This document shows positions 1 through 64,000 of a stretch of DNA of 64,000 nt, piece by piece. Within the stretch, counting starts at the first letter, position 1, and every line of letters begins with the position of its first letter. The position numbers and the translations under genes were made by a program. The DNA is taken from positions 1 to 64,000 of the forward strand of contig NZ_MKKC01000153.1 in the NCBI RefSeq assembly GCF_001942255.1, in the 5' to 3' direction. A model generated the notes under the pieces. That model saw only the letters and a list, made by a program, of their open reading frames with translations. It did not search any database and was not told where the DNA came from. This DNA is from Nocardiopsis sp. CNR-923 (GTDB taxonomy: Bacteria > Actinomycetota > Actinomycetes > Streptosporangiales > Streptosporangiaceae).

Positions 1-302
1 TGGACCAGGGCGGCAGAGGGGCCCCAGCGAGATCGGTCCCGGGTCACATCCCGGGGGTTAGTGCGGTTGTGAAGTTACACCACTCCAAGGGACATGACCT
101 GCAATCTCGTGAAACTTCATTGAGTGCCGAAGGACAACGCTCGTAGCGTCGGTGTCACCTCCCGGCACAGGACACGTCGTACTATCCGCTAGCTCCGACT
201 GGGAACCTATGCCGTCGCACACCAGCCCAGACGAAAGGGCACCCATGGCACCAATCACCCCTTGTACGAACACAACGCCCCGTATGGAAGGACAAAGAAC
301 CC
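1..302. other. Leader region without a recognisable gene
   Basis: No gene is recognised here. A plus-strand open frame from about 152 runs to a TGA at 347-349 and overlaps the GTG start of the methyltransferase, but its Pro/Ser/Thr-rich 65-residue product has no recognised motif. Bases 69-75 (tgaagtt) and the aacttca near 113-119 form a loose inverted repeat. The region probably carries the promoter of the methyltransferase; I cannot place -35 and -10 boxes with confidence. Confidence 0.4.
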
Positions 303-341
303 ATGCAATGCCCGCTGTGCAGCGGGACGGGGAAGGTGTGA
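303..341 (+). CDS. Possible 12-residue peptide with a CXXCXGXG motif
   Basis: ATG at 303 opens a frame encoding MQCPLCSGTGKV, ending at TGA 339-341, five bases before the GTG of the downstream methyltransferase. An AAGGA at 288-292 lies ten bases upstream. The Cys-X-X-Cys-X-Gly-X-Gly pattern is that of DnaJ-type zinc-binding modules, here as a single half-site. The position suggests a translated leader or microprotein coupled to the methyltransferase, but a frame this short could arise by chance. No functional claim is made. Confidence 0.25.
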   Translation: MQCPLCSGTGKV

Positions 342-345
342 TGGC

Positions 346-1440
346 GTGACCGACCTCGACCGCGCCCACTCCGCCCTGACCGATCGGCTGGACACCACCG
401 ACGCCATCCGCACCGCGTTCTCGGCCCACCCGCGTCACGCGTACATCTCCGACGTGATCTGGCCCAGCGTGGTCGGTGCGCCGCTGAACCGCGCCGACGA
501 TCCGGATGGATGGGCGCGCGCCGTCTACAGCGACGACTACGTCACCACTCAGGCCAACGACGGCGACGACGGTCCGATGAACACTCCCACGTCGTCGTCC
601 TCCGCGCCCCAGCTCATGGCGGACATGATCGAGGCGGCCGGGGTCGGGCCGGGCATGCGCGTGCTGGAGATCGGCACCGGAAGCGCGTGGAACGCTGCGA
701 TCCTCGCCTCCCTCGTCGGTCCCGAGGGGTCGGTGACGAGCGTGGAGATCGACCCCGGCGTCGCCGCGCACGCCCGGTCCCGGCTCAAGGCAACCAACGT
801 GGAGGTGGTCACCGGCACCATCCCGGACGGGTCCGAGGTCTTCGACGCCCTCATCGCCACGTGCGCGGTCCAGCGCGTCCCCCGGGAGTGGGTGGAACGG
901 GTCGGCCCCGACGCCCGGCTGGTGATCCCCTGGGCTCCGTACCGCGAGGGTGGTCCCACACCCGTCGCCGCCCTGCGCAGGACGGGGCCGGGCACCGCCA
1001 GCGGCCCGTTGACGCGTGACGCCTCGTTCATGCGCGACCGCCGACAACGCGGGGCGCGACAGCGGTTCCCCGGCACCGGCGAGGAAGCGACCAGTAGGTC
1101 AACCTTCCCCGAGGGGTCGAGGGACCTCCTCGACAACGACCGCCTGACCCGCCTCGTGCTCACCTGCCCGGGGCTGTACATCGCCGTGGGAGGCCGCCCT
1201 TGGAGAAACGGTGCCGCACCGGTCGTCGCCCTGGGCGAGAGCGACGACTGGGCGCATATCTGGCCGGACGGTTCGGTCACGCGTCACGGCACCGGAGCTC
1301 TGACCACCTTCACGGAGGCGTACACGATGTTGGAGGACGCGGGTTGGCCCGGCCTGGAATCCTTCACCCTGGAAGTGGACGCGGAGAGCGGCGTCCACAC
1401 CGTCCGCTCCAGCCTGGGCACGTGCAAACACCCGGTGTAG
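346..1440 (+). CDS. PCMT-like SAM-dependent methyltransferase
   Basis: The 364-residue product has a Rossmann methyltransferase core of the protein-L-isoaspartate O-methyltransferase type. Motif I is VLEIGTGSAWNAAIL near residue 110, followed by an acidic strand (VEIDPG), with an upstream HPRHAYI segment as in PCMT relatives. Known PCMTs methylate isoaspartyl residues; relatives act on RiPP peptides, so the substrate here is open. The C-terminal 150 residues extend beyond the core. I chose GTG 346 because a GGGAAGG lies nine bases upstream; a TTG at 262 in the same frame would add 28 residues resembling no family N-terminus. It is preceded by two overlapping short frames and followed by a 23-residue frame and a lipoprotein on the same strand. 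No RiPP dehydratase or precursor was recognised nearby. Confidence 0.8.
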   Translation: MTDLDRAHSALTDRLDTTDAIRTAFSAHPRHAYISDVIWPSVVGAPLNRADDPDGWARAVYSDDYVTTQANDGDDGPMNTPTSSSSAPQLMADMIEAAGVGPGMRVLEIGTGSAWNAAILASLVGPEGSVTSVEIDPGVAAHARSRLKATNVEVVTGTIPDGSEVFDALIATCAVQRVPREWVERVGPDARLVIPWAPYREGGPTPVAALRRTGPGTASGPLTRDASFMRDRRQRGARQRFPGTGEEATSRSTFPEGSRDLLDNDRLTRLVLTCPGLYIAVGGRPWRNGAAPVVALGESDDWAHIWPDGSVTRHGTGALTTFTEAYTMLEDAGWPGLESFTLEVDAESGVHTVRSSLGTCKHPV

Positions 1441-1495
1441 GAACCACACGCCGCGTGGCCCGAGGCCACCGACCCGACATCCTTGGAGAACACCG

Positions 1496-1567
1496 TTGAG
1501 CAAACCGCGCATCCTGCTGACCGGACAGAGCATCGCGTGGGCCGCTGACGTCCGGGCCGAACAGTGA
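1496..1567 (+). CDS. Possible 23-residue peptide
   Basis: A TTG at 1496, preceded at seven bases by GGAG, opens a frame for a 23-residue peptide beginning MSKPRILLTGQ and ending at TGA 1565-1567. The GTG of the longer lipoprotein frame begins at 1564, so stop and start overlap. It may be a translated leader, the remnant of a longer gene, or chance. No homology is recognised. Confidence 0.18.
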   Translation: MSKPRILLTGQSIAWAADVRAEQ

Positions 1568-1626
1568 ACCAGGACGCGGCGGCGGGCGTCTCCCCCTCAG
1601 AACGCACATCGCCCGATCGGAACACC

Positions 1627-1950
1627 ATGAGCCCCAGCCGCCTCATCCCCGCAGCCCTCCTCGCCGCTCTGGCCCTCACCGGGTGCGGCGGCGCCGAACC
1701 CACCGCCGAGAACGCCGCAGCCGAGTGCGAGAACTACATCGAGCATGTGATGGAGTCACCGGGCGACATCGACTTCGACGACTCCCCGGAGGTCACCCTG
1801 ACCGCCGAGGACCCGTGGGAGTACGAGGTCGTCGGCAGCGCCGGGCCGGAGAGCGGCTCCGGTACGGCAGGGCGCACCGAGTACACGTGCATCGCCGTCA
1901 ACAACTCCGGCGACTGGCACGTGGTGGATCTGCGAGCCGACGAGCGGTAG
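1627..1950 (+). CDS. Small secreted lipoprotein, function unknown
   Basis: The 107-residue product starts with a signal peptide (charged SPSR, then a hydrophobic stretch) ending in the lipobox LTGC with the lipidated Cys at residue 20, so it should be anchored on the outer face of the membrane. The mature part is acidic and has two further Cys residues (AECENY and YTCIAV) that could form a disulfide. ATG 1627 puts the signal peptide at the N-terminus; an in-frame GTG at 1564 would add 21 polar residues before it and is less likely. It may share a transcript with the methyltransferase. No family was recognised. Confidence 0.7.
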   Translation: MSPSRLIPAALLAALALTGCGGAEPTAENAAAECENYIEHVMESPGDIDFDDSPEVTLTAEDPWEYEVVGSAGPESGSGTAGRTEYTCIAVNNSGDWHVVDLRADER

Positions 1951-2061
1951 CGGGGAACGGCAGACATACCCGGGGTCCGGGGTTCTGCGTCTTCGCTTCC
2001 AGCGCTGCCGCGTCGTTCTCTGTGAGAGTCGGCTCTGTCGTGGTGCGGGGGGCTCGATCCG

Positions 2062-3486
2062 TCACCGCACCAGCAGCCGGTTGACCTTCTGGGGCAGCGC
2101 CAGTCCGACCAGGCCCACCAGCGCGTACCCCACCTGCCCCGGCGCGAGCATCCCCAGCACGACCCCCGTGTTGGCCCCGGGCGCGCGCAGGAACTCCCTC
2201 ATCCGCGGATGCGCGTAGGGCACACCGTCCCCCGACACCAGCAGCGTCCCCACCGCGACCAGCGCCAGCGCCGCCCACACGGTCCCGGCCGCGTCGAGTC
2301 CGCCCAGCCACGTCTGCGCCCGGTCGAGCGCCAGCAGCGCGTACGCCGCGCGGTCCGCTCCCGCCGCCACCTCTGCTCCGCTCGCCACGGCCGACACCCC
2401 GGCCACCACCGGCAGCGCCGCGAACAACGCGCCCGCCGACCGGGCCCCGGTCACACCCCCGGTCGCCGACAGCCCCAGCCGCGCGGCCAGGTCGTGCGCG
2501 TTCCTCGTCAGATCCTCCTGCGCCGGGTACCGCCGCCAAGCCCGCCCCTCCGACCGGGCCTCCCCCATCGCGTTCGCCCGCCGCCAGCGCAGGAACCGCC
2601 ACGTGTCGCAGAGCGCGGCCGGCCCCCGCCGGGCGGCGATCACGGACACGGCCAGTTCGTGTGCGATCGACGACGCCGTCGTGGCGAGTGTGACGGGCAG
2701 GTCCACCCATGAGAGCGCGACGCGTCGGAACAGCGGCGCGATGTCGGCGGGGACCCGCACGCGCATCGCGATCGACCTCCCCCACGCCCGCCGCCGCAGC
2801 CCCGCCAGCGGCGGCTGTCCGGGCAGTGCCGGGGTGCTCTCCGCGGCCGTGACGATCATCCGGTAGTCCATGGCGACCGCGCACACCAATGCCAGGAACA
2901 GCAGCCACGGGGTGAGCACCCCGCCGCCGAGCAGGCCGTGGACGATGCCCGTGGCCGGGTGCAGGGCGGCCCCGGCGAGCACCGCGTTGAGGTTGAGGTG
3001 GTCCAGGAGCGCGACCGTCAGCGCCACGGGAGGCAGCAGCCACAGCCATCCGCCGTAGCGCCGTCCGACGATCGCCAGGCCGAGGACGGCCCCGACCAGA
3101 CCGGTGGTGACGGCGTGTCCGGCGAACACGGCGAGCACGGTCCCGTCCGGGGTGGTGACCGTGGTGCCACCTGGCAGGAGGAACCCGTCGTCGGCGGACA
3201 GGTCGGCTGCCCCGAGGGAGGCGCCGGTGAGCACACGTTCGGCCAGTTGGAAACCGGCCCCGGAGGCGGCGGCCAACAGTAGAAGATCGACGGCGGCCAG
3301 GCGGCGGGCCCGCCGGTGGGCGACCAGCGCGAACAGCAGCAGCGGGGTGAGCTTGCCGAGCTCCTCGACGGGGACGGCGACATAGGTGTAGCCGACCACG
3401 CCGTAGGGCTGCGCCCCCAGGAGCCGGACGAGGGCGGACTCGGCTGCGGCGATCGGCCAGAGCAGGGCCGCGCCGACTGCGGTCAT
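2062..3486 (-). CDS. PrsW-family intramembrane metalloprotease
   Basis: A polytopic membrane protein of 474 residues. The N-terminal half has PrsW features: VPVEELGKL near residues 38-46 (the paired Glu of the catalytic site), a later helix with FQLAE, and conserved His residues in AGHAVTTG, LLDHLNLN and VHGLLGG. PrsW proteases cleave membrane proteins such as anti-sigma factors within the bilayer. The C-terminal 230 residues are extra compared with the minimal family and end in further hydrophobic segments. The ATG at 3486-3484 overlaps the TGA of the upstream unknown gene in an ATGA junction, so translation is probably coupled; the partner is a candidate substrate or regulator. The gene is convergent with the lipoprotein, with about 110 bases between. 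Confidence 0.75.
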   Translation of the reverse strand: MTAVGAALLWPIAAAESALVRLLGAQPYGVVGYTYVAVPVEELGKLTPLLLFALVAHRRARRLAAVDLLLLAAASGAGFQLAERVLTGASLGAADLSADDGFLLPGGTTVTTPDGTVLAVFAGHAVTTGLVGAVLGLAIVGRRYGGWLWLLPPVALTVALLDHLNLNAVLAGAALHPATGIVHGLLGGGVLTPWLLFLALVCAVAMDYRMIVTAAESTPALPGQPPLAGLRRRAWGRSIAMRVRVPADIAPLFRRVALSWVDLPVTLATTASSIAHELAVSVIAARRGPAALCDTWRFLRWRRANAMGEARSEGRAWRRYPAQEDLTRNAHDLAARLGLSATGGVTGARSAGALFAALPVVAGVSAVASGAEVAAGADRAAYALLALDRAQTWLGGLDAAGTVWAALALVAVGTLLVSGDGVPYAHPRMREFLRAPGANTGVVLGMLAPGQVGYALVGLVGLALPQKVNRLLVR

Positions 3487-4268
3487 CCGCAGCAGGTCGG
3501 CGAAGGAGACCGTGCGGGATCGGGCGAGCAGGCCAGCTGGACGAGCAGAAGGACGGTGGCGGCCAGGGCCGGGACCGTGGCGTCCAGGCCGGGGACGGCC
3601 AGGGGCGCGGCGAGCAGTACGACGACCATCGCCCACCCCCATGCCCCGCGCAGGGCACGCAGGGCGCGGACGGTGCGCGGCGAGCGCCGTCGGGCCAGAT
3701 CGAACGCCCGCGCGACGCGTTCGGCCAGGTCGGGCCCGGGTCCCCGGGGCGTCTTGGTGTGTCGGGCGCCGGGGTCGACGCAGCGGTACAGCTGGGCGGC
3801 GCGGGACAGCTGGGAGCCGCCGTCGGCCTTCGCGCGGGCGGCGAAGGCGTCGCGCGCCTGGGGGATGTCGGCGCCCACGAGTTCGCGGACGAAGTCGGCG
3901 GGCCCCGCCGCGACGGTGAGTTCGTCGGCCGCGACGAGCACGGCGGCGGAGAAGTCCTCGACACAGACGAGGAAGTCGGTGGGGTACGGCCCCCAGCCAC
4001 GGATGAGGTCGATGAGGGTGTCGGTGTCGAGCGGGACCTCGGTGACCGGTTCGTAGGAGAACTCGGCGCGCGTGCGGCAGACCAGGAGCCGCGCGACGCC
4101 CATGGCCCTGCCCGCGTCGACGATCGCGCGGATGAGGTTGCGGTCGCGCGGCACGACGAACGGAGTCGTGACCTTGCCTCCGGCCCGGATCCAGTGCGGG
4201 TCGAACGCCGTGGCTCCGGCACAGACGCGCAGCACGAGGTCGCGCGCGAGCATGGCCTGTTCTTCCAT
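3483..4268 (-). CDS. Unknown protein with C-terminal membrane hairpin
   Basis: The 261-residue product has a soluble N-terminal region of about 200 residues and two hydrophobic segments near the C-terminus (AMVVVLLAAPLAVPGL and LAATVLLLVQLAC). I recognise no family. ATG 4268 is chosen because AAGGA lies six bases upstream. The last codon overlaps the start of the PrsW-like protease (ATGA), so the two are co-translated and perhaps act together. The C-terminal hairpin is compatible with a substrate of intramembrane proteolysis, but this is inference. The Cys-rich tail (SPTCCG) is unusual. Since frameshift errors are common in this sequence, the exact C-terminus should be read with caution. Confidence 0.6.
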   Translation of the reverse strand: MEEQAMLARDLVLRVCAGATAFDPHWIRAGGKVTTPFVVPRDRNLIRAIVDAGRAMGVARLLVCRTRAEFSYEPVTEVPLDTDTLIDLIRGWGPYPTDFLVCVEDFSAAVLVAADELTVAAGPADFVRELVGADIPQARDAFAARAKADGGSQLSRAAQLYRCVDPGARHTKTPRGPGPDLAERVARAFDLARRRSPRTVRALRALRGAWGWAMVVVLLAAPLAVPGLDATVPALAATVLLLVQLACSPDPARSPSPTCCG

Positions 4269-4428
4269 GGGGGTCCTTGAGCCGTACCGGGAGCGGTCCG
4301 GGCCGTCCAGGGGCGGGGCGACCCGGACCGAGCATAACGGCGCTGTGGGTGGGGCGTGTCACACGCCCTCTCACCGTGGGAGACGCCGTCGCGACACCCC
4401 GTGCGCCGGTCCGTCCCGCCCACAACGC

Positions 4429-5717
4429 TCAGGCGGGACGCGCGGCACGGGCGGCGGGTGACGCCTCGGCCGGGTGGGGCCTGCGGGCGGGGCGCGGCCC
4501 CGCGCCAAGGGCGTCCCCGCACAGCTGGACGAGGTGCCGGAGACCGGGCAGGTCGATCGTCCACCCCAGCAGCGCCCAGCCGAGGTTGAGGTGCTCCATC
4601 CCCCTGGCCAGCGCGGCGATGCCACTCCACCGCTGCCCGTCCGGCGTCTCGTAGGTGAGGCGGTACAGCACGTCGGGGTGCTCGGCGGCGGGGCGGATGT
4701 CGAGCGCGATCGGCGCGCGGGCGGTGAACCAGCGGGCGAGGGTCAGGCACAGCGCGCAGTTCGCGTCGACGTGGAGCACACCCCGCGTGCGCCCCGGCCA
4801 GGGGCGCCACCGGGGCAGCCAGGGCGGGACCCGCGACCGGTAGGCGGTCCAGTCCTCCCCGAAGCGCTCACGCAGCTGCGCGCCCTCGTGCCACTCGGCC
4901 AACCCGACCGCGTAGACCACGGTCGCGACGGCCAGGAGCAGGAACAGCGGTTCCCGCAGCAGCAGGGCGAGGAGGACGTAGAGGAGGGCCGTCGAGGTCT
5001 GCATCGGGTTGCGCACGAACGCGTACGGCCCGCTGGTGACCAGGCGGCTCGGCGGGTCGCAGGGAAGCGGCGTGCCCCCTCCGACCCGCGCGAACTCCCG
5101 GGCTGCGGCCAGCGCGGGCAGCCCCACGGCGAAGAGGAGCTGCACGGCCGTGAAGGCCTCCGCCGCCGTCATGTCCCGCCCCAGGGCCACGAGCGGCCCG
5201 CCCATCAGGAGCCCGCCCGCGAGGGTGGCCTGGGCCCACATCCGGGCGTGGACCCACTGGCCCTCCCTCGTCCAGTAGGCGAGCAGCAGCGCGGGGATGA
5301 GGCACACGGTGGCCCCGACGATCTCGCCGGCCATCCACCGGTCGTCCAGGACGACGACGGGCTCGGCCAGGGGCATGAGGACGACGTCGGCCCAGACCAG
5401 CACGAAGGAGAGCAGCGGCACCGGGAGCAGGCGCAGCAGGAGGGCGGGGAGCGCTCCCCACAGCAGGACCCAGGCGAGCATGAGGTCCACGGGCATCCCC
5501 CACCACACCGCGCCCTCGGCGTGGAAGGCCCACCATCCGTGTGCAGCGCGTACAGGTTGAGCGGCACGAGGGTCAGCACGGCCCAGGCGCTGGCCACGAT
5601 CATCGCGGCGGTCTCGCGCTGTCGGGGCGCGCGCCACAGGCACAGTCCGGCGAGCGCCAGGGCGGGGAACGCCAGGCCCAGTCCGCGCACGAGGCTCGCG
5701 GGGAGATCGGCGGTCAT
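4429..5717 (-). CDS. ICMT-like membrane methyltransferase fused to DCC (DUF393) domain
   Basis: Repaired, the product has 429 residues. After several membrane segments comes the isoprenylcysteine/phospholipid methyltransferase signature: SGPYAFVRNPMQ, then EWHEGAQLRERFGEDW and the VPPWLPRW end. From about residue 325 there is a thiol-disulfide oxidoreductase-like DCC domain beginning VDANCALC, whose CXXC replaces the usual D-G-X-C-X-X-C. The ICMT family methylates small hydrophobic or prenylated thiol substrates using SAM; DCC proteins are presumed thioredoxin-like. The frame changes near 5537: the first 63 residues lie in one frame and the rest in the next, and adding one base (GG to GGG) gives 1290 bases and a continuous helix. 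The ATG shares its A with the stop of the upstream small gene. The operon is divergent from the TetR gene. Confidence 0.7.
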
Positions 5718-5949
5718 CAGCGGTCCTCCTCCCCGGTCGCGGCGGAGGCGAAGGTGTCCGCGAGGTACGCGGCGGCCAGGGCGATCAGCGCCGGGAGGCC
5801 GACGTAGAGGAACGCGGTCTGGTCCAGGCCGCCCCAGCTCGTGACGCGCAGGAAGGTGAAGGCGGCGAAGATCGCGGCGACGGCCCCGACGAGGATCCAG
5901 CGCTCACGGCTGATCCGGCGCGTGCCGGGGGTTCAGGGGGTTCGGACAC
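5717..5949 (-). CDS. Small two-helix membrane protein
   Basis: Repaired, the gene encodes a 77-residue protein: a proline-rich start (MSEPPEPPG), an arginine-rich stretch (TRRISRERW) and two hydrophobic helices (WILVGAVAAIFAAFTFL and FLYVGLPALIALAAAYL), ending in an acidic tail. The frame shifts near 5925; the helix-coding frame has no start codon of its own, while the GTG at 5949 joins it if one G is restored in a GG pair, giving 78 codons. The TGA overlaps the ATG of the ICMT/DCC gene by one base, so the two are coupled. It is the first gene of the unit facing TetR across the operator. Function unknown. Confidence 0.6.
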
Positions 5950-5979
5950 CACGACGCACACTCCATCTGTCGGACACGC

Positions 5980-6012
5980 GATTAAACCAAGTGCTTTAAT
6001 CAGATGATTAAA
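5980..6012. promoter_or_regulatory. Palindromic operator, probably for the adjacent TetR regulator
   Basis: Bases 5995-6012 read TTTAATCAGATGATTAAA: two eight-base inverted arms around a two-base centre. A third half-site GATTAAA lies at 5980-5986, forming a second inverted pair with 5995-6001. This AT-rich element stands out in a GC-rich region and sits between the divergent small-membrane-protein/ICMT operon and the tetR-like gene, 38 bases upstream of its ATG. TetR proteins normally bind such palindromes and repress both themselves and the divergent neighbour; that this site is bound is inference. Confidence 0.7.
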
Positions 6013-6049
6013 CCGTATGATGAACCCGTCCCCGAACACAAGGAGGGTC

Positions 6050-6698
6050 ATGGCCAAGGGCGGCGGACGCAGATCGAGCGAGGAGACCAAGGAGCGGCTC
6101 CTGGCCGCGGCCGGCGAGGTCCTGCGGGAGGAGGGGTACGCGGGAGCGTCGGCGCGGGCGATCGCGACGCGCGCGGAGGCCAACTCGGCGCTGGTCTTCT
6201 ACCATTTCGGCGGCGTCGACCAGCTGCTCCTGGCCGCCCTCGACCGGTCGAGCGCCGAACGCCTGGCGATGTACCGCGAGCTGACCGCCGGCGCCCGCAC
6301 CCTGGAGGAGCTTGTGGCGGCGGCGACCCGGATCTACCGGACCGACCTGGAACGCGGCTACATCGCCGAGTTCTCCGAGCTGGTGGCGGCCGCCGTGACC
6401 AAGCCGGAGCTGCGCCGGGAGATCAAGGAGCGCGCCGAGCCGTGGATCGCCTTCATCGAGCAGGAGTGGGAGCGGGTGCTCGGTGGGTCGCCCCTGGCCA
6501 GGCTGGTGCCCGCGCGTGAGGTCGCCTACGGGGCGATCACCTTCTACCTGGGGGTGAACCTGTTCTCGGTGCTCGACGAGGACCACTCCCGCACCGAAGC
6601 GGTGTTCGATCTGGCCACACGGCTGGCCCCGCGCGCCAAGCTCCTCACGCTCCGGCTGCCCCAGCGCGATCGGCGCGATCGGCGCGGTGGCGACGTAG
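6050..6698 (+). CDS. TetR-family transcriptional regulator
   Basis: The N-terminal 60 residues form a TetR helix-turn-helix (ERLLAAAGEVLREEGY, then ASARAIATRAEANSALVFYHF), followed by an all-helical ligand domain with ITFYLGVNLFSVLDEDHS near the end. ATG 6050 is preceded by AAGGAGGG. The frame then runs on without a stop for over 3 kb past the natural end, so the true C-terminus is hidden by a one-base error near the CCCC at 6659-6662. Removing one C ends the protein at TAG 6696-6698, about 216 residues, a normal length; adding one C instead would end it at the TGA overlapping the next gene's GTG at 6726. It likely represses itself and the divergent operon through the upstream palindrome. Confidence 0.85.
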
Positions 6699-6725
6699 CT
6701 TCGCCGAGGACACCGAGGAGGATTC

Positions 6726-7211
6726 GTGAACGACATCGAGGTGGCGCCCGGGATCGAGTTCCCGGACACGGCCGACGGACGGACGTGGGTCGCCGGCGCG
6801 GTGATCGCCGACCCCCGGGGCAGGGTGTTCGCGCAACGCCGCTCCCCCACGCGCACGGTGTTCCCGCACTGCTGGGACATCGTCGGCGGCCACGTCGAAC
6901 AGGGCGAGAGCATGTTGGAGGGGCTGGCCCGCGAGGTGGCGGAGGAGACCGGCTGGCGCCTGACCGAGGTGCTCGCCGAGTTGTTCGCCCTCGACTGGGA
7001 CCCCGGCGACGGCGTCACGCGCCGCGAGATCGACTACCTCGTGCGGGTCGAAGGGGACCTCTCCGCGCCCCGGCTGGAACCCGACAAGCACACCGAGTAC
7101 CTGTGGGTGGACGACTCGACCGTCCACGTGCTGCGCGACGAGCGCGACCCGGGCGACTACTTCATCACCGACATCGTCCAGCGCGGCCTGGACGCCGCGC
7201 GCACCGACTGA
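6726..7211 (+). CDS. Nudix hydrolase
   Basis: The 161-residue product carries a complete Nudix box, G-x5-E-x7-REV-x-EE-x-GW, beginning GGHVEQGESMLEGLAREV, which binds the divalent metal for cleavage of a nucleoside diphosphate linked to another group. It is preceded by the typical GAVIADPRGRVFAQRR strand; the IDYLVRVEGD and EYLWVDDSTV segments resemble the MutT/IPP-isomerase-like branch, so the substrate is uncertain. The GTG start has GGAGG just upstream. It may be read together with the tetR-like gene 27 bases before it. Confidence 0.88.
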   Translation: MNDIEVAPGIEFPDTADGRTWVAGAVIADPRGRVFAQRRSPTRTVFPHCWDIVGGHVEQGESMLEGLAREVAEETGWRLTEVLAELFALDWDPGDGVTRREIDYLVRVEGDLSAPRLEPDKHTEYLWVDDSTVHVLRDERDPGDYFITDIVQRGLDAARTD

Positions 7212-7213
7212 CG

Positions 7214-8711
7214 TCAGCCGGTCCCGCGCGCCTCGGCGACCGCCAAGGGCAGGCCGTCCAGCAGATCAGTCGCGCTGACCGGCGCACCGCCGCGTGCCAG
7301 CACCGCCGCCCGCCCGTGCAGGTAGGCGCCGCACACAGCGGCCTCGTAGGCGGGCAGTCCGCTGGCCAGCAGCGCGCCGATCGCCCCCGCCAGCACGTCG
7401 CCGGACCCGGCCGTGGCCAGCAACGGCGTGCCCGTCGGATTGGCGACGGCGGGCAGGCCCGGCTGCGTGACGACGGTGGTCGACCCCTTGAGCAGGACCG
7501 TGCAGTCGAACTCTTCGGCGAGCCGGCGCGCGTGCTCCAGGCGGCGGGCCTCGATGTCGGACCGGTCGGCGCCGGGCAGGAGACGGGCGAGCTCACCGGC
7601 GTGCGGGGTGAGGAGCGTGTGCGCGGTGCGCTCCCGCAGGGTCTGGGCCAGGGACGCGCCCCCGTTCCCGCTGAGCAGGGTGAGGGCGTCGGCGTCGACG
7701 AGCAGGGGGCAGTCGCTGTCCAGGACCGCGCGGAGTTCGTCGGCGTTGGCCGGGTGCGTTCCCCGGCCCGGCCCGATGACCAGGGCGCAGACACGTCCGG
7801 GACCGAGTCTGGTGCTGCTCTGGGGGTCGAGGCCGACGGCGACCGTCTCCGGCCAGCGGGCGAGCACCTGGTCGACGGCGGCGCTCGCGCCCCCGTAACG
7901 GACCATCCCGACGCCCGTGCGCAGCGCACCGCCGACGGTGAGGACGGCGGCGCCCCGGTACCGGTCGGATCCCGCGCGGACGGCGAGCAGGCCGCGGCGG
8001 TACTTGTCGGACTCCGTGCCCGGCGTCGGCAGGAGCGCGGCGATGTCCACGGCTTGTGGGCGGATCAGGTCGGGACCGCCCAGCTCCGGGGCCAGACCGA
8101 TGTCCACGAGGTGCACCCGCCCGGCACGATCGGCGCCGGGGTCGACGCAGAGTCCGGGCTTGAGGGCGCCGAAGGTGACGGTGAGGTCGGCGCGCACGGC
8201 GTGTCCGGGCACCTCTCCTGTGTCGGCGTCCACCCCGCTGGGCACGTCGACGGCGACGACGGGCGCGGGCGCGTTCTCGGCGAGCACGGCCAGCGTTGCG
8301 TGGGGTTCCCGGAGTCCGCCGCGCCCACCGATACCCAGCATCCCGTCGATGATGAGGTCGGCGTCGAACAGCTCCCCGCCGTCGTTGGGGTCGCCCTTGA
8401 AGGCACGGGCCCGGCCGCCCGCCGAGCGCAGGGCCGCCAGTCCGCCCTCATGGGCGCGCGGCCCCGCGAGCAGGGCGTGCACGGCGGCTCCGCGCCTGGC
8501 CAGCAGGGCGCCCGCGTAGAGGGCGTCGCCGCCGTTGTCCCCGCTGCCGACCAGCAGCAGCACGCGCGATCCGTACACCCGGGGCAGCGCTCTGGCGCAC
8601 TCCGCCGCGAGCCCGGTCGCGGCACGGCGCATGAGCGCGCCCTCGGGCAGGCGGGCCATGAGGCCGCGCTCAGCCTCGCGGACGGCGCGAACGGGTGTGT
8701 GCGGACCGCAC
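7214..8711 (-). CDS. nnr: Bifunctional NAD(P)H-hydrate epimerase / ADP-dependent dehydratase
   Basis: This repairs NAD(P)HX, the hydrated damage product of NAD(P)H. The N-terminal YjeF_N epimerase domain has GSGDNGGDALYAG and DVPSGVDADTGEVPG. The C-terminal dehydratase domain starts at KYRRGLLAVRAGSDRY and has GPGRGTHP, LLVDADAL and TAGSGDVLAGAIGALL. GTG 8711 is chosen because an AGGAGG lies just upstream and the peptide would begin MRPHTPVRAVREAE as in relatives, but this requires removing one G near 8703-8708. Otherwise an unrelated longer N-terminus or a shortened protein results. Repaired length is about 498 residues, normal for the fused form. It is convergent with the Nudix gene. Confidence 0.88.
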
Positions 8712-8932
8712 GGGGCACCTCCTGGTGTGAACGGTTCGCCGCCCTCGGGGCGGGTCGGGTGGAACGTGCACCATCGTGCCCTACGCACGGCCGGGCGTGC
8801 CCCCACCGCCACACCCGTGATCGCACCCGGCCCGTCTTCCGCTCGCCCACCGGCGGTCACCGTACGGCCACCGGACGCGCGGAGCCGCGGCGCGGCCGGG
8901 CCCGACGCGTCCCCTCACCGCGTCCGACGCCG

Positions 8933-9688
8933 TCACCGCACGTCCGCGACGATGGGCTCCCTCTCGCCGATCAGGTCGCCCAGCTCCACCTGGACGATCT
9001 CGACCTCGCCGACGACCGCGATCTGACCCGAGGTCGAGCCGCCGGGCGCGATCGACCCCGCCGTGATCGGCTCGATGTCCGCGAAGAGCGTGTCGGCCCA
9101 GTCGTTGACGGCCGAGCCGTCGCTGAGCGTCATGGTGAAGTAGATGGGGTTGACCTCGATCGACTCGCTGGAGTCGTTGACGATCTCGACGTCCACGACC
9201 GTGTAGACAGCGGATCCGTCCAGGGCGTCCCCGGTCGTGCCCGCGTCGGTGGCCGTCATGGTGACCCCCTGGACGGCCGCGGGTTCCTCAGCCGGGGCGG
9301 ACGCCGCCGGAGCCTCCTCCCCCGCGGAGGGCTGGGCGACGGGGGCCTCGGGGGAGACCGACCCGCCGTAGAAAAGGTTCGCGGCGATGGCGATGACCAG
9401 GACGACGATGACGATGAGGCCCGCCGAGCCCCCGATCGCGAGCGCGACCTTCCCGCCGGTGGACATCCCCTGCCTGGGCGGCGGGCCGTACAGGGGGTCG
9501 CCCGGGGGCGGGGGCGCGTACCCGGGCTCACCGTAGTACGGCGCGCCCTGGCGCGGATCCCCGTACCGCGGCCCGCCGTGGTGGGCGTCCCCGTACCGCG
9601 CCCCGAACCGCGGCTCGCCCGGCGCGGACCCGTGGTCGCGGGGATCGTGCGGCTGCTGCGGACCCGACTGATGGTGCGGGTGGGACAT
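8933..9688 (-). CDS. DUF4352-type membrane protein with proline/tyrosine-rich N-terminus
   Basis: The 251-residue product starts with about 70 residues rich in Gly, Pro, Tyr, His and Asp (for example RYGDPRQGAPYYGEPGY), then one transmembrane helix (LIVIVVLVIAIAANLFY), an Ala/Pro/Glu linker and an extracellular beta domain with YTVVDVEIVNDSSESI, matching the DUF4352 immunoglobulin-like fold. It is presumably a type II membrane protein with the domain outside. ATG 9688 precedes MSHPHHQSG. The next gene upstream is a paralogue with the same core (YTVVDVEIVNDSDESI), so a local duplication is likely. Function unknown; this domain often occurs in secreted or lipoprotein stress proteins. Confidence 0.7.
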   Translation of the reverse strand: MSHPHHQSGPQQPHDPRDHGSAPGEPRFGARYGDAHHGGPRYGDPRQGAPYYGEPGYAPPPPGDPLYGPPPRQGMSTGGKVALAIGGSAGLIVIVVLVIAIAANLFYGGSVSPEAPVAQPSAGEEAPAASAPAEEPAAVQGVTMTATDAGTTGDALDGSAVYTVVDVEIVNDSSESIEVNPIYFTMTLSDGSAVNDWADTLFADIEPITAGSIAPGGSTSGQIAVVGEVEIVQVELGDLIGEREPIVADVR

Positions 9689-9979
9689 GGACGCGCTCCG
9701 ATGAGGGGAAAGGGACCCGGGTGCGGCGGCGAGGGGGTGCCGTGTGCCGCGTGGTGACCCGTGGAACGGGTGCGTCTGGACCCTATCCAACGCCCCTCCC
9801 CAACGGTCGCGAACGCGGCACCCCGATGCCGGAACCCACCCGCCGGAGCGCGGGAGACCGGGACAAGCGTCCTCCCGCGCGCGGATCGTCCCCGTCGCGC
9901 GGGGATCCGGTGCGCCGCGGTGCCGGGGAGCGCGAGCCGTGCCGGGGCCGAGGTGTCCGTCCGGCCCCGGCGCCCGGGG

Positions 9980-10633
9980 TCACTCGACGTCGGCGACGAC
10001 CGGGTCCCCTCCCATCACGCCGTGCGCCTCGCTGAACTCCACCTGGACGATGGTGACCTCGCCCTCGGCGGCGAGCTGCCCCGAGGCCCTGTTCCCGGGC
10101 CGTACCGTCACCATGCCGAAGGCGTCGATGTCGGCGCTGTAGGTGTCCATCGCGCTCACGGTCAGGCCGTCGTCCAGGATCAGGGTGAAGTACACCGGGT
10201 TGACGGTGATCGACTCGTCGGAGTCGTTGACGATCTCGACGTCCACCACCGTGTAGACGGTGCCGTCCAGGAGGTCGTCGGCGGTGCCCGCGTTCGTGGC
10301 CGTGAGGACGATGTCGCCCTCTCCGTCGCCTTCCCCTGTCCCCTCCGTCTCGCCCGCATCGGGCTGCGCGGCGCCCTCGGCGTCGGTCTCCACCACGGCC
10401 CGCCCAGGTTCCTGGTCGGTCTGGTCGGGCTGCTGGGCGGACGCGGTGCCGTCGTCACCGGTGACGGCGTTCACGATCGCGATGAGGAGCACCACGATGG
10501 TCATGAACGCGAGGAGGCCGCCGGCGCTGAGGGCGATACGGCCTCCGGTGGACATGCCCCGCCTGACCGGCCGGTCGGCCGGAGAGTCGTACGGGGGTTC
10601 CTGGGGGTCCGACTGGTACTCGGGATAGGACAT
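9980..10633 (-). CDS. DUF4352-type membrane protein, paralogue of its neighbour
   Basis: A 217-residue protein with a short polar N-terminus (MSYPEYQSDPQEPPYDSP), a basic-flanked transmembrane helix after RRGMSTGGRIALSAGG, an acidic Gly/Glu/Asp linker and a C-terminal DUF4352-like domain sharing YTVVDVEIVND, EGEVTIVQVEF and the ending VADVE with the gene at 8933-9688. The identical MSTGG before both helices supports duplication. ATG 10633 is chosen as the first residue of the proline/tyrosine-rich N-terminus common to both. The 290 bases between the pair hold no recognised gene. Function unknown. Confidence 0.7.
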   Translation of the reverse strand: MSYPEYQSDPQEPPYDSPADRPVRRGMSTGGRIALSAGGLLAFMTIVVLLIAIVNAVTGDDGTASAQQPDQTDQEPGRAVVETDAEGAAQPDAGETEGTGEGDGEGDIVLTATNAGTADDLLDGTVYTVVDVEIVNDSDESITVNPVYFTLILDDGLTVSAMDTYSADIDAFGMVTVRPGNRASGQLAAEGEVTIVQVEFSEAHGVMGGDPVVADVE

Positions 10634-10896
10634 GGGGGCGCTCCAGTGGGGGACTGAGCAGACAGCAGAGCGGGTGTGCCGTGCTGGGCCGCGCACCCTG
10701 GGTAGGGGTACGCCTCCAAGGAAGATATCCGAAACGGTGCCGGAGGGTCGTCGTCCGGTTCGCACGAGTTCGCTCCCACCGTACCGGCGTGCCCGGGGCC
10801 GGGTCAGGGCGGTCGGGCACGAGTACTACGCTGTGTCGTTGACGGCGGACCGCTGACATGGGCGGACGCCCGGACGCGAGCGTGAGCGGAGGCGCC

Positions 10897-11259
10897 GTGG
10901 TCGACTGGCTGACCATGACGATTCAGATGGCGTCGCTGGCGATGGCCGGCTGGTGCCTCGTCTCGACCTTCCGTGACCAGCCCATGCTGGTCCCCCACCT
11001 GGTCGGCATGGGTGTCCTGTGGCTTCTGGTGATCGGTCAGGCCGTCGCCTCCGCCGCGGCCGTGGTCGGCGGAGACCGCCCCGCCGAGGCGGCCATGTTC
11101 GTGTCCTACCTGGCCACCGTGGTCCTCCTGCCGCCCGCCTGCGCGGTCTGGGGGTTCATGGAACGCAGCAAGTGGGGTCCGGCCGTCATCGCCTTCGCCT
11201 GCCTGGTTCTGGCGGTGCTCATGGTCCGTCTCGAACAGCTCTGGAACCCCGTTGCCTGA
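10897..11259 (+). CDS. Small multi-pass membrane protein, unknown
   Basis: About 120 residues with four hydrophobic helices (IQMASLAMAGWCLVSTF, VGMGVLWLLVIGQAVASA, FVSYLATVVLLPPACAV and AVIAFACLVLAVLMV). GTG 10897 has GGAGG four bases upstream; an in-frame ATG at 10858 would add 13 polar residues. Its end overlaps the TTG start of the next membrane protein by eight bases, so the two are translationally coupled and probably form a pair. No recognised domain. Confidence 0.65.
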   Translation: MVDWLTMTIQMASLAMAGWCLVSTFRDQPMLVPHLVGMGVLWLLVIGQAVASAAAVVGGDRPAEAAMFVSYLATVVLLPPACAVWGFMERSKWGPAVIAFACLVLAVLMVRLEQLWNPVA

Positions 11260-11698
11260 CACAGCGACTCCCGCCGACAGGACACTGCGCACCGGCCCCG
11301 GGCGGCTGTTGGTCGCGGTGTACTCCGTGTTCGCCCTGGCCGCGACCGCGCGCGGCTCCTACCAGCTCGCCACGAGGTTCGGCGAGGCCCCGCTCGCCTA
11401 CGCGCTGTCGGTGGCCGCCGGGGCGGTCTACCTGGTCGCCGCCGTGGGCCTGGCCCGTGCCGGGCGCGTGTCCCGCACGGTGGCGCTGGCCGCGTGCGGC
11501 GTCGAACTGGCCGGTGTGCTCCTGGTCGGCTCGCTCAGCGTGTTCGTCCCCGGTCTGCTGCCGGACGACACGGTGTGGTCCCGCTTCGGTTCGGGCTACG
11601 TGTTCGTCCCCCTGGTCCTTCCGGTGCTCGGCCTGTGGTGGATCCTGCGCGTGCACCGGACGGACCGCGACCGGCCCGGCGCCGGCGACCGCACCTGA
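11252..11698 (+). CDS. Four-helix integral membrane protein, unknown
   Basis: A 148-residue protein with four predicted helices, the first beginning RLLVAVYSVFALAATARG and the last GYVFVPLVLPVLGLWWIL, ending in a basic, polar tail. The TTG start at 11252 lies inside the last codons of the upstream membrane gene, giving coupled translation. It is small and has no catalytic motif; the pair may be a two-subunit membrane complex, which is inference. Confidence 0.65.
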   Translation: MPDTATPADRTLRTGPGRLLVAVYSVFALAATARGSYQLATRFGEAPLAYALSVAAGAVYLVAAVGLARAGRVSRTVALAACGVELAGVLLVGSLSVFVPGLLPDDTVWSRFGSGYVFVPLVLPVLGLWWILRVHRTDRDRPGAGDRT

Positions 11699-11783
11699 CC
11701 GGCCCGACGACCGCAGCCTCCCACCGCCCCCGTTCCCGCGAGCGCCCGTGTGTCGCGGCCCCGCGGGTCCTAGGCTGGCGGCC

Positions 11784-12643
11784 ATGTCCGACGAACCCTT
11801 GTCCCTCCCGGTGGCCGTGTCCGCCGACTGGCTCCGCGACCACCTCGACGACGTGGTCGTCGTCGACTCCCGCTGGTACCTCGACGGCCGCTCCGGGCGC
11901 GAGGCCTACCGCTCCGGGCACCTGCCCGGAGCGGTGTTCACCGACGTCGACGCCGATCTGGCCGAACCGCCCAGCCCCGAGGGCGGTCGCCACCCCCTCC
12001 CCTCACCGACCGACTTCGCCGCCGCGCTCGGCCGCCTGGGCATCGGCGACCACGACGTCGTGGTGGTCTACGATGACGCGCACGGGTCCGTCGCCGCCCG
12101 TCTCGTGTGGATGCTGCGCGTCCTCGGCACCCCCGCCGCGTTCCTGGACGGCGGTCTGCGCACGTGGACCGGCGACCTGGAGAAGGGCGACGCTTCGCGC
12201 GCGCCGGCCCACCGCACCCCGCGGGCGTGGCCCGCCGACCGGGTCGTGCACACCCCGACGGTCGCCGCCGAGATCGGCGACCCGGCGCGCCTGCTCCTGG
12301 ACGCCCGCGTGTACGGCCGCTACACCGGCGAGGAACCCGCCCCCGTCGACGCCCGGCCCGGGCACGTGCCCGCGCCCGCAGCGCAGAGTGGCCCGCCAAC
12401 CTGGACGGCGACGGGTTCCTGTCCAGCCCCGGCGTCCTGCGCGCGCGCTTCGCCGCGCTCGGGGCCGACTCCGCCGCCACCGTCACCGCCTACTGCGGAT
12501 CCGGCGTCACCGCCTGTCACGACCTCCTGGCGTTGGAGCACGCCGGGTACGCCGACACGCGGCTCTACCCCGGATCGTGGAGCCGCTGGGGGGCCGACGA
12601 AAGCCTGCCCACCGAGACCGGGGATCCTCACGGCTCCCGATAG
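11784..12643 (+). CDS. sseA: Thiosulfate/3-mercaptopyruvate sulfurtransferase (rhodanese)
   Basis: Two rhodanese domains, the second active. Domain one has VVVVDSRWYLDGRSGREAY and GHLPGAVFTDVD. Domain two has LLLDARVYGRYTGEE and the catalytic loop AYCGSGVTAC, in which the first Cys takes up the sulfur. The protein transfers sulfane sulfur from thiosulfate or 3-mercaptopyruvate to an acceptor. The frame breaks near 12371: after GHVP the continuation (RSAEWPANLDGDGF) is in the next frame. Restoring one G in CCGGCGCC gives 861 bases, 286 residues, normal for the family. The loss is best explained as a sequence error. Confidence 0.85.
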
Positions 12644-12806
12644 TCTTCCCACGTCACCGGCCGGCCGTCCGCGAGATCCCCTCCGGGCGGCCTTCTTCCT
12701 GACCGATTCCGGACAGGGACGAAACCGGGCGGCCGTGGAACGCGTCAGACGGGGGACGCCCGCGGGCGCCGTTGACAGCCACCCCGCCACAGCGAAGCGA
12801 GGAACC

Positions 12807-13412
12807 TTGACCACCCAACTCCTGCTGCTGCTCGCCGTGCTCGTCGTCGGCGTCGTGATCGGCGTCGTGATCGTGTCGAACCGCGCGAAGAAGAACGAGA
12901 ACGTGAGGGCCCAGACGCCGCCCACGCCGCGGGACCCGTTCGCCAACGAGGGCGACACCACCGGCGACCCCCGCACGCTCAAGGCTGGCGACATGCTCGA
13001 CTGGGGGCACGAGCGCACCTGGATCCGCGGCTCCCTGCGCCTGTCCGAGGGCGGCTACACCTGGTCGGAGCACTTCCTGGAGGTCGACGGCGGCAAGCGC
13101 TGGCTGTCCGTGGAGGAGGACCCGGACCTGGAGCTGGTCCTGTGGACCGGCCGTCCCGACACCGAACTGACCCCCCACGCCAAGACCCTGCGGTTCGAGG
13201 GCGTCACCTACCGCCTGGAGGAGAAGGGCACCGGCTCCTACCGTTCCGAGGGCACCACGGGCCTGCGCGCCCAGGGCGGTCTGGACTACGCCGACTACGA
13301 GTCCGACACCGGCCAACTGCTCTCCTTCGAGCGGTTCGACCACGGTGGTTGGGAGGCCGCCACCGGTCAGAAGATCCTCCCCGGCAGCTTCACGATCTAC
13401 CCCGGGAGCTGA
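12807..13412 (+). CDS. DUF4178-domain membrane-anchored protein
   Basis: The 201-residue product begins with one hydrophobic helix (LLLLLAVLVVGVVIGVVIV) followed by a basic stop, then an extended linker and a DUF4178 beta domain (LKAGDMLDWGHERTWIRG, YTWSEHFLEVDGGKRW, YRLEEKGTGSYRSEG, YADYES). It should sit in the membrane with the domain in the cytoplasm or outside, depending on topology. TTG 12807 has GAGGA just upstream. It is the first gene of an operon with DUF2617, a small acidic membrane protein, DUF350 and an aminopropyltransferase, a combination seen in actinobacteria whose role is not established. Confidence 0.78.
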   Translation: MTTQLLLLLAVLVVGVVIGVVIVSNRAKKNENVRAQTPPTPRDPFANEGDTTGDPRTLKAGDMLDWGHERTWIRGSLRLSEGGYTWSEHFLEVDGGKRWLSVEEDPDLELVLWTGRPDTELTPHAKTLRFEGVTYRLEEKGTGSYRSEGTTGLRAQGGLDYADYESDTGQLLSFERFDHGGWEAATGQKILPGSFTIYPGS

Positions 13413-13419
13413 GCCGGGC

Positions 13420-13932
13420 GTGCGTGCGAGCATCGGCACGCCCTTCGTCGACACGAGGGCCGACGACCTGGTCTGGACCCTGAGCCGCCCGCCGGTCGAG
13501 GCCCTCGCCGTCCGCACGGTCGAACGGCCGGGCCTGCGCGTGCGGCTGAGTGTCCTGGGCGCCTCCCACCAGGTCGTCGTGGAGCGGGACCCCGACGACG
13601 GGAGCGATCCCCTCGTCGAGACGGTCGCGTGCCTGCCCGGCTTCACCGGCGGGCTGCCCGGCATCGCCGACCTGCCCTCGTGGGGACACGGCGACTACCG
13701 GTTCGCGTCGACCGTGGAGACGCTCGACCCGGGCGACCTGGCCCGTCGGATCGACCTCCTGCGCGAGGAGGTGGCCGACTCCCCCGGCGGCCTGTACGTC
13801 ACCTTCCCCGGCGACCCGCTCGCCGTGACCGCGCTGCACCTGAACCCCGAGGCGCCACTGGGCTGGAGGACCTGGCACGCCTACCCCCAGAGCGGCGAAC
13901 TGGTGTCGACGACGACGTCCGTCACTCCCTGA
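13420..13932 (+). CDS. DUF2617-family protein
   Basis: A 170-residue soluble protein matching DUF2617 by its pattern: an N-terminal TPFVDTRADDLVWTL, then LSVLGASHQVV, ETVACLPGF, and a C-terminal FPGDPLAVTALHL and GWRTWHAYPQSGELV. GTG 13420 is the start giving a normal N-terminus; it lies eight bases after the DUF4178 stop and no strong ribosome site is seen, so translation is probably coupled. Function is unknown; the association with an aminopropyltransferase is the only clue. Confidence 0.75.
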   Translation: MRASIGTPFVDTRADDLVWTLSRPPVEALAVRTVERPGLRVRLSVLGASHQVVVERDPDDGSDPLVETVACLPGFTGGLPGIADLPSWGHGDYRFASTVETLDPGDLARRIDLLREEVADSPGGLYVTFPGDPLAVTALHLNPEAPLGWRTWHAYPQSGELVSTTTSVTP

Positions 13933-14131
13933 CCGCGGAGTCCGCGCATGCCCCCACCACCGGCCGCGCCCCGGCCGCGAGACCCGCCGCGACCTCCGGC
14001 TACGGCGAGTAGGTCCCGCGCCAGGACCAGTACCCTGCGAAGTCGGGGGGCGGGCGCCCTCCGACACGTGTGTCCGCGCCCGACTGGCGCGACGGCCCCG
14101 AACACCCCCCACCCGTGAGGAGATCCCGTCC

Positions 14132-14422
14132 ATGGACGCCCACGACTCCGACCACACCGCCAGGAACACCTGGATCACCATTTTGGCGATCGTCGGCTTC
14201 ATCGTCGTGATCCTGGTTCTGGTCAGCGCATGCGACAACGGCACGACCGACTACTGCCCCGACGACGACTACGTGTCCGATCCGTCCTACGACGACGACG
14301 TGTGCGAGGGCGACTCCCACTCCGGCGGAGGGTTCTTCTTCTTCGGAATCGGAGGCGGCGGTTCGAACAGCGGCGGCAGCGGCAGCGACTTCCGCGGCGG
14401 CGGCTCCGGGTTCGGCAAGTAG
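14132..14422 (+). CDS. Small membrane protein with acidic and glycine-rich extracellular tail
   Basis: A 96-residue protein: short polar N-terminus, one helix (WITILAIVGFIVVILVLV) ending near SACDNG, then an Asp-rich segment (CPDDDYVSDPSYDDDVCEGD) with two Cys and a tail of Gly/Ser/Phe repeats ending GSGFGK. A GAGGAG precedes ATG 14132. In other actinobacterial copies of this operon a DUF4247-type lipoprotein occupies a similar place; I cannot say this is one. The Asp cluster could bind cations such as polyamines, which is speculation. Confidence 0.65.
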   Translation: MDAHDSDHTARNTWITILAIVGFIVVILVLVSACDNGTTDYCPDDDYVSDPSYDDDVCEGDSHSGGGFFFFGIGGGGSNSGGSGSDFRGGGSGFGK

Positions 14423-14500
14423 TAACGAGTACCCTTCGGGCACGTCAGGGCACACGTCCCCAACGAACGACCCCCTCCCCCAACCTCGCAGGCAAGGATC

Positions 14501-14929
14501 ATGAACGACCTTCTCCTCAACTCCCTGTCCGCTCTCGCCTACGGGGGCGTCGGCGTCGCCGTCCTCATCGCGGGCTACCTCGTCGTCGACCTGCTCACCC
14601 CGGGCAAGCTGCACACGCTGATCTGGGAGGAGCGCAACGGCAACGCCGTCCTGCTGGTGTCGGCCAACACGCTGGGCACGGCCATCGTCGTGGTCTCCGC
14701 GATCCTCAGCAGCGAGTCCGAGGCGGGCCTGGGCGCCGGGCTGCTCTCCACGGCGGTCTACGGCGCGATCGGCCTCGCCGCCATGGCACTGGCCTTCGTC
14801 CTCATCGACGTCGTCACCCCGGTCAAGATCGCCCGGATGATCAGCAACGCGGAACCGCACCCGGCCACCTGGGTCAGCGCCACCGCGCACGTGGCGATCG
14901 CCCTGGTGATCGCGGCCTCTCTCACCTGA
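14501..14929 (+). CDS. DUF350-family membrane protein
   Basis: The 142-residue protein has four hydrophobic helices in two repeats, each containing a D-L-L/D-V-V-T-P motif (VVDLLTPGKL and LIDVVTPVKI), the signature of DUF350. AAGGA precedes ATG 14501. The gene lies immediately upstream of the aminopropyltransferase gene, a neighbourhood recurring in actinobacteria. The role is unknown; being four-helical with conserved charged residues inside helices, it may form a channel or signal membrane state. Confidence 0.8.
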   Translation: MNDLLLNSLSALAYGGVGVAVLIAGYLVVDLLTPGKLHTLIWEERNGNAVLLVSANTLGTAIVVVSAILSSESEAGLGAGLLSTAVYGAIGLAAMALAFVLIDVVTPVKIARMISNAEPHPATWVSATAHVAIALVIAASLT

Positions 14930-14999
14930 GGACCGAGGACCACCACCCGGGCCGACCCCGGAATCCGGTCGGCCACCCCGCAGAGTGAGGCATGTTCCG

Positions 15000-16565
15000 T
15001 TGACCGAGACCTCCACCAGACCCTCGACCAGACTGCCGGTCCCGCCCCGCGTGGCGCGGTTCCTGGTGCTGACGGCGGTGTTCGTCTGCGCCGCGTGCGG
15101 TCTGGTCTACGAGTTGGCGCTGGTGGCGATCGGCAGCTACCTGCTCGGCGACACCATCACCCAGGCCTCCGTGGTGCTGTCGGTGATGGTGTTCGCCATG
15201 GGGGTCGGCTCGCTGCTGTCAAAGCGGCTCCAGGGCAACCCGGCGCTGTCGTTCGCGGTCGTGGAGGGGTTGCTGTCGCTGGTCGGCGGCCTGTCGGTCC
15301 TGCTGCTGTACGGGGCGTTCGCCTGGTTCTCCGCCTACCAGCCCGCGCTGGTCCTGCTCGCGTTCGTCATCGGCGCGCTGATCGGTGTGGAGATCCCGCT
15401 GTTGATGACGCTCATCCAGCGGATCCGCAAACAGGACGCCTCCGAGGCGGTCGCCGACCTGTTCGCGGCGGACTACGTCGGCGGTCTCCTCGGCGGACTG
15501 GCCTTCCCCTTCCTGCTGCTCCCCCTCCTGGGCCTGCCCAAGGGCTCCGTCACGGTCGGCGCGCTCAACGCCGTGGTGGGGGTGGCGGTCGTGCTGTGGC
15601 TGTTCCGCTCCCAACTGGGCAGACGCGCGTACGCGGCGCTGACCTGCGGGCTGATCGTGGTCCTGGGGGCGCTCGGACTGGCCTTCGCCTACGCCGACCA
15701 GTTCGAGGTCGACGCGCGCCAAGCCCTGTACCGCGATCCGATCGTGCACGCCGAGCGGTCGGAGTACCAGGAGATCGTGCTCACGCGGTCCCTGGACGGC
15801 GACGACGTGCGGATGTTCCTGAACGGGTCGCTCCAGTTCTCGTCCCTGGACGAGTACCGCTACCACGAGTCGCTGATCCACCCGGTGATGGACGGGCCCC
15901 GCGCGGACGTACTCGTGCTGGGCGGCGGCGACGGCCTTGCCCTGCGGGAGATCCTGGCCTACGACGACGTGTCCTCGGTGACCGTCGTCGACCTCGACCC
16001 GGCCGTCGTGGAACTGGCGTCCACCGACCCCGTGATCAGCGACCTCAACGGGGACTCGTTCGAGGACCCTCGCGTGCGGGTGGTGCACACCGACGCCTTC
16101 CGTTGGCTCCGGGAGAACGGGCGGGAGTTCGACGCGGTGGTCGCCGACCTTCCGGACGGGGACGACGTCGGCACCTCGAAGCTGTACTCCGCGGAGTTCT
16201 ACGCGCTGGTCGCCGAGGCCCTCCCCGAGAACGGCCGGCTCGTCGTGCAGGCCGGGTCGCCGTTCTTCGCACCGGAGGCGTTCTGGAGCGTGGGCCACAC
16301 CCTGGAGGAGGCCGGGCTGGCGGCCACCCCGTACAACGTGGACGTGCCCTCGTTCGGAAACTGGGGGTTCTACCTAGCCACCACGGGTGGGGCGCCGGCC
16401 CCGGCCCTGCCCGACGACGCGCCGCCGCTGCGCTTCCTCGACGACGACCTGCTCGCCGCCGCGCTCGTGTTCCCACGGGACCGGCGCGACCCCGGTGTGG
16501 AGGCGTCCACCCTGATGCGGCCGAGCGTGATCGAGTACCACCAGGGCGCCTGGCGCGGGTACTGA
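15000..16565 (+). CDS. speE: Membrane-anchored polyamine aminopropyltransferase (spermidine synthase family)
   Basis: The N-terminal 235 residues contain about seven membrane helices; the C-terminal part is a spermidine-synthase fold with VLVLGGGDGLALREIL (binding of decarboxylated SAM), the acidic VTVVDLDP, and VVADLPDGDD in the place of the catalytic Asp loop. Classical enzymes transfer an aminopropyl group to putrescine; the membrane-fused forms are poorly characterised. TTG 15000 is preceded at nine bases by GAGG; an upstream in-frame GTG at 14985 would add five residues. Last gene of the operon starting at 12807; a hairpin follows. A polyamine uptake and degradation cluster faces it from the other strand. 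Confidence 0.82.
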   Translation: MTETSTRPSTRLPVPPRVARFLVLTAVFVCAACGLVYELALVAIGSYLLGDTITQASVVLSVMVFAMGVGSLLSKRLQGNPALSFAVVEGLLSLVGGLSVLLLYGAFAWFSAYQPALVLLAFVIGALIGVEIPLLMTLIQRIRKQDASEAVADLFAADYVGGLLGGLAFPFLLLPLLGLPKGSVTVGALNAVVGVAVVLWLFRSQLGRRAYAALTCGLIVVLGALGLAFAYADQFEVDARQALYRDPIVHAERSEYQEIVLTRSLDGDDVRMFLNGSLQFSSLDEYRYHESLIHPVMDGPRADVLVLGGGDGLALREILAYDDVSSVTVVDLDPAVVELASTDPVISDLNGDSFEDPRVRVVHTDAFRWLRENGREFDAVVADLPDGDDVGTSKLYSAEFYALVAEALPENGRLVVQAGSPFFAPEAFWSVGHTLEEAGLAATPYNVDVPSFGNWGFYLATTGGAPAPALPDDAPPLRFLDDDLLAAALVFPRDRRDPGVEASTLMRPSVIEYHQGAWRGY

Positions 16566-16579
16566 CGCGGCGGCGCCGT

Positions 16580-16606
16580 GCCCGGAACCCCCTTCGGGCT
16601 CCGGGC
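16580..16606 (+). terminator. Hairpin after the aminopropyltransferase operon
   Basis: GCCCGGA at 16580-16586 and TCCGGGC at 16600-16606 are perfect arms, with CCC/GGG extending the stem inside. No U-run follows, as is common in actinomycetes. The remaining 280 bases to the convergent oxidase gene hold no recognised gene. Confidence 0.5.
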
Positions 16607-16887
16607 CCTCGAACGCCGGCACCGCGCGGCCTGGGAACTCGGGCCGGTGGGCGGCCACGCGGTGGACCTGATCGGGCGGACTCCGCCATCGTGCCCCAAG
16701 GGGTGCGATTGGGGGGCAACGCCACGCCGCACCGCGTACCGCCCGGGACAACCCTGACCCGGCCTTACCCGTTCCTTTCCGGCAGGGCGCCGGACACGGA
16801 GCCGGGGTCGCGATCCACACCGGTGCCGAGGGCCCTCGCGCTGAGTGTCAGGCGGGACGGATGTCACCGACCTCCATGGTCGAGACA

Positions 16888-18312
16888 CTAGCTGTCGAAA
16901 CCCAGACCCATCGCGTCCAGGGCCCGCAGCCAGAGGTTCCTCCTGCCGTCGTTCCGGTCGGCGGCGGCCGTCGCGCGCAGCGTCAGCCCGATGCCCAGCG
17001 AGCGCACCGGCTCCGGCGGGAACGGCAGCGGCTTCTCCCGCACCATCCGCAGCCGCGTGCGTTCGGTGTCCAGTCCGTCGAGCCTGTCGAGCATCACCTG
17101 CGCGCCGAAGCGCGTCGCCCCCACCCCCAGGCCCGTGTACCCGACGGCGTAGGCCAGCCGCCCCCTGTACGCGGTGCCGAAGAACCCGGAGAACCGGCTG
17201 CACGTGTCGATCACCCCACCCCAGGTGTGCGTGAACCGCACGCCCTCCAGCTGCGGGAAGTTCTCGAAGAAGTGCTCCGCCAGCTTCTGGAAGGTCTCCG
17301 GCCGCTGGTCGTGCTCCGGGCGCACCGCGCCCCCGTAGTGGTGCACGACGTCGTACCCACCCCACAGGATCCGGTTGTCCGCGGTCAGCCGGTAGTAGTG
17401 GAAGAAGTTCGACGCGTCGCTCAGGCCCTGGCGTGCCTTCCACCCGATCGACGCCATCTGCTCGTCGCTCAGCGGTTCGGTCATCAGCGCGTAGTCGTAC
17501 ACGGGGGCGAGGTAGTGCCTCAGTCGGCGCAGCGGACCCGGGAAGGCTCCCGTGCCCCAGGCGACCTTCGGGGCGTGCAGCGCTCCCCCGCTCGTCTCCA
17601 GCCGCAGCCCGACGTGCGTGGACCGGATCGCGCGCACCGGCGTGTCCTCGAAGATCCGCACGCCCAACTCCAGGCACGCGGCCCGCAGGCCCCACGCCAG
17701 CTTGGCCGGGTGAATCATGGCGACCGCGTCGGGTTCGTGCAGCGCGCCGACGTAGGTGGGCGAGTCCACCTCCTGGCGCATCCGCTCGGCGTCCCACACC
17801 TGGGCCCGGTACCCCAGCGCGTGCAGGGCCGCCGCCGACTCCTCGAATCCCTCCGCCTGCCACGGCGCCGTGGCGGCGAGGATCTCCCCGGTGCGCTCGA
17901 ACTCGCACTCGATCCCGTACCGCCGAACCGCCTCCTCGATCCCGTCGAGGTTGGCACGTCCCTGCCGCTCCAGCTCGGCGATCTCCTCGGGCCAGCGCTC
18001 GGCCCCGTTGTCGTACCCGTGCGTGAGGCTGGCCGCACAGAATCCGCCGTTGCGCCCGGAGGCGGCCCATCCGGCGGTTCTGGCCTCCACCAGCGCCACG
18101 TCTCGCCCCGGGTCGCGTTCCTTGGCGATGAGCGCGGTCCACAGTCCGCTGAACCCGCCACCGACCACGACGAGGTCAGCGTGCACGTCACCGGTCAGGG
18201 GCGGCGCCGGCTCGGGCAGGTCGTGGCCCTCGATCTCCGGATCCAGCCAGAAGACCTTCGGGCGAGCGTTCTTCAGCGCTCTCTCCGCTCGCGCGGTCGC
18301 TCCGTCGGCCAT
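16888..18312 (-). CDS. FAD-dependent amine oxidoreductase (PuuB-like)
   Basis: The 474-residue enzyme belongs to the DAO family: dinucleotide-binding ADLVVVGGGFSGLWTALIA near residue 46, then LVEARTAGWAASGRNGGF which holds the flavin, and the C-terminal YAVGYTGLGVGATRFGAQV. Relatives oxidise gamma-glutamylputrescine or similar amines to an aldehyde and peroxide. It is the last gene of the unit aldehyde dehydrogenase - potA - potD - potB - potC - oxidase, so polyamine degradation is the natural role; the exact substrate is inferred. The start ATG 18312 has GGAG upstream. A hairpin lies between potC and this gene, so its transcription may be partly independent. Confidence 0.83.
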   Translation of the reverse strand: MADGATARAERALKNARPKVFWLDPEIEGHDLPEPAPPLTGDVHADLVVVGGGFSGLWTALIAKERDPGRDVALVEARTAGWAASGRNGGFCAASLTHGYDNGAERWPEEIAELERQGRANLDGIEEAVRRYGIECEFERTGEILAATAPWQAEGFEESAAALHALGYRAQVWDAERMRQEVDSPTYVGALHEPDAVAMIHPAKLAWGLRAACLELGVRIFEDTPVRAIRSTHVGLRLETSGGALHAPKVAWGTGAFPGPLRRLRHYLAPVYDYALMTEPLSDEQMASIGWKARQGLSDASNFFHYYRLTADNRILWGGYDVVHHYGGAVRPEHDQRPETFQKLAEHFFENFPQLEGVRFTHTWGGVIDTCSRFSGFFGTAYRGRLAYAVGYTGLGVGATRFGAQVMLDRLDGLDTERTRLRMVREKPLPFPPEPVRSLGIGLTLRATAAADRNDGRRNLWLRALDAMGLGFDS

Positions 18313-18488
18313 GGGTTATCACTCCGTCTGTCGATGACCGTGTCCGCCGACCGCCGGCGGGCACGGGTCCCCGGTCTGGGGAGGGGAGGAGGTCCGGCGC
18401 CGTCGGCGCCGGTCCGTCTCCCCGACCGCGCGTGCGACGCACTCGGGATCCGGGATCTTCGAATGTGACCACGGCGGGGGTCCTCTGT

Positions 18489-18522
18489 CGGGGCGGGCGT
18501 CCCCGCGGGCGCGCCCGCCCCG
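18489..18522 (-). terminator. Strong hairpin just after potC
   Basis: CGGGGCGGGCG at 18489-18499 pairs perfectly with CGCCCGCCCCG at 18512-18522, with a 12-base loop, immediately past the potC stop on the minus strand. It could end or attenuate the transporter transcript before the oxidase gene. The rest of the 211-base gap contains a second near-perfect palindrome around 18391-18411 and no gene. Confidence 0.55.
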
Positions 18523-18523
18523 C

Positions 18524-19387
18524 TCACCGCTTGCGCCGGCTGTTGATCACGTTGACCACCGCCAGGGTCACACCCACCAGGAACAGCAGTGTGCCCATCA
18601 CGTTGACCTGCGGCGGGATGCCCACGCGGGTGGCGCCCCAGATCCACAACGGGAAGGTCGTCACGTCACCGCTGACGAACGAGGTGATGATGTAGTCGTC
18701 GATGGACAGCGCGAAGGCCAGCAGCCCGCCCGACATCACCGCGGGGAACAGCAGCGGGAGCGTCACCAGGCGGAACGTGGTGAACGGCCCGGCGCCCAGG
18801 TCGCGCGCGGCCTCCTCCATGCGCGGGTCCAGCGTGATCACGCGTGCCCGCACCGTGATGGCCACGAAGGACACACAGAACATCACGTGCGACACGACGG
18901 TCGTCCAGTAGCCCGTCGTCACGTTCATCATGAGGAACGTGGACAGCAGGGCGGCGCCGACGACCACCTCGGGCGCGCTGATCGCCGAGAACATCACCAG
19001 GTTGGTGAGCTGCTTGCCCCGGAAGGTGTAGCGGCCCAGCGCCAGTCCGAGCAGGGTGCCCAGCGCGCCGGAGATCACCATCGTCAGGAGCGCGATGGAC
19101 ACCGAGTTGAACATCGCCTGGTTCAGGTCCGGGTAGGCCAGGGCGTCCTGGTACCAGCGGAACGTGAACCCCTGCCAGGTGATGTTGTGCCGCCCGGCCG
19201 GGTCGTTGAAGCTGAACGCGACCATGAACAGGATCGGCAGGAACAGCCACGCCAGGACCGCGATCGTGTAGACGCGGCCCCAGTCGGTCCGCCGTCGCGC
19301 ACGCGCGGGCCGCGTTCCGCCGGCGGCCCCGGGACCGCCCGGGACGGCCCCTCCGGACACCGTGGGTGTGTCGACACCGGTGCTCAC
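18524..19387 (-). CDS. potC: Spermidine/putrescine ABC transporter permease
   Basis: A 287-residue inner-membrane permease with about six helices and the EAA loop (MEEAARDLGAGPFTTF) that contacts the ATPase. The hydrophobic core is typical of PotC, and the protein ends in a basic SRRKR. The GTG at 19387 overlaps the potB stop in a GTGA junction. It is preceded by an unusual 34-residue Gly/Ala/Pro and Arg-rich N-terminal extension. It forms the translocation channel with PotB for polyamines delivered by PotD. Confidence 0.86.
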   Translation of the reverse strand: MSTGVDTPTVSGGAVPGGPGAAGGTRPARARRRTDWGRVYTIAVLAWLFLPILFMVAFSFNDPAGRHNITWQGFTFRWYQDALAYPDLNQAMFNSVSIALLTMVISGALGTLLGLALGRYTFRGKQLTNLVMFSAISAPEVVVGAALLSTFLMMNVTTGYWTTVVSHVMFCVSFVAITVRARVITLDPRMEEAARDLGAGPFTTFRLVTLPLLFPAVMSGGLLAFALSIDDYIITSFVSGDVTTFPLWIWGATRVGIPPQVNVMGTLLFLVGVTLAVVNVINSRRKR

Positions 19388-20238
19388 GTGTGCACCTCCA
19401 TGACCCTTTCGGTTCCCAGGGCCCGCGCGTAGCTGAAGATGCCGACCAGCAGCAGCCCCATGAGGACGAAGGTGATCGCCGAGGCGATCGGGTAGTTGTT
19501 GTTGACCAGGTACTGGGTCTGGATGACGTTGCCGATCATCGTGTTGTGCGTGCCGCCCAGGACCGACGAGTTGATGTAGTCGGAGCTGGTCGGGATGAAG
19601 GTCATCAGCACTCCGGCGAACACACCGGGCAGCGACACCGGCAGGATCACCCTGAGGAACGCCTGGATCCGGCCCGCGTACAGGTCGTGGGCCGCCTCGA
19701 CGATCCGTGCGTCCATCCGTTCCAGGACCGCGTAGATCGGCAGGACCATGAACGGCAGGAAGTTGTAGGCCAGGCCCAGGATGACCGCGGGCGAGGAGTT
19801 GAGCACCGCCAGGTCGGCCGGGATCAGCCCGATCGACTTCAGCGGGCCCAGCAGGACGCCGTTGTCGGCGAGCAGGAACCGCCACGAGATGGTCCGCAGC
19901 ACGAACGACACGAAGAACGGGAGCAGGATCAGCAGCAGGTACGTGGACTTGTGCGTCCCGCCCCGGAAGGCGATCCAGTAGGCCATCGGGTAGCCGATGA
20001 CGACGCACAGCACGGTCGCGCAGGCCCCGTAGAACAGGGAGCGGACGATCTGCTCCCAGTACGTGGAGACGGCGTCGACGTAGTTGCCCACCTCGAAGGA
20101 CTGCTGGAAACCGGTGATCACGTCGCCGGTGGTCAGCGACAGCGACAGCATCCCGCCGATGGGGACGACGAAGAACAGGGCCAGCCAGACCCATGCTGGC
20201 AGGACCAGCACGTACGGCGTGTACTCGCGGTTGCTCAT
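19384..20238 (-). CDS. potB: Spermidine/putrescine ABC transporter permease
   Basis: A 284-residue permease with an N-terminal helix (VLVLPAWVWLALFFVVPI), six membrane segments in all and an EAA-type loop (IVEAAHDLYAGRIQAFLRVILP). ATG 20238 sits five bases after the potD stop and its own stop overlaps potC, so the three are translated as a unit. Known PotB pairs with PotC. Confidence 0.86.
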   Translation of the reverse strand: MSNREYTPYVLVLPAWVWLALFFVVPIGGMLSLSLTTGDVITGFQQSFEVGNYVDAVSTYWEQIVRSLFYGACATVLCVVIGYPMAYWIAFRGGTHKSTYLLLILLPFFVSFVLRTISWRFLLADNGVLLGPLKSIGLIPADLAVLNSSPAVILGLAYNFLPFMVLPIYAVLERMDARIVEAAHDLYAGRIQAFLRVILPVSLPGVFAGVLMTFIPTSSDYINSSVLGGTHNTMIGNVIQTQYLVNNNYPIASAITFVLMGLLLVGIFSYARALGTERVMEVHT

Positions 20239-20243
20239 GGCGC

Positions 20244-21512
20244 TCAGCTCTGCGTGACGGCGTGGAAGAGCGAGGCGAACTCGTCCTGTTCGGCGGCGGG
20301 CGTGTTCACGTAGTTGTGCAGCCGCTGGTACTCCTCCTCCGTCGGGAACACGAGCGGGCTCTCGGCCATCTCGGCCAGGGCCTGACCACGTTCGGTGCCG
20401 CTCTCGGAGGCGGCCCACTCGGCGATGACCTCCTGCACGTAGGGGATCGGCGTGATGTAGGCGATGTACTCCGTGAGTCCGGCGTTGATCTCCGGCTCGT
20501 ACAGGAAGTTCATCAGCTCGATCGCGTCGACCGGCGCCTGCGAGGTGAAGGGGATCATCATGCAGTCCGTCCAGAGCGTGGCGCCCTCCTCGGGGACGAC
20601 GAACTTGAGGTTCGTCCCCTCCTCGGCGTTCTGCTGGTAGATGTCGCCGGAGAAGGCCATGGTCATCCACAGGTCGCCGTTGGTCAGCGGCTGGATGAAG
20701 TCCTGCTGGTAGTAGGCGCGCACGATCCCGGCGTCGCGCTGCTCGCGCAACGCCTCGGCGGCCGCCTCCCAGTCCTGCGGGGTCGAGTCGGCCGGGTTGA
20801 CTCCGTTGCGGAGCAGCCCGAAGTTGGCGATCTCCTGGGCGTCGGACATCATCCCGACCTTGCCCGCGAACTCCGGGTCCCACAGGTCGGCGATGCTCGT
20901 GATCTCCCGGTCGACGAACTCCGGGTTGTAGGCGATGCCGGTGATGCCCGAGGCGTAGGGGACCGTGTAGCGGTTGCCCGGGTCGTAGGTGGTGTTCTTG
21001 TAGGCCTCGCCCGCGTACTCCGTGAAGTTGGGCAGCCGGGTGTGGTCCAACTGCACGAGGTAGCCCAGCTCGATGAGCTTGGCCAGTTCGAAGCCGTTGG
21101 GCAGGACGAACATGTCGTAGCCGGTGTCGTCGCCGTTGGCCAGCTTGGGTTGGATCTGCCCGAAGAACGGCGCCGCCTCCTGCACGTCCTCCTTGTACAC
21201 CACCTCGGTGCCGGTGGACTCGGTGAACTGCAGGAGCTGCGTGCGGTCCGAGTCCATGTACAGCGGCCAGTTGGCGAACCGCAGGGAACCGGTCCGCTCC
21301 TTGCCCTCCCAGAAGTCGGCGTCCTGCGCGGGATCGCGCTGCTGGCCCTGCACGCCGCAGGCGGAGAGGGCGAGCGCCGCCGCGGCGAGGCCGCTCGCCT
21401 GGAGGGTGCCCCGGCGGGTGATGCCGGGCGTGGCGAGTGAGCCGCGCCGTCGGCGGCGGGCGAGTCCGCGCTGGAGGGAAGGATCGGGCGTCGGGCGTGA
21501 GCGGTGGTTCAT
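20244..21512 (-). CDS. potD: Polyamine ABC transporter substrate-binding lipoprotein
   Basis: The 422-residue precursor has a twin-arginine stretch (GITRRGTLQASGLAAAAL) leading to the lipobox LSAC, so it is probably exported folded by Tat and lipidated. The mature part is a PotD/PotF-type periplasmic-binding fold: LRFANWPLYMDSD, YDMFVLPNGFELAKLI, YTVPYASGITGIAYNP, and WMTMAFSGDIYQ near the ligand. It captures putrescine or spermidine outside the cell. Three 11-base tandem repeats lie in its 100-base upstream gap to potA. Confidence 0.87.
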   Translation of the reverse strand: MNHRSRPTPDPSLQRGLARRRRRGSLATPGITRRGTLQASGLAAAALALSACGVQGQQRDPAQDADFWEGKERTGSLRFANWPLYMDSDRTQLLQFTESTGTEVVYKEDVQEAAPFFGQIQPKLANGDDTGYDMFVLPNGFELAKLIELGYLVQLDHTRLPNFTEYAGEAYKNTTYDPGNRYTVPYASGITGIAYNPEFVDREITSIADLWDPEFAGKVGMMSDAQEIANFGLLRNGVNPADSTPQDWEAAAEALREQRDAGIVRAYYQQDFIQPLTNGDLWMTMAFSGDIYQQNAEEGTNLKFVVPEEGATLWTDCMMIPFTSQAPVDAIELMNFLYEPEINAGLTEYIAYITPIPYVQEVIAEWAASESGTERGQALAEMAESPLVFPTEEEYQRLHNYVNTPAAEQDEFASLFHAVTQS

Positions 21513-21562
21513 GTCGTCTGTTCCCTGCTTCTGGTCGGGGGATGCGGCTGTGGTGACCCGGT

Positions 21563-21595
21563 GGACCGGGTCGGGACCGGGTCGGGACCGGGTCG
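21563..21595. repeat. Three tandem copies of an 11-base unit
   Basis: GGACCGGGTCG is repeated perfectly at 21563-21573, 21574-21584 and 21585-21595, in the gap between potA and potD. Further CCGGTC matches flank it. It could be a replication-slippage repeat or tune potD translation relative to potA. Confidence 0.8.
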
Positions 21596-21612
21596 GCCCG
21601 GTCGGGGTCGCG

Positions 21613-22772
21613 TCAGTCGGTCAGCGCGTAGGAGTGATCGGGCGTCCAGGACAGCCACACCCGTTCGCCGCGTTCGGCGACGAGGCCGGAGCCCGAGGTG
21701 TTCTGCTGGTAGACGGTGATCCTCTGGTCGGAGCCGATGTCGACCTGGTAGTGCGTGGCCGAGCCGAGGTAGACGGTCTCGGTGACCGTGCCGGGCAACC
21801 GGCTGACGGCGCCCTCGGGCTCGTCCACCGAGATGCGGACCTTCTCCGGTCGCACGGTCAGGTGAACCTCGGCGCCCGCCTCGGCGCCGTCGGGCAGCTC
21901 GGCGGCCAGGGCGGTCGCGCCGTCCCCGACCTCGACCCGCCACGTCCCCGCGTCCGTGCGGCCCCCGACCGTCCCGGTGAGCAGGTTGCTGGTGCCGATG
22001 AAGTCGGCGACGAACCGTGTGGCGGGGTGCTCGTAGATCTCGGCGGGTGTGCCGAGCTGCTCGACGCCGCCGCGGTTCATCACCGCGATGCGGTCCGACA
22101 TCGTCAGTGCCTCGCCCTGGTCGTGCGTGACGTAGACGAAGGTGATGCCGACCTCGCGCTGGATGCGCTTGAGCTCGACCTGCATGGACTGGCGGAGCTT
22201 GAGGTCCAGCGCGCCCAGGGGCTCGTCGAGCAGGAGCGCGCCGGGCTGGTTGACCAGCGCGCGGGCCAGCGCGACCCGCTGCTGCTGGCCGCCGGACAGC
22301 TGGGAGGGCCGGTGCTTGCCGCGGTGGCCCAGCTCCACGAGGTCGAGCATCTCCGCCACCCGCGACCGGATCTGCGCCTTATCGACGCCGCGCCGCCGGA
22401 GTCCGAACGCCACGTTGTCGGCGACGCTCATGTGCGGGAAGAGCGCGTAGCTCTGGAAGACCATGTTGACGTCGCGGTGGTGGGCCGGGACACCGGTGAC
22501 GTCGCGGCCGTCGAGCCGGACGACTCCCCCGGTCGGCTCCTCGAACCCGGCGATCATCCGCATGGTGGTCGTCTTGCCGCAGCCCGACGGTCCGAGCAGC
22601 GAGAAGAACTCCCCCTCGGCGATGGCCAGGTCGACCCCGGTCACGGCCGTGACCGTCTCCGAACCCGAGCGGAAGGACTTGGTCACGCCCTCCAGACTGA
22701 TGGCCGGGGCCTGAGCCGGGGCCGAGGTCCCGGCGGGCGCTCGGGCGGAGGTGTCGTGGTGCTTGTGGCCAT
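21613..22772 (-). CDS. potA: Polyamine ABC transporter ATPase
   Basis: A 386-residue ATPase: Walker A GPSGCGKTTT, signature LSGGQQQRVALARAL, Walker B LLLDEPLGALD, and a C-terminal TOBE-like domain (VRPEKVRISVDEPEGAV). It energises PotBC. The ATPase frame has no start before GTG 22686, but a strong AGGAG lies before ATG 22772/GTG 22775, whose frame joins the ATPase if one C is restored near 22757, giving a start MATSTTDTSARAPAG and 387 codons. This extended start is preferred over GTG 22686. It lies downstream of the aldehyde dehydrogenase gene. Confidence 0.87.
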
Positions 22773-22890
22773 CACGGGGAGGCTCCTGTCAGCTCTCGTT
22801 CCTGGTCTTGGGGAATGCCGCTCGGGCGGCTCGCCCGGCCGGGCGGAGGCCCGGCCGGGGTCCCGGGCGTCCGCCGGGCCGGACTCCGGG

Positions 22891-24339
22891 TCAGTCACCG
22901 ATGTAGCTCATGACGTGCTTGATCCGCGTGTACTCGTCGAAGGAGTACATCGACAGGTCCTTGCCGTAGCCGGAGTGCTTGAAGCCGCCGTGCGGCATCT
23001 CCGCGGTGATCGGGATGTGGGTGTTGATCCACACGCAGCCGAAGTCGAGGCGGCGCGAGACCCGCAGCGCCCGGGCGTGGTCCCTGGTCCAGACGCTGGA
23101 CGCCAGGCCGTACTCGACCGAGTTGGCCCAGCGGACGGCGGTGTCCTCGTCGGTGAACCGCTGGACGGTGATGACCGGGCCGAAGATCTCGTCGGTCACC
23201 AGTTCGTCGCCCTGTCGCAGGCCGGACACGACCGTGGGCGCGTAGAAGTAGCCCTCGTCGCCGACCCGCTGACCGCCGGCGAGGATCTCGGCGTGATCCG
23301 GGGCGCGCTCGACGAACCCGCTGACCCGGGCGAGCTGGCCCGCGTTGTTGACCGGGCCGAACAGCGCGTCGGGGTTGCTCGGCGGAGCGGTCACGGTGCC
23401 GCGCGCCTGCTCGGCGAGGGCGGCGGCGAAGTCGTCGTGGATGCCCGGCGCGGCGAGGACGCGGGTGGCGGCCGTGCAGTCCTGGCCCGCGTTGAAGAAA
23501 CCCGCCTCGGCGATCCCGGCGGCGGCGCGCTCGACGTCGGCGTCGTCGAAGACGATGACCGGCGCCTTTCCGCCCAGCTCCAGGTGGAGGCGCTTGAGGT
23601 CGCGGGATCCGGCCTGCGCGACCTCGAACCCGGCACGGGTGGAGCCGGTCAGCGAGATGAGCTGGGGGATCTTGTGGTCGACCAGTGCGCGTCCGGTGTC
23701 GCGGTCGCCGCAGACCACGTTGAACACGCCCGCGGGGAGGAACTCGGACGCGATCTCGGCGAGCAGCAGGGTGGAGACCGGTGTGGTGTCCGAGGGCTTG
23801 AGGACGACGGTGTTGCCCGCCGCCAGCGCGGGGCCGATCTTCCACGCCGCCATCGCCATCGGATAGTTCCACGGCGAGATCTGCCCGACGACGCCGATCG
23901 GCTCCCGGCGGATCCACGAGGTGTGGTCGGCCATGTACTCGCCCGCGGCGCGGCCCTCCAGGTTGCGCGCCGCACCGGCGAAGAACCGGAGCGCGTCCAG
24001 GACCTGGGCGATCTCCTCGCTCTTGGTCAGCGCCACGGGTTTGCCGCAGTTGCGCACCTCGGCCGCGACCAGCTCGTCGGCGCGCGCCTCGACGGCGTCG
24101 GCGAACCGGTTGAGGGCGATCTGGCGCTGGGCCGGGGTGGTGTCGCGCCAGCCGTCGTCGAACGCGCGCTGGGCGACCTTGAAGGCGTGGTCGACGTCGG
24201 CGGCGGACGAGACGGGAGCCGTGGCGAAGACCTCGCCGGTCGACGGGTCGACGATGTCGGCGCGGATCCCGTCGATCGTGTCGACGTACTCCCCGTTGAC
24301 GAAGTTCCTGAGATGGTCGAGGTCGTGCCTCTCGGTCAC
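22891..24339 (-). CDS. Aldehyde dehydrogenase, probably gamma-aminobutyraldehyde dehydrogenase
   Basis: A 482-residue NAD-dependent aldehyde dehydrogenase with the general-base Glu in LHLELGGKAP, the catalytic Cys in FFNAGQDCTAATRVL, the cofactor loop LISLTGSTRAGFEVA and an N-terminal substrate-channel WNYPMAMAAWKIGPAL. In polyamine degradation this step oxidises the aldehyde formed by the amine oxidase to gamma-aminobutyrate or a glutamyl derivative. The GTG start 24339 has GGGAG upstream. It is the first gene of the minus-strand unit continuing through potADBC, and it is divergent from the aminotransferase gene. Confidence 0.85.
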   Translation of the reverse strand: MTERHDLDHLRNFVNGEYVDTIDGIRADIVDPSTGEVFATAPVSSAADVDHAFKVAQRAFDDGWRDTTPAQRQIALNRFADAVEARADELVAAEVRNCGKPVALTKSEEIAQVLDALRFFAGAARNLEGRAAGEYMADHTSWIRREPIGVVGQISPWNYPMAMAAWKIGPALAAGNTVVLKPSDTTPVSTLLLAEIASEFLPAGVFNVVCGDRDTGRALVDHKIPQLISLTGSTRAGFEVAQAGSRDLKRLHLELGGKAPVIVFDDADVERAAAGIAEAGFFNAGQDCTAATRVLAAPGIHDDFAAALAEQARGTVTAPPSNPDALFGPVNNAGQLARVSGFVERAPDHAEILAGGQRVGDEGYFYAPTVVSGLRQGDELVTDEIFGPVITVQRFTDEDTAVRWANSVEYGLASSVWTRDHARALRVSRRLDFGCVWINTHIPITAEMPHGGFKHSGYGKDLSMYSFDEYTRIKHVMSYIGD

Positions 24340-24428
24340 TTCTGCTCCCTTGGCTGGTCAAGCACATTCGCGCGCGATGTTGGTGTCTCAGGTCACGTTG
24401 CCACTCAACGAGCGCAAGATCAAGGGAT

Positions 24429-24458
24429 TCCGTCGTAAAGGTTGTGTTTCGCGACGGA
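24429..24458. promoter_or_regulatory. Inverted repeat upstream of the polyamine genes
   Basis: TCCGTCG at 24429-24435 and CGACGGA at 24452-24458 are perfect seven-base arms 16 bases apart, in the divergent gap between the aldehyde dehydrogenase and aminotransferase genes and directly before the TTGACA at 24462. It is a candidate operator for a polyamine-responsive regulator; no regulator gene is in the window. Confidence 0.5.
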
Positions 24459-24461
24459 TAC

Positions 24462-24490
24462 TTGACAAAATCGTCCCGCATGCGACTATT
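24462..24490 (+). promoter_or_regulatory. Probable aminotransferase promoter
   Basis: A perfect TTGACA lies at 24462-24467. About 17 bases further is actatt (24485-24490), a weak -10, with other TA-rich hexamers within two bases. The ATG-proximal ribosome site GGGAG follows, and the aminotransferase starts at 24577. The -35 is clear, the -10 is not. Confidence 0.45.
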
Positions 24491-24576
24491 TCTGTAGCGG
24501 GTCCTTGCAGGGGCCCACGGGTCGACCGACCTTCCACACGGTCCCCGCACCCACCCAGCGATCATGGGAGCACCAA

Positions 24577-25951
24577 GTGGCAGCGAGCCTGAGCCCGCAG
24601 GAAGTCCAGCGGGCCGCCAAGGACCACCTGTGGATGCACTTCACGGAGATGGCCGCCTACGACGATGCCGACGTCCCCGTCATCACCCGCGGCGAGGGCG
24701 TCCACGTCTACGACTCGAACGGCAAGAAGTACCTGGACGGCCTCGCCGGGCTGTTCGTCTCCCAGGCCGGACACGGCCGCACGGAGATCGCGGACGCCAT
24801 CGCTGAGCAGGCCAGGGAACTCGCCTACTTCCCGATCTGGACCTACGCCCACCCGAGGCCGTCGAGTTGGCCGACCGGCTCGCCGGCCTCGCCCCCGGCG
24901 ACCTGAACCGCGTCTTCTTCACCACCAGCGGTTCGGAGGCCGTCGAGTCCGCCTGGAAACTCGCCCGCCAGTACTTCAAAGCCGTCGGTGAGCCGCTCCG
25001 GCACAAGGTGATCAGCCGCAAGATCGCTTACCACGGCAGCAGCCTCGGCGCGCTGTCCATCACCGGGCTCCAGGGCATCAAGACCCCGTTCGAGCCGCTG
25101 GTGCCGAGCACGATCCAGGTGCCGAACACCGACTTCTACCGCGCGCCCGTGCACGGCGACGACCCCGAGCCTTCGGCCGCTGGGCCGCCGACCAGATCGA
25201 GGACGCGATCCTGCAGAACGACCCGGACACCGTCGCCGCGGTCTTCGTCGAGCCGGTGCAGAACTCCGGCGGCTGCTTCCCCCCGCCGCCCGGCTACCTT
25301 CAGCGCGTGCGCGAGATCTGCGACCGCTACGGCGTGCTCATGGTCTCCGACGAGGTCATCTGCGCGTTCGGCCGCCTCGGTGAGTACTTCGGCGCGACCA
25401 AGTACGGCTACCTGCCGGACATGATCACCTTCGCCAAGGGCGCCACCAGCGGTTACGTGCCACTGGGCGGTGTGATCGCCCGCGAACGGCTGATGGAGCC
25501 GTTCAAGGAACGGGGCAACGTCTTCCTGCACGGCGTCACCTTCGCCGGCCACCCGGTCGCCGCCGCCGCCGCGCTCGCCAACATCGACCTGTTCGAGAAG
25601 GAGGGCATCCTCGACAACGTGCGTGAGAACGCCCCGGTGTTCCGCGCGACGCTGGAGAAGCTGCTCGACCTGCCGATCGTCGGCGACGTGCGCGGCGACG
25701 GGTTCTTCTACGGCATCGAGCTGGTGAAGGACAAGGAGACCAAGGAGGTCTTCACCGCCGAGGAGTCGACCCGCCTGCTCAAGGGCTTCCTGTCCCAGGC
25801 GCTGTTCGACGCCGGTCTGGTCTGCCGCGCCGACGACCGCGGCGAGCCCGTCGTGCAGCTCTCACCGCCGCTGACCTGCGGTCCGGAGCACTTCGACGAG
25901 ATGGAGCGCATCCTGCGCAAGGTGCTCACCGAAGCGTGGGAGCGGCTCTGA
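24577..25951 (+). CDS. Class III aminotransferase of polyamine degradation
   Basis: Repaired, a 458-residue PLP enzyme: FFTTSGSEAVESAWKLARQY, AYHGSSLGALSITG, the acidic DEVICAFGRLG that holds the pyridine nitrogen, and the lysine in ITFAKGATSGYVPLGG. It transfers the amino group of putrescine, GABA or beta-alanine to pyruvate or 2-oxoglutarate; the context favours a polyamine-derived substrate. GTG 24577 has GGGAG before it. The frame breaks twice, near 24854 (AYAHP to ELADRLAG) and near 25170 (GDDPE to RWAADQIED). One base restored at each gives 1377 bases and a continuous family sequence. Confidence 0.85.
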
Positions 25952-25971
25952 TCCCGCCGCTCTCCCGATCC

Positions 25972-26008
25972 GCGTGCCCCCGCCCCCGACTTCCGGGCGG
26001 GGGCACGC
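25972..26008 (+). terminator. Terminator after the aminotransferase
   Basis: GCGTGCCCCCGCCC at 25972-25985 pairs perfectly with GGGCGGGGGCACGC at 25995-26008 around a nine-base loop, 20 bases past the stop. Confidence 0.7.
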
Positions 26009-26085
26009 CCCTTGCTCCGGCCTGAACCGGGGATGGCGCTATCCTCTCGGAGACCGTCCACTGCTGGTAGGGGAACGGGGGCGTC

Positions 26086-26556
26086 ATGGCGGAACGGGAC
26101 TCGCGGTCGCCGGCTGCGCCCGAGGGGCCGTCACACGCGTACGTCCGGCTTCGGGAGGCGCTGCTCCGAGCGCTCCAAACCAGGCTGGAGACGCGTGCGC
26201 AGCACGCGGCGAACCTGTACCGACTGGGCATGGACGCCGCGGAGGCGGGTCGGGACGTCGACGCCCAGGGACTGTTCACACGGGCCAAGCGGTCGGCCGA
26301 CGAACTTCTCCGCGCCGCCCGGGTCCACGGCCGGGACCGGTTCCCCCTCCTCGGTGTGGAGGCCGCTCTCATCGCGGGCCGCAGCGCTCTTCAGGGGGTC
26401 ACCTCCGACGCGCTGCGCGCCAAGCTGAAGGCGGCCGGGAGCACGTCGGGCGGCGACATCGCCACCGCCGTCGCCGCGGGACGCGGGCCCTCACCCCGGA
26501 TCAGTCCGGCCACGCGCCGCGCCCAGGACACCATCCGCCGCGCCCTGGGCAGGTAG
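26086..26556 (+). CDS. Unknown helical protein
   Basis: A 156-residue, Arg- and Ala-rich protein. The middle (ALLRALQTRLETRAQHAANLYRLGMDAAEAGRD) is predicted amphipathic helix, with an AKRSADELLRAAR helix next, resembling a tetratricopeptide-like arrangement, and a disordered Ser/Pro/Arg tail. No family recognised. Its codon use looks like that of its neighbours. Confidence 0.6.
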   Translation: MAERDSRSPAAPEGPSHAYVRLREALLRALQTRLETRAQHAANLYRLGMDAAEAGRDVDAQGLFTRAKRSADELLRAARVHGRDRFPLLGVEAALIAGRSALQGVTSDALRAKLKAAGSTSGGDIATAVAAGRGPSPRISPATRRAQDTIRRALGR

Positions 26557-26721
26557 TGGGGCGCGCCACACCGGAACGGCACGTCATGTCGTCCGGTATC
26601 TCCTGTTCTGGGGGCTGGAAATCGTCACCGATTGGGCGGACAATCAGTGAACACCTCGTGATCCAGCGTAGGGGCCCTGTCTCAGCGAGTCCTCTCCCCC
26701 CGCCACCCGCAGGAGGTACCC

Positions 26722-27488
26722 GTGATCGACTACCCGCGGTCCTACTTCGGTTGGTCAGCGACCTCCCCCGCCGACTACGCCGACCCCGAGTCCGGGCTCG
26801 TCGTCCACTACAACGGACCCGCGACCAACCTCGGCGGCCACTCCGCGTGCGTCTCCTACTGGAAGAGCACCCGCGACCACCACGTCTACGGACGCGGCTG
26901 GGCCGACATCGGGTACAGCTTCGGTGTCTCGGTGGAGGGTCACGTCTTCGAGGGCCGGGGGCTGTTCCGCTACCAGGCCGCCCAGGGCACCAGATCGGGC
27001 AATTCCGGCTACTACAGCGTCACCCTGATGATCGGCGAGGGCGAGTGGCCCACCGACGCACAGATCGACGGCGTCCGCCGTCTGCGCGGGTGGTTGACGT
27101 CCGGGCACGGAGTGTCCGGCAGGGTGCTCGGCCACCGCGACTTCGTGTCCACCTCGTGTCCGGGGAGCGTGCTCTACGCCCTGGTCGAGAACGGCACGTT
27201 CACCCAACCCCCGGGAACAGCCCCAGGATCAGGAGACGAGATGCTCGGACTCAAGGTCGGCGACTCTGGCAGCCGCGTCACGCTGCTCCAGCAGATGCTC
27301 AAGTACGCGGGCGCCAGCCTGCCCAGGTACGGGGTCGACGGCGACTACGGCCAGGAGACCTCCGACGCCTGCTGTGGGTGCGCAAACAGATGGGTTCGTC
27401 CGCCACCACCGGCGACAGTGTCACCTCCTACGCGCTCGCCCAGCTGCACGCCCAGCTCGCCCGCTACCAGTCCTCCGCCGCGGGTTGA
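26722..27488 (+). CDS. N-acetylmuramoyl-L-alanine amidase with peptidoglycan-binding domain
   Basis: Repaired, 255 residues. The N-terminal domain is of the PGRP/amidase_2 type: VVHYNGPATNLGG gives the first His, and VLGHRDFVSTSCPGSVLY gives the second His and the Cys of the zinc site. A peptidoglycan-binding domain follows (LGLKVGDSGSRVTLLQQML and YGVDGDYGQETSDALLWV). No signal peptide is seen, so it may be a phage-like lysin or be released by other means. AGGAGG precedes GTG 26722. The frame shifts near 27369 (one C missing in GCCCTG); restoring it gives 768 bases. Confidence 0.83.
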
Positions 27489-27531
27489 CGGGCGGGGTCA
27501 CGGACGCGCGCGGTGGCCGGACCAGGCCGTC

Positions 27532-27990
27532 TCAGGCCTCCCCGAGCGCCGCGAGCGCCATCACCGCGCCCAGTTCCCAGCACGCCTGACGGGCGCCGGC
27601 GTCCGGCTGACCGGTCACGCGGACCGGCGGGCGCTGGCGTCGCCACCCCATACCCTGGGCGATCGACTCCACCGCGCGCACCGCCCCCGACGTGTCGTTG
27701 TCCCCGTGCACGAAGAGCGCGTACGGGAGCCCCTCGGTGTCGGGCTGGGCGGGGTAGTACACCGTGTCGAACCAGTGTTTGAGGGCGCCGCTCATGTAGC
27801 CGATGTTGGCGGGGGTCCCGAGCAGCACCGCGTCAACTTCCAACAGGTCACGGACGGTCGCGCCCAGGGCTGGCTTGGTCCGCACCTCCACGCCTTCGAT
27901 ATCGTCGGTACGGGCGCCGTCGAGCACCGCCGCCAGCATCTCCTGGGTGGCGGGCGAGACGGTGTGGTGAACGATGAGCAGTCGTGCCAT
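27532..27990 (-). CDS. Flavodoxin-like NAD(P)H-dependent FMN protein
   Basis: A 152-residue flavodoxin-fold protein: LLIVHHTVSPATQEML is the phosphate-binding loop, and VDAVLLGTPANIGYMSGALKHW is the second FMN loop as in WrbA/flavodoxin_2 proteins. It probably binds FMN and reduces quinones or acts as an electron carrier. It is convergent with the amidase gene, separated by about 45 bases. Confidence 0.78.
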   Translation of the reverse strand: MARLLIVHHTVSPATQEMLAAVLDGARTDDIEGVEVRTKPALGATVRDLLEVDAVLLGTPANIGYMSGALKHWFDTVYYPAQPDTEGLPYALFVHGDNDTSGAVRAVESIAQGMGWRRQRPPVRVTGQPDAGARQACWELGAVMALAALGEA

Positions 27991-28176
27991 GACCCCACAC
28001 TAGGCACGTCGCGCGGGAGAACCGATCCGCTCCCGCGGGCGTCTGACCCGACACAGAACGAGCAGCCGCTGATCGCGGGCGCCCCCGGCCGACGCCTCGA
28101 CTCGAACCACGGGTAGGGACCCTCTCCCCCCGGGCTCGGGTTCGCCCCGCACCACGGCAGAAAGCCAAGGACCGCC

Positions 28177-29204
28177 ATGAGCCAGCCTCCACCGAACGGC
28201 CCCCACCAAGGGCCTCCGCCCGGCATGCCCCCGCAGGGCCCCACACCGGCGGACAGCCGCCGATGGGACCGCCCGCCGGCGGACAGCCGCCCATGGGACC
28301 CCCCGTCGGCGGACAGCCGCCCATGGGACCGCCCACCGGCGGACAGCCGCCGATGGGCCCTCCTCCGGGCGGCCCGGGGATGCCCGGTGCCCCCGGCGAC
28401 CCGTACAACCAGGGTGATCCGTACGGTCACGGCGGCGACCCGTACAACCAGGGCGGCGCCCCCTACGGCCAGCCCGGCGACCCGTACGCGCAGCAGCACG
28501 CGGACCCCTACGGCCAGCACCACGGAGACCTCTACGCCGCCCCGCCGGTCGACCCCTACGGAAACCCGTACGGCCAGCAGCACCCTCAGCAGAAGAAGAA
28601 GTCGCCGTGGCTCTTCCTCGGGCTGGGCTGCGCCGCGCTGTTCGTCATCGGCGTGGTGCTCGTGGTCCTCCTCGTGGTCGTCTTCAACGGGAACGACTCG
28701 CGCGTCGAGCCCCGGGATCCGGGCGCGAACGCCCAGAACGACGAGCCCGGTGGCGAGGATCCGGAGGACCCCGCGAATCCGGAGGAGCCCGCGGACTCCG
28801 AGATCGACACCTCCGACATGTGGACGATCGGCAGCGAGTTCGAGCACGCGGGCCTGACCTACGTCATCACCGGCACCGACGTCGTCCACGAGTTGCAGGG
28901 CCACACACCGACCGGCGAGTACCTCGTGGTGGAGATCGACGTCGCCGACGCGGAAGGCGCCGCCAGCTGGTTCTGGATGGACGAGCAGCACGTCTACGAG
29001 GCCGACGGGACCCAGTACGAGGAGGACTACGATCTCACCCGCCAGCTCAACGCGAACAGCGCCTATGTCGTGCTGGGCGACGAGGGTGAGTTCTCCAGCG
29101 TGACGATCGCCTTCGACGTCCCGGACGCGGGCGCGATCACCCACATGGGCGTCAGCTCGGAGACCTACGGCGGCGACGAGACCCACGTGTCCCTCCTCGA
29201 CTGA
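28177..29204 (+). CDS. DUF4352-type membrane protein with repetitive N-terminus
   Basis: The repaired product has 342 residues. The N-terminal 130 residues contain four 10-residue repeats (GGQPPMGPP + A/V/T/P) and then DPYNQGDPYGHGG-like repeats rich in Asp, Pro, Tyr and Gly. A transmembrane helix (LFVIGVVLVVLLVVVF) and a DUF4352-like extracellular domain (MWTIGSEFEHAGLTYVITGT, YLVVEIDVADAEG) follow. It resembles the pair at 8933-10633. ATG 28177 has AAGGA upstream. The frame changes near 28240 (one base missing near GGCCCC), after which the repeats begin. Confidence 0.72.
28248..28367 (+). repeat. Four 30-base coding repeats
   Basis: Units start with GGCGGACAGCC at 28248, 28278, 28308 and 28338. 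They encode GGQPPMGPPX in tandem inside the DUF4352-type protein. The copies differ only at wobble positions and the last residue. They are protein repeats, not a CRISPR array. Confidence 0.85.
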
Positions 29205-29246
29205 CCCGTCGGGGCGCTCGACGCGACCCCCGGGGCGACCGCCGCG

Positions 29247-29275
29247 AGGGCCGCCGGACCACCACCGGCGGCCCT
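29247..29275 (+). terminator. Terminator after the DUF4352-type gene
   Basis: AGGGCCGCCGG at 29247-29257 pairs perfectly with CCGGCGGCCCT at 29265-29275 around a seven-base loop. Confidence 0.7.
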
Positions 29276-29297
29276 CGTTCGCGTGCTGTGCTGACCT

Positions 29298-29364
29298 CTG
29301 AAATTCAGCGGAGAATCCGCGTCAAACCTGGCGTTTCCTCTGAACAATCACGCCCGTTAAACGG
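29298..29364. promoter_or_regulatory. AT-rich leader of the pyrimidine cluster with two palindromes
   Basis: The 310 bases before the amidohydrolase start are relatively AT-rich (29330-29400) and hold two perfect short palindromes: CTGAAATTCAG at 29298-29308 and CCGTTAAACGG at 29354-29364. They are candidate operator half-sites for control of pyrimidine catabolism. No clear -35/-10 pair is placed. Confidence 0.35.
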
Positions 29365-29583
29365 ACATTACTTACTAAACTTCACATTAGCGAATATGCG
29401 CGACGCGGCCGAATCGCGAACACGGGAATGTCGGACGTTGACCCGCCATTCCCCTCTTCCTTAGGGTGCGACGGCACGCGCACCACCTGCTCCCACCACC
29501 CGTGCGAACAGGCCATACGCGGACACTTCAGGCGTTCTTGGCCGCCCGAGACCGGGCGGCGCTCAGTGAGGAGCGAGGGAACC

Positions 29584-30426
29584 ATGCCGCACACCGTCCG
29601 TGCCGCACTCGTCCAGACCGAGTGGACCGGCGACACCGAATCCATGCTGTCCGCCCACGAGAAGTACGCGCGCGACGCCGCCGCGCAGGGGGCGCGGGTC
29701 ATCGGCTTCCAGGAGGTCTTCAACGCCCCCTACTTCTGCCAGGTCCAGGAGGCGGAGCACCACCGCTGGGCCGAGCCCGTCCCCGACGGCCCCACGATCA
29801 CCCGCTTCCAGGCCCTGGCCAAGGAACTCGGCATGGTGATGGTCCTGCCGGTCTTCGAGGTCGAGGCGCCGGGCTTCTACTACAACACCGCCGCCGTCAT
29901 CGACGCGGACGGCAGCTACCTCGGCAAGTACCGCAAGCACCACATCCCCCAGGTCAAGGGCTTCTGGGAGAAGTACTACTTCCGCCCCGGCAACCTCGGC
30001 TGGCCGGTCTTCGACACCGCCGTCGGCAGGATCGGCGTCTACATCTGCTACGACCGCCACTTCCCCGAGGGCTGGCGCGCGCTGGGCCTCGGCGCGCCCA
30101 GATCGTGTACAACCCGTCCGCGACCAGCCGCGGACTGTCCGCCTACCTGTGGAAGCTGGAGCAGCCCGCGTCGGCGGTGGCCAACGCCTACTTCGTCGCC
30201 GCGATCAACCGCGTGGGCGTCGAGGAGTACGGCGACAACGACTTCTACGGCACGAGCTACTTCGTCGACCCGCGCGGCCAGTTCGTCGGCGACGTCGCCT
30301 CCGACACCGCCGCGGAGCTGGTCGTGCGGGACCTCGACCTGGACATGATCGACGAGGTCCGCCAGCAGTGGGCGTTTTTTCCGGGACCGGCGCCCGGACG
30401 CCTACGGCCCCCTGGCCGAGGGTTAG
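29584..30426 (+). CDS. Carbon-nitrogen hydrolase, probable beta-ureidopropionase
   Basis: The 280-residue enzyme is a nitrilase-superfamily amidohydrolase with the Glu-Lys-Cys triad: Glu in GFQEVFNAPYF, Lys in KYRKHHIPQVKGF, Cys in IGVYICYDRHFPEGW. It hydrolyses N-carbamoyl-beta-alanine to beta-alanine, CO2 and ammonia in the reductive pyrimidine pathway, or a related N-carbamoyl compound. The frame leaves at about 30097, continuing as IVYNPSATSRGLSAYLW, and a second change at the T-run 30375-30380 (one T too many) leads to the normal C-terminus RRPDAYGPLAEG. The two errors cancel, so the span is 843 bases. GAGGGA precedes ATG 29584. First gene of the cluster. Confidence 0.83.
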
Positions 30427-30437
30427 GGGCGGCGAGC

Positions 30438-31841
30438 ATGGGACGCACCGTGATCCGAGGCGGCCTGGTCGTCACCGCGGCGGAGGAGGTCGAGGCCGAC
30501 GTCCTGGTCGAGGGCGAAAAGGTCGCCGCCCTGGCCCTGCGCGGAACCGAGACCGCCGAGAGCTGGACGCGCGGCGACGCCGCCGTCATCGACGCGACCG
30601 ACCACTACGTCATCCCGGGCGGCGTGGACGCGCACACCCACATGGAGATGCCGTTCGGCGGCACCCAGTCGGCCGACACCTTCGAGACCGGCACCCGGGC
30701 CGCGGCCTGGGGCGGCACCACCACCATCGTCGACTTCGCGATCCAAAGCCCCGGACAGTCCGTCCGCGCCGGAGTGGACGCGTGGATGGCCAAGGCCGAA
30801 GGGACGTGCGCGATCGACTACGCCTTCCACGCCATCCTGTCCGACGTCAACGAGTCCTCGCTCAAGGAGATGGACGCCTCGTCGACGAGGGCGTCACGTC
30901 GTTCAAGCTGTTCATGGCCTACCCGGGTGTCTTCTACAGCGACGACGCCAGATCCTGCGCGCGATGCAGCGCGGCGCGGCCAACGGCGCGCTGACGATGA
31001 TGCACGCGGAGAACGGCATCGCCATCGACGTGCTGGTCGAGCAGGCCCTGGCCGAGGGCAGGACCGACCCGCGTTACCACGGAGAGGTCCGCAAGGCTCT
31101 GCTGGAGTCGGAGGCCACCCACCGCGCGATCCAGCTCGCCCGAGTGGCGGGAGCGCCGTTGTACGTGGTGCACGTGTCGGCGGGCGAGGCGGTCGAGGAG
31201 CTGGCACGCGCCCGGGACAAGGGGCTCAACGTGTTCGGCGAGACCTGTCCGCAGTACCTGTTCCTGTCCACCGACAACCTGGCCGAGCCGGGGTTCGAGG
31301 GCGCCAAGTACGTGTGCTCGACGCCGCTGCGACCCAGGGAGCACCAGGAGCTCCTGTGGCGGGCGCTGCGCACGAACGACCTGTCCGTGGTCTCCACCGA
31401 CCACTGCCCGTTCTGCTTCACCGGGCAGAAGGATCTCGGCGTGGGCGACTTCTCCAAGATCCCCAACGGCATGCCGGGCGTGGAGAACCGGATGGACCTG
31501 CTGCACCAGGCGGTGGTGGACGGGCACATCAGCAGGCGGCGGTGGATCGAGATCGCCTGTGCCACGCCCGCCCGCATGTTCGGCCTGCACCCGCGGAAGG
31601 GGACGGTCGCGCCGGGGGCGGACGCGGACGTCGTGGTCTACGATCCCCGCGCCGAACAGGTCATCTCCGCCAAGACCCACCACATGAACGTCGACTACTC
31701 GGCCTACGAGGGCCGACGCGTCACCGGCCGGGCCAGGACGGTGCTCTCGCGCGGACGCGTCGTGGTCGAGACGGAAGCTACCTGGGCGAGGCCGGGCACG
31801 GCCGGTACGTGCCCCGGTCCACCTGCCAGTACCTGGTCTGA
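30438..31841 (+). CDS. Dihydropyrimidinase / hydantoinase
   Basis: The repaired 468-residue enzyme is a metal-dependent cyclic amidohydrolase: GGVDAHTHMEMPFGG (metal His pair), the region around FKLFMAYPGVFYSDD with the carbamylated Lys, TMMHAENG, VHVSAGEAVEEL and STDHCPFCF. It opens dihydrouracil or hydantoin rings. Three single-base losses, near 30878 (CCC to CC), 30949 (CCC to CC) and 31770 (GG to G), break the frame; with them restored the gene is 469 codons. ATG 30438 follows the amidohydrolase stop by 11 bases. The next gene starts 14 bases after its TGA. Confidence 0.84.
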   Translation: MGRTVIRGGLVVTAAEEVEADVLVEGEKVAALALRGTETAESWTRGDAAVIDATDHYVIPGGVDAHTHMEMPFGGTQSADTFETGTRAAAWGGTTTIVDFAIQSPGQSVRAGVDAWMAKAEGTCAIDYAFHAILSDVNESSLKEMDASSTRASRRSSCSWPTRVSSTATTPDPARDAARRGQRRADDDARGERHRHRRAGRAGPGRGQDRPALPRRGPQGSAGVGGHPPRDPARPSGGSAVVRGARVGGRGGRGAGTRPGQGAQRVRRDLSAVPVPVHRQPGRAGVRGRQVRVLDAAATQGAPGAPVAGAAHERPVRGLHRPLPVLLHRAEGSRRGRLLQDPQRHAGRGEPDGPAAPGGGGRAHQQAAVDRDRLCHARPHVRPAPAEGDGRAGGGRGRRGLRSPRRTGHLRQDPPHERRLLGLRGPTRHRPGQDGALARTRRGRDGSYLGEAGHGRYVPRSTCQYLV

Positions 31842-31855
31842 GGAGAGAAGACAGC

Positions 31856-32865
31856 ATGGACATCGGACTCGTCCTCCAGACCGACCCGCCCGCCAACCTG
31901 CTGGTGGAGCGGATGGTACGCGCCGACGGGCTCGGGTTCACCCACGGGTGGACCTTCGACTCCGTGGTGCTGTGGCAGGAACCGTTCGTCATCTACGGCC
32001 AGATCCTGGAACACACCGAGAACCTCGTCGTCGGACCGATGGTGACCAACCCGAGCACGCGGACGTGGGAGGTGACCGCCTCGCTCTTCGCCACGCTCAA
32101 CGACACGTTCGGGAACCGGACGGTGTGCGGCATCGGTCGCGGCGACTCGGCGATGCGGGTGGCCGGGCGCAAGCCAGCGACACTGGCTCGGCTGGAGAAG
32201 GCGATGACAGCGATCAAGGACCTCGCCGAGGGACGGGAGACGGAGGTCGACGGGACGTCGATGCGCATCCCGTGGGTCAGCGACGGATCGCTGCCGGTGT
32301 GGATGGGCGCCTACGGGCCCAGGGCACTGGACCTGGTCGGCCGCCGCGCCGACGGCTTCATCCTGCAACTGGCCGACCCGTACCTCACCGAGTGGATGGT
32401 CAAGGCGGTGCGGTCGGCGGCGTCGGACGCCGGCCGGGATCCGAGCGACGTGACCGTGTGCGTGGCGGCCCCCGCCTACGTCACGGACGGCTCGGCCGAG
32501 GGCCTGGCGCACGCGCGCGAGCAGTGCCGGTGGTTCGGCGGCATGGTGGGCAACCACGTCGCCGATCTGGTGACCCGGTACGGAGAGCGGTCGGCGCCGT
32601 TCCGGAGGAGCTGACCGACTACATCCGCTCCCGGAAGGGCTACGACTACAGCCACCACGGCCGGTCCGGCAACCCGGACACCGAGTTCGTGCCCGACGCC
32701 ATCGTCGACCGGTTCTGCGTGGTCGGCCCGGTGGAGGAGCACGTCGCGAAGCTGGAGCGGCTGCGTGAGGCCGGCGTCGACCAATTCGCGGTGTACGCGA
32801 TGCACGACGACGTGGACGGGGTCATCGACGTGTACGGCCGCAGGGTGATCCCCGCGGTGTCCTGA
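31856..32865 (+). CDS. Luciferase-like (LLM) flavin/F420 oxidoreductase
   Basis: A 336-residue TIM-barrel LLM enzyme: GLVLQTDPPANLLVERMV at the start, GFTHGWTFDSVVLWQEPF, GPMVTNPSTRTWEVTASLF, GIGRGDSAMRVAG, and VWMGAYGPRALDLVGR. Members use reduced FMN or F420. It resembles the LLM proteins found beside hydantoinase genes; its reaction there is not known to me. A one-base loss near 32593 (GGG to GG) splits the last 90 residues into another frame; restoring it gives 337 codons. GGAG precedes ATG 31856. Confidence 0.8.
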
Positions 32866-32911
32866 GACACCGGCTCGACGCGCGTCTCGCGGACCGTCCG
32901 GCGCGCGGGAC

Positions 32912-32953
32912 CAACGCCCCGGGGCCGGACGCGCCCGGTGCTCCGGGGCGTTG
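32912..32953 (+). terminator. Hairpin after the LLM gene
   Basis: CAACGCCCCGG at 32912-32922 pairs perfectly with CCGGGGCGTTG at 32943-32953. It lies between the three enzymes and the permease, so the permease may have its own promoter in the 185 bases that follow. Confidence 0.5.
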
Positions 32954-33137
32954 CGCTCGCGGTCGTACGCGCCCTCCGAGGGGGCACGGCGGTCAGAGGG
33001 ACGCGAGGCCAGTCGTCCTCCCATGTGAGAATGATCGGCGGCCGGGGACGCCCCGGCCCCTCCTCCAACGGCGCGGGCCCGCCCGTGTCCCCCGTCCGCC
33101 TCGATCCCCCCTCAGCACGGCTGAAACCAGGTGAACC

Positions 33138-34686
33138 GTGACCCACGCTCCCCCATCACCCGAACCCGCCACCTCACCCTTCGTCACCCATCCCGACGGC
33201 CGCGTCTCCATGCCCGAGGGCCAGGACCTGCCCGAGCGCGTTCGTCAACGACGACCTGCAACCCGTGCCCATGTCCCGGCGCACCTGGGGCACCGGCAGC
33301 TTCACCGCCCTGTGGATCAGCATGTCGGTCAACCTGCCGGCCTGGACCCTCGCCAGCGGCCTGATCGCCGTGGGGATGGACTGGCGGCAGGCGGTCCTGA
33401 CGATCGCCCTGGGCAACCTGATCGTCTTGGTTCCCATGGTTCTCACCGGACACGCGGGCGCGAAGTACGGCGTCCCGTTCCCCGTGTTCGCGCGCGCCTC
33501 CTTCGGTCTGCGCGGGGCCAACCTGCCCGCGCTGATCCGCGGCGCCGTCGCGTGCGGCTGGTACGGCATCCAGACGTGGATCGGCGGCCAGGGCGTCCAC
33601 ATCCTCGCCGGCCGCGTGTTCGGCGACGGTTGGAGCGGCGCGGCCGAGGTCGGCGGACAGCCGTGGACCATGTGGCTGTCCTTCGGCCTGTTCTGGGTGG
33701 CCCAACTCGGGATCATCCTGTGGGGCATGGAGGGCGTGCGGAAGGTGCAGGTGTGGGCGGCCCCGCTCATGCTGGTCGGCGGCGTCACGCTCCTGGGATG
33801 GATGGTCGTGCAGGCGGGCGGCTTCGGCCCGCTGCTGGCGGTCAACTCCGAACTCGGCTGGGGGCCGCGGTTCTGGGCGCTGTTCTTCCCCTCCCTCATG
33901 GCCATGATCGGCTTCTGGGCGACGCTGAGCCTCAACATCAGCGACTTCACGCGGTTCGCGTCCTCCCAGCGCTCACAGGTTCTGGGGCAGGCGTTCGGCC
34001 TGCCCACCACGATGGCGGCGTTCGCCCTGCTGGCCGTCATGGTCACCGCGGGCACTCAGGCCGTGTACGGCGCCCCGCTGTGGGACCCGGTGGACATCGT
34101 GGCGGAGATGTCGAACGGTCTGGCGCTGTTGTTCGCGATCTTCGTGGTGCTGCTGGCGACCGTCTCGACCAACATCGCCGCGAACCTCGTCGGCCCGGCC
34201 TACGACCTGTCCAACCTGAAGCCGAGGCTGATCAGCTTCCGAACCGGCGCCGTCATCACCTGCGTGGTCAGCGTCCTGATCTTCCCCTGGCGGCTGATCT
34301 CCGACCCGAACGTGTACATCTTCACCTGGCTCGGCACGGTCGGCGGGGTCCTGGGCACCGTCGGCGGCATCCTCGTCGCCGACTACTGGCTGCTGCGCCG
34401 GTCCCGCATGGACCTCACCGCCCTCTACACCCGTGGCTCGGCGTACTGGTACACGGGCGGCTGGAACTGGCGGGCCCTGGTCGCCTTCGTCGTCGGCGCG
34501 GTGCTCGCGGTCGGCGGATCGCACTCGGCGCCGGGCGAGGGCCCCTTCCCCGAGAACGGCCTGATCCCGGTCCTGGCGCCGCTGGCCGACTACGGCTGGG
34601 TTGTCGGCTTCGCGTCGGCGCTGGTCATCCACTGGGGCCTGGGGGTGGTGGCGCCCGACCGGCGCTCCCGCGCGCAAGCCTCCTGA
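33138..34686 (+). CDS. NCS1-family nucleobase/hydantoin permease
   Basis: About 515 residues with 12 predicted helices and the NCS1 signatures: WISMSVNLPAWTLASGLI, YGVPFPVFARASFGLRGANLPAL, GWYGIQTWIGGQ, and SLNISDFTRFASSQ. It imports uracil, allantoin or hydantoins with Na+ or H+, consistent with the adjacent ring-opening enzymes. GTG 33138 is chosen from the conserved proline-rich start and PEGQDLPER; the frame then changes near 33240 and continues as FVNDDLQPVPMSRRTWG. Removing one G gives 516 codons. Convergent with the phosphatidyltransferase. Confidence 0.83.
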
Positions 34687-34719
34687 GACGAGCCGGGCGC
34701 ACCGGCCGGCTGGCCGAGG

Positions 34720-35778
34720 TCAGGCGGCCGGGCGCGGCTCCTGCGCCTCCAGCCGGGCCAGCACCGTGTCGATGTCGCGGGTGACCCGCGCGAACTCGCG
34801 GGTGGACAGCCACAGCTTGTAGATGATCACCAGCTCGAAGGCCAGCATCAAGCAGCCGGACGCGGTGATGGTCACGAGCATGCCGGTCGTGGAGAACAGG
34901 CCGACCAGCGGGGCGACGATGAACACGCCCATCTGGAACTCGATCCCGCTGAACAGGTGCGGGCGGATCCGGTTCTCCCGCAGGACGTCGCGCACGCGGC
35001 GGTACCACGGGAAGCGCTTGTGGAAGCCCGCCTGGAGCGCGGTGCCCTGGATCTGCCGGGCCTTGCGTCCCGGGGTGAGCACGGTCGGCTCCGCCGACTC
35101 CTCCTCGGAGCCGGTCCGCGCGGCGGGAGCGGGAGCGGGGACGCGCTCCTCGTCACCCGGGGTGAGGCCGCCCTCGTCGTCGTCGGCGGGGGCGGCCGAG
35201 CCGAACCGGGCCGCCAGCTCACGGACCTCCTGGCCGCCCTCGTCGTCGCCGCCGTCCTCGACCTCCCTGATCGCCTGGACCATGTGGCGGCGCATGGTGG
35301 AGCGCACCTTGGCCATCTGCGGGGAGTTCAGGTAACGGAACATGTCGGTGAAGACGATCCCCAGGAGGAACCAGAGGAAGATCGGTTCCCCGGTCACGGC
35401 GAACTGACCGCCCATGAGCGCGATGGCGCAGATCAGGACGCGGACGCGGTCGAAGACGTAGTCGAGCCAGCTGCCGAAGACCGAGCCGTTGCCCTTGAGC
35501 CGGGCGATCTTGCCGTCCATGCAGTCCAGGACGAAGCTGAGGTGGAACAGCAGCGCGCCGGCCAGCAGCCAGTACCAGTCAGCGAGGTAGAAGCACACCG
35601 CCGCCGCCAGGCCCAGGACCAGCGCCGCCAGGGTCAGCTGGTTGGGGGTGATCTCGGTCCGGTTCGCGGTCACTTTGACCAGCCGCGAGGCGAGGGGATC
35701 GACCAGCCACACCGTCCACCACGAGTCACGTGACTTGTAGGTCTGTTCTTGTACGTCGCGAAGGGTGAACGATGGCAT
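34720..35778 (-). CDS. CDP-alcohol phosphatidyltransferase with a disordered insert
   Basis: A 352-residue membrane enzyme with the full family motif D-G-x2-A-R-x8-G-x3-D-x3-D, beginning CMDGKIARLKGNG. It transfers a phosphatidyl group from CDP-diacylglycerol, or a related reaction, to an alcohol. A stretch of about 70 Asp/Glu/Pro/Ala-rich residues (EVEDGGDDEGGQEV to PTVLTPGRKARQ) divides the helices and is absent from minimal relatives; it is probably a cytoplasmic loop. The polar alcohol acceptor is unknown. ATG 35778 has AGGAG upstream. Confidence 0.78.
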   Translation of the reverse strand: MPSFTLRDVQEQTYKSRDSWWTVWLVDPLASRLVKVTANRTEITPNQLTLAALVLGLAAAVCFYLADWYWLLAGALLFHLSFVLDCMDGKIARLKGNGSVFGSWLDYVFDRVRVLICAIALMGGQFAVTGEPIFLWFLLGIVFTDMFRYLNSPQMAKVRSTMRRHMVQAIREVEDGGDDEGGQEVRELAARFGSAAPADDDEGGLTPGDEERVPAPAPAARTGSEEESAEPTVLTPGRKARQIQGTALQAGFHKRFPWYRRVRDVLRENRIRPHLFSGIEFQMGVFIVAPLVGLFSTTGMLVTITASGCLMLAFELVIIYKLWLSTREFARVTRDIDTVLARLEAQEPRPAA

Positions 35779-36393
35779 GGGAGATGCTCCTGAAGCGGTG
35801 TGATGATCGATCGGGCCGTCGTGCTCCAACGGGGACGACGAACACCGTGCGCGCCGGGTCACGACGCCACAATCCGGAGGTCGCCCGGGAGGGCCGGGAC
35901 CACACATTACTCCGGTCGCTCAGAGTTGATGCCCTCTCGAACCCCTGGGTTCGCGAACGCACACGATTCATGACCCGAATCGATACCTACGACGAGTCCC
36001 AGGCCTACCCGAGATGACATAAAGGGAACGTGAACATGACCCGTCGGCCACGGCGCTGGTCACGGCATCCGCGCCCGACCGGGTGGGTCCTGACCTCGCC
36101 CGCGGAGAACATCCGAATGTGCCCCACATCTCCGTGTGTGACGTTAACCCTGGAATCCCATGTGACGCGAAACACCCGATTCCCCCCTCTGTGGCGCCGC
36201 GCGCACCCAGATTTCATCTCGACTCGACAACATGCCTCGCACTTCCCCGGATTCGGTGCCCGGGGACGCTGATACTGGACCGGCAGGGCAAGCTCCGGCC
36301 GACCACCGCCTCGGCCCCGACGCCGCGCCGGCCCCCACCTCGGGGCCCCGGCCGCGCCCCTGCCTCCACCTTCGCCAGACCTGAGGCTGACTC
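35779..36393. other. Divergent intergenic region, no gene recognised
   Basis: This 615-base gap separates the phosphatidyltransferase and acyltransferase genes. The stretch 35880-36240 is less GC-rich than its surroundings and probably holds both promoters. GATTC/GAATC around 35967-35983 form a short inverted repeat. A plus-strand open frame from 36030 (80 codons, with AAAGGGA before an ATG at 36036) has no family resemblance and an Arg/Pro-rich, chance-like composition. Confidence 0.5.
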
Positions 36394-38529
36394 GTGTCCG
36401 AACCTGCCCCGAACCGCGCCGCCGGCACGGTTCGCATCCCTCCCACCGCGCCGTCCGCCCCTCGCCGCCGACGCTCCGACATCGAGGGACTGCGCGCCGT
36501 CGCCGCCCTGCTGATCGCCGTCCACCACATCTGGTTCGGCACGGTCTCCGGCGGTGTCGACGTCTTCCTCGTGCTCACCGGCTTCCTCATCACCGGGTCG
36601 CTGGTGCGCGCGATGGAACGCGACGGTCGGATCGCGTTCGGCGCGTTCTGGGCCAGGCTGGTCAAACGCCTCTTCCCAGCGGGTGCGGTCGTCCTGGGCG
36701 CGGTCCTGGTCGGCGCCTGCCTCCTCCTGCCCCGCTCCCGCTGGTCCGGGGTCATCGACGACGTCCGGGCCGCCGCGCTCTACCACGGAAACTGGCGCCT
36801 CGCGCTCGAATCGGTCGACTACATGGCGGAGAACGCCGCCGCGAGCCCGGTCCAGCACTTCTGGTCGCTGGGGGTGCAGGGGCAGTCCTACCTGCTGTGG
36901 CCGCCGCTGCTCGCGGTGGCCGGGCTGGTCGCCGCGGCGCTGGGCGCACGGGTGCGCACGGGCGCGGTCGCGGCGCTGTCCGCCGTGTTCGCCGCGTCGT
37001 TCGGGTACTCGCTGTGGATCACTGCGCGCGAGCCCGTCTGGGCCTACTTCGACACGGGGGCCCGCCTGTGGGAGCTGGCCCTGGGCGGTCTGCTCGCGCT
37101 GCTCCTGCCCCGCCTCCGCCTGCCCGGACGGGTCCGCGGCGCCGCCGGGTGGACCGGGCTGGCGGCCCTGGTCCTGTGCGGTGTCGTCGTGGGCGACCGG
37201 CTGCCCTACCCGGGGTTCGCGTCGCTGTGGCCGACGCTCGCGGCGGTCCTGGTCATCGTCGCCGGCACCGGAACGACGTCCGGACGCCTGTCCGCCACCC
37301 GGCTGCTGGGCTGGGGGCCGCTCCCCTGGCTGGGCGGGCACGCCTATCCGCTGTTCCTCTGGCACTGGCCGATCCTGGTGTTCCATCTGGAGGTCACCGG
37401 CGCCGAGCGACCCACCCTCGGCGGCGGTTTCCTCGTGCTGGGCCTGTCCTTGGCCGCCGCGCTCGCCACGAGCTGGGTGGTCGACGGAGGGCTCGCACGG
37501 CTGACCCGGGCGCGGACGGGGCCGTCGTGGTCGCTGGCTGCGGGCGTCCTGTTCGTCGTGCCCGTCCTGCTCGGCGCGTCGGTATGGGGCCAGGCGATCC
37601 AGCGCGACCAACGGACGCGGTTGGAGCTGGCCGCCGACCCCACCGCCTACCCGGGCGCGGGCGTGCACCTGAGCCCTGCGCTGGCCGAGGACCTGCCCGA
37701 CCTGCCCGTGTACCCCGACACGGCCACGGTCGCCCAGGACACCATCGACCAGACCCGGGCGTGCAACGCGCTCGCCGACGACACCGAACTCATCCGGTGC
37801 GAGGCCGGAGTCCCCGGTGCGGAGTTCACGATCGCGCTCGTCGGAAGCTCGCACGCCCGGCACTGGTACCAGGCGCTCGCCACGCTCGCCGACCGCCACG
37901 GGTGGCGCCTGGTCGTGATGACGAAGAACGCCTGTCAGTTCAGCCCGGCCGACCAGACCTACCGCGGCGGGGCGTTCGAGGAGTGCGACGCGTGGAACGA
38001 CCAGGCGATGGCCGAGCTCCGCGAGCTGCGGCCCGACGCGGTGTTCACGACGGGAACGCGCACGCGGGTCGGGGCCGACCGTCCGGAGCACGTGCCGGAC
38101 GGGTACGTCGAACGGTGGCGTGAGCTCGACGGACTGGGCATCGCCGTGGTGGCCGTGCGCGACACGCCGCGGTTCGGGTTCGACGTGCCCGAGTGCGTGG
38201 ACCGGCACGGGGACGACGCCCCGGAGTGCGCGGAGCGGCAGTCCTACTCGATGGCCCGCACGTCCCCCGCCAACGCCCTGAAGGACGTCCCGGGCAACAC
38301 GGCCTTCGTGGACATGACCGAGTACCTGTGCTCGGACGGCGTCTGCCCGGGGGTCATCGGCAACCAACTGGCGTTCTACGACACCAACCACATGTCCTTC
38401 GCGTTCTCGCGCTCGATGGCGACCGTGCTGGAGCCGGACCTGCTCGACGCGCTGCCCGGGGCGCCCGAGGCGAACGCGAGCCTGGTGGAGTCGGCGGCGG
38501 TGCTGTACGAGGAGTCGACGAGCCCGTGA
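36394..38529 (+). CDS. OatA-like acyltransferase with SGNH domain
   Basis: The 711-residue protein begins with an acyltransferase-3 domain: RSDIEGLRAVAALLIAVHHI with its helix-His, GVDVFLVLTGFLI, and some ten membrane helices up to residue 395. A C-terminal extracytoplasmic SGNH hydrolase domain follows, with Ser in IALVGSSHARHWYQ and the Asp/His pair in FYDTNHMS. Such proteins O-acetylate peptidoglycan, glycans or other surface polymers. The GTG 36394 start gives a 28-residue polar N-terminus before the first helix. It is convergent with the enoyl-CoA hydratase gene. Confidence 0.83.
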   Translation: MSEPAPNRAAGTVRIPPTAPSAPRRRRSDIEGLRAVAALLIAVHHIWFGTVSGGVDVFLVLTGFLITGSLVRAMERDGRIAFGAFWARLVKRLFPAGAVVLGAVLVGACLLLPRSRWSGVIDDVRAAALYHGNWRLALESVDYMAENAAASPVQHFWSLGVQGQSYLLWPPLLAVAGLVAAALGARVRTGAVAALSAVFAASFGYSLWITAREPVWAYFDTGARLWELALGGLLALLLPRLRLPGRVRGAAGWTGLAALVLCGVVVGDRLPYPGFASLWPTLAAVLVIVAGTGTTSGRLSATRLLGWGPLPWLGGHAYPLFLWHWPILVFHLEVTGAERPTLGGGFLVLGLSLAAALATSWVVDGGLARLTRARTGPSWSLAAGVLFVVPVLLGASVWGQAIQRDQRTRLELAADPTAYPGAGVHLSPALAEDLPDLPVYPDTATVAQDTIDQTRACNALADDTELIRCEAGVPGAEFTIALVGSSHARHWYQALATLADRHGWRLVVMTKNACQFSPADQTYRGGAFEECDAWNDQAMAELRELRPDAVFTTGTRTRVGADRPEHVPDGYVERWRELDGLGIAVVAVRDTPRFGFDVPECVDRHGDDAPECAERQSYSMARTSPANALKDVPGNTAFVDMTEYLCSDGVCPGVIGNQLAFYDTNHMSFAFSRSMATVLEPDLLDALPGAPEANASLVESAAVLYEESTSP

Positions 38530-38557
38530 CGGGCCTGGGCCGCGTCCCTGCGTTGAG

Positions 38558-38588
38558 GGCCGCCCGCTCCGTCGCGGAGTGGGCGGCC
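38558..38588. terminator. Bidirectional terminator between convergent genes
   Basis: GGCCGCCCGCTCCG at 38558-38571 pairs with CGGAGTGGGCGGCC at 38575-38588 (one G-U pair), a 14-base stem with a three-base loop, between the ends of the acyltransferase and the enoyl-CoA hydratase. Confidence 0.7.
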
Positions 38589-38608
38589 TTCGGGGGGCCT
38601 TTGGGCGG

Positions 38609-39372
38609 CTACTCGCCCTTCCACACGGGGGCGCGCTTCTCGGCGAAGGCCGCCGCGCCCTCCATGGCGTCCTTGCTGACGAACACGGGGCCCACCAGCT
38701 CCTTCTGCCTGTTCCACATCTCCTCGGCGGTCCAGCGTCGCAGGTCTGGATGATCTCCTTGGAGACCTTCAGGGCCAGCGGCCCGTTCGGCGAGACGCGG
38801 GAGGCCAGATCGCGGGCGCCCTGCAGCGCGCCACCCCTGGTCGTGACCTTGTTGACCAGACCCAACTCCGCCAGTCGCACGGCGTCGACGAAGCCACCGG
38901 TCAGGGCCATCTCCATCGCGATGTTGCGCGGGATGCGGTGGTGCAGACGGAGCAGACCGCCCGCGCCCGCGACAAGGCCGAACTTGACCTCGGGGATGCC
39001 GAACTGGGCGTCCTCGGCTGCGACCACCAGGTCACAGGCGAGCACCGCCTCGAACCCGCCCGCGAGGGCGAACCCCTCCACGGCCGCGATGAGCGGCTTC
39101 CTGGGGCCGCGCTCGGCGAAGCCGCCGAACCCGCGCCCCTCGACGAGCGGCAGTTCGCCCCCCATGAACGCCTTGAGGTCCATCCCGGAACAGAAGGTGC
39201 CGCCCGCGCCGGTGATGATGCCGACGCTCAGGTCCCCGCGTGCGTCCAGGTCGTCGAGCGCCTCGGCGATCTGGTTGGCCACCGCCGCGTTGACCGCGTT
39301 CTTGGCCTTGGGCCGGTTGATGGTGATGACGGCGACGCCGTCCTCGGCGGAATAGAGTACTTCGTCGGGCAC
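38609..39372 (-). CDS. Enoyl-CoA hydratase/isomerase family protein
   Basis: Repaired, 254 residues, crotonase fold: VAVITINRPKAKNAVN, the oxyanion-hole GTFCSGMDLKAF and AVEGFALAGGFEAVLACDLV, and QFGIPEVKFGL with the acid Glu. It hydrates or isomerises a 2-enoyl-CoA in fatty-acid or amino-acid breakdown. The C-terminal 50 residues (RRWTAEEMWNRQKELVGPV, ending KRAPVWKGE) lie in another frame after a one-base loss near 38741. GTG 39372 has GGAG upstream, and the SDR gene ends nine bases before, so the two are co-transcribed. Confidence 0.84.
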
Positions 39373-39381
39373 GGGAAGCTC

Positions 39382-40155
39382 CTACTTCGGCGGCATGCGC
39401 AAGGCGCCGTCGATGCGGACGACCTCGCCGTTGACGTAACTGATCTCCAGGAGCGCCCGGGCGAGCTTCCCGAACTCGGCGGCGGTGCCCAGGCGCTTGG
39501 GGAAGGGCACGGGTGCGGCGAGCCGCTCCTTGAACTCCTCGGCGCCCTCGCCGTCCCCGTAGATGGGCGTCTCCAGGATGCCCGGGGCGATCGTGTTGAC
39601 CGTGATGCCGAGGGCCGCGAGGTCGCGGGCGGCGGGCAGGGTCATGCCGATCACACCGCCCTTGGAGGACGAGTAGGCGATCTGACCGATCTGGCCCTCG
39701 ATGCCCGCCAGCGAGGCGGTGTTGACGATGGAGCCGCGCTCTCCGTCCTCGTTGACCGGCTCGGTCCGGCCGATCGCGGCGGCCGACAGGCGCAGCACGT
39801 TGAACGTGCCGATGAGGTTGACCTGGATGACCTTCTGGTAGCTGTCCAGGTCGTGCGGCGTGCCGTGCCGGTCCACGGTGCGGTTCGCCCAGGCGATCCC
39901 GGCGCAGGAGACGGCGGCGCGGAAGGGCTTTCCGGTGTCGACGGCGGCCTGCACGGCGGCCTTGACCTGGTCCTCCTGGGAGACGTCGGTCTTGACGAAG
40001 GCACCGCCGATCTCCTTGGCGACGGCCTCGCCGCGCTCAGCGTTGAGGTCGGCGATGACGACGGTCGCACCGGCGCTCGCGAGTTCCTTGGCAGTGGCCT
40101 CACCGAGGCCACTGGCACCGCCCGAGACGAGGGCGGAGATTCCGTTCAGATCCAT
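39382..40155 (-). CDS. SDR-family dehydrogenase, probable 3-hydroxyacyl-CoA dehydrogenase
   Basis: A 257-residue short-chain dehydrogenase: [19 protein letters not shown] (NAD-binding Gly motif), [18 protein letters not shown] with the Ser, and the [11 protein letters not shown] Tyr-Lys pair. It resembles type II 3-hydroxyacyl-CoA dehydrogenases (HSD17B10 type), and with the following enoyl-CoA hydratase would provide two sequential steps of beta-oxidation. ATG 40155 is chosen since residues before it lack family resemblance. Confidence 0.84.
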
Positions 40156-40319
40156 GGAGCGCACTCTACAGACCGCGCGAGCCACGCACTAGAACCAGGT
40201 TCGGTTTTTCGTGTACCACCCTCGACGTGCGAGAGTCCCGCCGCGCGGCGCAGCGGAGTGGAGCAGGCGCTGGCGGGCTCCGGGAGCCGCACCGCGCAAG
40301 ACACGTCGGCGCACACGCC

Positions 40320-41300
40320 CTACGGCGCCAACGCCTCCCGCGCCAGCTCGGCGGCGCCGATCAGACCCGCCTCGTTGCCCAGCGCCCCCGGGACCACGCG
40401 CGCGGTCGGGCGGTAGCCCCGCCCGGTCAGATTGCGTTCGAACGCCGTGCGCGCCGGACCGAGCAGGAGTTCACCGGCCTCCGACACCCCGCCCCCGATG
40501 ATGAACAGCTCCGGGTCGAACGCCGCCGCCAGGTTGGCCAGGCCGCTGCCCAGCCACGTCCCGGCCTCCTCCAGGATCTCCACACACGCCCGATCGCCCT
40601 TGTTCGCCAGTTCGCTGACCAGCGGGCCCGTGATCTGCGCCGCGTCGCCGCCCACGGCCTGGTGCAGGACCCGCGCGACCGGCGACTCCGCGCGCACCAG
40701 CTCACGGGCCTCACGCGTCACCGCGTTCCCACTGGCGTACTGCTCCCAGCAGCCCCGGTTGCCGCACTCGCACCGGTGCCCGCCCGGCACCACCGTCATG
40801 TGCCCGAACTCGCCCGCGATGCCGTGGCGCCCCCGGTGCAGCCGACCCCCGACGACCACGGCCCCGCCGATCCCGGTGCCCAGGTTGACGACCACGACGT
40901 GGTCCACGCCCCGCCCCGCGCCCGACCTCACCTCCGCCCAGGCGGCGGCGTTGGCGTCGTTCTCCACCACGACCGGCAGGCCGAGCCAGTCGGCGAGCGC
41001 GTCGCGGAGCGGCTCCCTGCGCCAGGACAGGTGCGGCGCGAAGAGGACGCTGGCGCGCTGCTCGTCGACGAACCCCGCCGCGCCCACCCCCACGGCGGCC
41101 ACCGAAAACTCCCGTGTCAGCTCGCGCACCACCCCGACGATCGTCTCCTCGACCACCGCCGGGCTCTTGTCCCGCCCGGGCGTCTCGGTCCGCAGGCGCG
41201 CCAGCACGTGTCCCCCGGCCGTGACCACACCGGCGGCCACCTTCGTCCCGCCGATGTCCACCCCGATCGTCAGGACGTCCCCGCTCCGTGGCTCCGCCAT
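40320..41300 (-). CDS. ROK-family glucokinase/sugar kinase
   Basis: The 326-residue ROK protein has the ATP-binding VDIGGTKVAAGVV, the substrate/catalytic VVENDANAAAWAEV, and the zinc motif GEFGHMTVV followed by CECGNRGCWEQYAS. It phosphorylates glucose or a similar hexose. No DNA-binding domain precedes it, so it is a kinase rather than a ROK repressor. GGAG precedes ATG 41300. The gene lies downstream of glmM on the same strand with about 175 bases between. Confidence 0.85.
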   Translation of the reverse strand: MAEPRSGDVLTIGVDIGGTKVAAGVVTAGGHVLARLRTETPGRDKSPAVVEETIVGVVRELTREFSVAAVGVGAAGFVDEQRASVLFAPHLSWRREPLRDALADWLGLPVVVENDANAAAWAEVRSGAGRGVDHVVVVNLGTGIGGAVVVGGRLHRGRHGIAGEFGHMTVVPGGHRCECGNRGCWEQYASGNAVTREARELVRAESPVARVLHQAVGGDAAQITGPLVSELANKGDRACVEILEEAGTWLGSGLANLAAAFDPELFIIGGGVSEAGELLLGPARTAFERNLTGRGYRPTARVVPGALGNEAGLIGAAELAREALAP

Positions 41301-41474
41301 GCCGCTCCACCCCTGTGTCCGACACACGCTGACCGGGGAGCCGTCACGGCCCCCGGTCAGCACAACACGCTCACGCGCCCGTCTCTGCCCCAGGGGCGCG
41401 CTCCGCGGACACACGGCCCGCCGCTCCGCACCCCGGCACGGCTCTGGCCGTGTTCCGTCGAAGGGTGCCCGCTC

Positions 41475-42810
41475 CTACCCCAGCGCGGACCGGACCGCGT
41501 CGGCGAGCCAATCAGCGATCGCCCCTGCCTGCTCCTGCTCCTGGGCCTCGACCATGACGCGCACCTTCGGCTCGGTCCCGCTCGGGCGCAGCAGCACGCG
41601 CCCGGTCCCGCCCAGTTCGGCCTCGGCCTCGCGCACGGCGGCCGCCAACTCCGCGGACTCGTGGGTCCGGGACTTGTCCACCCCGGACACGTTGACCAGC
41701 ACCTGCGGCAGCCGGGTCATCACCTTGGCCAGCTCCGCCAGACCCAGCTGGCGCCGGGCCATCGCCGCGAGCAGGTGCAGGCCGCACAGGACCCCGTCAC
41801 CGGTGGAGGCGTGGTCGAGCAGGATCACGTGGCCGGACTGCTCACCGCCCAGGCTGAACCCGCCGCGTTTCATCTCCTCCAACACGTAGCGGTCACCCAC
41901 CCCGGTCTCCACGACGGCGATGCCTCCCGCTCCATCGCCAGCTTGAGCCCCAGGTTGGACATGACCGTCACCACCAGGGTGTCCTCGGCCAGACGCCCGG
42001 CGTCCTTGGCCTCCACGGCCAGGATCGCGAGGATGTGGTCACCGTCGACCACCCGGCCCTCGGCGTCCACGGCCAGGCAGCGGTCGGCGTCGCCGTCGTT
42101 GGCGATGCCGGCGTCCGCGCCGTGCGTCAGGACCGCCTCCCGGAGCGCGTCCAGGTGCGTGGAGCCGCAGCCCTCGTTGATGTTGCGCCCATCCGGCCGG
42201 TCACCGATCGTGATCACCTCGGCCCCCGCGCGGCGCAGCGCCTCGGGCGCACCGTCGAGGAGGCCCCGTTGGCGCAGTCGACGACGACCCTCAGCCCGTC
42301 CAGGCGGTGCGGCAGCGACGCCAGCACGTGCTCGACGTAGCGCTCCACGCCGTCGGCCGCGTCGGTGACCCGTCCGACCCCGTCGCCCACGGCCGGAGTG
42401 GACGGCACGCCCAGCATGCCCTCGATCTCGTCCTCCCGCGCGTCCTCCAGCTTCTGGCCGCCGCGTGCGAAGAACTTGATCCCGTTGTCGGGGGCGGGGT
42501 TGTGGCTCGCGGAGAGCATGACGCCGAAGTCGGCGTCCAGCTCACCGGTCAGGAACGCGACGGCGGGGGTCGGCAGGACGCCTACCCGGACCACGTCGAC
42601 CCCGGTGCTCGCCAGACCGGCGACCACGGCCGCCTCCAGGAACTCACCCGAGGACCGCGGGTCCCGGCCGACGACGGCCAGGGGACGCCGTCCCCCGGCG
42701 CGCTCGGACAGCACGCGGGCCGCCGCGATGGACAGGTCCAGGGCCAGCGAGGCGGTCAGGTCCCGACCGGCGACGCCCCGCACACCATCTGTTCCGAACA
42801 GCCGTGCCAC
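41475..42810 (-). CDS. glmM: Phosphoglucosamine mutase
   Basis: Repaired, 445 residues. It converts glucosamine-6-phosphate to glucosamine-1-phosphate for UDP-GlcNAc and peptidoglycan. [11 protein letters not shown] is the phosphate loop; the phosphorylated Ser is in [18 protein letters not shown]; the metal loop is [13 protein letters not shown]; the sugar loop is [21 protein letters not shown] holds the product phosphate. Two one-base losses split the frame, near 42250 (GG in GTGGCG) and 41931 (GGG in GAGGGC); both restored gives 446 codons. Loss of this essential gene is implausible, so these are sequence errors. The GTG 42810 lies downstream of rpsI and its terminator. Confidence 0.88.
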
Positions 42811-42893
42811 AGGCCACAGCCCCTTTCGAGAACGGCGCCGCGTCCGGCGCCGCAGGAGAAGATCGACGTGGCGAAATCGCCACCGGATGAACG

Positions 42894-42935
42894 AAAAACC
42901 CGCACGCCGCCCCCGACTCGGGGACGACGCACGGG
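42894..42935 (-). terminator. Intrinsic terminator after rpsI
   Basis: On the minus strand, a long stem formed by 42899-42935 (CCCGTGCGTCG arm with G-U pairs) is followed by five T residues (complement of A 42894-42898). This is a classical intrinsic terminator ending the rplM-rpsI transcript before glmM. Confidence 0.82.
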
Positions 42936-42971
42936 TGGAGACTCAGCCGAGCGAACGCCGGCGCATGAGCA

Positions 42972-43481
42972 CTAGCGCTTGGAGAACTGGGGAGCCTTGC
43001 GCGCCTTCTTGAGACCGGCCTTCTTCCGCTCGACCTCGCGGTCGTCGCGGCGCAGGAAACCGGCCTTCTTCAGGGTCGGGCGGTTGTTCTCCGGGTCCAG
43101 GTCCGCGAGCGCACGGGCGATGCCGTGGCGCAGCGCACCGGCCTGGCCGCTGGTGCCGCCGCCGTCCAGACGGGCGAAGACGTCGTAGGCGCCATCGAAC
43201 CCGAGGGAGACGAACGGCTCCTTGATGGTCTGCTGGTGGACCTTGTCCGGGAAGTACACCTCCAGGGGCTTCCCGTTCACCTTCCACTCACCCGCCCCGG
43301 GGGTGATGCGGACACGGGCGACGGCCTGCTTACGACGACCGGTACCGGCGCTGGGGCCGGACGCGGTGGGGACGTAGGCGGCGGTCGTCTCCTCGGACTC
43401 GGTGGTGTACTCGGAGGGGAACTCCTCCGGGTTCTCCGCGTAGTCCTGGGCGACGTCTTCGATGCCGGTGGGCTCGGACAC
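42972..43481 (-). CDS. rpsI: 30S ribosomal protein S9
   Basis: The 169-residue protein has the S9 core ([19 protein letters not shown], then [21 protein letters not shown] in slightly altered form: [18 protein letters not shown]) and the characteristic basic tail ending [11 protein letters not shown] that reaches the P-site tRNA. An acidic, disordered N-terminal extension of about 45 residues is normal for actinobacteria. Its GTG start has GGAG upstream. It follows rplM by 37 bases, the usual pair. Confidence 0.95.
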
Positions 43482-43518
43482 GGTTCTCCTCGTGCTTCCT
43501 GTAAAGTCTCGCGAACGC

Positions 43519-43968
43519 CTAGGCGGGCTGCTCGATCTTGCTGATGGCGAACGGCACCGGCTGCTGGGCCTGGTGCGGGTGCTCCGGCCCGGCGTACACC
43601 TTAAGCTTCTTGGCCATCTGGCGGCCGAGCGAACCCTTGGGCAGCATCCCCTTGACGGCCTTCTCGATGGCCCGCTCGGGGTTCTTCTCCAGCAGGTCCG
43701 CGTACGCGACGGAACGCAGACCGCCGGGGTAGCCGGAGTGCCGGTAGGCGCGCTTCTGAGCCAGCTTGTCGCCGGTCAGGGCGACCTTCTCGGCGTTCAC
43801 GACGATCACGAAGTCGCCGGTGTCGATGTGGGGCGCGTAGTACGGCTTGTGCTTGCCCCGAAGGAGCGTGGCAATCTGGCTCGCCATACGCCCGAGCACG
43901 AGATCGGTGGCGTCGACGACATGCCACTGACGCTGAACATCGCTTGGTTTGGGGCTGTATGTGCGCAC
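43519..43968 (-). CDS. rplM: 50S ribosomal protein L13
   Basis: A 149-residue L13: [35 protein letters not shown], and [20 protein letters not shown]. An early-assembling protein binding domains of 23S rRNA. GTG 43968 gives the family N-terminus; the longer frame reaching 44004 has no support. First gene of the rplM-rpsI operon. Confidence 0.95.
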
Positions 43969-44484
43969 GATCGTTTGCCTTCGCTCTTCAGTCGGCTGCC
44001 CCATCCCTTACGGGGGATGGCGGACTCGTATGACGAAACGCCGCCGCGGGTGCGGGGCGTTACTTGGCCGGATGTCCCATGCCAATGAGGACGATCCGGA
44101 GGTGAGTGCGCAGACGATGGTGCGTGGATCGGCACCCGACTTGTTGAGTCTGGGGCCCACGGCAACTCAACGCACAACGACGGAGTATCCTACCCGGCCG
44201 CCATGCGCAGGTCAAAGCCAGCGGTGCGGCGACCCGGCAAGACCACGCCTGGCGGGGAAGCGCCGGCACGGGGTCACATCCGTGACCTCTCCGCCTTTTA
44301 TTATGCCTGTCGCCGGGAGTGCTTCGTCCTGCCCCCGCCCCCGTGTTGGTTACGCTTGCACCGAAAGGCCGTTCTCCGCCCGCCTCGACGGGCGCGGACG
44401 CGAATCGTGGAGACGCCCGTCACGGTGGCCCGCGCAGGGACCCGGCGGCCGTCCAGTCCCCCCTCTGAGCCTTCGGAGACACCC
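43969..44484. other. Divergent gap before rplM, no gene recognised
   Basis: About 515 bases between rplM (minus) and the collagen-like gene (plus). The stretch 43985-44200 probably carries the rplM promoter on the minus strand. No ORF here has family resemblance or good ribosome binding site. A slightly AT-richer tract lies around 44280-44310. Confidence 0.5.
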
Positions 44485-46262
44485 ATCAGTACGCACCCGA
44501 ACCAGCCGCAGCCCGGCCCCGACGGGTACCCCACCGGCCAGGAGAGCGGTGACGGACAGGACCTGCTCGGCTCCGGCCCGGCCCGGCCCGACGGTCAGCA
44601 TCCCACATACCCCACCCCACCGGCGCACGGCGCGCCGGAGCGGCGCCTACCGCCTCCGCCCCACACCGACGCCTACGGCCAGCCGCGCCTCCCGCGTCCC
44701 AGGGTCCGTCCCCGGGTTCAGGCGGCCAGCAGGGCATGGGACATCTCACCCCGAGCGGCCCGAGCCAGCCGCCGCGGCCCCCCTCCGGCCCCCAGAGTGC
44801 TTTCCCGGCCCCTCCCCCGAGCCAGCAGGGCCGGGCGGACCAGGCGGGCCGCCCCGGACAGCACGGACCACCGGAGCCGTGGGGCCAGCCGGGAACGACG
44901 GGATTCCAGGGGCCGACAGGCCAGGCGGGGCCGCAGGGCCTGATGGGACAACCGGGGCGCCCCGGCCAGCAGGATGGCGGCCGCCTCGGGCAGAGCGTCT
45001 CCGGCCCGGCGAGCCAGACGGGACCCCAGGGCCGAGCGGGCCACGTGGGCTTCGAAGGACACACGGGGCTTGAGCCGTCGGGGCAGCCGCACCCCCTGGG
45101 ACAGGGCGGCCCCGGGTTCCCCGGGCAGACCGGCCAGTCGGGTCCCCAGAGCCCCGCGGCGCAGCCCGGCCCGCCGGGACCGCAGGGGTACCCGAGGCAG
45201 GACGGCCCGCCGGGACCACAGGGCCCGGGGACGTTCCAGGGACAGCGGGGACACCTCAGCCCGTACGGCCAACCGGGCCAGCCCCCACCGGGGCCCGCGC
45301 AGCCGACGACGACCCACCCGGGCGCCCCGGTCGGCGGCCAGCCAGCCACGGGCTCCCCGGCCGCTCTCCCCGCCGGACCACCGCAGGGCCCGCCCATCGG
45401 CCCTCCACCGTACGCGCGACAGCCCGCCGAACCCGCGTTCCCTGTCGATGCCGCGGGCCCCACACAGCACATCCAGGCGGTCCCGGCCGCCCCCGGCCGC
45501 CCGGCCGACCGCCCCCTCTACCGCGACGAGGTCCCCGACGACGCGGGCACCGACACCGCCCAGTTCGACCTCCAGGAATTCGACGACTACGACGGCTACG
45601 CGGACCAGGGCCCGGGTTCCTCCCAGCGCTCCGGCGGAAGGACCCGGATCCTCCTCGTCGGAGGCTTCGCCGCGCTCCTCGTCGTCGCCGGGGGCGGCGC
45701 GTTCCTCTTCGCCCGCGGCGGCTCCGAGTCCGACGGCTCCTCCGGGGGCGGCCAGGCCCCCGACACTCCGCTGTCCGCGGAGTCGCTGTTCCCGGAGAGC
45801 GTCGACATCGAGGGCGCGGGCACCTTCACCCGCGTCGCCACGGACGGCACCGAGGAGTGCTCGGCCGCCGCCCACGGCGGCTACGGCGAGGTCCTCGCCG
45901 GGCAGGGTTGCGAGCAGGTCGTCCGCGCGTCCTACCTCAACGAGGACGAGACGCGCGCCGTCACGATCGGCGTCGCCGCCCTGGGGACCGAGGGCCAGGC
46001 CGTCACCGCCCAGGACGGCCAGGACCTGGTCGGCGCCGACTGGTTCGCCGGGCTCGCGGGCGAGGAGGGCACCGGCGCCGAGCGCCTCGGCTACTCCGGC
46101 GGCCACGCGAGCAGCGGCCAGTGGAGCAACTTCCTGGTCTTCTCGCTGGCGGCCAACAGCGACGGCACCGACGCCCAGGAGGACTCGGAGGTCGCGACCG
46201 ATCTCCAGACGATCGGCGAGGGCTTCCTCGACGAGGCCTTCGCCAGCCTCGCCGACGGCTGA
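44485..46262 (+). CDS. Membrane protein with collagen-like Gly-X-Y cytoplasmic region
   Basis: The repaired 592-residue protein starts with a long Pro/Gly/Gln-rich region including regular Gly-X-Y triplets (GQPGTTGFQGPTGQAGPQG and further stretches), then an acidic linker (DDAGTDTAQFDLQEF), one transmembrane helix (ILLVGGFAALLVVAGGGAF), and an extracellular domain of 190 residues with two Cys. The frame changes near 44697 (one C missing); restoring it gives 1779 bases. The start is unusual: GGAGA stands six bases before ATC 44485, followed by STHPNQPQPG, while the in-frame GTGs at 44407 and 44425 lack a ribosome site. Either AUC or a base error (ATG) is likely. Function unknown. Confidence 0.68.
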
Positions 46263-46317
46263 TCCGCGACGCGCGTGAAAGCATCCGCCCAGGACGCCCT
46301 CCCGCGCGTCCGTCGGC

Positions 46318-47163
46318 TCAGTCCCGGCGCCCGGCGCAGGGCAGCGCGCGGACCCTGCGCGTGGCCCGAGCGCGCTCGGCCAGTTCTCCGTCCGCCGGGT
46401 AACGCACCTCCTCCAGGCTGAGCCCCTGCGGGCCCACCACGTGCACCGACGAATCGCGCACAGCGGCCCCCAACACCTCTCCCGGCCACGTGGTCTCCCG
46501 ACGGCCGTCCCCGACCGCCAGGAGCGCGCCCACGAGCGCGCGGACCATGTTGTGGCAGAAGGCGTCCGCCTGGATCGTCCCGCGCACCAGGTGCCGGTCC
46601 GTGCGCTCCCACTCCAGCCGCAGCAGCTCCCGGATGGTGGTGGCGCCCTCCCGCCTCCGGCAGAACGCCGCGAAGTCGTGCTCGCCCACGAGCCGCGCGG
46701 CCGCCTCGTTCATCCGGTCCACGTCCAACGGGCTCCGGTGCCAGAGCACGTGCCGCCGCAGCAGGGGATCCACGCCGTAGGGCGCGTCGCTGACCAGGTA
46801 GGAGTACCTCCGGAACAGCGGTGAGAAGCGCGCGTCGAAGCCGGGCGGCGCCACCCGCACCCCGGTCACCCGCAGGTCCTTGGGCAGCACACCGGCCAGG
46901 CGGCGCGCCACCCTCTCCCCCTCGCTCTCCCATGCGGCCGAGGGGACGTCGGCCTGGGCCACCTGCCCCCTCGCGTGCACCCCGGCGTCCGTACGCCCCG
47001 CGCACGTCAGCGACGCCGAGGGCAGCCGCAGCACGCGCGCCAGCGCCGCCTCCAGCTCACCCTGCACCGTGCGCCGGCCGGGCTGGACCGCCCACCCGGA
47101 GAAGTCCGTGCCGTCGTAGGCGACGTCCAGCCGGAGCCGGACCGTCGTGTCGTTCTCGTCCAT
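46318..47163 (-). CDS. truA: tRNA pseudouridine synthase A
   Basis: The 281-residue enzyme makes pseudouridine at tRNA positions 38-40. The catalytic Asp is in [29 protein letters not shown] and [12 protein letters not shown] are family motifs, and [17 protein letters not shown] is near the C-terminus. ATG 47163 ([18 protein letters not shown]) is preferred over the longer frame. Follows rplQ in the alpha operon after a hairpin. Confidence 0.93.
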
Positions 47164-47184
47164 CGCACCCATCCCGGAAGAACA

Positions 47185-47217
47185 CGAGTGCCCGACCCCA
47201 CGGGGATCGGGCACTCG
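47185..47217 (-). terminator. Terminator after rplQ
   Basis: CGAGTGCCCGA at 47185-47195 pairs perfectly with TCGGGCACTCG at 47207-47217, with CCCC/GGGG continuing the stem inside. It ends or attenuates the rpoA-rplQ transcript before truA. Confidence 0.65.
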
Positions 47218-47263
47218 GCGGACGGTCGGCGGCGGGCACTCGCCCGAACACGCCGTGACCGCC

Positions 47264-47746
47264 CTACTTGCTCTCGGAGCTCTCCTCGGCGGTCTCCTCC
47301 GCGGGAGCCTCGGCCGGGTTCTCGGTGGCCTCGGCCGCCGGAGCCTCGGTGGCGACGGCGGGAGCCGCGGCCGGGGCGGCCGGGGCCGCGAGCGCCTCGA
47401 CCAGTTCGATGATCGCCATCGGGGCGTTGTCGCCCTTGCGCGGACCGATCTTGGTGATGCGCGTGTAACCGCCGGGGCGGTTCTCGTAGCGCGGGCCGAT
47501 CTCGGTGAACAGCTCGTGCACGACCGACTTGTCCGTGATCTTGGTCAGGACCTGGCGGCGGGCGTGCAGGTCACCGCGCTTGCCGAGGGTGATGAGCTTC
47601 TCGGCGTACGGGCGGAGGCGCTTGGCCTTGGCCTCGGTGGTACGGACACGGCCGTGCTGGAACAGCGCGGTGGCGAGGTTCGCCAGGATGTGCCGCTCGT
47701 GAGCGGGCCCGGAACCCAGACGGGCGCCCTTGGTAGGCGTGGGCAT
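47264..47746 (-). CDS. rplQ: 50S ribosomal protein L17
   Basis: A 160-residue L17: [20 protein letters not shown] and [20 protein letters not shown] are the core, followed by an Ala/Glu-rich C-terminal tail of about 40 residues, as in other actinobacteria. Follows rpoA with 70 bases between. Confidence 0.95.
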
Positions 47747-47816
47747 GGTGTGGTTCTCCTAGTGATGCGGTCCGCGGCCGCACTCGGCCGGGGACCATGT
47801 GGGCGACGAAGGTCGG

Positions 47817-48839
47817 TTAGTACTGCTCCGTCTCGACGAAGGACTGGCCCTCGTCGTCATCGGAGCCGTAGGAGTCGGCCGCGGCACCGGGGTCGAATCC
47901 GGGCGGGGAGTCCTTCAGGGACAGGCCCATGTCGACGAGCTTCTGCTTGACCTCGTCGATGGACTTGGCACCGAAGTTGCGGATGTCCAACAGGTCCTGC
48001 TCGGAGCGGGCAACCAGCTCGCCAACGCTGTGGATGCCCTCACGCTTGAGGCAGTTGTAGGACCGGACCGTCAGGTTGAGGTCCTCGATCGGCAGCGCCA
48101 GGTCCGCCGCGAGGGCGGCGTCCGTCGGCGACGGGCCCATGTCGATGCCCTCGGCGTCGACGTTGAGCTCACGCGCCAGGCCGAACAGCTCGACCAGGGT
48201 CTTGCCCGCGCTGGCGACCGCGTCACGGGGACGGATGGCCGGCTTGGTCTCGATGTCGACGATCAGACGGTCGAAGTCGGTGCGCTGCTCGACTCGGGTG
48301 GCCTCGACCTTGTACGTCACGCGCAGCACCGGCGAGTAGATGGAGTCGATCGGAATGCGGCCGATCTCCTGGCCCGCCTGCTTGTTCTGCGTCGCGGAGA
48401 CGTAGCCGCGGCCGCGCTCGACCGTCAGCTCCATCTCCAGCTTGCCCTTGCCGTTGAGCGTGGCGATGTGCAGGTCGGGGTTGTGCACCTCGACACCGGC
48501 CGGCGGAGCGATGTCCGCGGCGGTCACCACACCCGGGCCCTGCTTGCGCAGGTACATCAGCACCGGCTCGTCGTGCTCGGAGCTGACGACCAGGCCCTTG
48601 AGGTTGAGGATCATCTCGGTGACGTCCTCCTTGACACCGGGCACGGTGGTGAACTCGTGCTCGACGCCCTCGATGCGGATGCTGGTGACAGCCGCGCCGG
48701 GGATGGAGGACAGCAGGGTGCGCCGAAGCGAGTTGCCGATGGTGTAGCCGAAGCCCGGCTCCAGCGGCTCGATGACGAACTTCGAACGCAGGTCCGAGAC
48801 GGCTTCCTCGGTCAACGTGGGACGCTGTGCGATCAACAT
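47817..48839 (-). CDS. rpoA: RNA polymerase alpha subunit
   Basis: The 340-residue subunit has the N-terminal dimerisation domain ([28 protein letters not shown] region) and the C-terminal domain ([39 protein letters not shown]), which touches promoter DNA and activators. ATG 48839 gives the canonical [12 protein letters not shown] start; an in-frame codon 21 bases earlier is not used in relatives. The 240 bases before it, up to rpsK, hold no gene but several GC-rich hairpins. Confidence 0.97.
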
Positions 48840-49082
48840 GGTCCGTGTCTTCCCTTCCACATGGCCGACCGCTATTTGACGGCCATCGGACGGACACCAC
48901 CCTGGCGGCGGTGCCCACTACTCGGATTCCTACCCAGCCCGCGCGGCCCCGAAGGGACCACGCGGGCGAAGCGCCGCGCGCGCGTCCGCGCGGTAGGAGG
49001 CGCGGACCCAGGGCGTGTGCCGCGAACACGTGCTCCGCCGTGCGACGGGCGGCATCCGCGGAAGGCGCCCCGCGGCCGGGGG

Positions 49083-49490
<408 letters not shown>

Positions 49491-49552
49491 GAGCGAAACT
49501 CCCAGAGATCATCGGTCCGTGTGTCTCGGACGCGGTCGACAGTCCGAGCGGA

Positions 49553-49933
49553 CTACTTCTTACCGGCCTTCTTCTTACCGGCCACGGTCTTCTTCTTGCC
49601 CTTGCGGGTACGGGCGTTCGTCTGCGTGCGCTGACCGCGGACCGGGAGGCCACGACGGTGCCGGATGCCCTGGTAACTGCCGATCTCCATCTTGCGACGG
49701 ATGTCGGCCTGGACCTCACGACGCAGGTCGCCCTCGACCTGGTAGTTGGCGTCGATCCACTCACGCAGCTTGACCAAGTCCTCTTCGGACAGGTTGTAGA
49801 CGCGTGTGTCTCCGTCGACACCGGTGTTCTTCAGCGTTTCGAGCGCGCGGGTGCGGCCGACCCCGAAGACGTACGTGAGAGCGATCTCCACCCGCTTGTC
49901 GCGGGGGAGGTCAACGCCGGCGATACGTGCCAT
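49553..49933 (-). CDS. rpsM: 30S ribosomal protein S13
   Basis: The 126-residue S13 starts [20 protein letters not shown], has [20 protein letters not shown] and a Lys-rich tail, which contacts tRNA and the large subunit. It heads the rpsM-rpsK-rpoA-rplQ group. Confidence 0.96.
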
Positions 49934-50140
49934 GTGGGCGAGACTCCATCCAATGTGTGTGCGGAGGTCTGACCCGTTCCACCCTCCCGTCGCCCAACCG
50001 ACGAGGCCCCGGCCTCCGACCGGGGGTGGTTCCCGAGCACTCCCGGGAATCGGAACAGGTGTTCGTTCTTGCTGGCCCTAGGGGGGACGCGTTCCCCCGG
50101 ACGGGCCTTCGCGACGCGGAAGCCGCGGCGAGCGCGGGTG

Positions 50141-50254
50141 CTAGCCCTGGCGCTGCTTGTGCCGCGGGTCCGAGCAAATGACCATGATCCGGCCGTTACG
50201 GCGGATCACGCGGCACTTCGCGCAGATCTTCTTCACGCTCGGCTTGACCTTCAT
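50141..50254 (-). CDS. rpmJ: 50S ribosomal protein L36
   Basis: A 37-residue protein, too short for many gene callers: [20 protein letters not shown] at the start and ending DPRHKQRQG. Three Cys and a His (CAKC, ICSDPRH) form the zinc site, so this is the zinc-binding type. It lies between infA and rpsM; the 207 bases to rpsM contain GC-rich hairpins around 50028-50047 and 50080-50096. Confidence 0.95.
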
Positions 50255-50307
50255 GGTGACTCCGAACTCGATGTCGCCAGCCCTGGGCCCTGCGGCCCCT
50301 CGGCGGG

Positions 50308-50529
50308 CTACTTGTAGCGGTAAACGATGCGCCCGCGCGTGAGGTCGTACGGGCTCAGCTCCACGACGACGCGGTCGTCGGGGAGAATACGGATGTAGTT
50401 CATCCGCATCTTGCCGCTGATGTGGGCAAGGACCTGGTGCCCGTTGTCGAGCTCTACCTTGAACATAGCGTTGGGTAGGGACTCGACAACGGAACCCTCG
50501 ATCTCGATGGCGCCGTCCTTCTTTGCCAT
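50308..50529 (-). CDS. infA: Translation initiation factor IF-1
   Basis: The 73-residue S1-fold protein ([20 protein letters not shown], then [20 protein letters not shown], ending RGRIVYRYK) binds the A site of the 30S subunit. ATG 50529 gives the usual start and length. Heads the infA-rpmJ-rpsM group. Confidence 0.96.
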
Positions 50530-50884
50530 GTCCTCCACGCCTCGCTCATCGATTGGTTGATCAGGACAACCCGACGGGTCCCCGTGCGCCTCGCATGACA
50601 CGACGGCCCCGACGGCGGCGCGCGGAAGCAGGCCGCCGTCGAAGCCAAAGCACACTGGAAGATCGGGTCAACTGCGAGAGCGCACGTCGTCGCGAGGACA
50701 GGGCACGGAGATGGCAGACTGACCCAACAGCCCGCGTATGGGCAGTGTCAGTCTATCGCCTTGGGACAAGTGCTCCTAACCAACGGGCAGAGCAGCCTAC
50801 ACCGTCGGCCCCGGCGGGCGAAACAGCCGCCCGAGGCGCCCGAACACGGTCCGAGCCGAAGCCGCGGACCAGATCGCACACCGC
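50530..50884. other. Gap before infA, no gene recognised
   Basis: This 355-base gap between the DUF1707 gene and infA holds no recognised gene. On the minus strand a TTGACC at about 50672-50667 could be the -35 of an infA promoter, but the -10 is weak. Confidence 0.4.
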
Positions 50885-51349
50885 TCAGGCCGAGCCGCCG
50901 TTCCCTTCCTGCAGACGCTGGGCGGCGAGTACGCCCACGGTCACCATGCTCATCACGATCCCCCACGGACCCAGCACCCACAGGAACCAGGGGTAGTCGT
51001 TCACACCGGTGAGGAACAGGATGAGCCAGATGACGAAGCACAGGACGTTGACACCCGCGTAGAGCATCCACGGCACCAGCAACGCGGGATCGCGCAGGGT
51101 GATCGGCGGCGCGGCCGCGAAGTCGGCGTCACGCGGCTGCGCGCCGCCCAGGTCCGCGAGGTCGCGTTCGGGCAGGTCCCGGGTCACCTCGGCCAGTTCA
51201 CCGACCGTCCGGGCCTTGTACGCCTGTCCCAGGCGTTCGCTGAACTCCTCCTGGTCCAGCCGGCCCTGGGCGAACTGTTCCTGGAGGAGTCGCGCGACGC
51301 GGTCGCGTTCGCCGTCGGACGTACGCATGGACGGAACCGGCTCGGACAC
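50885..51349 (-). CDS. DUF1707 (SHOCT-like) two-helix membrane protein
   Basis: A 154-residue protein whose N-terminus is the DUF1707 motif (MRTSDGERDRVARLLQEQFA, then GRLDQEEFSERLGQAYKART), followed by a linker and two helices (YAGVNVLCFVIWLILFLTG and WVLGPWGIVMSMVTVGVLA). Such small proteins are frequent in actinobacteria and are thought to interact with membrane partners; the role is unknown. GTG 51349 starts just before the motif. It is wedged between map and infA in the ribosomal region, on the same strand, so it may be co-transcribed with map. Confidence 0.8.
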   Translation of the reverse strand: MSEPVPSMRTSDGERDRVARLLQEQFAQGRLDQEEFSERLGQAYKARTVGELAEVTRDLPERDLADLGGAQPRDADFAAAPPITLRDPALLVPWMLYAGVNVLCFVIWLILFLTGVNDYPWFLWVLGPWGIVMSMVTVGVLAAQRLQEGNGGSA

Positions 51350-51409
51350 CGCGCACACCTCGCATCTCAGCCCGGCGGGCACCGCACGCCGCCTCCGGCG
51401 CGGAGGCTG

Positions 51410-52234
51410 CTACCAGGTCGGCTGGACGAACCCCATCGCCGCTATTTTATCGCGGTTGGATTCGCGGGCGGTCAGGACGACGGGGCCCTCGGCGGTGATC
51501 GCCACCGAGTGCTCGAAGTGCGCGGCGCGCCCGCCGTCCCGGGTGACGACGGTCCAGCCGTCGTCCAGTTGGACCACGTCGTGCCGGCCCAGGGTGGTCA
51601 TCGGCTCGATCGCCAGGCACATGCCCTCGACCAGGCGCTGCCCCTTGCCCCGGCGGCCGTAGTTGAGCACGTGCGGGTCCATGTGCATCTCCGTGCCGAT
51701 GCCGTGGCCGCCGTACTCGCGGACGTTGCCGTAGCCGCCGTGCTTGGAGATGTGCGCGGCGATCGCGTGGCCCACGTCGCCCAGGCGCCTGCCGGGACGC
51801 AGCTGGGCGATCCCCTGCCACATGGACTCCTCGCAGACCTCCATCATCCGCAGGTCCTCCGGACGGCCCTCGCCGACCGCGACGGTGATCGCCGAGTCGC
51901 CGTGCCATCCGTCCAGGATCGCGCCGCAGTCGATGGAGATGACGTCGCCCTCGGCCAGCACCCGCTCGGCGCTGGGGATGCCGTGGACGACCTCCTCGTT
52001 GACCGAGGCGCAGATGGAGCCAGGGAAGCCGTGGTAGCCCTTGAACGACGGGACGGCCCCCGCGTCGCGGATCACCTTCTCCGCGGTCGCGTCCAGCTCC
52101 AGGGTGGACACTCCGGGCCGCACCGCGGCCCGGAGTGTGTCCAGGGCGCGGGCCACGACCTGGCCCGCCGCCCTCATCTTGGCGATCTGCTCCGGCGTCT
52201 TGATCTGCACGTCCGGCTCCGCCCCACGGAACAT
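51410..52234 (-). CDS. map: Methionine aminopeptidase, type I
   Basis: A 274-residue enzyme removing N-terminal Met. The metal ligands are visible: Asp in ISIDCGAILDGWHGDSAITV (two Asp), His in GHGIGTEMHMDP, and Glu in CLAIEPM and FEHSVAIT. ATG 52234 shares a base with the stop of adk. It is in the usual secY-adk-map order. Confidence 0.95.
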   Translation of the reverse strand: MFRGAEPDVQIKTPEQIAKMRAAGQVVARALDTLRAAVRPGVSTLELDATAEKVIRDAGAVPSFKGYHGFPGSICASVNEEVVHGIPSAERVLAEGDVISIDCGAILDGWHGDSAITVAVGEGRPEDLRMMEVCEESMWQGIAQLRPGRRLGDVGHAIAAHISKHGGYGNVREYGGHGIGTEMHMDPHVLNYGRRGKGQRLVEGMCLAIEPMTTLGRHDVVQLDDGWTVVTRDGGRAAHFEHSVAITAEGPVVLTARESNRDKIAAMGFVQPTW

Positions 52235-52899
52235 CAGGCGCCGGCCTTTCGCGCCTTCTCCTCGATGGCGGACTTGGCGCGGGCCGTCACGTCCGCCACC
52301 GACCCCGCCGCGGCGATCGTGGACAGCAGGCCCTCGGACTCGTAGAACTCGACGAGCGGAGCGGTCTGCTCACGGTAGACCTTGAGGCGGTGGCGGATCG
52401 TCTCCTCGCGGTCGTCCTCGCGCTGGTAGAGCTCGGCGCCCTCGGCGTCGCAGCGCCCCGCGATCCTGGGGGCGTCGTACTCCACGTGGTAGACCCGGCC
52501 GCACTCGGGGCAGGATCGACGGCCCGAGAGCCGTTTGACGACCTCGTCCTCGTCGACCCTCAGCTCCAACACGACGTCCAGCGTCGCGTCGAGCTCCCCG
52601 AGCATCTCCCGGAGCTTCTCGGCCTGGGGGACGTTGCGCGGGAAACCGTCGAGCAGGAAGCCCGAGCCCGCGTCGTCCTGAGCCAGGCGGTCCTTGACCA
52701 TGGCGTTCGTGACCTCGTCGGGGACGAGGTCGCCACGGTCCATGTACTCCTTGGCCTTCTTGCCCAGTTCCGTGCCGCCGCTGACGTTCGCCCGGAAGAT
52801 GTCGCCCGTGGACACCTTGGGGACCGACAACTCTGCCGCGAGGATCTGGGCCTGGGTGCCCTTACCGGCCCCAGGGGGTCCCACCAATACTGCACGCAT
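52234..52899 (-). CDS. adk: Adenylate kinase
   Basis: The 221-residue enzyme interconverts AMP, ADP and ATP. P-loop [27 protein letters not shown]; and a LID with [16 protein letters not shown] and [15 protein letters not shown], where C-X2-C plus a later Cys and Asp suggest a zinc-binding long form. ATG directly follows the secY TAA with no gap. Confidence 0.96.
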
Positions 52900-54213
52900 T
52901 TATCGCAGAAAACCTTCGTAGTTCCTCTGCTGGAGGTGACTCTCGATCTGCTTCACCGTGTCCAGCCCGACACCGACCATGATCAGGATGCTCGTACCGC
53001 CGAAGGGGAAGTTCATCGAGGCGCCGGTGGCGCCCAGAGCCACCATCGGCAGGAGAGCGATCACTCCCAGGTACAGGGAGCCGGGTGTCGTCAGCCGCTT
53101 CAACACGTGGTCGAGGTACTCGGCGGTCGGACGCCCCGGTCGGATACCCGGGATGAACCCACCGTACTTCTTCATGTTGTCGGCCACCTCAACGGGGTTG
53201 AAGGTAATGGCCACGTAGAAGAACGCGAAGCCGACGATCATGAGGAAGAACGTGGCCATGTACACGGGATGCGTACCGGTGAGGAAGTAGGTCTGGAGCG
53301 TCGCGATCACGACGTTGTCCGACTCCGCGCCCACGAGGTTCACGATCATCTGCGGCAGGAACAGCATCGACGAGGCGAAGATCACGGGGATGATGCCCGC
53401 CTGGTTGACCTTCAGCGGGATGTACGTCGAGCTGCCGCCGTACATCCGGCGGCCCACCATGCGCTTGGCGTACTGCACCGGGATGCGGCGCTGCGCCTGC
53501 TCGATGAAGACCACGGCCGTCACCAGGGCCAGGCCCGCGATGCAGATGATGGTGAAGACCCAGACCGAACGCTCCTCGTACATGCCCATGATCGACGCCG
53601 GGAACATGGCGACGACGGTGGTGAAGATCAGGAGCGACATGCCGTTGCCGACGCCGCGCTCGGTGATCAGCTCACCGAACCACATGACCACCGCGGTACC
53701 GGCGGTCATGACGAAGACCATGGTGACCAGGGTGATGATGTCCTGGTTGGGCATGTAGGCCTGTACCGGGATCACGCCCTGGAAGAGCAGGTCCGTACGG
53801 GCCATGGCCACGATGCTGGTCGACTGAAGGACCGCGAGCATCAGGGTGAGGTAGCGGGTGTACTGTGTGATCTTCGCCTGACCGGCCTGGCCCTCCTTCT
53901 TGAGGGCCTCCAGGCGGGGGATGACCACCGTCAGCAGGTTGATGATGATGCTCGCGGTGATGTAGGGCATGACCCCGAGCGCGAACACCGCCAGTTGCAA
54001 CAGAGCGCCACCGCTGAACAGGTTGACGAGCGCGTACACGCCGGTTTCGTCCCCGGCTCGCAGCGCCTCCATCTGGTCCCGGATCGCCGCCGAGTTGATA
54101 CCCGGCGCGGGAATGACCGACCCCAGACGGAACAGCGTCAGGATGAACAGTGTGAACAGCAACTTATTGCGCAGATCGGGCGTGCGGAATGCACGGACGA
54201 ACGCACCTAGCAC
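52900..54213 (-). CDS. secY: Preprotein translocase subunit SecY
   Basis: A 437-residue channel protein with ten helices, the plug motif RLGSVIPAPGINSAAI, and signature regions GVMPYITASIIINLLTVV and ITERGVGNGMSLLIF. It forms the protein-conducting pore with SecE and SecG. GTG 54213 has AGGAGGAG upstream; a longer frame reaching 54300 is not conserved. Confidence 0.95.
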   Translation of the reverse strand: MLGAFVRAFRTPDLRNKLLFTLFILTLFRLGSVIPAPGINSAAIRDQMEALRAGDETGVYALVNLFSGGALLQLAVFALGVMPYITASIIINLLTVVIPRLEALKKEGQAGQAKITQYTRYLTLMLAVLQSTSIVAMARTDLLFQGVIPVQAYMPNQDIITLVTMVFVMTAGTAVVMWFGELITERGVGNGMSLLIFTTVVAMFPASIMGMYEERSVWVFTIICIAGLALVTAVVFIEQAQRRIPVQYAKRMVGRRMYGGSSTYIPLKVNQAGIIPVIFASSMLFLPQMIVNLVGAESDNVVIATLQTYFLTGTHPVYMATFFLMIVGFAFFYVAITFNPVEVADNMKKYGGFIPGIRPGRPTAEYLDHVLKRLTTPGSLYLGVIALLPMVALGATGASMNFPFGGTSILIMVGVGLDTVKQIESHLQQRNYEGFLR

Positions 54214-54496
54214 GTCTCCTCCTGCGCGATTTCGGCGGCGGAACGGGTTCCAGACATCGCGGCCGATCCTGAATCGTCGTTGATCGTCAGCACGGGGCAC
54301 GTGCCCAGTGCTCGGAAGTATTCACATTACGTCAAGTGGGGGGCTCGAACAGATGGCACTGTAACAGTCATCACCCGCTGACGGCGGACCGACTGTCATA
54401 ACGATCGCCGCTCGTAACGCGCGAGGACGCCCGCCGACGGGTCTGTCACTGACCTGCCGAGCGGGCGCCCATGGAGTCGCATCGCGGGGAAGACCC
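54214..54496 (-). promoter_or_regulatory. Gap before secY with a possible promoter
   Basis: A 283-base gap between rplO and secY contains TTGACG on the minus strand at 54335-54330 in an AT-richer patch (54310-54365), the only such patch in this operon, and could let secY-adk-map be transcribed separately. The -10 is not clear. No gene. Confidence 0.4.
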
Positions 54497-54960
54497 CTAC
54501 AGCTCGGTGGCGGAGCCACCGGCCGCGGTGATCTTCTCCTTCGCCGAGGCGGAGAACGCGTTCGCGCTCACCTGGACGGCGACGGTGATCTCGCCGGTCC
54601 CCAGCACCTTGACGGGCTGGTTCTTGCGAACCGCGCCCCTGGCGACCAGGTCCTCGACCGTGACCGCGCCACCCTCGGGGTAGAGCTCGGTCAGGCGGTC
54701 CAGGTTGACGACCTGGTAGGTCGTCTTGAACCGGGCGTTGCTGAAGCCCTTCAGCTTGGGCACCCGCCGGATGAGCGGCATCTGACCGCCCTCGAAACCG
54801 GGGCGCACCGTGTTACGAGCCTTCGTGCCCTTGGTGCCGCGACCGGCGGTCTTGCCCTTGGACGCCTCGCCGCGGCCCTTGCGGGTCTTGGCCTTGTTGC
54901 GCCCGGGGCCGGCCGCAGGTGGTGCAGCTTGAGCAGCTCGTCGGGGTTGTAGTCGCTCAT
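54497..54960 (-). CDS. rplO: 50S ribosomal protein L15
   Basis: Repaired, 154 residues: the start [20 protein letters not shown] lies in one frame and the body [24 protein letters not shown] with [19 protein letters not shown] lies in another, after the loss of one C near 54899 (GCCAAC to GCAAC). Restoring it gives 465 bases. As the gene is nearly always essential, this is an error. ATG overlaps the rpmD stop (ATGA). Confidence 0.93.
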
Positions 54961-55142
54961 TCGGCAACCTCCTCGACAGAGACGAGGTGCGAGACGATCG
55001 TGATCTGCCCACGAACCTCGGGGCGGTCCTCACGGACGGTGGACTTGCCGATCCGCCCCAGGCCCAGCGACTGGAGCGCAGCGTGCTGCTTCTCCTTGCC
55101 GCCGATCTTGGAACGGGTCTGCGTGATCTTGAGCTTGGCCAT
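54957..55142 (-). CDS. rpmD: 50S ribosomal protein L30
   Basis: The 61-residue L30: [20 protein letters not shown], then [20 protein letters not shown], with a short acidic C-terminus. Its stop overlaps the rplO start, and it begins two bases after the rpsE stop. Confidence 0.94.
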
Positions 55143-55144
55143 GG

Positions 55145-55747
55145 TCAGGCTCCTGCCTTCGCCTCGGCACGAGCACGCAGGAGCGCGGCCGGAGCGATGT
55201 CCTCGATCGGCAGACCACGGCGGGCGGCGATCTCCTCGGGCTGGTTGAGGCCCTTCAGAGCCGCCACGGTGGCGTGCACGATGTTCAGCGGGTTCGACGA
55301 ACCGAGCGACTTGCTCAGGACGTCGTGGATGCCGGCGCACTCCAGAACGGCGCGCACGGGGCCACCGGCGATCACACCGGTACCCGGGGCGGCCGGACGG
55401 AGGAGGACGACGCCCGCGGCGTCCTCGCCCTGGACCTGGTGCACGATCGTGCCCTGGACGCGGGGGACGCGGAAGAAGTTCTTCTTCGCCTCCTCGACGC
55501 CTTTGGCGATCGCGGCCGGGACCTCCTTGGCCTTGCCGTAACCGACACCGACCATGCCGTTGCCGTCGCCGACGACGACCAGGGCGGTGAAGGAGAAGCG
55601 ACGGCCGCCCTTGACGACCTTCGCGACCCGGTTGATGGTCACGACCTTCTCGATGTAGGAGACACCCTTGTCTGCGGCGCCGCCGCGGCGATCGTCACGG
55701 CGATCACGCCGCTCGCCACCGGCGCCGCGCCGCGGTGCTGCAGCCAT
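55145..55747 (-). CDS. rpsE: 30S ribosomal protein S5
   Basis: The 200-residue S5 has an Arg/Gly-rich N-terminus, the double-stranded RNA-binding domain ([20 protein letters not shown], then [20 protein letters not shown]) and a C-terminal domain with [12 protein letters not shown]. It acts in decoding accuracy. Confidence 0.95.
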
Positions 55748-55797
55748 CAGTGGTTCCTCTTCTCGTGATTGATCTTGCCAAGTACAGCGGTCATCGG

Positions 55798-56178
55798 CTA
55801 GAACTCCAGTCCGCCCTCGCGCGCCGCTTCGGCGAGCTTGGCGATACGGCCGGCGTACTGGTTACCACCGCGGTCGAACACGACCTTGGAGACACCCGCG
55901 TCCTTCGCGCGCTGCGCGAGGAGCTCGCCCACCTTGGCGGACCTGTCGGACTTCGTGCCGTCGAGCCCACGAACGTCCGCCTCGACGGAGGAGGCGGCGG
56001 CCAGCGTGTGGCCCTTCGTGTCGTCGATGACCTGCGCGACGATGTGCTTGGAGGAGCGGAAAACGGCCAGGCGCGGACGCTCGGCGGTGCCCAGCACCTT
56101 CTTGCGGACGCGGAACTGGCGGCGCGCACGCGAGACGGTGCGCTTGGCGGTCCGCTTGCGGCTCACGGTGATGCCCAT
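55798..56178 (-). CDS. rplR: 50S ribosomal protein L18
   Basis: A 126-residue L18 that binds 5S rRNA: basic N-terminus ([20 protein letters not shown]), [20 protein letters not shown] and the ending [18 protein letters not shown]. Follows rplF by two bases. Confidence 0.95.
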
Positions 56179-56180
56179 GC

Positions 56181-56720
56181 CTACTTACCAGCCTTTCCGG
56201 CCTTGCGGCGGATGTGCTCACCCTGGTACCGCACGCCCTTGGCCTTGTACGGGTCAGGCTTGCGCAGAGAGCGGATGTTCGCCGCGACCTGACCCACCAG
56301 CTGCTTGTCGATGCCCTCGACGTGGAGGAGGGTCGGCTTCTCGACGCGGAAGGCGATGCCATCCGGGGGCTCCACCACGACGGGGTGGCTGAAGCCCAGC
56401 GAGAACTCCAGGTTGGAACCGCGCGCCTGGACGCGGTAACCCACACCGTGGATCTCCAGCGTCTTGGCGTAGCCCTTGGAGACGCCCTCGATGAGGTTGG
56501 CGATCAGCGCACGGGTCAGACCGTGCAGCGACCGGTTCTCCGGCTTGTCGTCGGGACGCACCACCGTGATGACGCCGGACTCGTCCTTGGCGACGGTGAT
56601 CGGCTCGGTGACGGTGTGCTTGAGTTCGCCCTTCGGCCCCTTGACAGTGACGTCTTGCCCGTCAATCGTGACTTCGACGCCCTTGGGGACCGAGATCGGC
56701 AGTCGACCGATACGCGACAT
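56181..56720 (-). CDS. rplF: 50S ribosomal protein L6
   Basis: The 179-residue L6 starts [20 protein letters not shown] and ends with the family signature [24 protein letters not shown]. It sits near the sarcin-ricin loop where elongation factors bind. Confidence 0.95.
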
Positions 56721-56737
56721 GCTTCAATCTCTCCCTG

Positions 56738-57136
56738 TTACCAGACGTAGGCGAGGACTTCGCCGCCAACGCCACGCTTCTTGGCCTGCTTGTCGGTCAT
56801 CAGGCCGCCGGACGTCGAAATGATCGCCACGCCGAGCCCGCCCAGCACCCGGGGCAGGTTCTCCTTCTTCGCGTACACGCGCAGACCGGGCTTGGAGACC
56901 CGGCGGATGCCCGCGATGGAGCGCTCACGGGTGGGGCCGTACTTCAGCTCCAGGACGAGGCTCCGGCCGACCGTGGCCTCCTCGGTGCGCCAGCCCTGGA
57001 TGTAGCCCTCCTGCTGGAGGATCTCGGCGATGTGCGCCTTGATCTTGGAATACGGCATCACCACGGTGTCGTGGTACGCCGAATTCGCGTTGCGCAGACG
57101 GGTCAGCATGTCTGCGATCGGGTCGGTCATCGTCAT
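56738..57136 (-). CDS. rpsH: 30S ribosomal protein S8
   Basis: The 132-residue S8: [20 protein letters not shown], then [20 protein letters not shown] at the C-terminus. ATG 57136 gives the standard length; the extended frame to 57397 has no support. In many bacteria S8 represses its own operon; the unusual structured gap just upstream (57300-57356) might serve a similar end. Confidence 0.95.
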
Positions 57137-57299
57137 GGCCGACTGGCCCTTCCTCACCGCGGTTTCCGAGTGCGGGCCTTCCCAGGGCCTGTCCCTGCGC
57201 GGGCGATCCCGCGAGGGTGCACAAACGGACCTACGGCGTGGTCGTGGGCACCGCGATCCCCGAGGGACTGCCGTGCCCTGATGGTTGGTTGGTACTGGA

Positions 57300-57356
57300 C
57301 CGAACCCCGCGTCCTGCGGGTTCGGCCACTGCTGTTGAGCCACCGGCCGGTGGCTC
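57300..57356 (-). promoter_or_regulatory. Two hairpins in the rpsN-rpsH gap
   Basis: GAGCCACCGG CCGGTGGCTC at 57337-57356 is a perfect 20-base palindrome, and CCGAACCCCGC/GCGGGTTCGG at about 57300-57325 is a second stem with one bulged base. They lie in a 276-base gap inside the S10/spc operon, where genes elsewhere are spaced by a few to about 100 bases. It could be a terminator/attenuator or a site of protein feedback. Confidence 0.55.
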
Positions 57357-57412
57357 CGGGGGCGGCCCCGTGATCCTCCCTCGACGAGAGGTCCCACGGG
57401 ACCGTCCCGGAA

Positions 57413-57598
57413 CTACCAGCTCGACTTGGTGATACCGGGCAGCTCGCCCCGGTGGGCCATCTCACGGAAGCAGATACGGCACAGGCCGAACTTCCGGTAG
57501 ACGGCGCGGGGGCGGCCGCACCGCGAGCATCGAGTATACGCGCGAACGGCGAACTTCGGCTTGCGGGCCGCCTTCGCGATCAGGGACTTCTTGGCCAT
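57413..57598 (-). CDS. rpsN: 30S ribosomal protein S14, zinc-binding type Z
   Basis: The 61-residue short form with a CXXC-X12-CXXC zinc ribbon ([22 protein letters not shown]) and the ending [11 protein letters not shown]. The usual spc-operon copy; actinobacteria often hold a second, zinc-free copy elsewhere. Confidence 0.95.
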
Positions 57599-57611
57599 CT
57601 GTGGTTACCCC

Positions 57612-58187
57612 TCAGGCTTCCTTGAACGGGAAACCGAGCCGCTTGAGCAGGCTGCGGCCCTGGTCGTCGTTGGTCGCCGTGGTGACGACCGTGATGTCCA
57701 TGCCACGCTGCCGGTCGACCTTGTCCGGGTCCACCTCATGGAACATGACCTGCTCGGTCAGCCCGAACGTGTAGTTCCCGTTGCCGTCGAACTGCTTCGG
57801 GGACAGACCGCGGAAGTCGCGGATCCGGGGCAGGGCCAGCGAGAGCAGCCGGTCGAGGAACTCCCACATCCGGTCGCCGCGCAGCGTGACGCTGGCGCCG
57901 ATCGGCTGCCCCTCGCGCAGCTTGAACTGCGCGATGGAGTTCTTCGCGCGGTTGATCCGCGGCTTCTGACCGGTGATCGCCGACAGGTCGGCGATCGCGC
58001 CCTGGATCAGCTTCGCGTCCCGCGCCGCCTCGCCGACACCCATGTTGACCACGATCTTCGTCAGACCGGGGATCTGCATGATGTTGGCGAGTTCGAACTC
58101 CTCCTTGAGGGAGGGCGCGATCTCGTTACGGTACTTCTCCTTCAGCCGCGGCATCGGAGGGACCGTGATGTCGTTGGTGACCGTCAT
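57612..58187 (-). CDS. rplE: 50S ribosomal protein L5
   Basis: A 191-residue L5 that binds 5S r[43 protein letters not shown], and the C-terminal [18 protein letters not shown] in slightly altered form ([18 protein letters not shown]). The ATG shares a base with the rplX stop. Confidence 0.95.
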
Positions 58188-58492
58188 CAGATGTCCTTAC
58201 CAGTGCGGCGGGAGACCCGAACCTTGGTTCCGTCTTCCTCGAAGCGGTAGCCCGCCCGGGAGGCCTTCCCGTTCTCCGCGAGCGCGACGTTGCTCACGTG
58301 GATCGGGGCCTCCCTGGTGACGACCTCGCCCTGCTGGCCGCCCGCCGGGTTGGCCTTCCTGTGCTTCTTGACCAGGTTGACGCCCTCGACGACGACACGG
58401 TCCTCGCGCGGCATGGCCTTGACGACCTTGCCCGTGGCACCCTTGTCCTTGCCGGCGATGACGATGACCTCGTCGCCAGATTTGATCTTCAT
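58187..58492 (-). CDS. rplX: 50S ribosomal protein L24
   Basis: The 101-residue protein has the KOW motif ([23 protein letters not shown]) and [20 protein letters not shown]. It starts assembly of the large subunit. Confidence 0.95.
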
Positions 58493-58495
58493 CGC

Positions 58496-58864
58496 CTACA
58501 GCACCTCCGGCGCAAGCGAAATGATGCGCATGAACTTCTTGTCCCGCAGCTCGCGGCCGACCGGGCCGAAGATGCGGGTGCCTCGCGGGTCCCCACCGTC
58601 CTTGATGAGCACGGCAGCGTTCTCATCGAAGCGGATGTAGGAGCCGTCGGGCCGGCGGCGCTCCTTGACGGTGCGCACGACAACGGCCTTGACGACGTCG
58701 CCCTTCTTGACTCCAGCGCCAGGCAGGGCGTCCTTCACCGTGGCGACGATGGTGTCGCCGATCCCGGCGTAGCGCCGACCCGAGCCACCGAGAACACGGA
58801 TGGTGAGGATCTCCTTGGCACCCGTGTTGTCGGCGACCTTGAGTCGCGACTCCTGCTGAATCAC
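58496..58864 (-). CDS. rplN: 50S ribosomal protein L14
   Basis: The 122-residue L14: [34 protein letters not shown], and [23 protein letters not shown] 58864 gives the exact family N-terminus and length. Confidence 0.95.
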
Positions 58865-58968
58865 GTCTGCTCCTGATGTGATGCGTGCGGTCCACTGCCG
58901 CACGGCTAGGTGGTCTCACCCCTCGCGCCGGCGGCCGACAACGCGTGTCGGCCGCCAGCAGGCCGGGG

Positions 58969-59241
58969 TTACTTAGCCTTCTCCAGGATCTCCACGACGC
59001 GCCAACGCTTCGTCGCGGAGAGCGGCCGGGTCTCCATCAAACGGACCCGGTCACCGACGCCACAGGAGTTCGCCTCGTCGTGCGCCTTGTACTTGGTCGT
59101 CCGACGGATGACCTTGCCGTACAGGGCGTGCTTGACGCGGTCCTCGACCTCGACAACGACGGTCTTGTCCATCTTGTCGCTGACGACGTAGCCCTCGCGC
59201 ACCTTGCGGTAGTTGCGGGTCGCGGTCTGGTTCTCACTCAT
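58969..59241 (-). CDS. rpsQ: 30S ribosomal protein S17
   Basis: A 90-residue S17: [40 protein letters not shown] and [12 protein letters not shown]. The ATG overlaps the rpmC stop (ATGA). The 104 bases to rplN hold no gene. Confidence 0.95.
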
Positions 59242-59492
59242 TCGGCTGCTTCCTTCGTCTCCTCAGCCGACTCACCAGACAGCGGGACGATGCCCAGCTC
59301 GTGCTCGCGCAGGACCGTGTAGATCCGCGCGATCTCACGCTTGACGGTACGCAGCCGGCTGTGGTTGTCGAGCTGGCCGGTGGCGGCCTGGAAGCGGAGG
59401 TTGAAGAGCTCGGTCTTCGCTTCCTTGAGCTTCTCGACCAGGTCCTCGACGGACTGGTCGCGCAGCTCGTGGGCAGTCACGGACTTCGCCAT
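59238..59492 (-). CDS. rpmC: 50S ribosomal protein L29
   Basis: The 84-residue helical L29 ([20 protein letters not shown], then [20 protein letters not shown]) sits at the exit of the peptide tunnel. The ATG at 59492 shares a base with the rplP stop; a GTG at 59495 is in frame. An acidic C-terminal tail is present. Confidence 0.94.
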
Positions 59493-59905
59493 CACTCCCC
59501 CTCCCGCTTAACAAACTTGCACTTCATCGGGAGCTTGTGCATCGCACGGCGCATGGCTTCCTTCGCCACGGCCTCGGGCACGCCCGACAGCTCGAACATC
59601 ACGCGACCGGGCTTGACCGGCGCGACCCACCACTCGGGCGAACCCTTGCCGGAACCCATCCGGACCTCGGCGGGCTTCTTGGTCAGCGGGCGGTCCGGGA
59701 AGATGTTGATCCACACCTTGCCGCCACGCTTGATGTGCCGCGTCATGGCGATACGCGCGGCCTCGATCTGGCGGTTCGTCACGTAGGCCGATTCGAGCGC
59801 CTGGATGCCGAACTCGCCGAAGGTCACCGTGGTCCCGCCCTTGGCCTTGCCACGAAGGTCGGGGTGGTGCTGCTTACGGTACTTGACCTTACGAGGAATA
59901 AGCAC
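59492..59905 (-). CDS. rplP: 50S ribosomal protein L16
   Basis: A 137-residue L16: [20 protein letters not shown], the loop [20 protein letters not shown] and the basic C-terminus. It helps shape the A site and peptidyl-transferase centre. Confidence 0.96.
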
Positions 59906-59908
59906 TGG

Positions 59909-60711
<803 letters not shown>

Positions 60712-60712
<1 letters not shown>

Positions 60713-61080
60713 TATCGGGTCCTTTCCTTCGTCTTGGACGAGGCGCCCGAGTCCTCAGCGACGACCACGGTGATGTGGCTCGTGCGCTTGGTCACCCGGA
60801 AGGCTCGGCCGAAGCCTCGCGGACGAATGCGCTTCAGGGTCGGACCCTCGTCCACCCACGCGCGCTCGACCACCAGCGACTCACGGTCCAGCTTGTCATT
60901 GTGCTCAGCGTTGGCGATGGCACTGGCCAGTACCTTGCCAACAGGCTCGCTCGCCGACTGGGGCGCGAACCGGAGCACCGCCTGTGCCTCGTCAGCGGGC
61001 AACCCGCGAATAAGGTCCACCACCCGGCGGGCCTTCCGGGGCGTAACACGGACGAACCGTGCCTGAGCCCTCGTTCCCAT
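60712..61080 (-). CDS. rplV: 50S ribosomal protein L22
   Basis: A 122-residue L22: [20 protein letters not shown] and [20 protein letters not shown]. Its beta hairpin lines the exit tunnel and is a site of macrolide resistance. ATG 61080 is chosen because GAGGGA is seven bases before it; a start at 61098 would add six residues. Confidence 0.94.
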
Positions 61081-61152
61081 CGCTTTTCCCTCGCTCACGG
61101 AAATTCATCTCCACTCACCGTGGAGAAATGGTTCTTTCTCCTGCTGCAACCG

Positions 61153-61431
61153 CTAACGGCGGCTACGGCGGTCTTCCTTGACGTGGCTGCGGAAAGTACG
61201 CGTGGGAGCGAACTCGCCGAGCTTGTGGCCGACCATCGACTCGGACACGAACACGGGGACGTGCTTGCGACCGTCGTGGACGGCGATCGTGTGGCCGATC
61301 ATCTCCGGGACGATCATGGACCGCCGGGACCACGTCTTGATGACGTTCTTGGTCCCCTTCTCGTTCTGCGTCTCCACCTTCTTGATCAGGTGGTCGTCGA
61401 CGAAGGGACCCTTCTTCAGGCTACGTGGCAT
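61153..61431 (-). CDS. rpsS: 30S ribosomal protein S19
   Basis: The 92-residue S19: [40 protein letters not shown] and [20 protein letters not shown]. It contacts the head of the small subunit with S13. Confidence 0.96.
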
Positions 61432-61443
61432 CAGACGTGCTCC

Positions 61444-62283
61444 TTACCGCTTCTTCTTACCGCTACGCCGACGCCGCACGATGAGCTTGTCGCTGGCCTT
61501 GTTCTTGGCCCGGGTCCGGCCTTCCTTCTTACCCCAGGGGCTGACCGGGTGCCGTCCACCGGAGGTCTTGCCCTCACCACCGCCGTGCGGGTGGTCGACC
61601 GGGTTCATGACCACACCGCGGACGGTCGGGCGCTTGCCCTTCCACCGCGAGCGGCCGGCCTTGCCCCAGTTGATGTTGGACTGCTCGGCGTTGCCGACCT
61701 GGCCGACGGTCGCGCGGCAGGTGATCTCCACCATGCGCATCTCACCGGAGGGCATACGCAGCGTGGCGTACCGGCCCTCCTTGGCCAGGAGCTGGATCTG
61801 GGAGCCCGCGGAGCGGCCGAGCTTGGCGCCGCCACCCGGCTTGAGCTCCACCGCGTGCACGAACGTACCCGTGGGGATGTTGCGCAGCGGGAGGCAGTTG
61901 CCGGGCTTGATGTCCGACTGCGGACCGTTCTCGACACGGTCACCCTGCTTGAGGCCGGCGGGCGCCAGAATGTAGCGCTTCTCACCGTCGACGTAGTGCA
62001 GCAGAGCGATGCGGGCCGTGCGGTTGGGGTCGTACTCGATGTGAGCGACCTTGGCCGGCACGCCGTCCTTGTCGTGGCGGCGGAAGTCGATCACGCGGTA
62101 GGCCCGCTTGTGACCGCCGCCCTGGTGGCGGGCGGTGATGCGGCCGTGGCCGTTGCGCCCACCCTTGGAGTGGAGCGGACGCACCAGGGACTTCTCCGGC
62201 TCCGAGCGCGTGATCTCGACGAAGTCGCTCACGCTGGAACCGCGACGACCCGGCGTCGTCGGCTTGTACTTACGAATGCCCAT
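61444..62283 (-). CDS. rplB: 50S ribosomal protein L2
   Basis: A 279-residue L2: [20 protein letters not shown], the C-terminal [20 protein letters not shown] with the key His, and a Lys/Arg tail. It is needed for subunit association and peptidyl transfer. Confidence 0.96.
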
Positions 62284-62339
62284 CTTCTTCGCGCATTCCT
62301 TTACGTGTTACTGGTGTGTAGCGGTCAAGACCCGGAAGG

Positions 62340-62630
62340 TCAGACACCGAAGATGTCGATCCGGTCGCCCTCGGCGACACTGACGATCGCGCGCTTGGTG
62401 TCCGGACGCTTCCCGTAACCGAAGCGGGTCCGCTTGCGCTTGCCCTTGCGGTTGATCGTGTTCACGCTCGTGACCTTCACCTCGAAGATCTTCTCGACCG
62501 CGATCTTGATCTGGGTCTTGTTGGCGTCCGGGCGAACGATGAACGTGTACTTGTTCTCGTCCATGAGCCCGTAGCTCTTCTCGGAGATCACCGGCTCGAT
62601 GATGATGTCCCGGTGGTCGGCGATCCTCAC
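62340..62630 (-). CDS. rplW: 50S ribosomal protein L23
   Basis: The 96-residue L23: [20 protein letters not shown] and [20 protein letters not shown]. It sits at the tunnel exit and binds trigger factor and SRP. The GTG overlaps the rplD stop (GTGA). Confidence 0.95.
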
Positions 62631-63291
62631 TGGTCGTCCTCCTCGGACTGCGCGCTTGGCACCGGCGCGTGGGCCAGGAACTCGGCGTAGCCCGCCTCGG
62701 TGAAGACCACGTCGTCCGAGTAGAGGACGTCGTAGGTGTTCACCTGGTCCGCGTCGAGGATGTGGACTTCCTCGAGGTTGCGCAGGGCGCGCCGGTTGTG
62801 CTCGTCCTCGCGGGCCAGGACGACCAGGACCTTGTCGGACTCGGTCACCTGACGCAGCGCCTTGAGGGCCGTCTGCGTGAGCTTGGTGTCGACGTCCTCG
62901 GCCACGAAGGTGGTGAGGACGTGGATACGCCCGTGACGCGCCCGGTCCGAGAGGGCCCCGCGCAGGGCGGCGGCCTTCATCTTCTTGGGGGTGCGCTGGG
63001 AGTAGTCGCGCGGCTGGGGGCCGTGAACCGTGCCGCCGCCGGTGTACTGCGGGGCGCGAATGGAGCCCTGGCGAGCCCGACCGGTGCCCTTCTGGCGGTA
63101 GGGCTTCTTGCCACCGCCGCGGACGTCGCCGCGGGTCTGGTGGCGTGGGTGCCCTGACGGCCGGCGGCCAGCTGGCCGTTCACGACCTGGTGGATCAGCG
63201 GGATGCTGACCTGCTGGGCGAAGACGCTCTCCGGCAGCTCGACGCTGCCCTTGGCGCCGCCCTCGGGGTTCTTGACCTCGATCTCGGCCAT
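62627..63291 (-). CDS. rplD: 50S ribosomal protein L4
   Basis: Repaired, 221 residues. The first 50 residues ([20 protein letters not shown], then [13 protein letters not shown]) are in one frame, and the rest ([43 protein letters not shown]) is in another after the loss of one A near 63137 (ACCAAG to ACCAG). Adding it gives 666 bases. As L4 is essential, this is a sequence error and the protein is intact in the organism. In other bacteria L4 represses its own S10 operon. Confidence 0.94.
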
Positions 63292-63294
63292 GGC

Positions 63295-63945
63295 TTACTT
63301 GTCCCCCTTCACAGCGGTGCGGACGAGCACCAGACCGCCGTTGGGACCGGGAACAGCACCCTTGACCAGGATGAGGCCCTTCTCCGCGTCCACGGAGTGG
63401 ACGGTCAGGTTCTGGACGGTCTTGCGCACGTTGCCCATGCGCCCGGCCATCCGCATGCCCTTGAAAACGCGGCCGGGCGTGGCGCAGCCGCCGATGGAAC
63501 CGGGAGAGCGGTGCTTGCGCTGCGTGCCGTGCGAGGCGGACAGACCACGGAAACCGTGGCGCTTCATCACACCGGCGAAGCCCTTGCCCTTGCTCTTACC
63601 CGTGACGTCGACCTTCTGGCCGCTCTCGAACGAGTCCGCGGTGACCTCCTGGCCGAGCTGGTACTCGGTGGCGTCCTCGGTGCGGACCTCGACGTAGTGC
63701 CGGCGCGGGGTCAGATCGTTCTTGCGCAGGTAGTCGCCGAGCGGCTTGTTCACCTTGCGCGGGTTGATCTGCCCGTAGCCGAGTTGGATAGCGGAGTAGC
63801 CATCGGTGTCCGGAGTCCGGATGCGGCTCACGACGCACGGACCGGCCTTCAGAACCGTCACGGGCACGATCCTGCCCGCGTCGTCGAAGACCTGGGTCAT
63901 GCCGAGCTTCTCGCCCAGAACTCCCTTGATCTGCTTGGTGGCCAT
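63295..63945 (-). CDS. rplC: 50S ribosomal protein L3
   Basis: A 216-residue L3: [40 protein letters not shown] and the C-terminal [25 protein letters not shown]. It binds near the 3-prime end of 23S rRNA and the peptidyl-transferase centre. It is three bases upstream of rplD. Confidence 0.96.
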
Positions 63946-63957
63946 GTCTGTGCGTCC

Positions 63958-64000
63958 TTAAAGCTTGATCTCGATGTCACGCCCGCCGGCAGGTCGAGCC
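63958..64000 (-). CDS. rpsJ: 30S ribosomal protein S10, 3-prime end only
   Basis: The window ends inside this gene. The visible codons read back from the TAA at 63960-63958 as DIEIKL, and upstream RLDLPAGV in the next frame, which together are the normal S10 C-terminus LDLPAGVDIEIKL. One G is missing near 63979 (GTGGAC to GTGAC). It would be the first gene of the S10 operon; start and promoter lie beyond the edge. Confidence 0.8.
   Translation of the reverse strand, partial: ARPAGGRDIEIKL

Follow-up and report, generated by a model that had tools for sequence, protein, structure and literature searches.

In the window, by which we mean the whole stretch of 64,000 nucleotides from Nocardiopsis sp. 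CNR-923 that was analyzed, a minus-strand gene encodes a fusion of three parts, namely an N-terminal membrane domain, a methyltransferase core of the PEMT/ICMT type, and a DCC-like domain with a CxxC motif. It is preceded by the remnant of a partner gene, a palindrome, and a divergently oriented regulator of the TetR family (Table 1). The minus-strand frame 4429-5643 is open over 404 codons and holds both the PEMT/ICMT core and the CxxC-containing C-terminal domain with no stop between them. The original prediction had proposed a membrane methyltransferase joined to a CXXC DCC domain, and both the fusion and its placement in the membrane are borne out. As to whether the two domains are separated by a stop or are unfused in all relatives, the outcome favors the fusion: fused frames recur in relatives, a conservation that excludes chance (53-77% identity in the best tblastn segment for the actinobacterial loci of the contig search other than L032).

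Table 1. Features of the fusion locus in the window
Feature	Position	Strand	Basis and remarks
Fusion gene	4429..5717	-	N-terminal membrane domain, PEMT/ICMT-type core and DCC-like domain; homologues and ORF reading
N-terminal six-helix membrane domain	5248..5717	-	Alignment to L002 residues 1-157; frame break inside
PEMT/ICMT-type methyltransferase core	4855..5049	-	Pfam PF04191 stretch, family motif NPMQ; Pfam and structure comparison
DCC-like thioredoxin-fold domain	4522..4767	-	CxxC codons within 4747-4758
Partner remnant	5720..5932	-	Read earlier as a '77-residue helix-pair protein'; a further frame break near 5936-5943
Deletion junction	5777..5786	-	10 bp that align with either flank of a 729-bp stretch retained in L002 and L004
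Presumed TetR operator, TTTAATC-N4-GATTAAA	5995..6012		Palindromic; third half-site 5980-5986
Divergent TetR-family regulator	6050..6631	+	ATG 6050 chosen by comparison; end of the conserved part

The start of the fusion is at 5717 (MTADLPAS...), and the first ~60 residues are in a different frame from 4429-5643. The 5' part is read in the frame of ORF 5205-5717 and the 3' part in the frame of ORF 4429-5643, and in alignment the window has a one-base gap near 5535-5545 relative to both L002 and L004. With the true start in another frame, the fusion gene is thus broken once near 5535-5545; the break lies inside the N-terminal domain and not between the core and the DCC part. An intact fusion protein has about 430 residues. 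The next gene downstream in the same direction (2062-4268, minus strand) combines an uncharacterized N-terminal half with a membrane half bearing EELGK, which we take to be PrsW-like; its frame is broken near 3528. In L002 a counterpart of this gene occupies the same position. On the other side, a NUDIX hydrolase gene (6726-7211) adjoins the TetR gene and is followed by a convergent gene for a bifunctional NAD(P)H-hydrate epimerase/dehydratase (YjeF_N and Carb_kinase, 7229-8830).

All 28 loci that have both a full-length fusion and upstream sequence carry an intact partner gene directly upstream (23 of 23 in the contig search and 5 of 5 distant loci); three loci stand outside this count, L014 and L027 because their sequence starts within the gene and L026 because it is a deletion. 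The coupling of an upstream gene to the fusion, as originally predicted, is supported by an overlap of the partner end with the fusion start in 26 of the 28 intact loci (all but L003 and L017). In Tsukamurella, an intact partner also lies upstream, one base apart from the fusion. The partner protein comprises five membrane helices and a C-terminal SRPBCC/START-like domain. Five hydrophobic helices were counted in each of 10 Nocardiopsis-type members tested, and the charge distribution predicts that the N-terminus is inside and the SRPBCC domain outside. The same simple count gives 7, 6, 6, 6 and 4 helices in five distant members, so that the parity of the latter is unsure. Of 15 members, 11 have a match to the Polyketide_cyc2 family (lipid transport; PF10604) in the C-terminal half at E<=0.1, the best of them at 1.9e-4, and the Tsukamurella partner has one at 4.1e-5; where bits are shown, the scores are under the 27.4-bit cut-off (18.5 bits for the L002 partner, 24.3 bits for Tsukamurella).

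The window retains little of this gene. A 77-residue protein had been read from 5949, whereas the frame of GTG 5949 stops near 5785 and the hydrophobic stretch lies in another frame, which is open only from 5932 to 5720 and contains no ATG, GTG or TTG codon. In relatives, the two ends of the supposed helix pair belong to a single gene of about 310 codons and are separated by ~730 bp, and the window lacks 729 bp, in frame, between two sites with 10 common aligned bases. The helix pair is accordingly a deletion remnant of a ~310-residue protein and not a working component.

Damage is also seen elsewhere in the window, with further one-base gaps near 3528 (next gene downstream), at 5936-5950 (partner) and near 6697 (TetR tail). 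In comparison with L002, no gap was found inside the NUDIX gene (6726-7208) or in positions 7229-8690 of the NAD(P)H-hydrate gene, and small gaps occur at 8693-8790, near the start of the latter. Two congeners have deletions of their own: in G003, the partner runs to residue 163 and continues at fusion residue 390, and in G011 the TetR start, the partner and the fusion start are lost. These differing deletions show that the operon is dispensable and was damaged more than once. Judged from the sequence, the window copy is probably dead unless its frame breaks are sequencing errors. The explanation that the locus is here a dead remnant, in which the breaks of the fusion are real mutations and nothing works, is therefore one that we rather believe, given the 729-bp partner deletion, the breaks near 5535 and 5936-5943, and the different deletions in the two congeners; against it, the single-base gaps, including those near 3528 and 6697, could be sequencing errors, and the operator and most of the TetR gene are intact.

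The divergent TetR gene, noticed already in the original prediction, was substantiated by a TetR_N domain at 36.9 bits (cut-off 24 bits). Since its frame continues to 9757 beyond a shift near 6697, the end of the gene was placed where conservation stops. Between this gene and the operon lies a presumed dedicated operator that had been overlooked, together with the separate N-terminal membrane domain of the fusion and the SRPBCC domain of the intact partner. The palindrome TTTAATC-N4-GATTAAA occurs upstream in 20 of the 21 loci read, the remaining one (Xylanimonas, L023) having a degenerate form; the reading covered loci other than L009, L014, L024, L026, L027 and the alphaproteobacterial ones. 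With two mismatches allowed, the site is the sole match in the 64 kb window (0.00 expected). Among 38 genomes of the genus, that of the window included, 35 have exactly one exact palindrome and three (G008, G011 and G017) have none, and the backward control pattern is absent from all 38; these genome counts refer to exact matches, mismatched sites having been sought in the window only. In 33 of the 35 genomes, the site shares a contig with the fusion match (in G003, with its remnant) and is no more than about 2 kb away from it; in G019, the two are on different contigs, and G656 was outside the whole-genome fusion search, so that the distance covers 33 of 35. A homologous TetR gene is divergent in three of five distant actinobacterial loci (L083, L085, L086), L087 has a weaker one downstream, encoded on the same strand, and no TetR homologue was found at the L084 locus. 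With a single target per genome, TetR is most simply a local sensor for the operon, and we presume that the palindrome and the regulator, inferred to bind it, form a single-target switch.

The fusion is common in one genus and scattered elsewhere. The contig search yielded 31 loci, with Nocardiopsis, Streptomonospora, Xylanimonas and alphaproteobacteria among the sources. Of these, 23 are full-length actinobacterial copies with upstream sequence, from Nocardiopsis, Streptomonospora, a record labelled Glycomyces fuscus (L012, NYMS01000048.1) and Xylanimonas; L028, L029 and L030 (with L031 on the same contig as L030) contain a full-length alphaproteobacterial homologue with 28-32% identity to L002, and L014, L026, L027 and L032 are partial. 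In the whole-genome search, whose genomes overlap with those of the contig search, 33 of 36 other genomes of the genus gave a fusion match at E < 1e-80 (partial in G011 and in pieces in G025), G003 gave a remnant only, and G008 and G017 gave no match; the same search found a full-length copy in 0 of 23 genomes outside the genus. In a further search of 296 genomes of the phylum, at least five genomes outside the genus (G170, G137, G089, G298 and G260) have a near-full-length fusion, all five with CxxC; here the best 6 first-look candidates were scored per genome, so homologues may be missed. Among 72,556 plasmid records there was one match, in Tsukamurella tyrosinosolvens, where the gene is annotated as 'methyltransferase' behind a 'hypothetical protein'. 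Xylanimonas oleitrophica (L023) has the whole module outside the family, with a fusion 55% identical and the degenerate operator, for which horizontal transfer is possible. Locus L088 (genome G060, 5798-6277) encodes the C-terminal CxxC domain of the fusion family without the methyltransferase core; it is possibly another remnant and was excluded from the fusion count.

For the N-terminal domain, two structure predictions from different first sequences (pLDDT 88.2 and 93.6) gave the same six-helix pattern. Both models match the mycobacterial Insig homologue MvINS, the first with Z 8.0 and the second with Z 8.1; in the second, 125 residues on a chain of 189 are superposed at 2.9 A. When the domain is compared on its own, the next structure follows at Z 4.0. 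The alignment spans residues 28-154, helices 2-5 of six, and a Z of this size can reflect a common arrangement of helical bundles; Foldseek ranks MvINS at E about 4. In sequence searches, the Insig family (Pfam PF07281) was found neither in the window's own genome (G000) nor above the cut-off in 148 genomes of the class (one, G433, at E<=0.01), and a profile of the domain gave 0 PDB sequences at E<=10. We conclude that the modelled domain partly resembles the Insig fold, with common ancestry unproven; the MvINS/SRD5A paper (PMC7815742) serves as background only. Three other candidates were set aside. An origin of the N-terminal domain from lycopene cyclase, considered for the pattern GWW...G.PvD, received a probability of 0.4% when alignment A3 was compared with seven domains by hhalign; DUF6989 matched one member below the cut-off (E 1.1e-4), with 7 weak matches and none over the cut-off in 198 phylum genomes; and the Foldseek rows that pair the N-terminal domain with the KDEL receptor and rhodopsin had E > 3.

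The core is recognized by Pfam PEMT (PF04191), at 32.4 bits and E 1.3e-7 for the window frame (cut-off 25 bits) and at E<=0.1 in 16 of 16 members of the fusion family; L030 (23.1 bits) and Tsukamurella (22.4 bits) are below the cut-off. The original designation 'ICMT-like' holds for the fold and fails for family membership: the window frame is below the ICMT cut-offs of both Pfam (PF04140, 13.2 bits against 24) and NCBIfam (NF040696, 29.3 bits against 160). An isoprenylcysteine methyltransferase model matches 15 of 16 members at E<=0.1 (best 5.2e-7, under the cut-off where bits are shown), the sole PDB sequence at E<=1 is Ma-ICMT (E 8.8e-4), and the MddA model matches two of 16 members weakly (best E 9.2e-4). 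In structure comparison, model residues 160-303 match ICMT (5vg9) with Z 10.3 over 120 residues at 3.0 A and Ma-ICMT (4a2n) with Z 9.6; the sterol reductase SR1 (4quv), an NADPH enzyme, is tied with ICMT at Z 10.2, so that the cofactor is not fixed by fold comparison. Over model residues 29-303 of the fusion, SRD5A2 has Z 5.4. Foldseek alone gives the whole model no PDB match at E<=0.001; the row that it ranks first, at E 0.017, is 8xku_G from the plant Ycf2-FtsHi complex, which has Z 9.6 to the core. The sterol reductase family is absent from the Pfam and PDB sequence searches of the fusion, and the sequence evidence favors the methyltransferase side over a reductase.

A conserved block, G.GTP.P.DP...V..G......NPMQ, is common to all 25 proteins of alignment A1 and all 16 of the overlapping alignment A2, and NPMQ is invariant in every full-length fusion member aligned. 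Stand-alone relatives from the phylum search have the same block and mostly RNPMY in place of NPMQ. In the nine of 13 stand-alone loci counted (L070, L073, L075 and L079 being left out), NPMY occurs in six, NPMQ in none and the EE pair in all nine, whereas 14 of 16 fusion members are without EE (the exceptions being L084 and L087). Its position is taken by HE or YE, each followed by another residue, in 11 of 16 members, and by HH in three alphaproteobacterial proteins. The pocket seems to have been rebuilt in the fusion family, and with the NPMQ change and the EE loss, ordinary methyl transfer may be altered or lost.

The C-terminal domain is below the 27.8-bit cut-off of Pfam DCC1-like (PF04134) in both the window (15.6 bits, E 0.04) and L002 (20.2 bits), and the family matches nine of 16 members at E<=0.1 (best 8.9e-4). 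Compared with three stand-alone DCC proteins, the actinobacterial domain aligns with hhalign probability 71% and E 3.7e-5, CxxC in register. The motif is present in all 29 full-length actinobacterial copies read (23 of 23 Nocardiopsis-type, 5 of 5 distant and one from Tsukamurella). In the predicted model, it opens the first helix of a thioredoxin-like fold (strand 314-318, helix from 323), and thioredoxin and glutaredoxin rows reach Z of about 4 at model residues 309-388.

In the alphaproteobacterial homologues both cysteines are gone, with CxxC in none of three. By hhalign, their C-terminal domain is nevertheless a homologue of the actinobacterial domain (probability 95.8%, E 7.9e-9); compared alone with the stand-alone DCC proteins, it gave no alignment (probability 0.2%). 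All three clusters have a cytochrome P450 gene directly after the fusion homologue and, behind it, a convergent, intact stand-alone DCC gene. The lost cysteines indicate that redox function in cis is not indispensable to the fusion family, though a stand-alone DCC gene adjoins all three; the enzyme is therefore accompanied by a DCC function, whether in cis or in trans. This is the best evidence for counting a redox part as belonging to the module, with the proviso that three clusters are few and that neighborhood is not function. A search of 198 genomes of the Jannaschia family, with the best 8 candidates scored per genome, gave at least one further genome, G521, in which a long but shortened homologue (model positions 109-420) adjoins a piece of P450. 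Upstream of the alphaproteobacterial fusion homologues, a small membrane protein of 120-128 residues aligns with the membrane half of the actinobacterial partner at hhalign E 0.014 and probability 3.2% (reversed control 0.3%); this suggestion of homology is consistent with its position and order. On a Porphyrobacter MAG contig (L030 and L031; JACESM010000053.1), the same cluster occurs at both ends in opposite orientation, which is probably an assembly artefact, and a gene judged by eye to be of MerR type lies near the cluster in L030.

Based on these observations, we interpret the window as containing a degenerate copy of a membrane module of two genes under TetR control that would act as an inducible methyltransferase for a hydrophobic substrate, a reading to which we assign a probability of about 45%. 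A hydrophobic compound (a lipid, isoprenoid or lipophilic antibiotic) would free TetR from the single operator. The SRPBCC domain of the partner may take up the compound at the outer face and hand it on to the membrane cavity of the fusion, where the PEMT/ICMT-type core, open to the cytosol, would move a methyl group from S-adenosylmethionine onto it. The cytosolic CxxC domain, in turn, could keep the acceptor (probably a thiol) or an enzyme cysteine reduced. The predicted topology, derived from hydropathy and charge only, has the SRPBCC domain outside and the SAM and DCC sides inside, an arrangement that would be compatible with a route leading from the outer leaflet to an active site in the cytosol; the opposite sides of the SRPBCC and DCC domains are a difficulty for direct contact.

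Two alternatives concern the chemistry of the intact module, and we regard both as unlikely. The first is detoxification by thiol S-methylation, in which the DCC domain would reduce a lipophilic disulfide and the core would methylate the resulting thiol, much as MddA methylates methanethiol. It draws on the constancy of CxxC in the 29 actinobacterial copies, on the fusion of the DCC domain on the predicted SAM side, on the two weak MddA matches, and on the stand-alone DCC genes adjoining the three alphaproteobacterial clusters whose fused domain lost its cysteines. The absence of cysteines from those alphaproteobacterial proteins themselves argues the other way, as does the larger number of members matched, albeit under the cut-off where shown, by the isoprenylcysteine methyltransferase model.

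According to the second, the core is no longer a methyltransferase and would serve as a lipid-binding sensor or as an NADPH-dependent reductase like SR1/SRD5A. The changed pocket residues, the SR1 tie and the SRD5A2 match point in this direction, and so does the partial resemblance of the first domain to Insig proteins, which bind lipids. Set against this are the Pfam and PDB sequence searches, which return PEMT/ICMT and no sterol reductase family, and the residues invariant across phyla, which argue for a kept active site. Finally, it is very improbable that in-frame deletion has given this strain a true short membrane subunit in the form of the 77-residue protein, since its open frame has no ATG, GTG or TTG codon, a second frame break is present, and the short form occurs in 0 of 28 loci tested, even though the 729 bp lost are divisible by three and the partner gene still has its end in place before the fusion start.

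Beyond the proposed inducible methyltransferase, we may speculate, at rather long odds that take account of an MvINS match over four of six helices, that the family constitutes an undescribed class of membrane enzymes, lipid-modifying or lipid-sensing, in which one polypeptide would unite a lipid-binding domain of Insig type, a methyltransferase core whose pocket has been rebuilt, and a thiol-redox part. A START-like partner would feed it at the outer face under a single-target TetR, and the redox part would act in cis in actinobacteria or in trans, with P450, in alphaproteobacteria. The Insig fold is known from sterol sensing, and the Insig-like reading, if true, would link this fold to a bacterial enzyme. 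The module matters also because most genomes of the genus searched have it, with a single presumed operator in each, and because the NPMQ motif of its enzyme, though changed, does not vary among the full-length members aligned. Each of its parts resembles a known superfamily, and the combination, the changed pocket and the redox part in cis or trans are without description in the open-licence literature, to which our search extended, subscription journals being outside its scope; neither the fusion architecture nor a function assigned to the module was found there, and papers naming DCC/DUF393 proteins have other subjects. For example, PMC8612252 mentions a DUF393 protein on a heliorhodopsin transcript, which is unrelated to the fusion.

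With the PEMT/ICMT superfamily (Ma-ICMT 4A2N, eukaryotic ICMT 5VG9/5V7P, bacterial 'isoprenylcysteine methyltransferase family' proteins and MddA), the fusion has in common the core fold and the block G.GTP.P..P...V..G....V.NPM ... F...W/Y..Y ... PR. In contrast to these proteins, it adds the six-helix N-terminal domain and the CxxC domain, has Q after NPM, has lost EE in 14 of 16 members and, in the actinobacterial loci tested, is accompanied by the upstream membrane-SRPBCC partner. The C-terminal domain resembles DCC1-like thiol-disulfide oxidoreductases (PF04134, formerly DUF393) in the co-linear arrangement with CxxC after the first strand and in the thioredoxin-like fold; it differs in its score under the Pfam cut-off, in its joining to a methyltransferase core, and in the replacement, in most members, of the first D of DxxCxxC, which we take to be the DCC motif. 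The C-terminal half of the intact partner resembles SRPBCC/START-like proteins (Polyketide_cyc2, PF10604), yet it is under the cut-off, tethered behind membrane helices and predicted to lie outside the membrane. The predicted fold of fusion residues 28-154 is like that of Insig/MvINS (4XU4, 4XU6; Z 8.1), whereas the domain of the fusion is without detected sequence similarity to them and is joined to an enzyme. Lastly, the alphaproteobacterial P450 cluster (Jannaschia, Loktanella, Porphyrobacter) has a homologous fusion-type protein and a small membrane gene upstream, and departs from the actinobacterial module in the P450 gene next to it, the separate convergent DCC gene and the fused domain devoid of cysteines.
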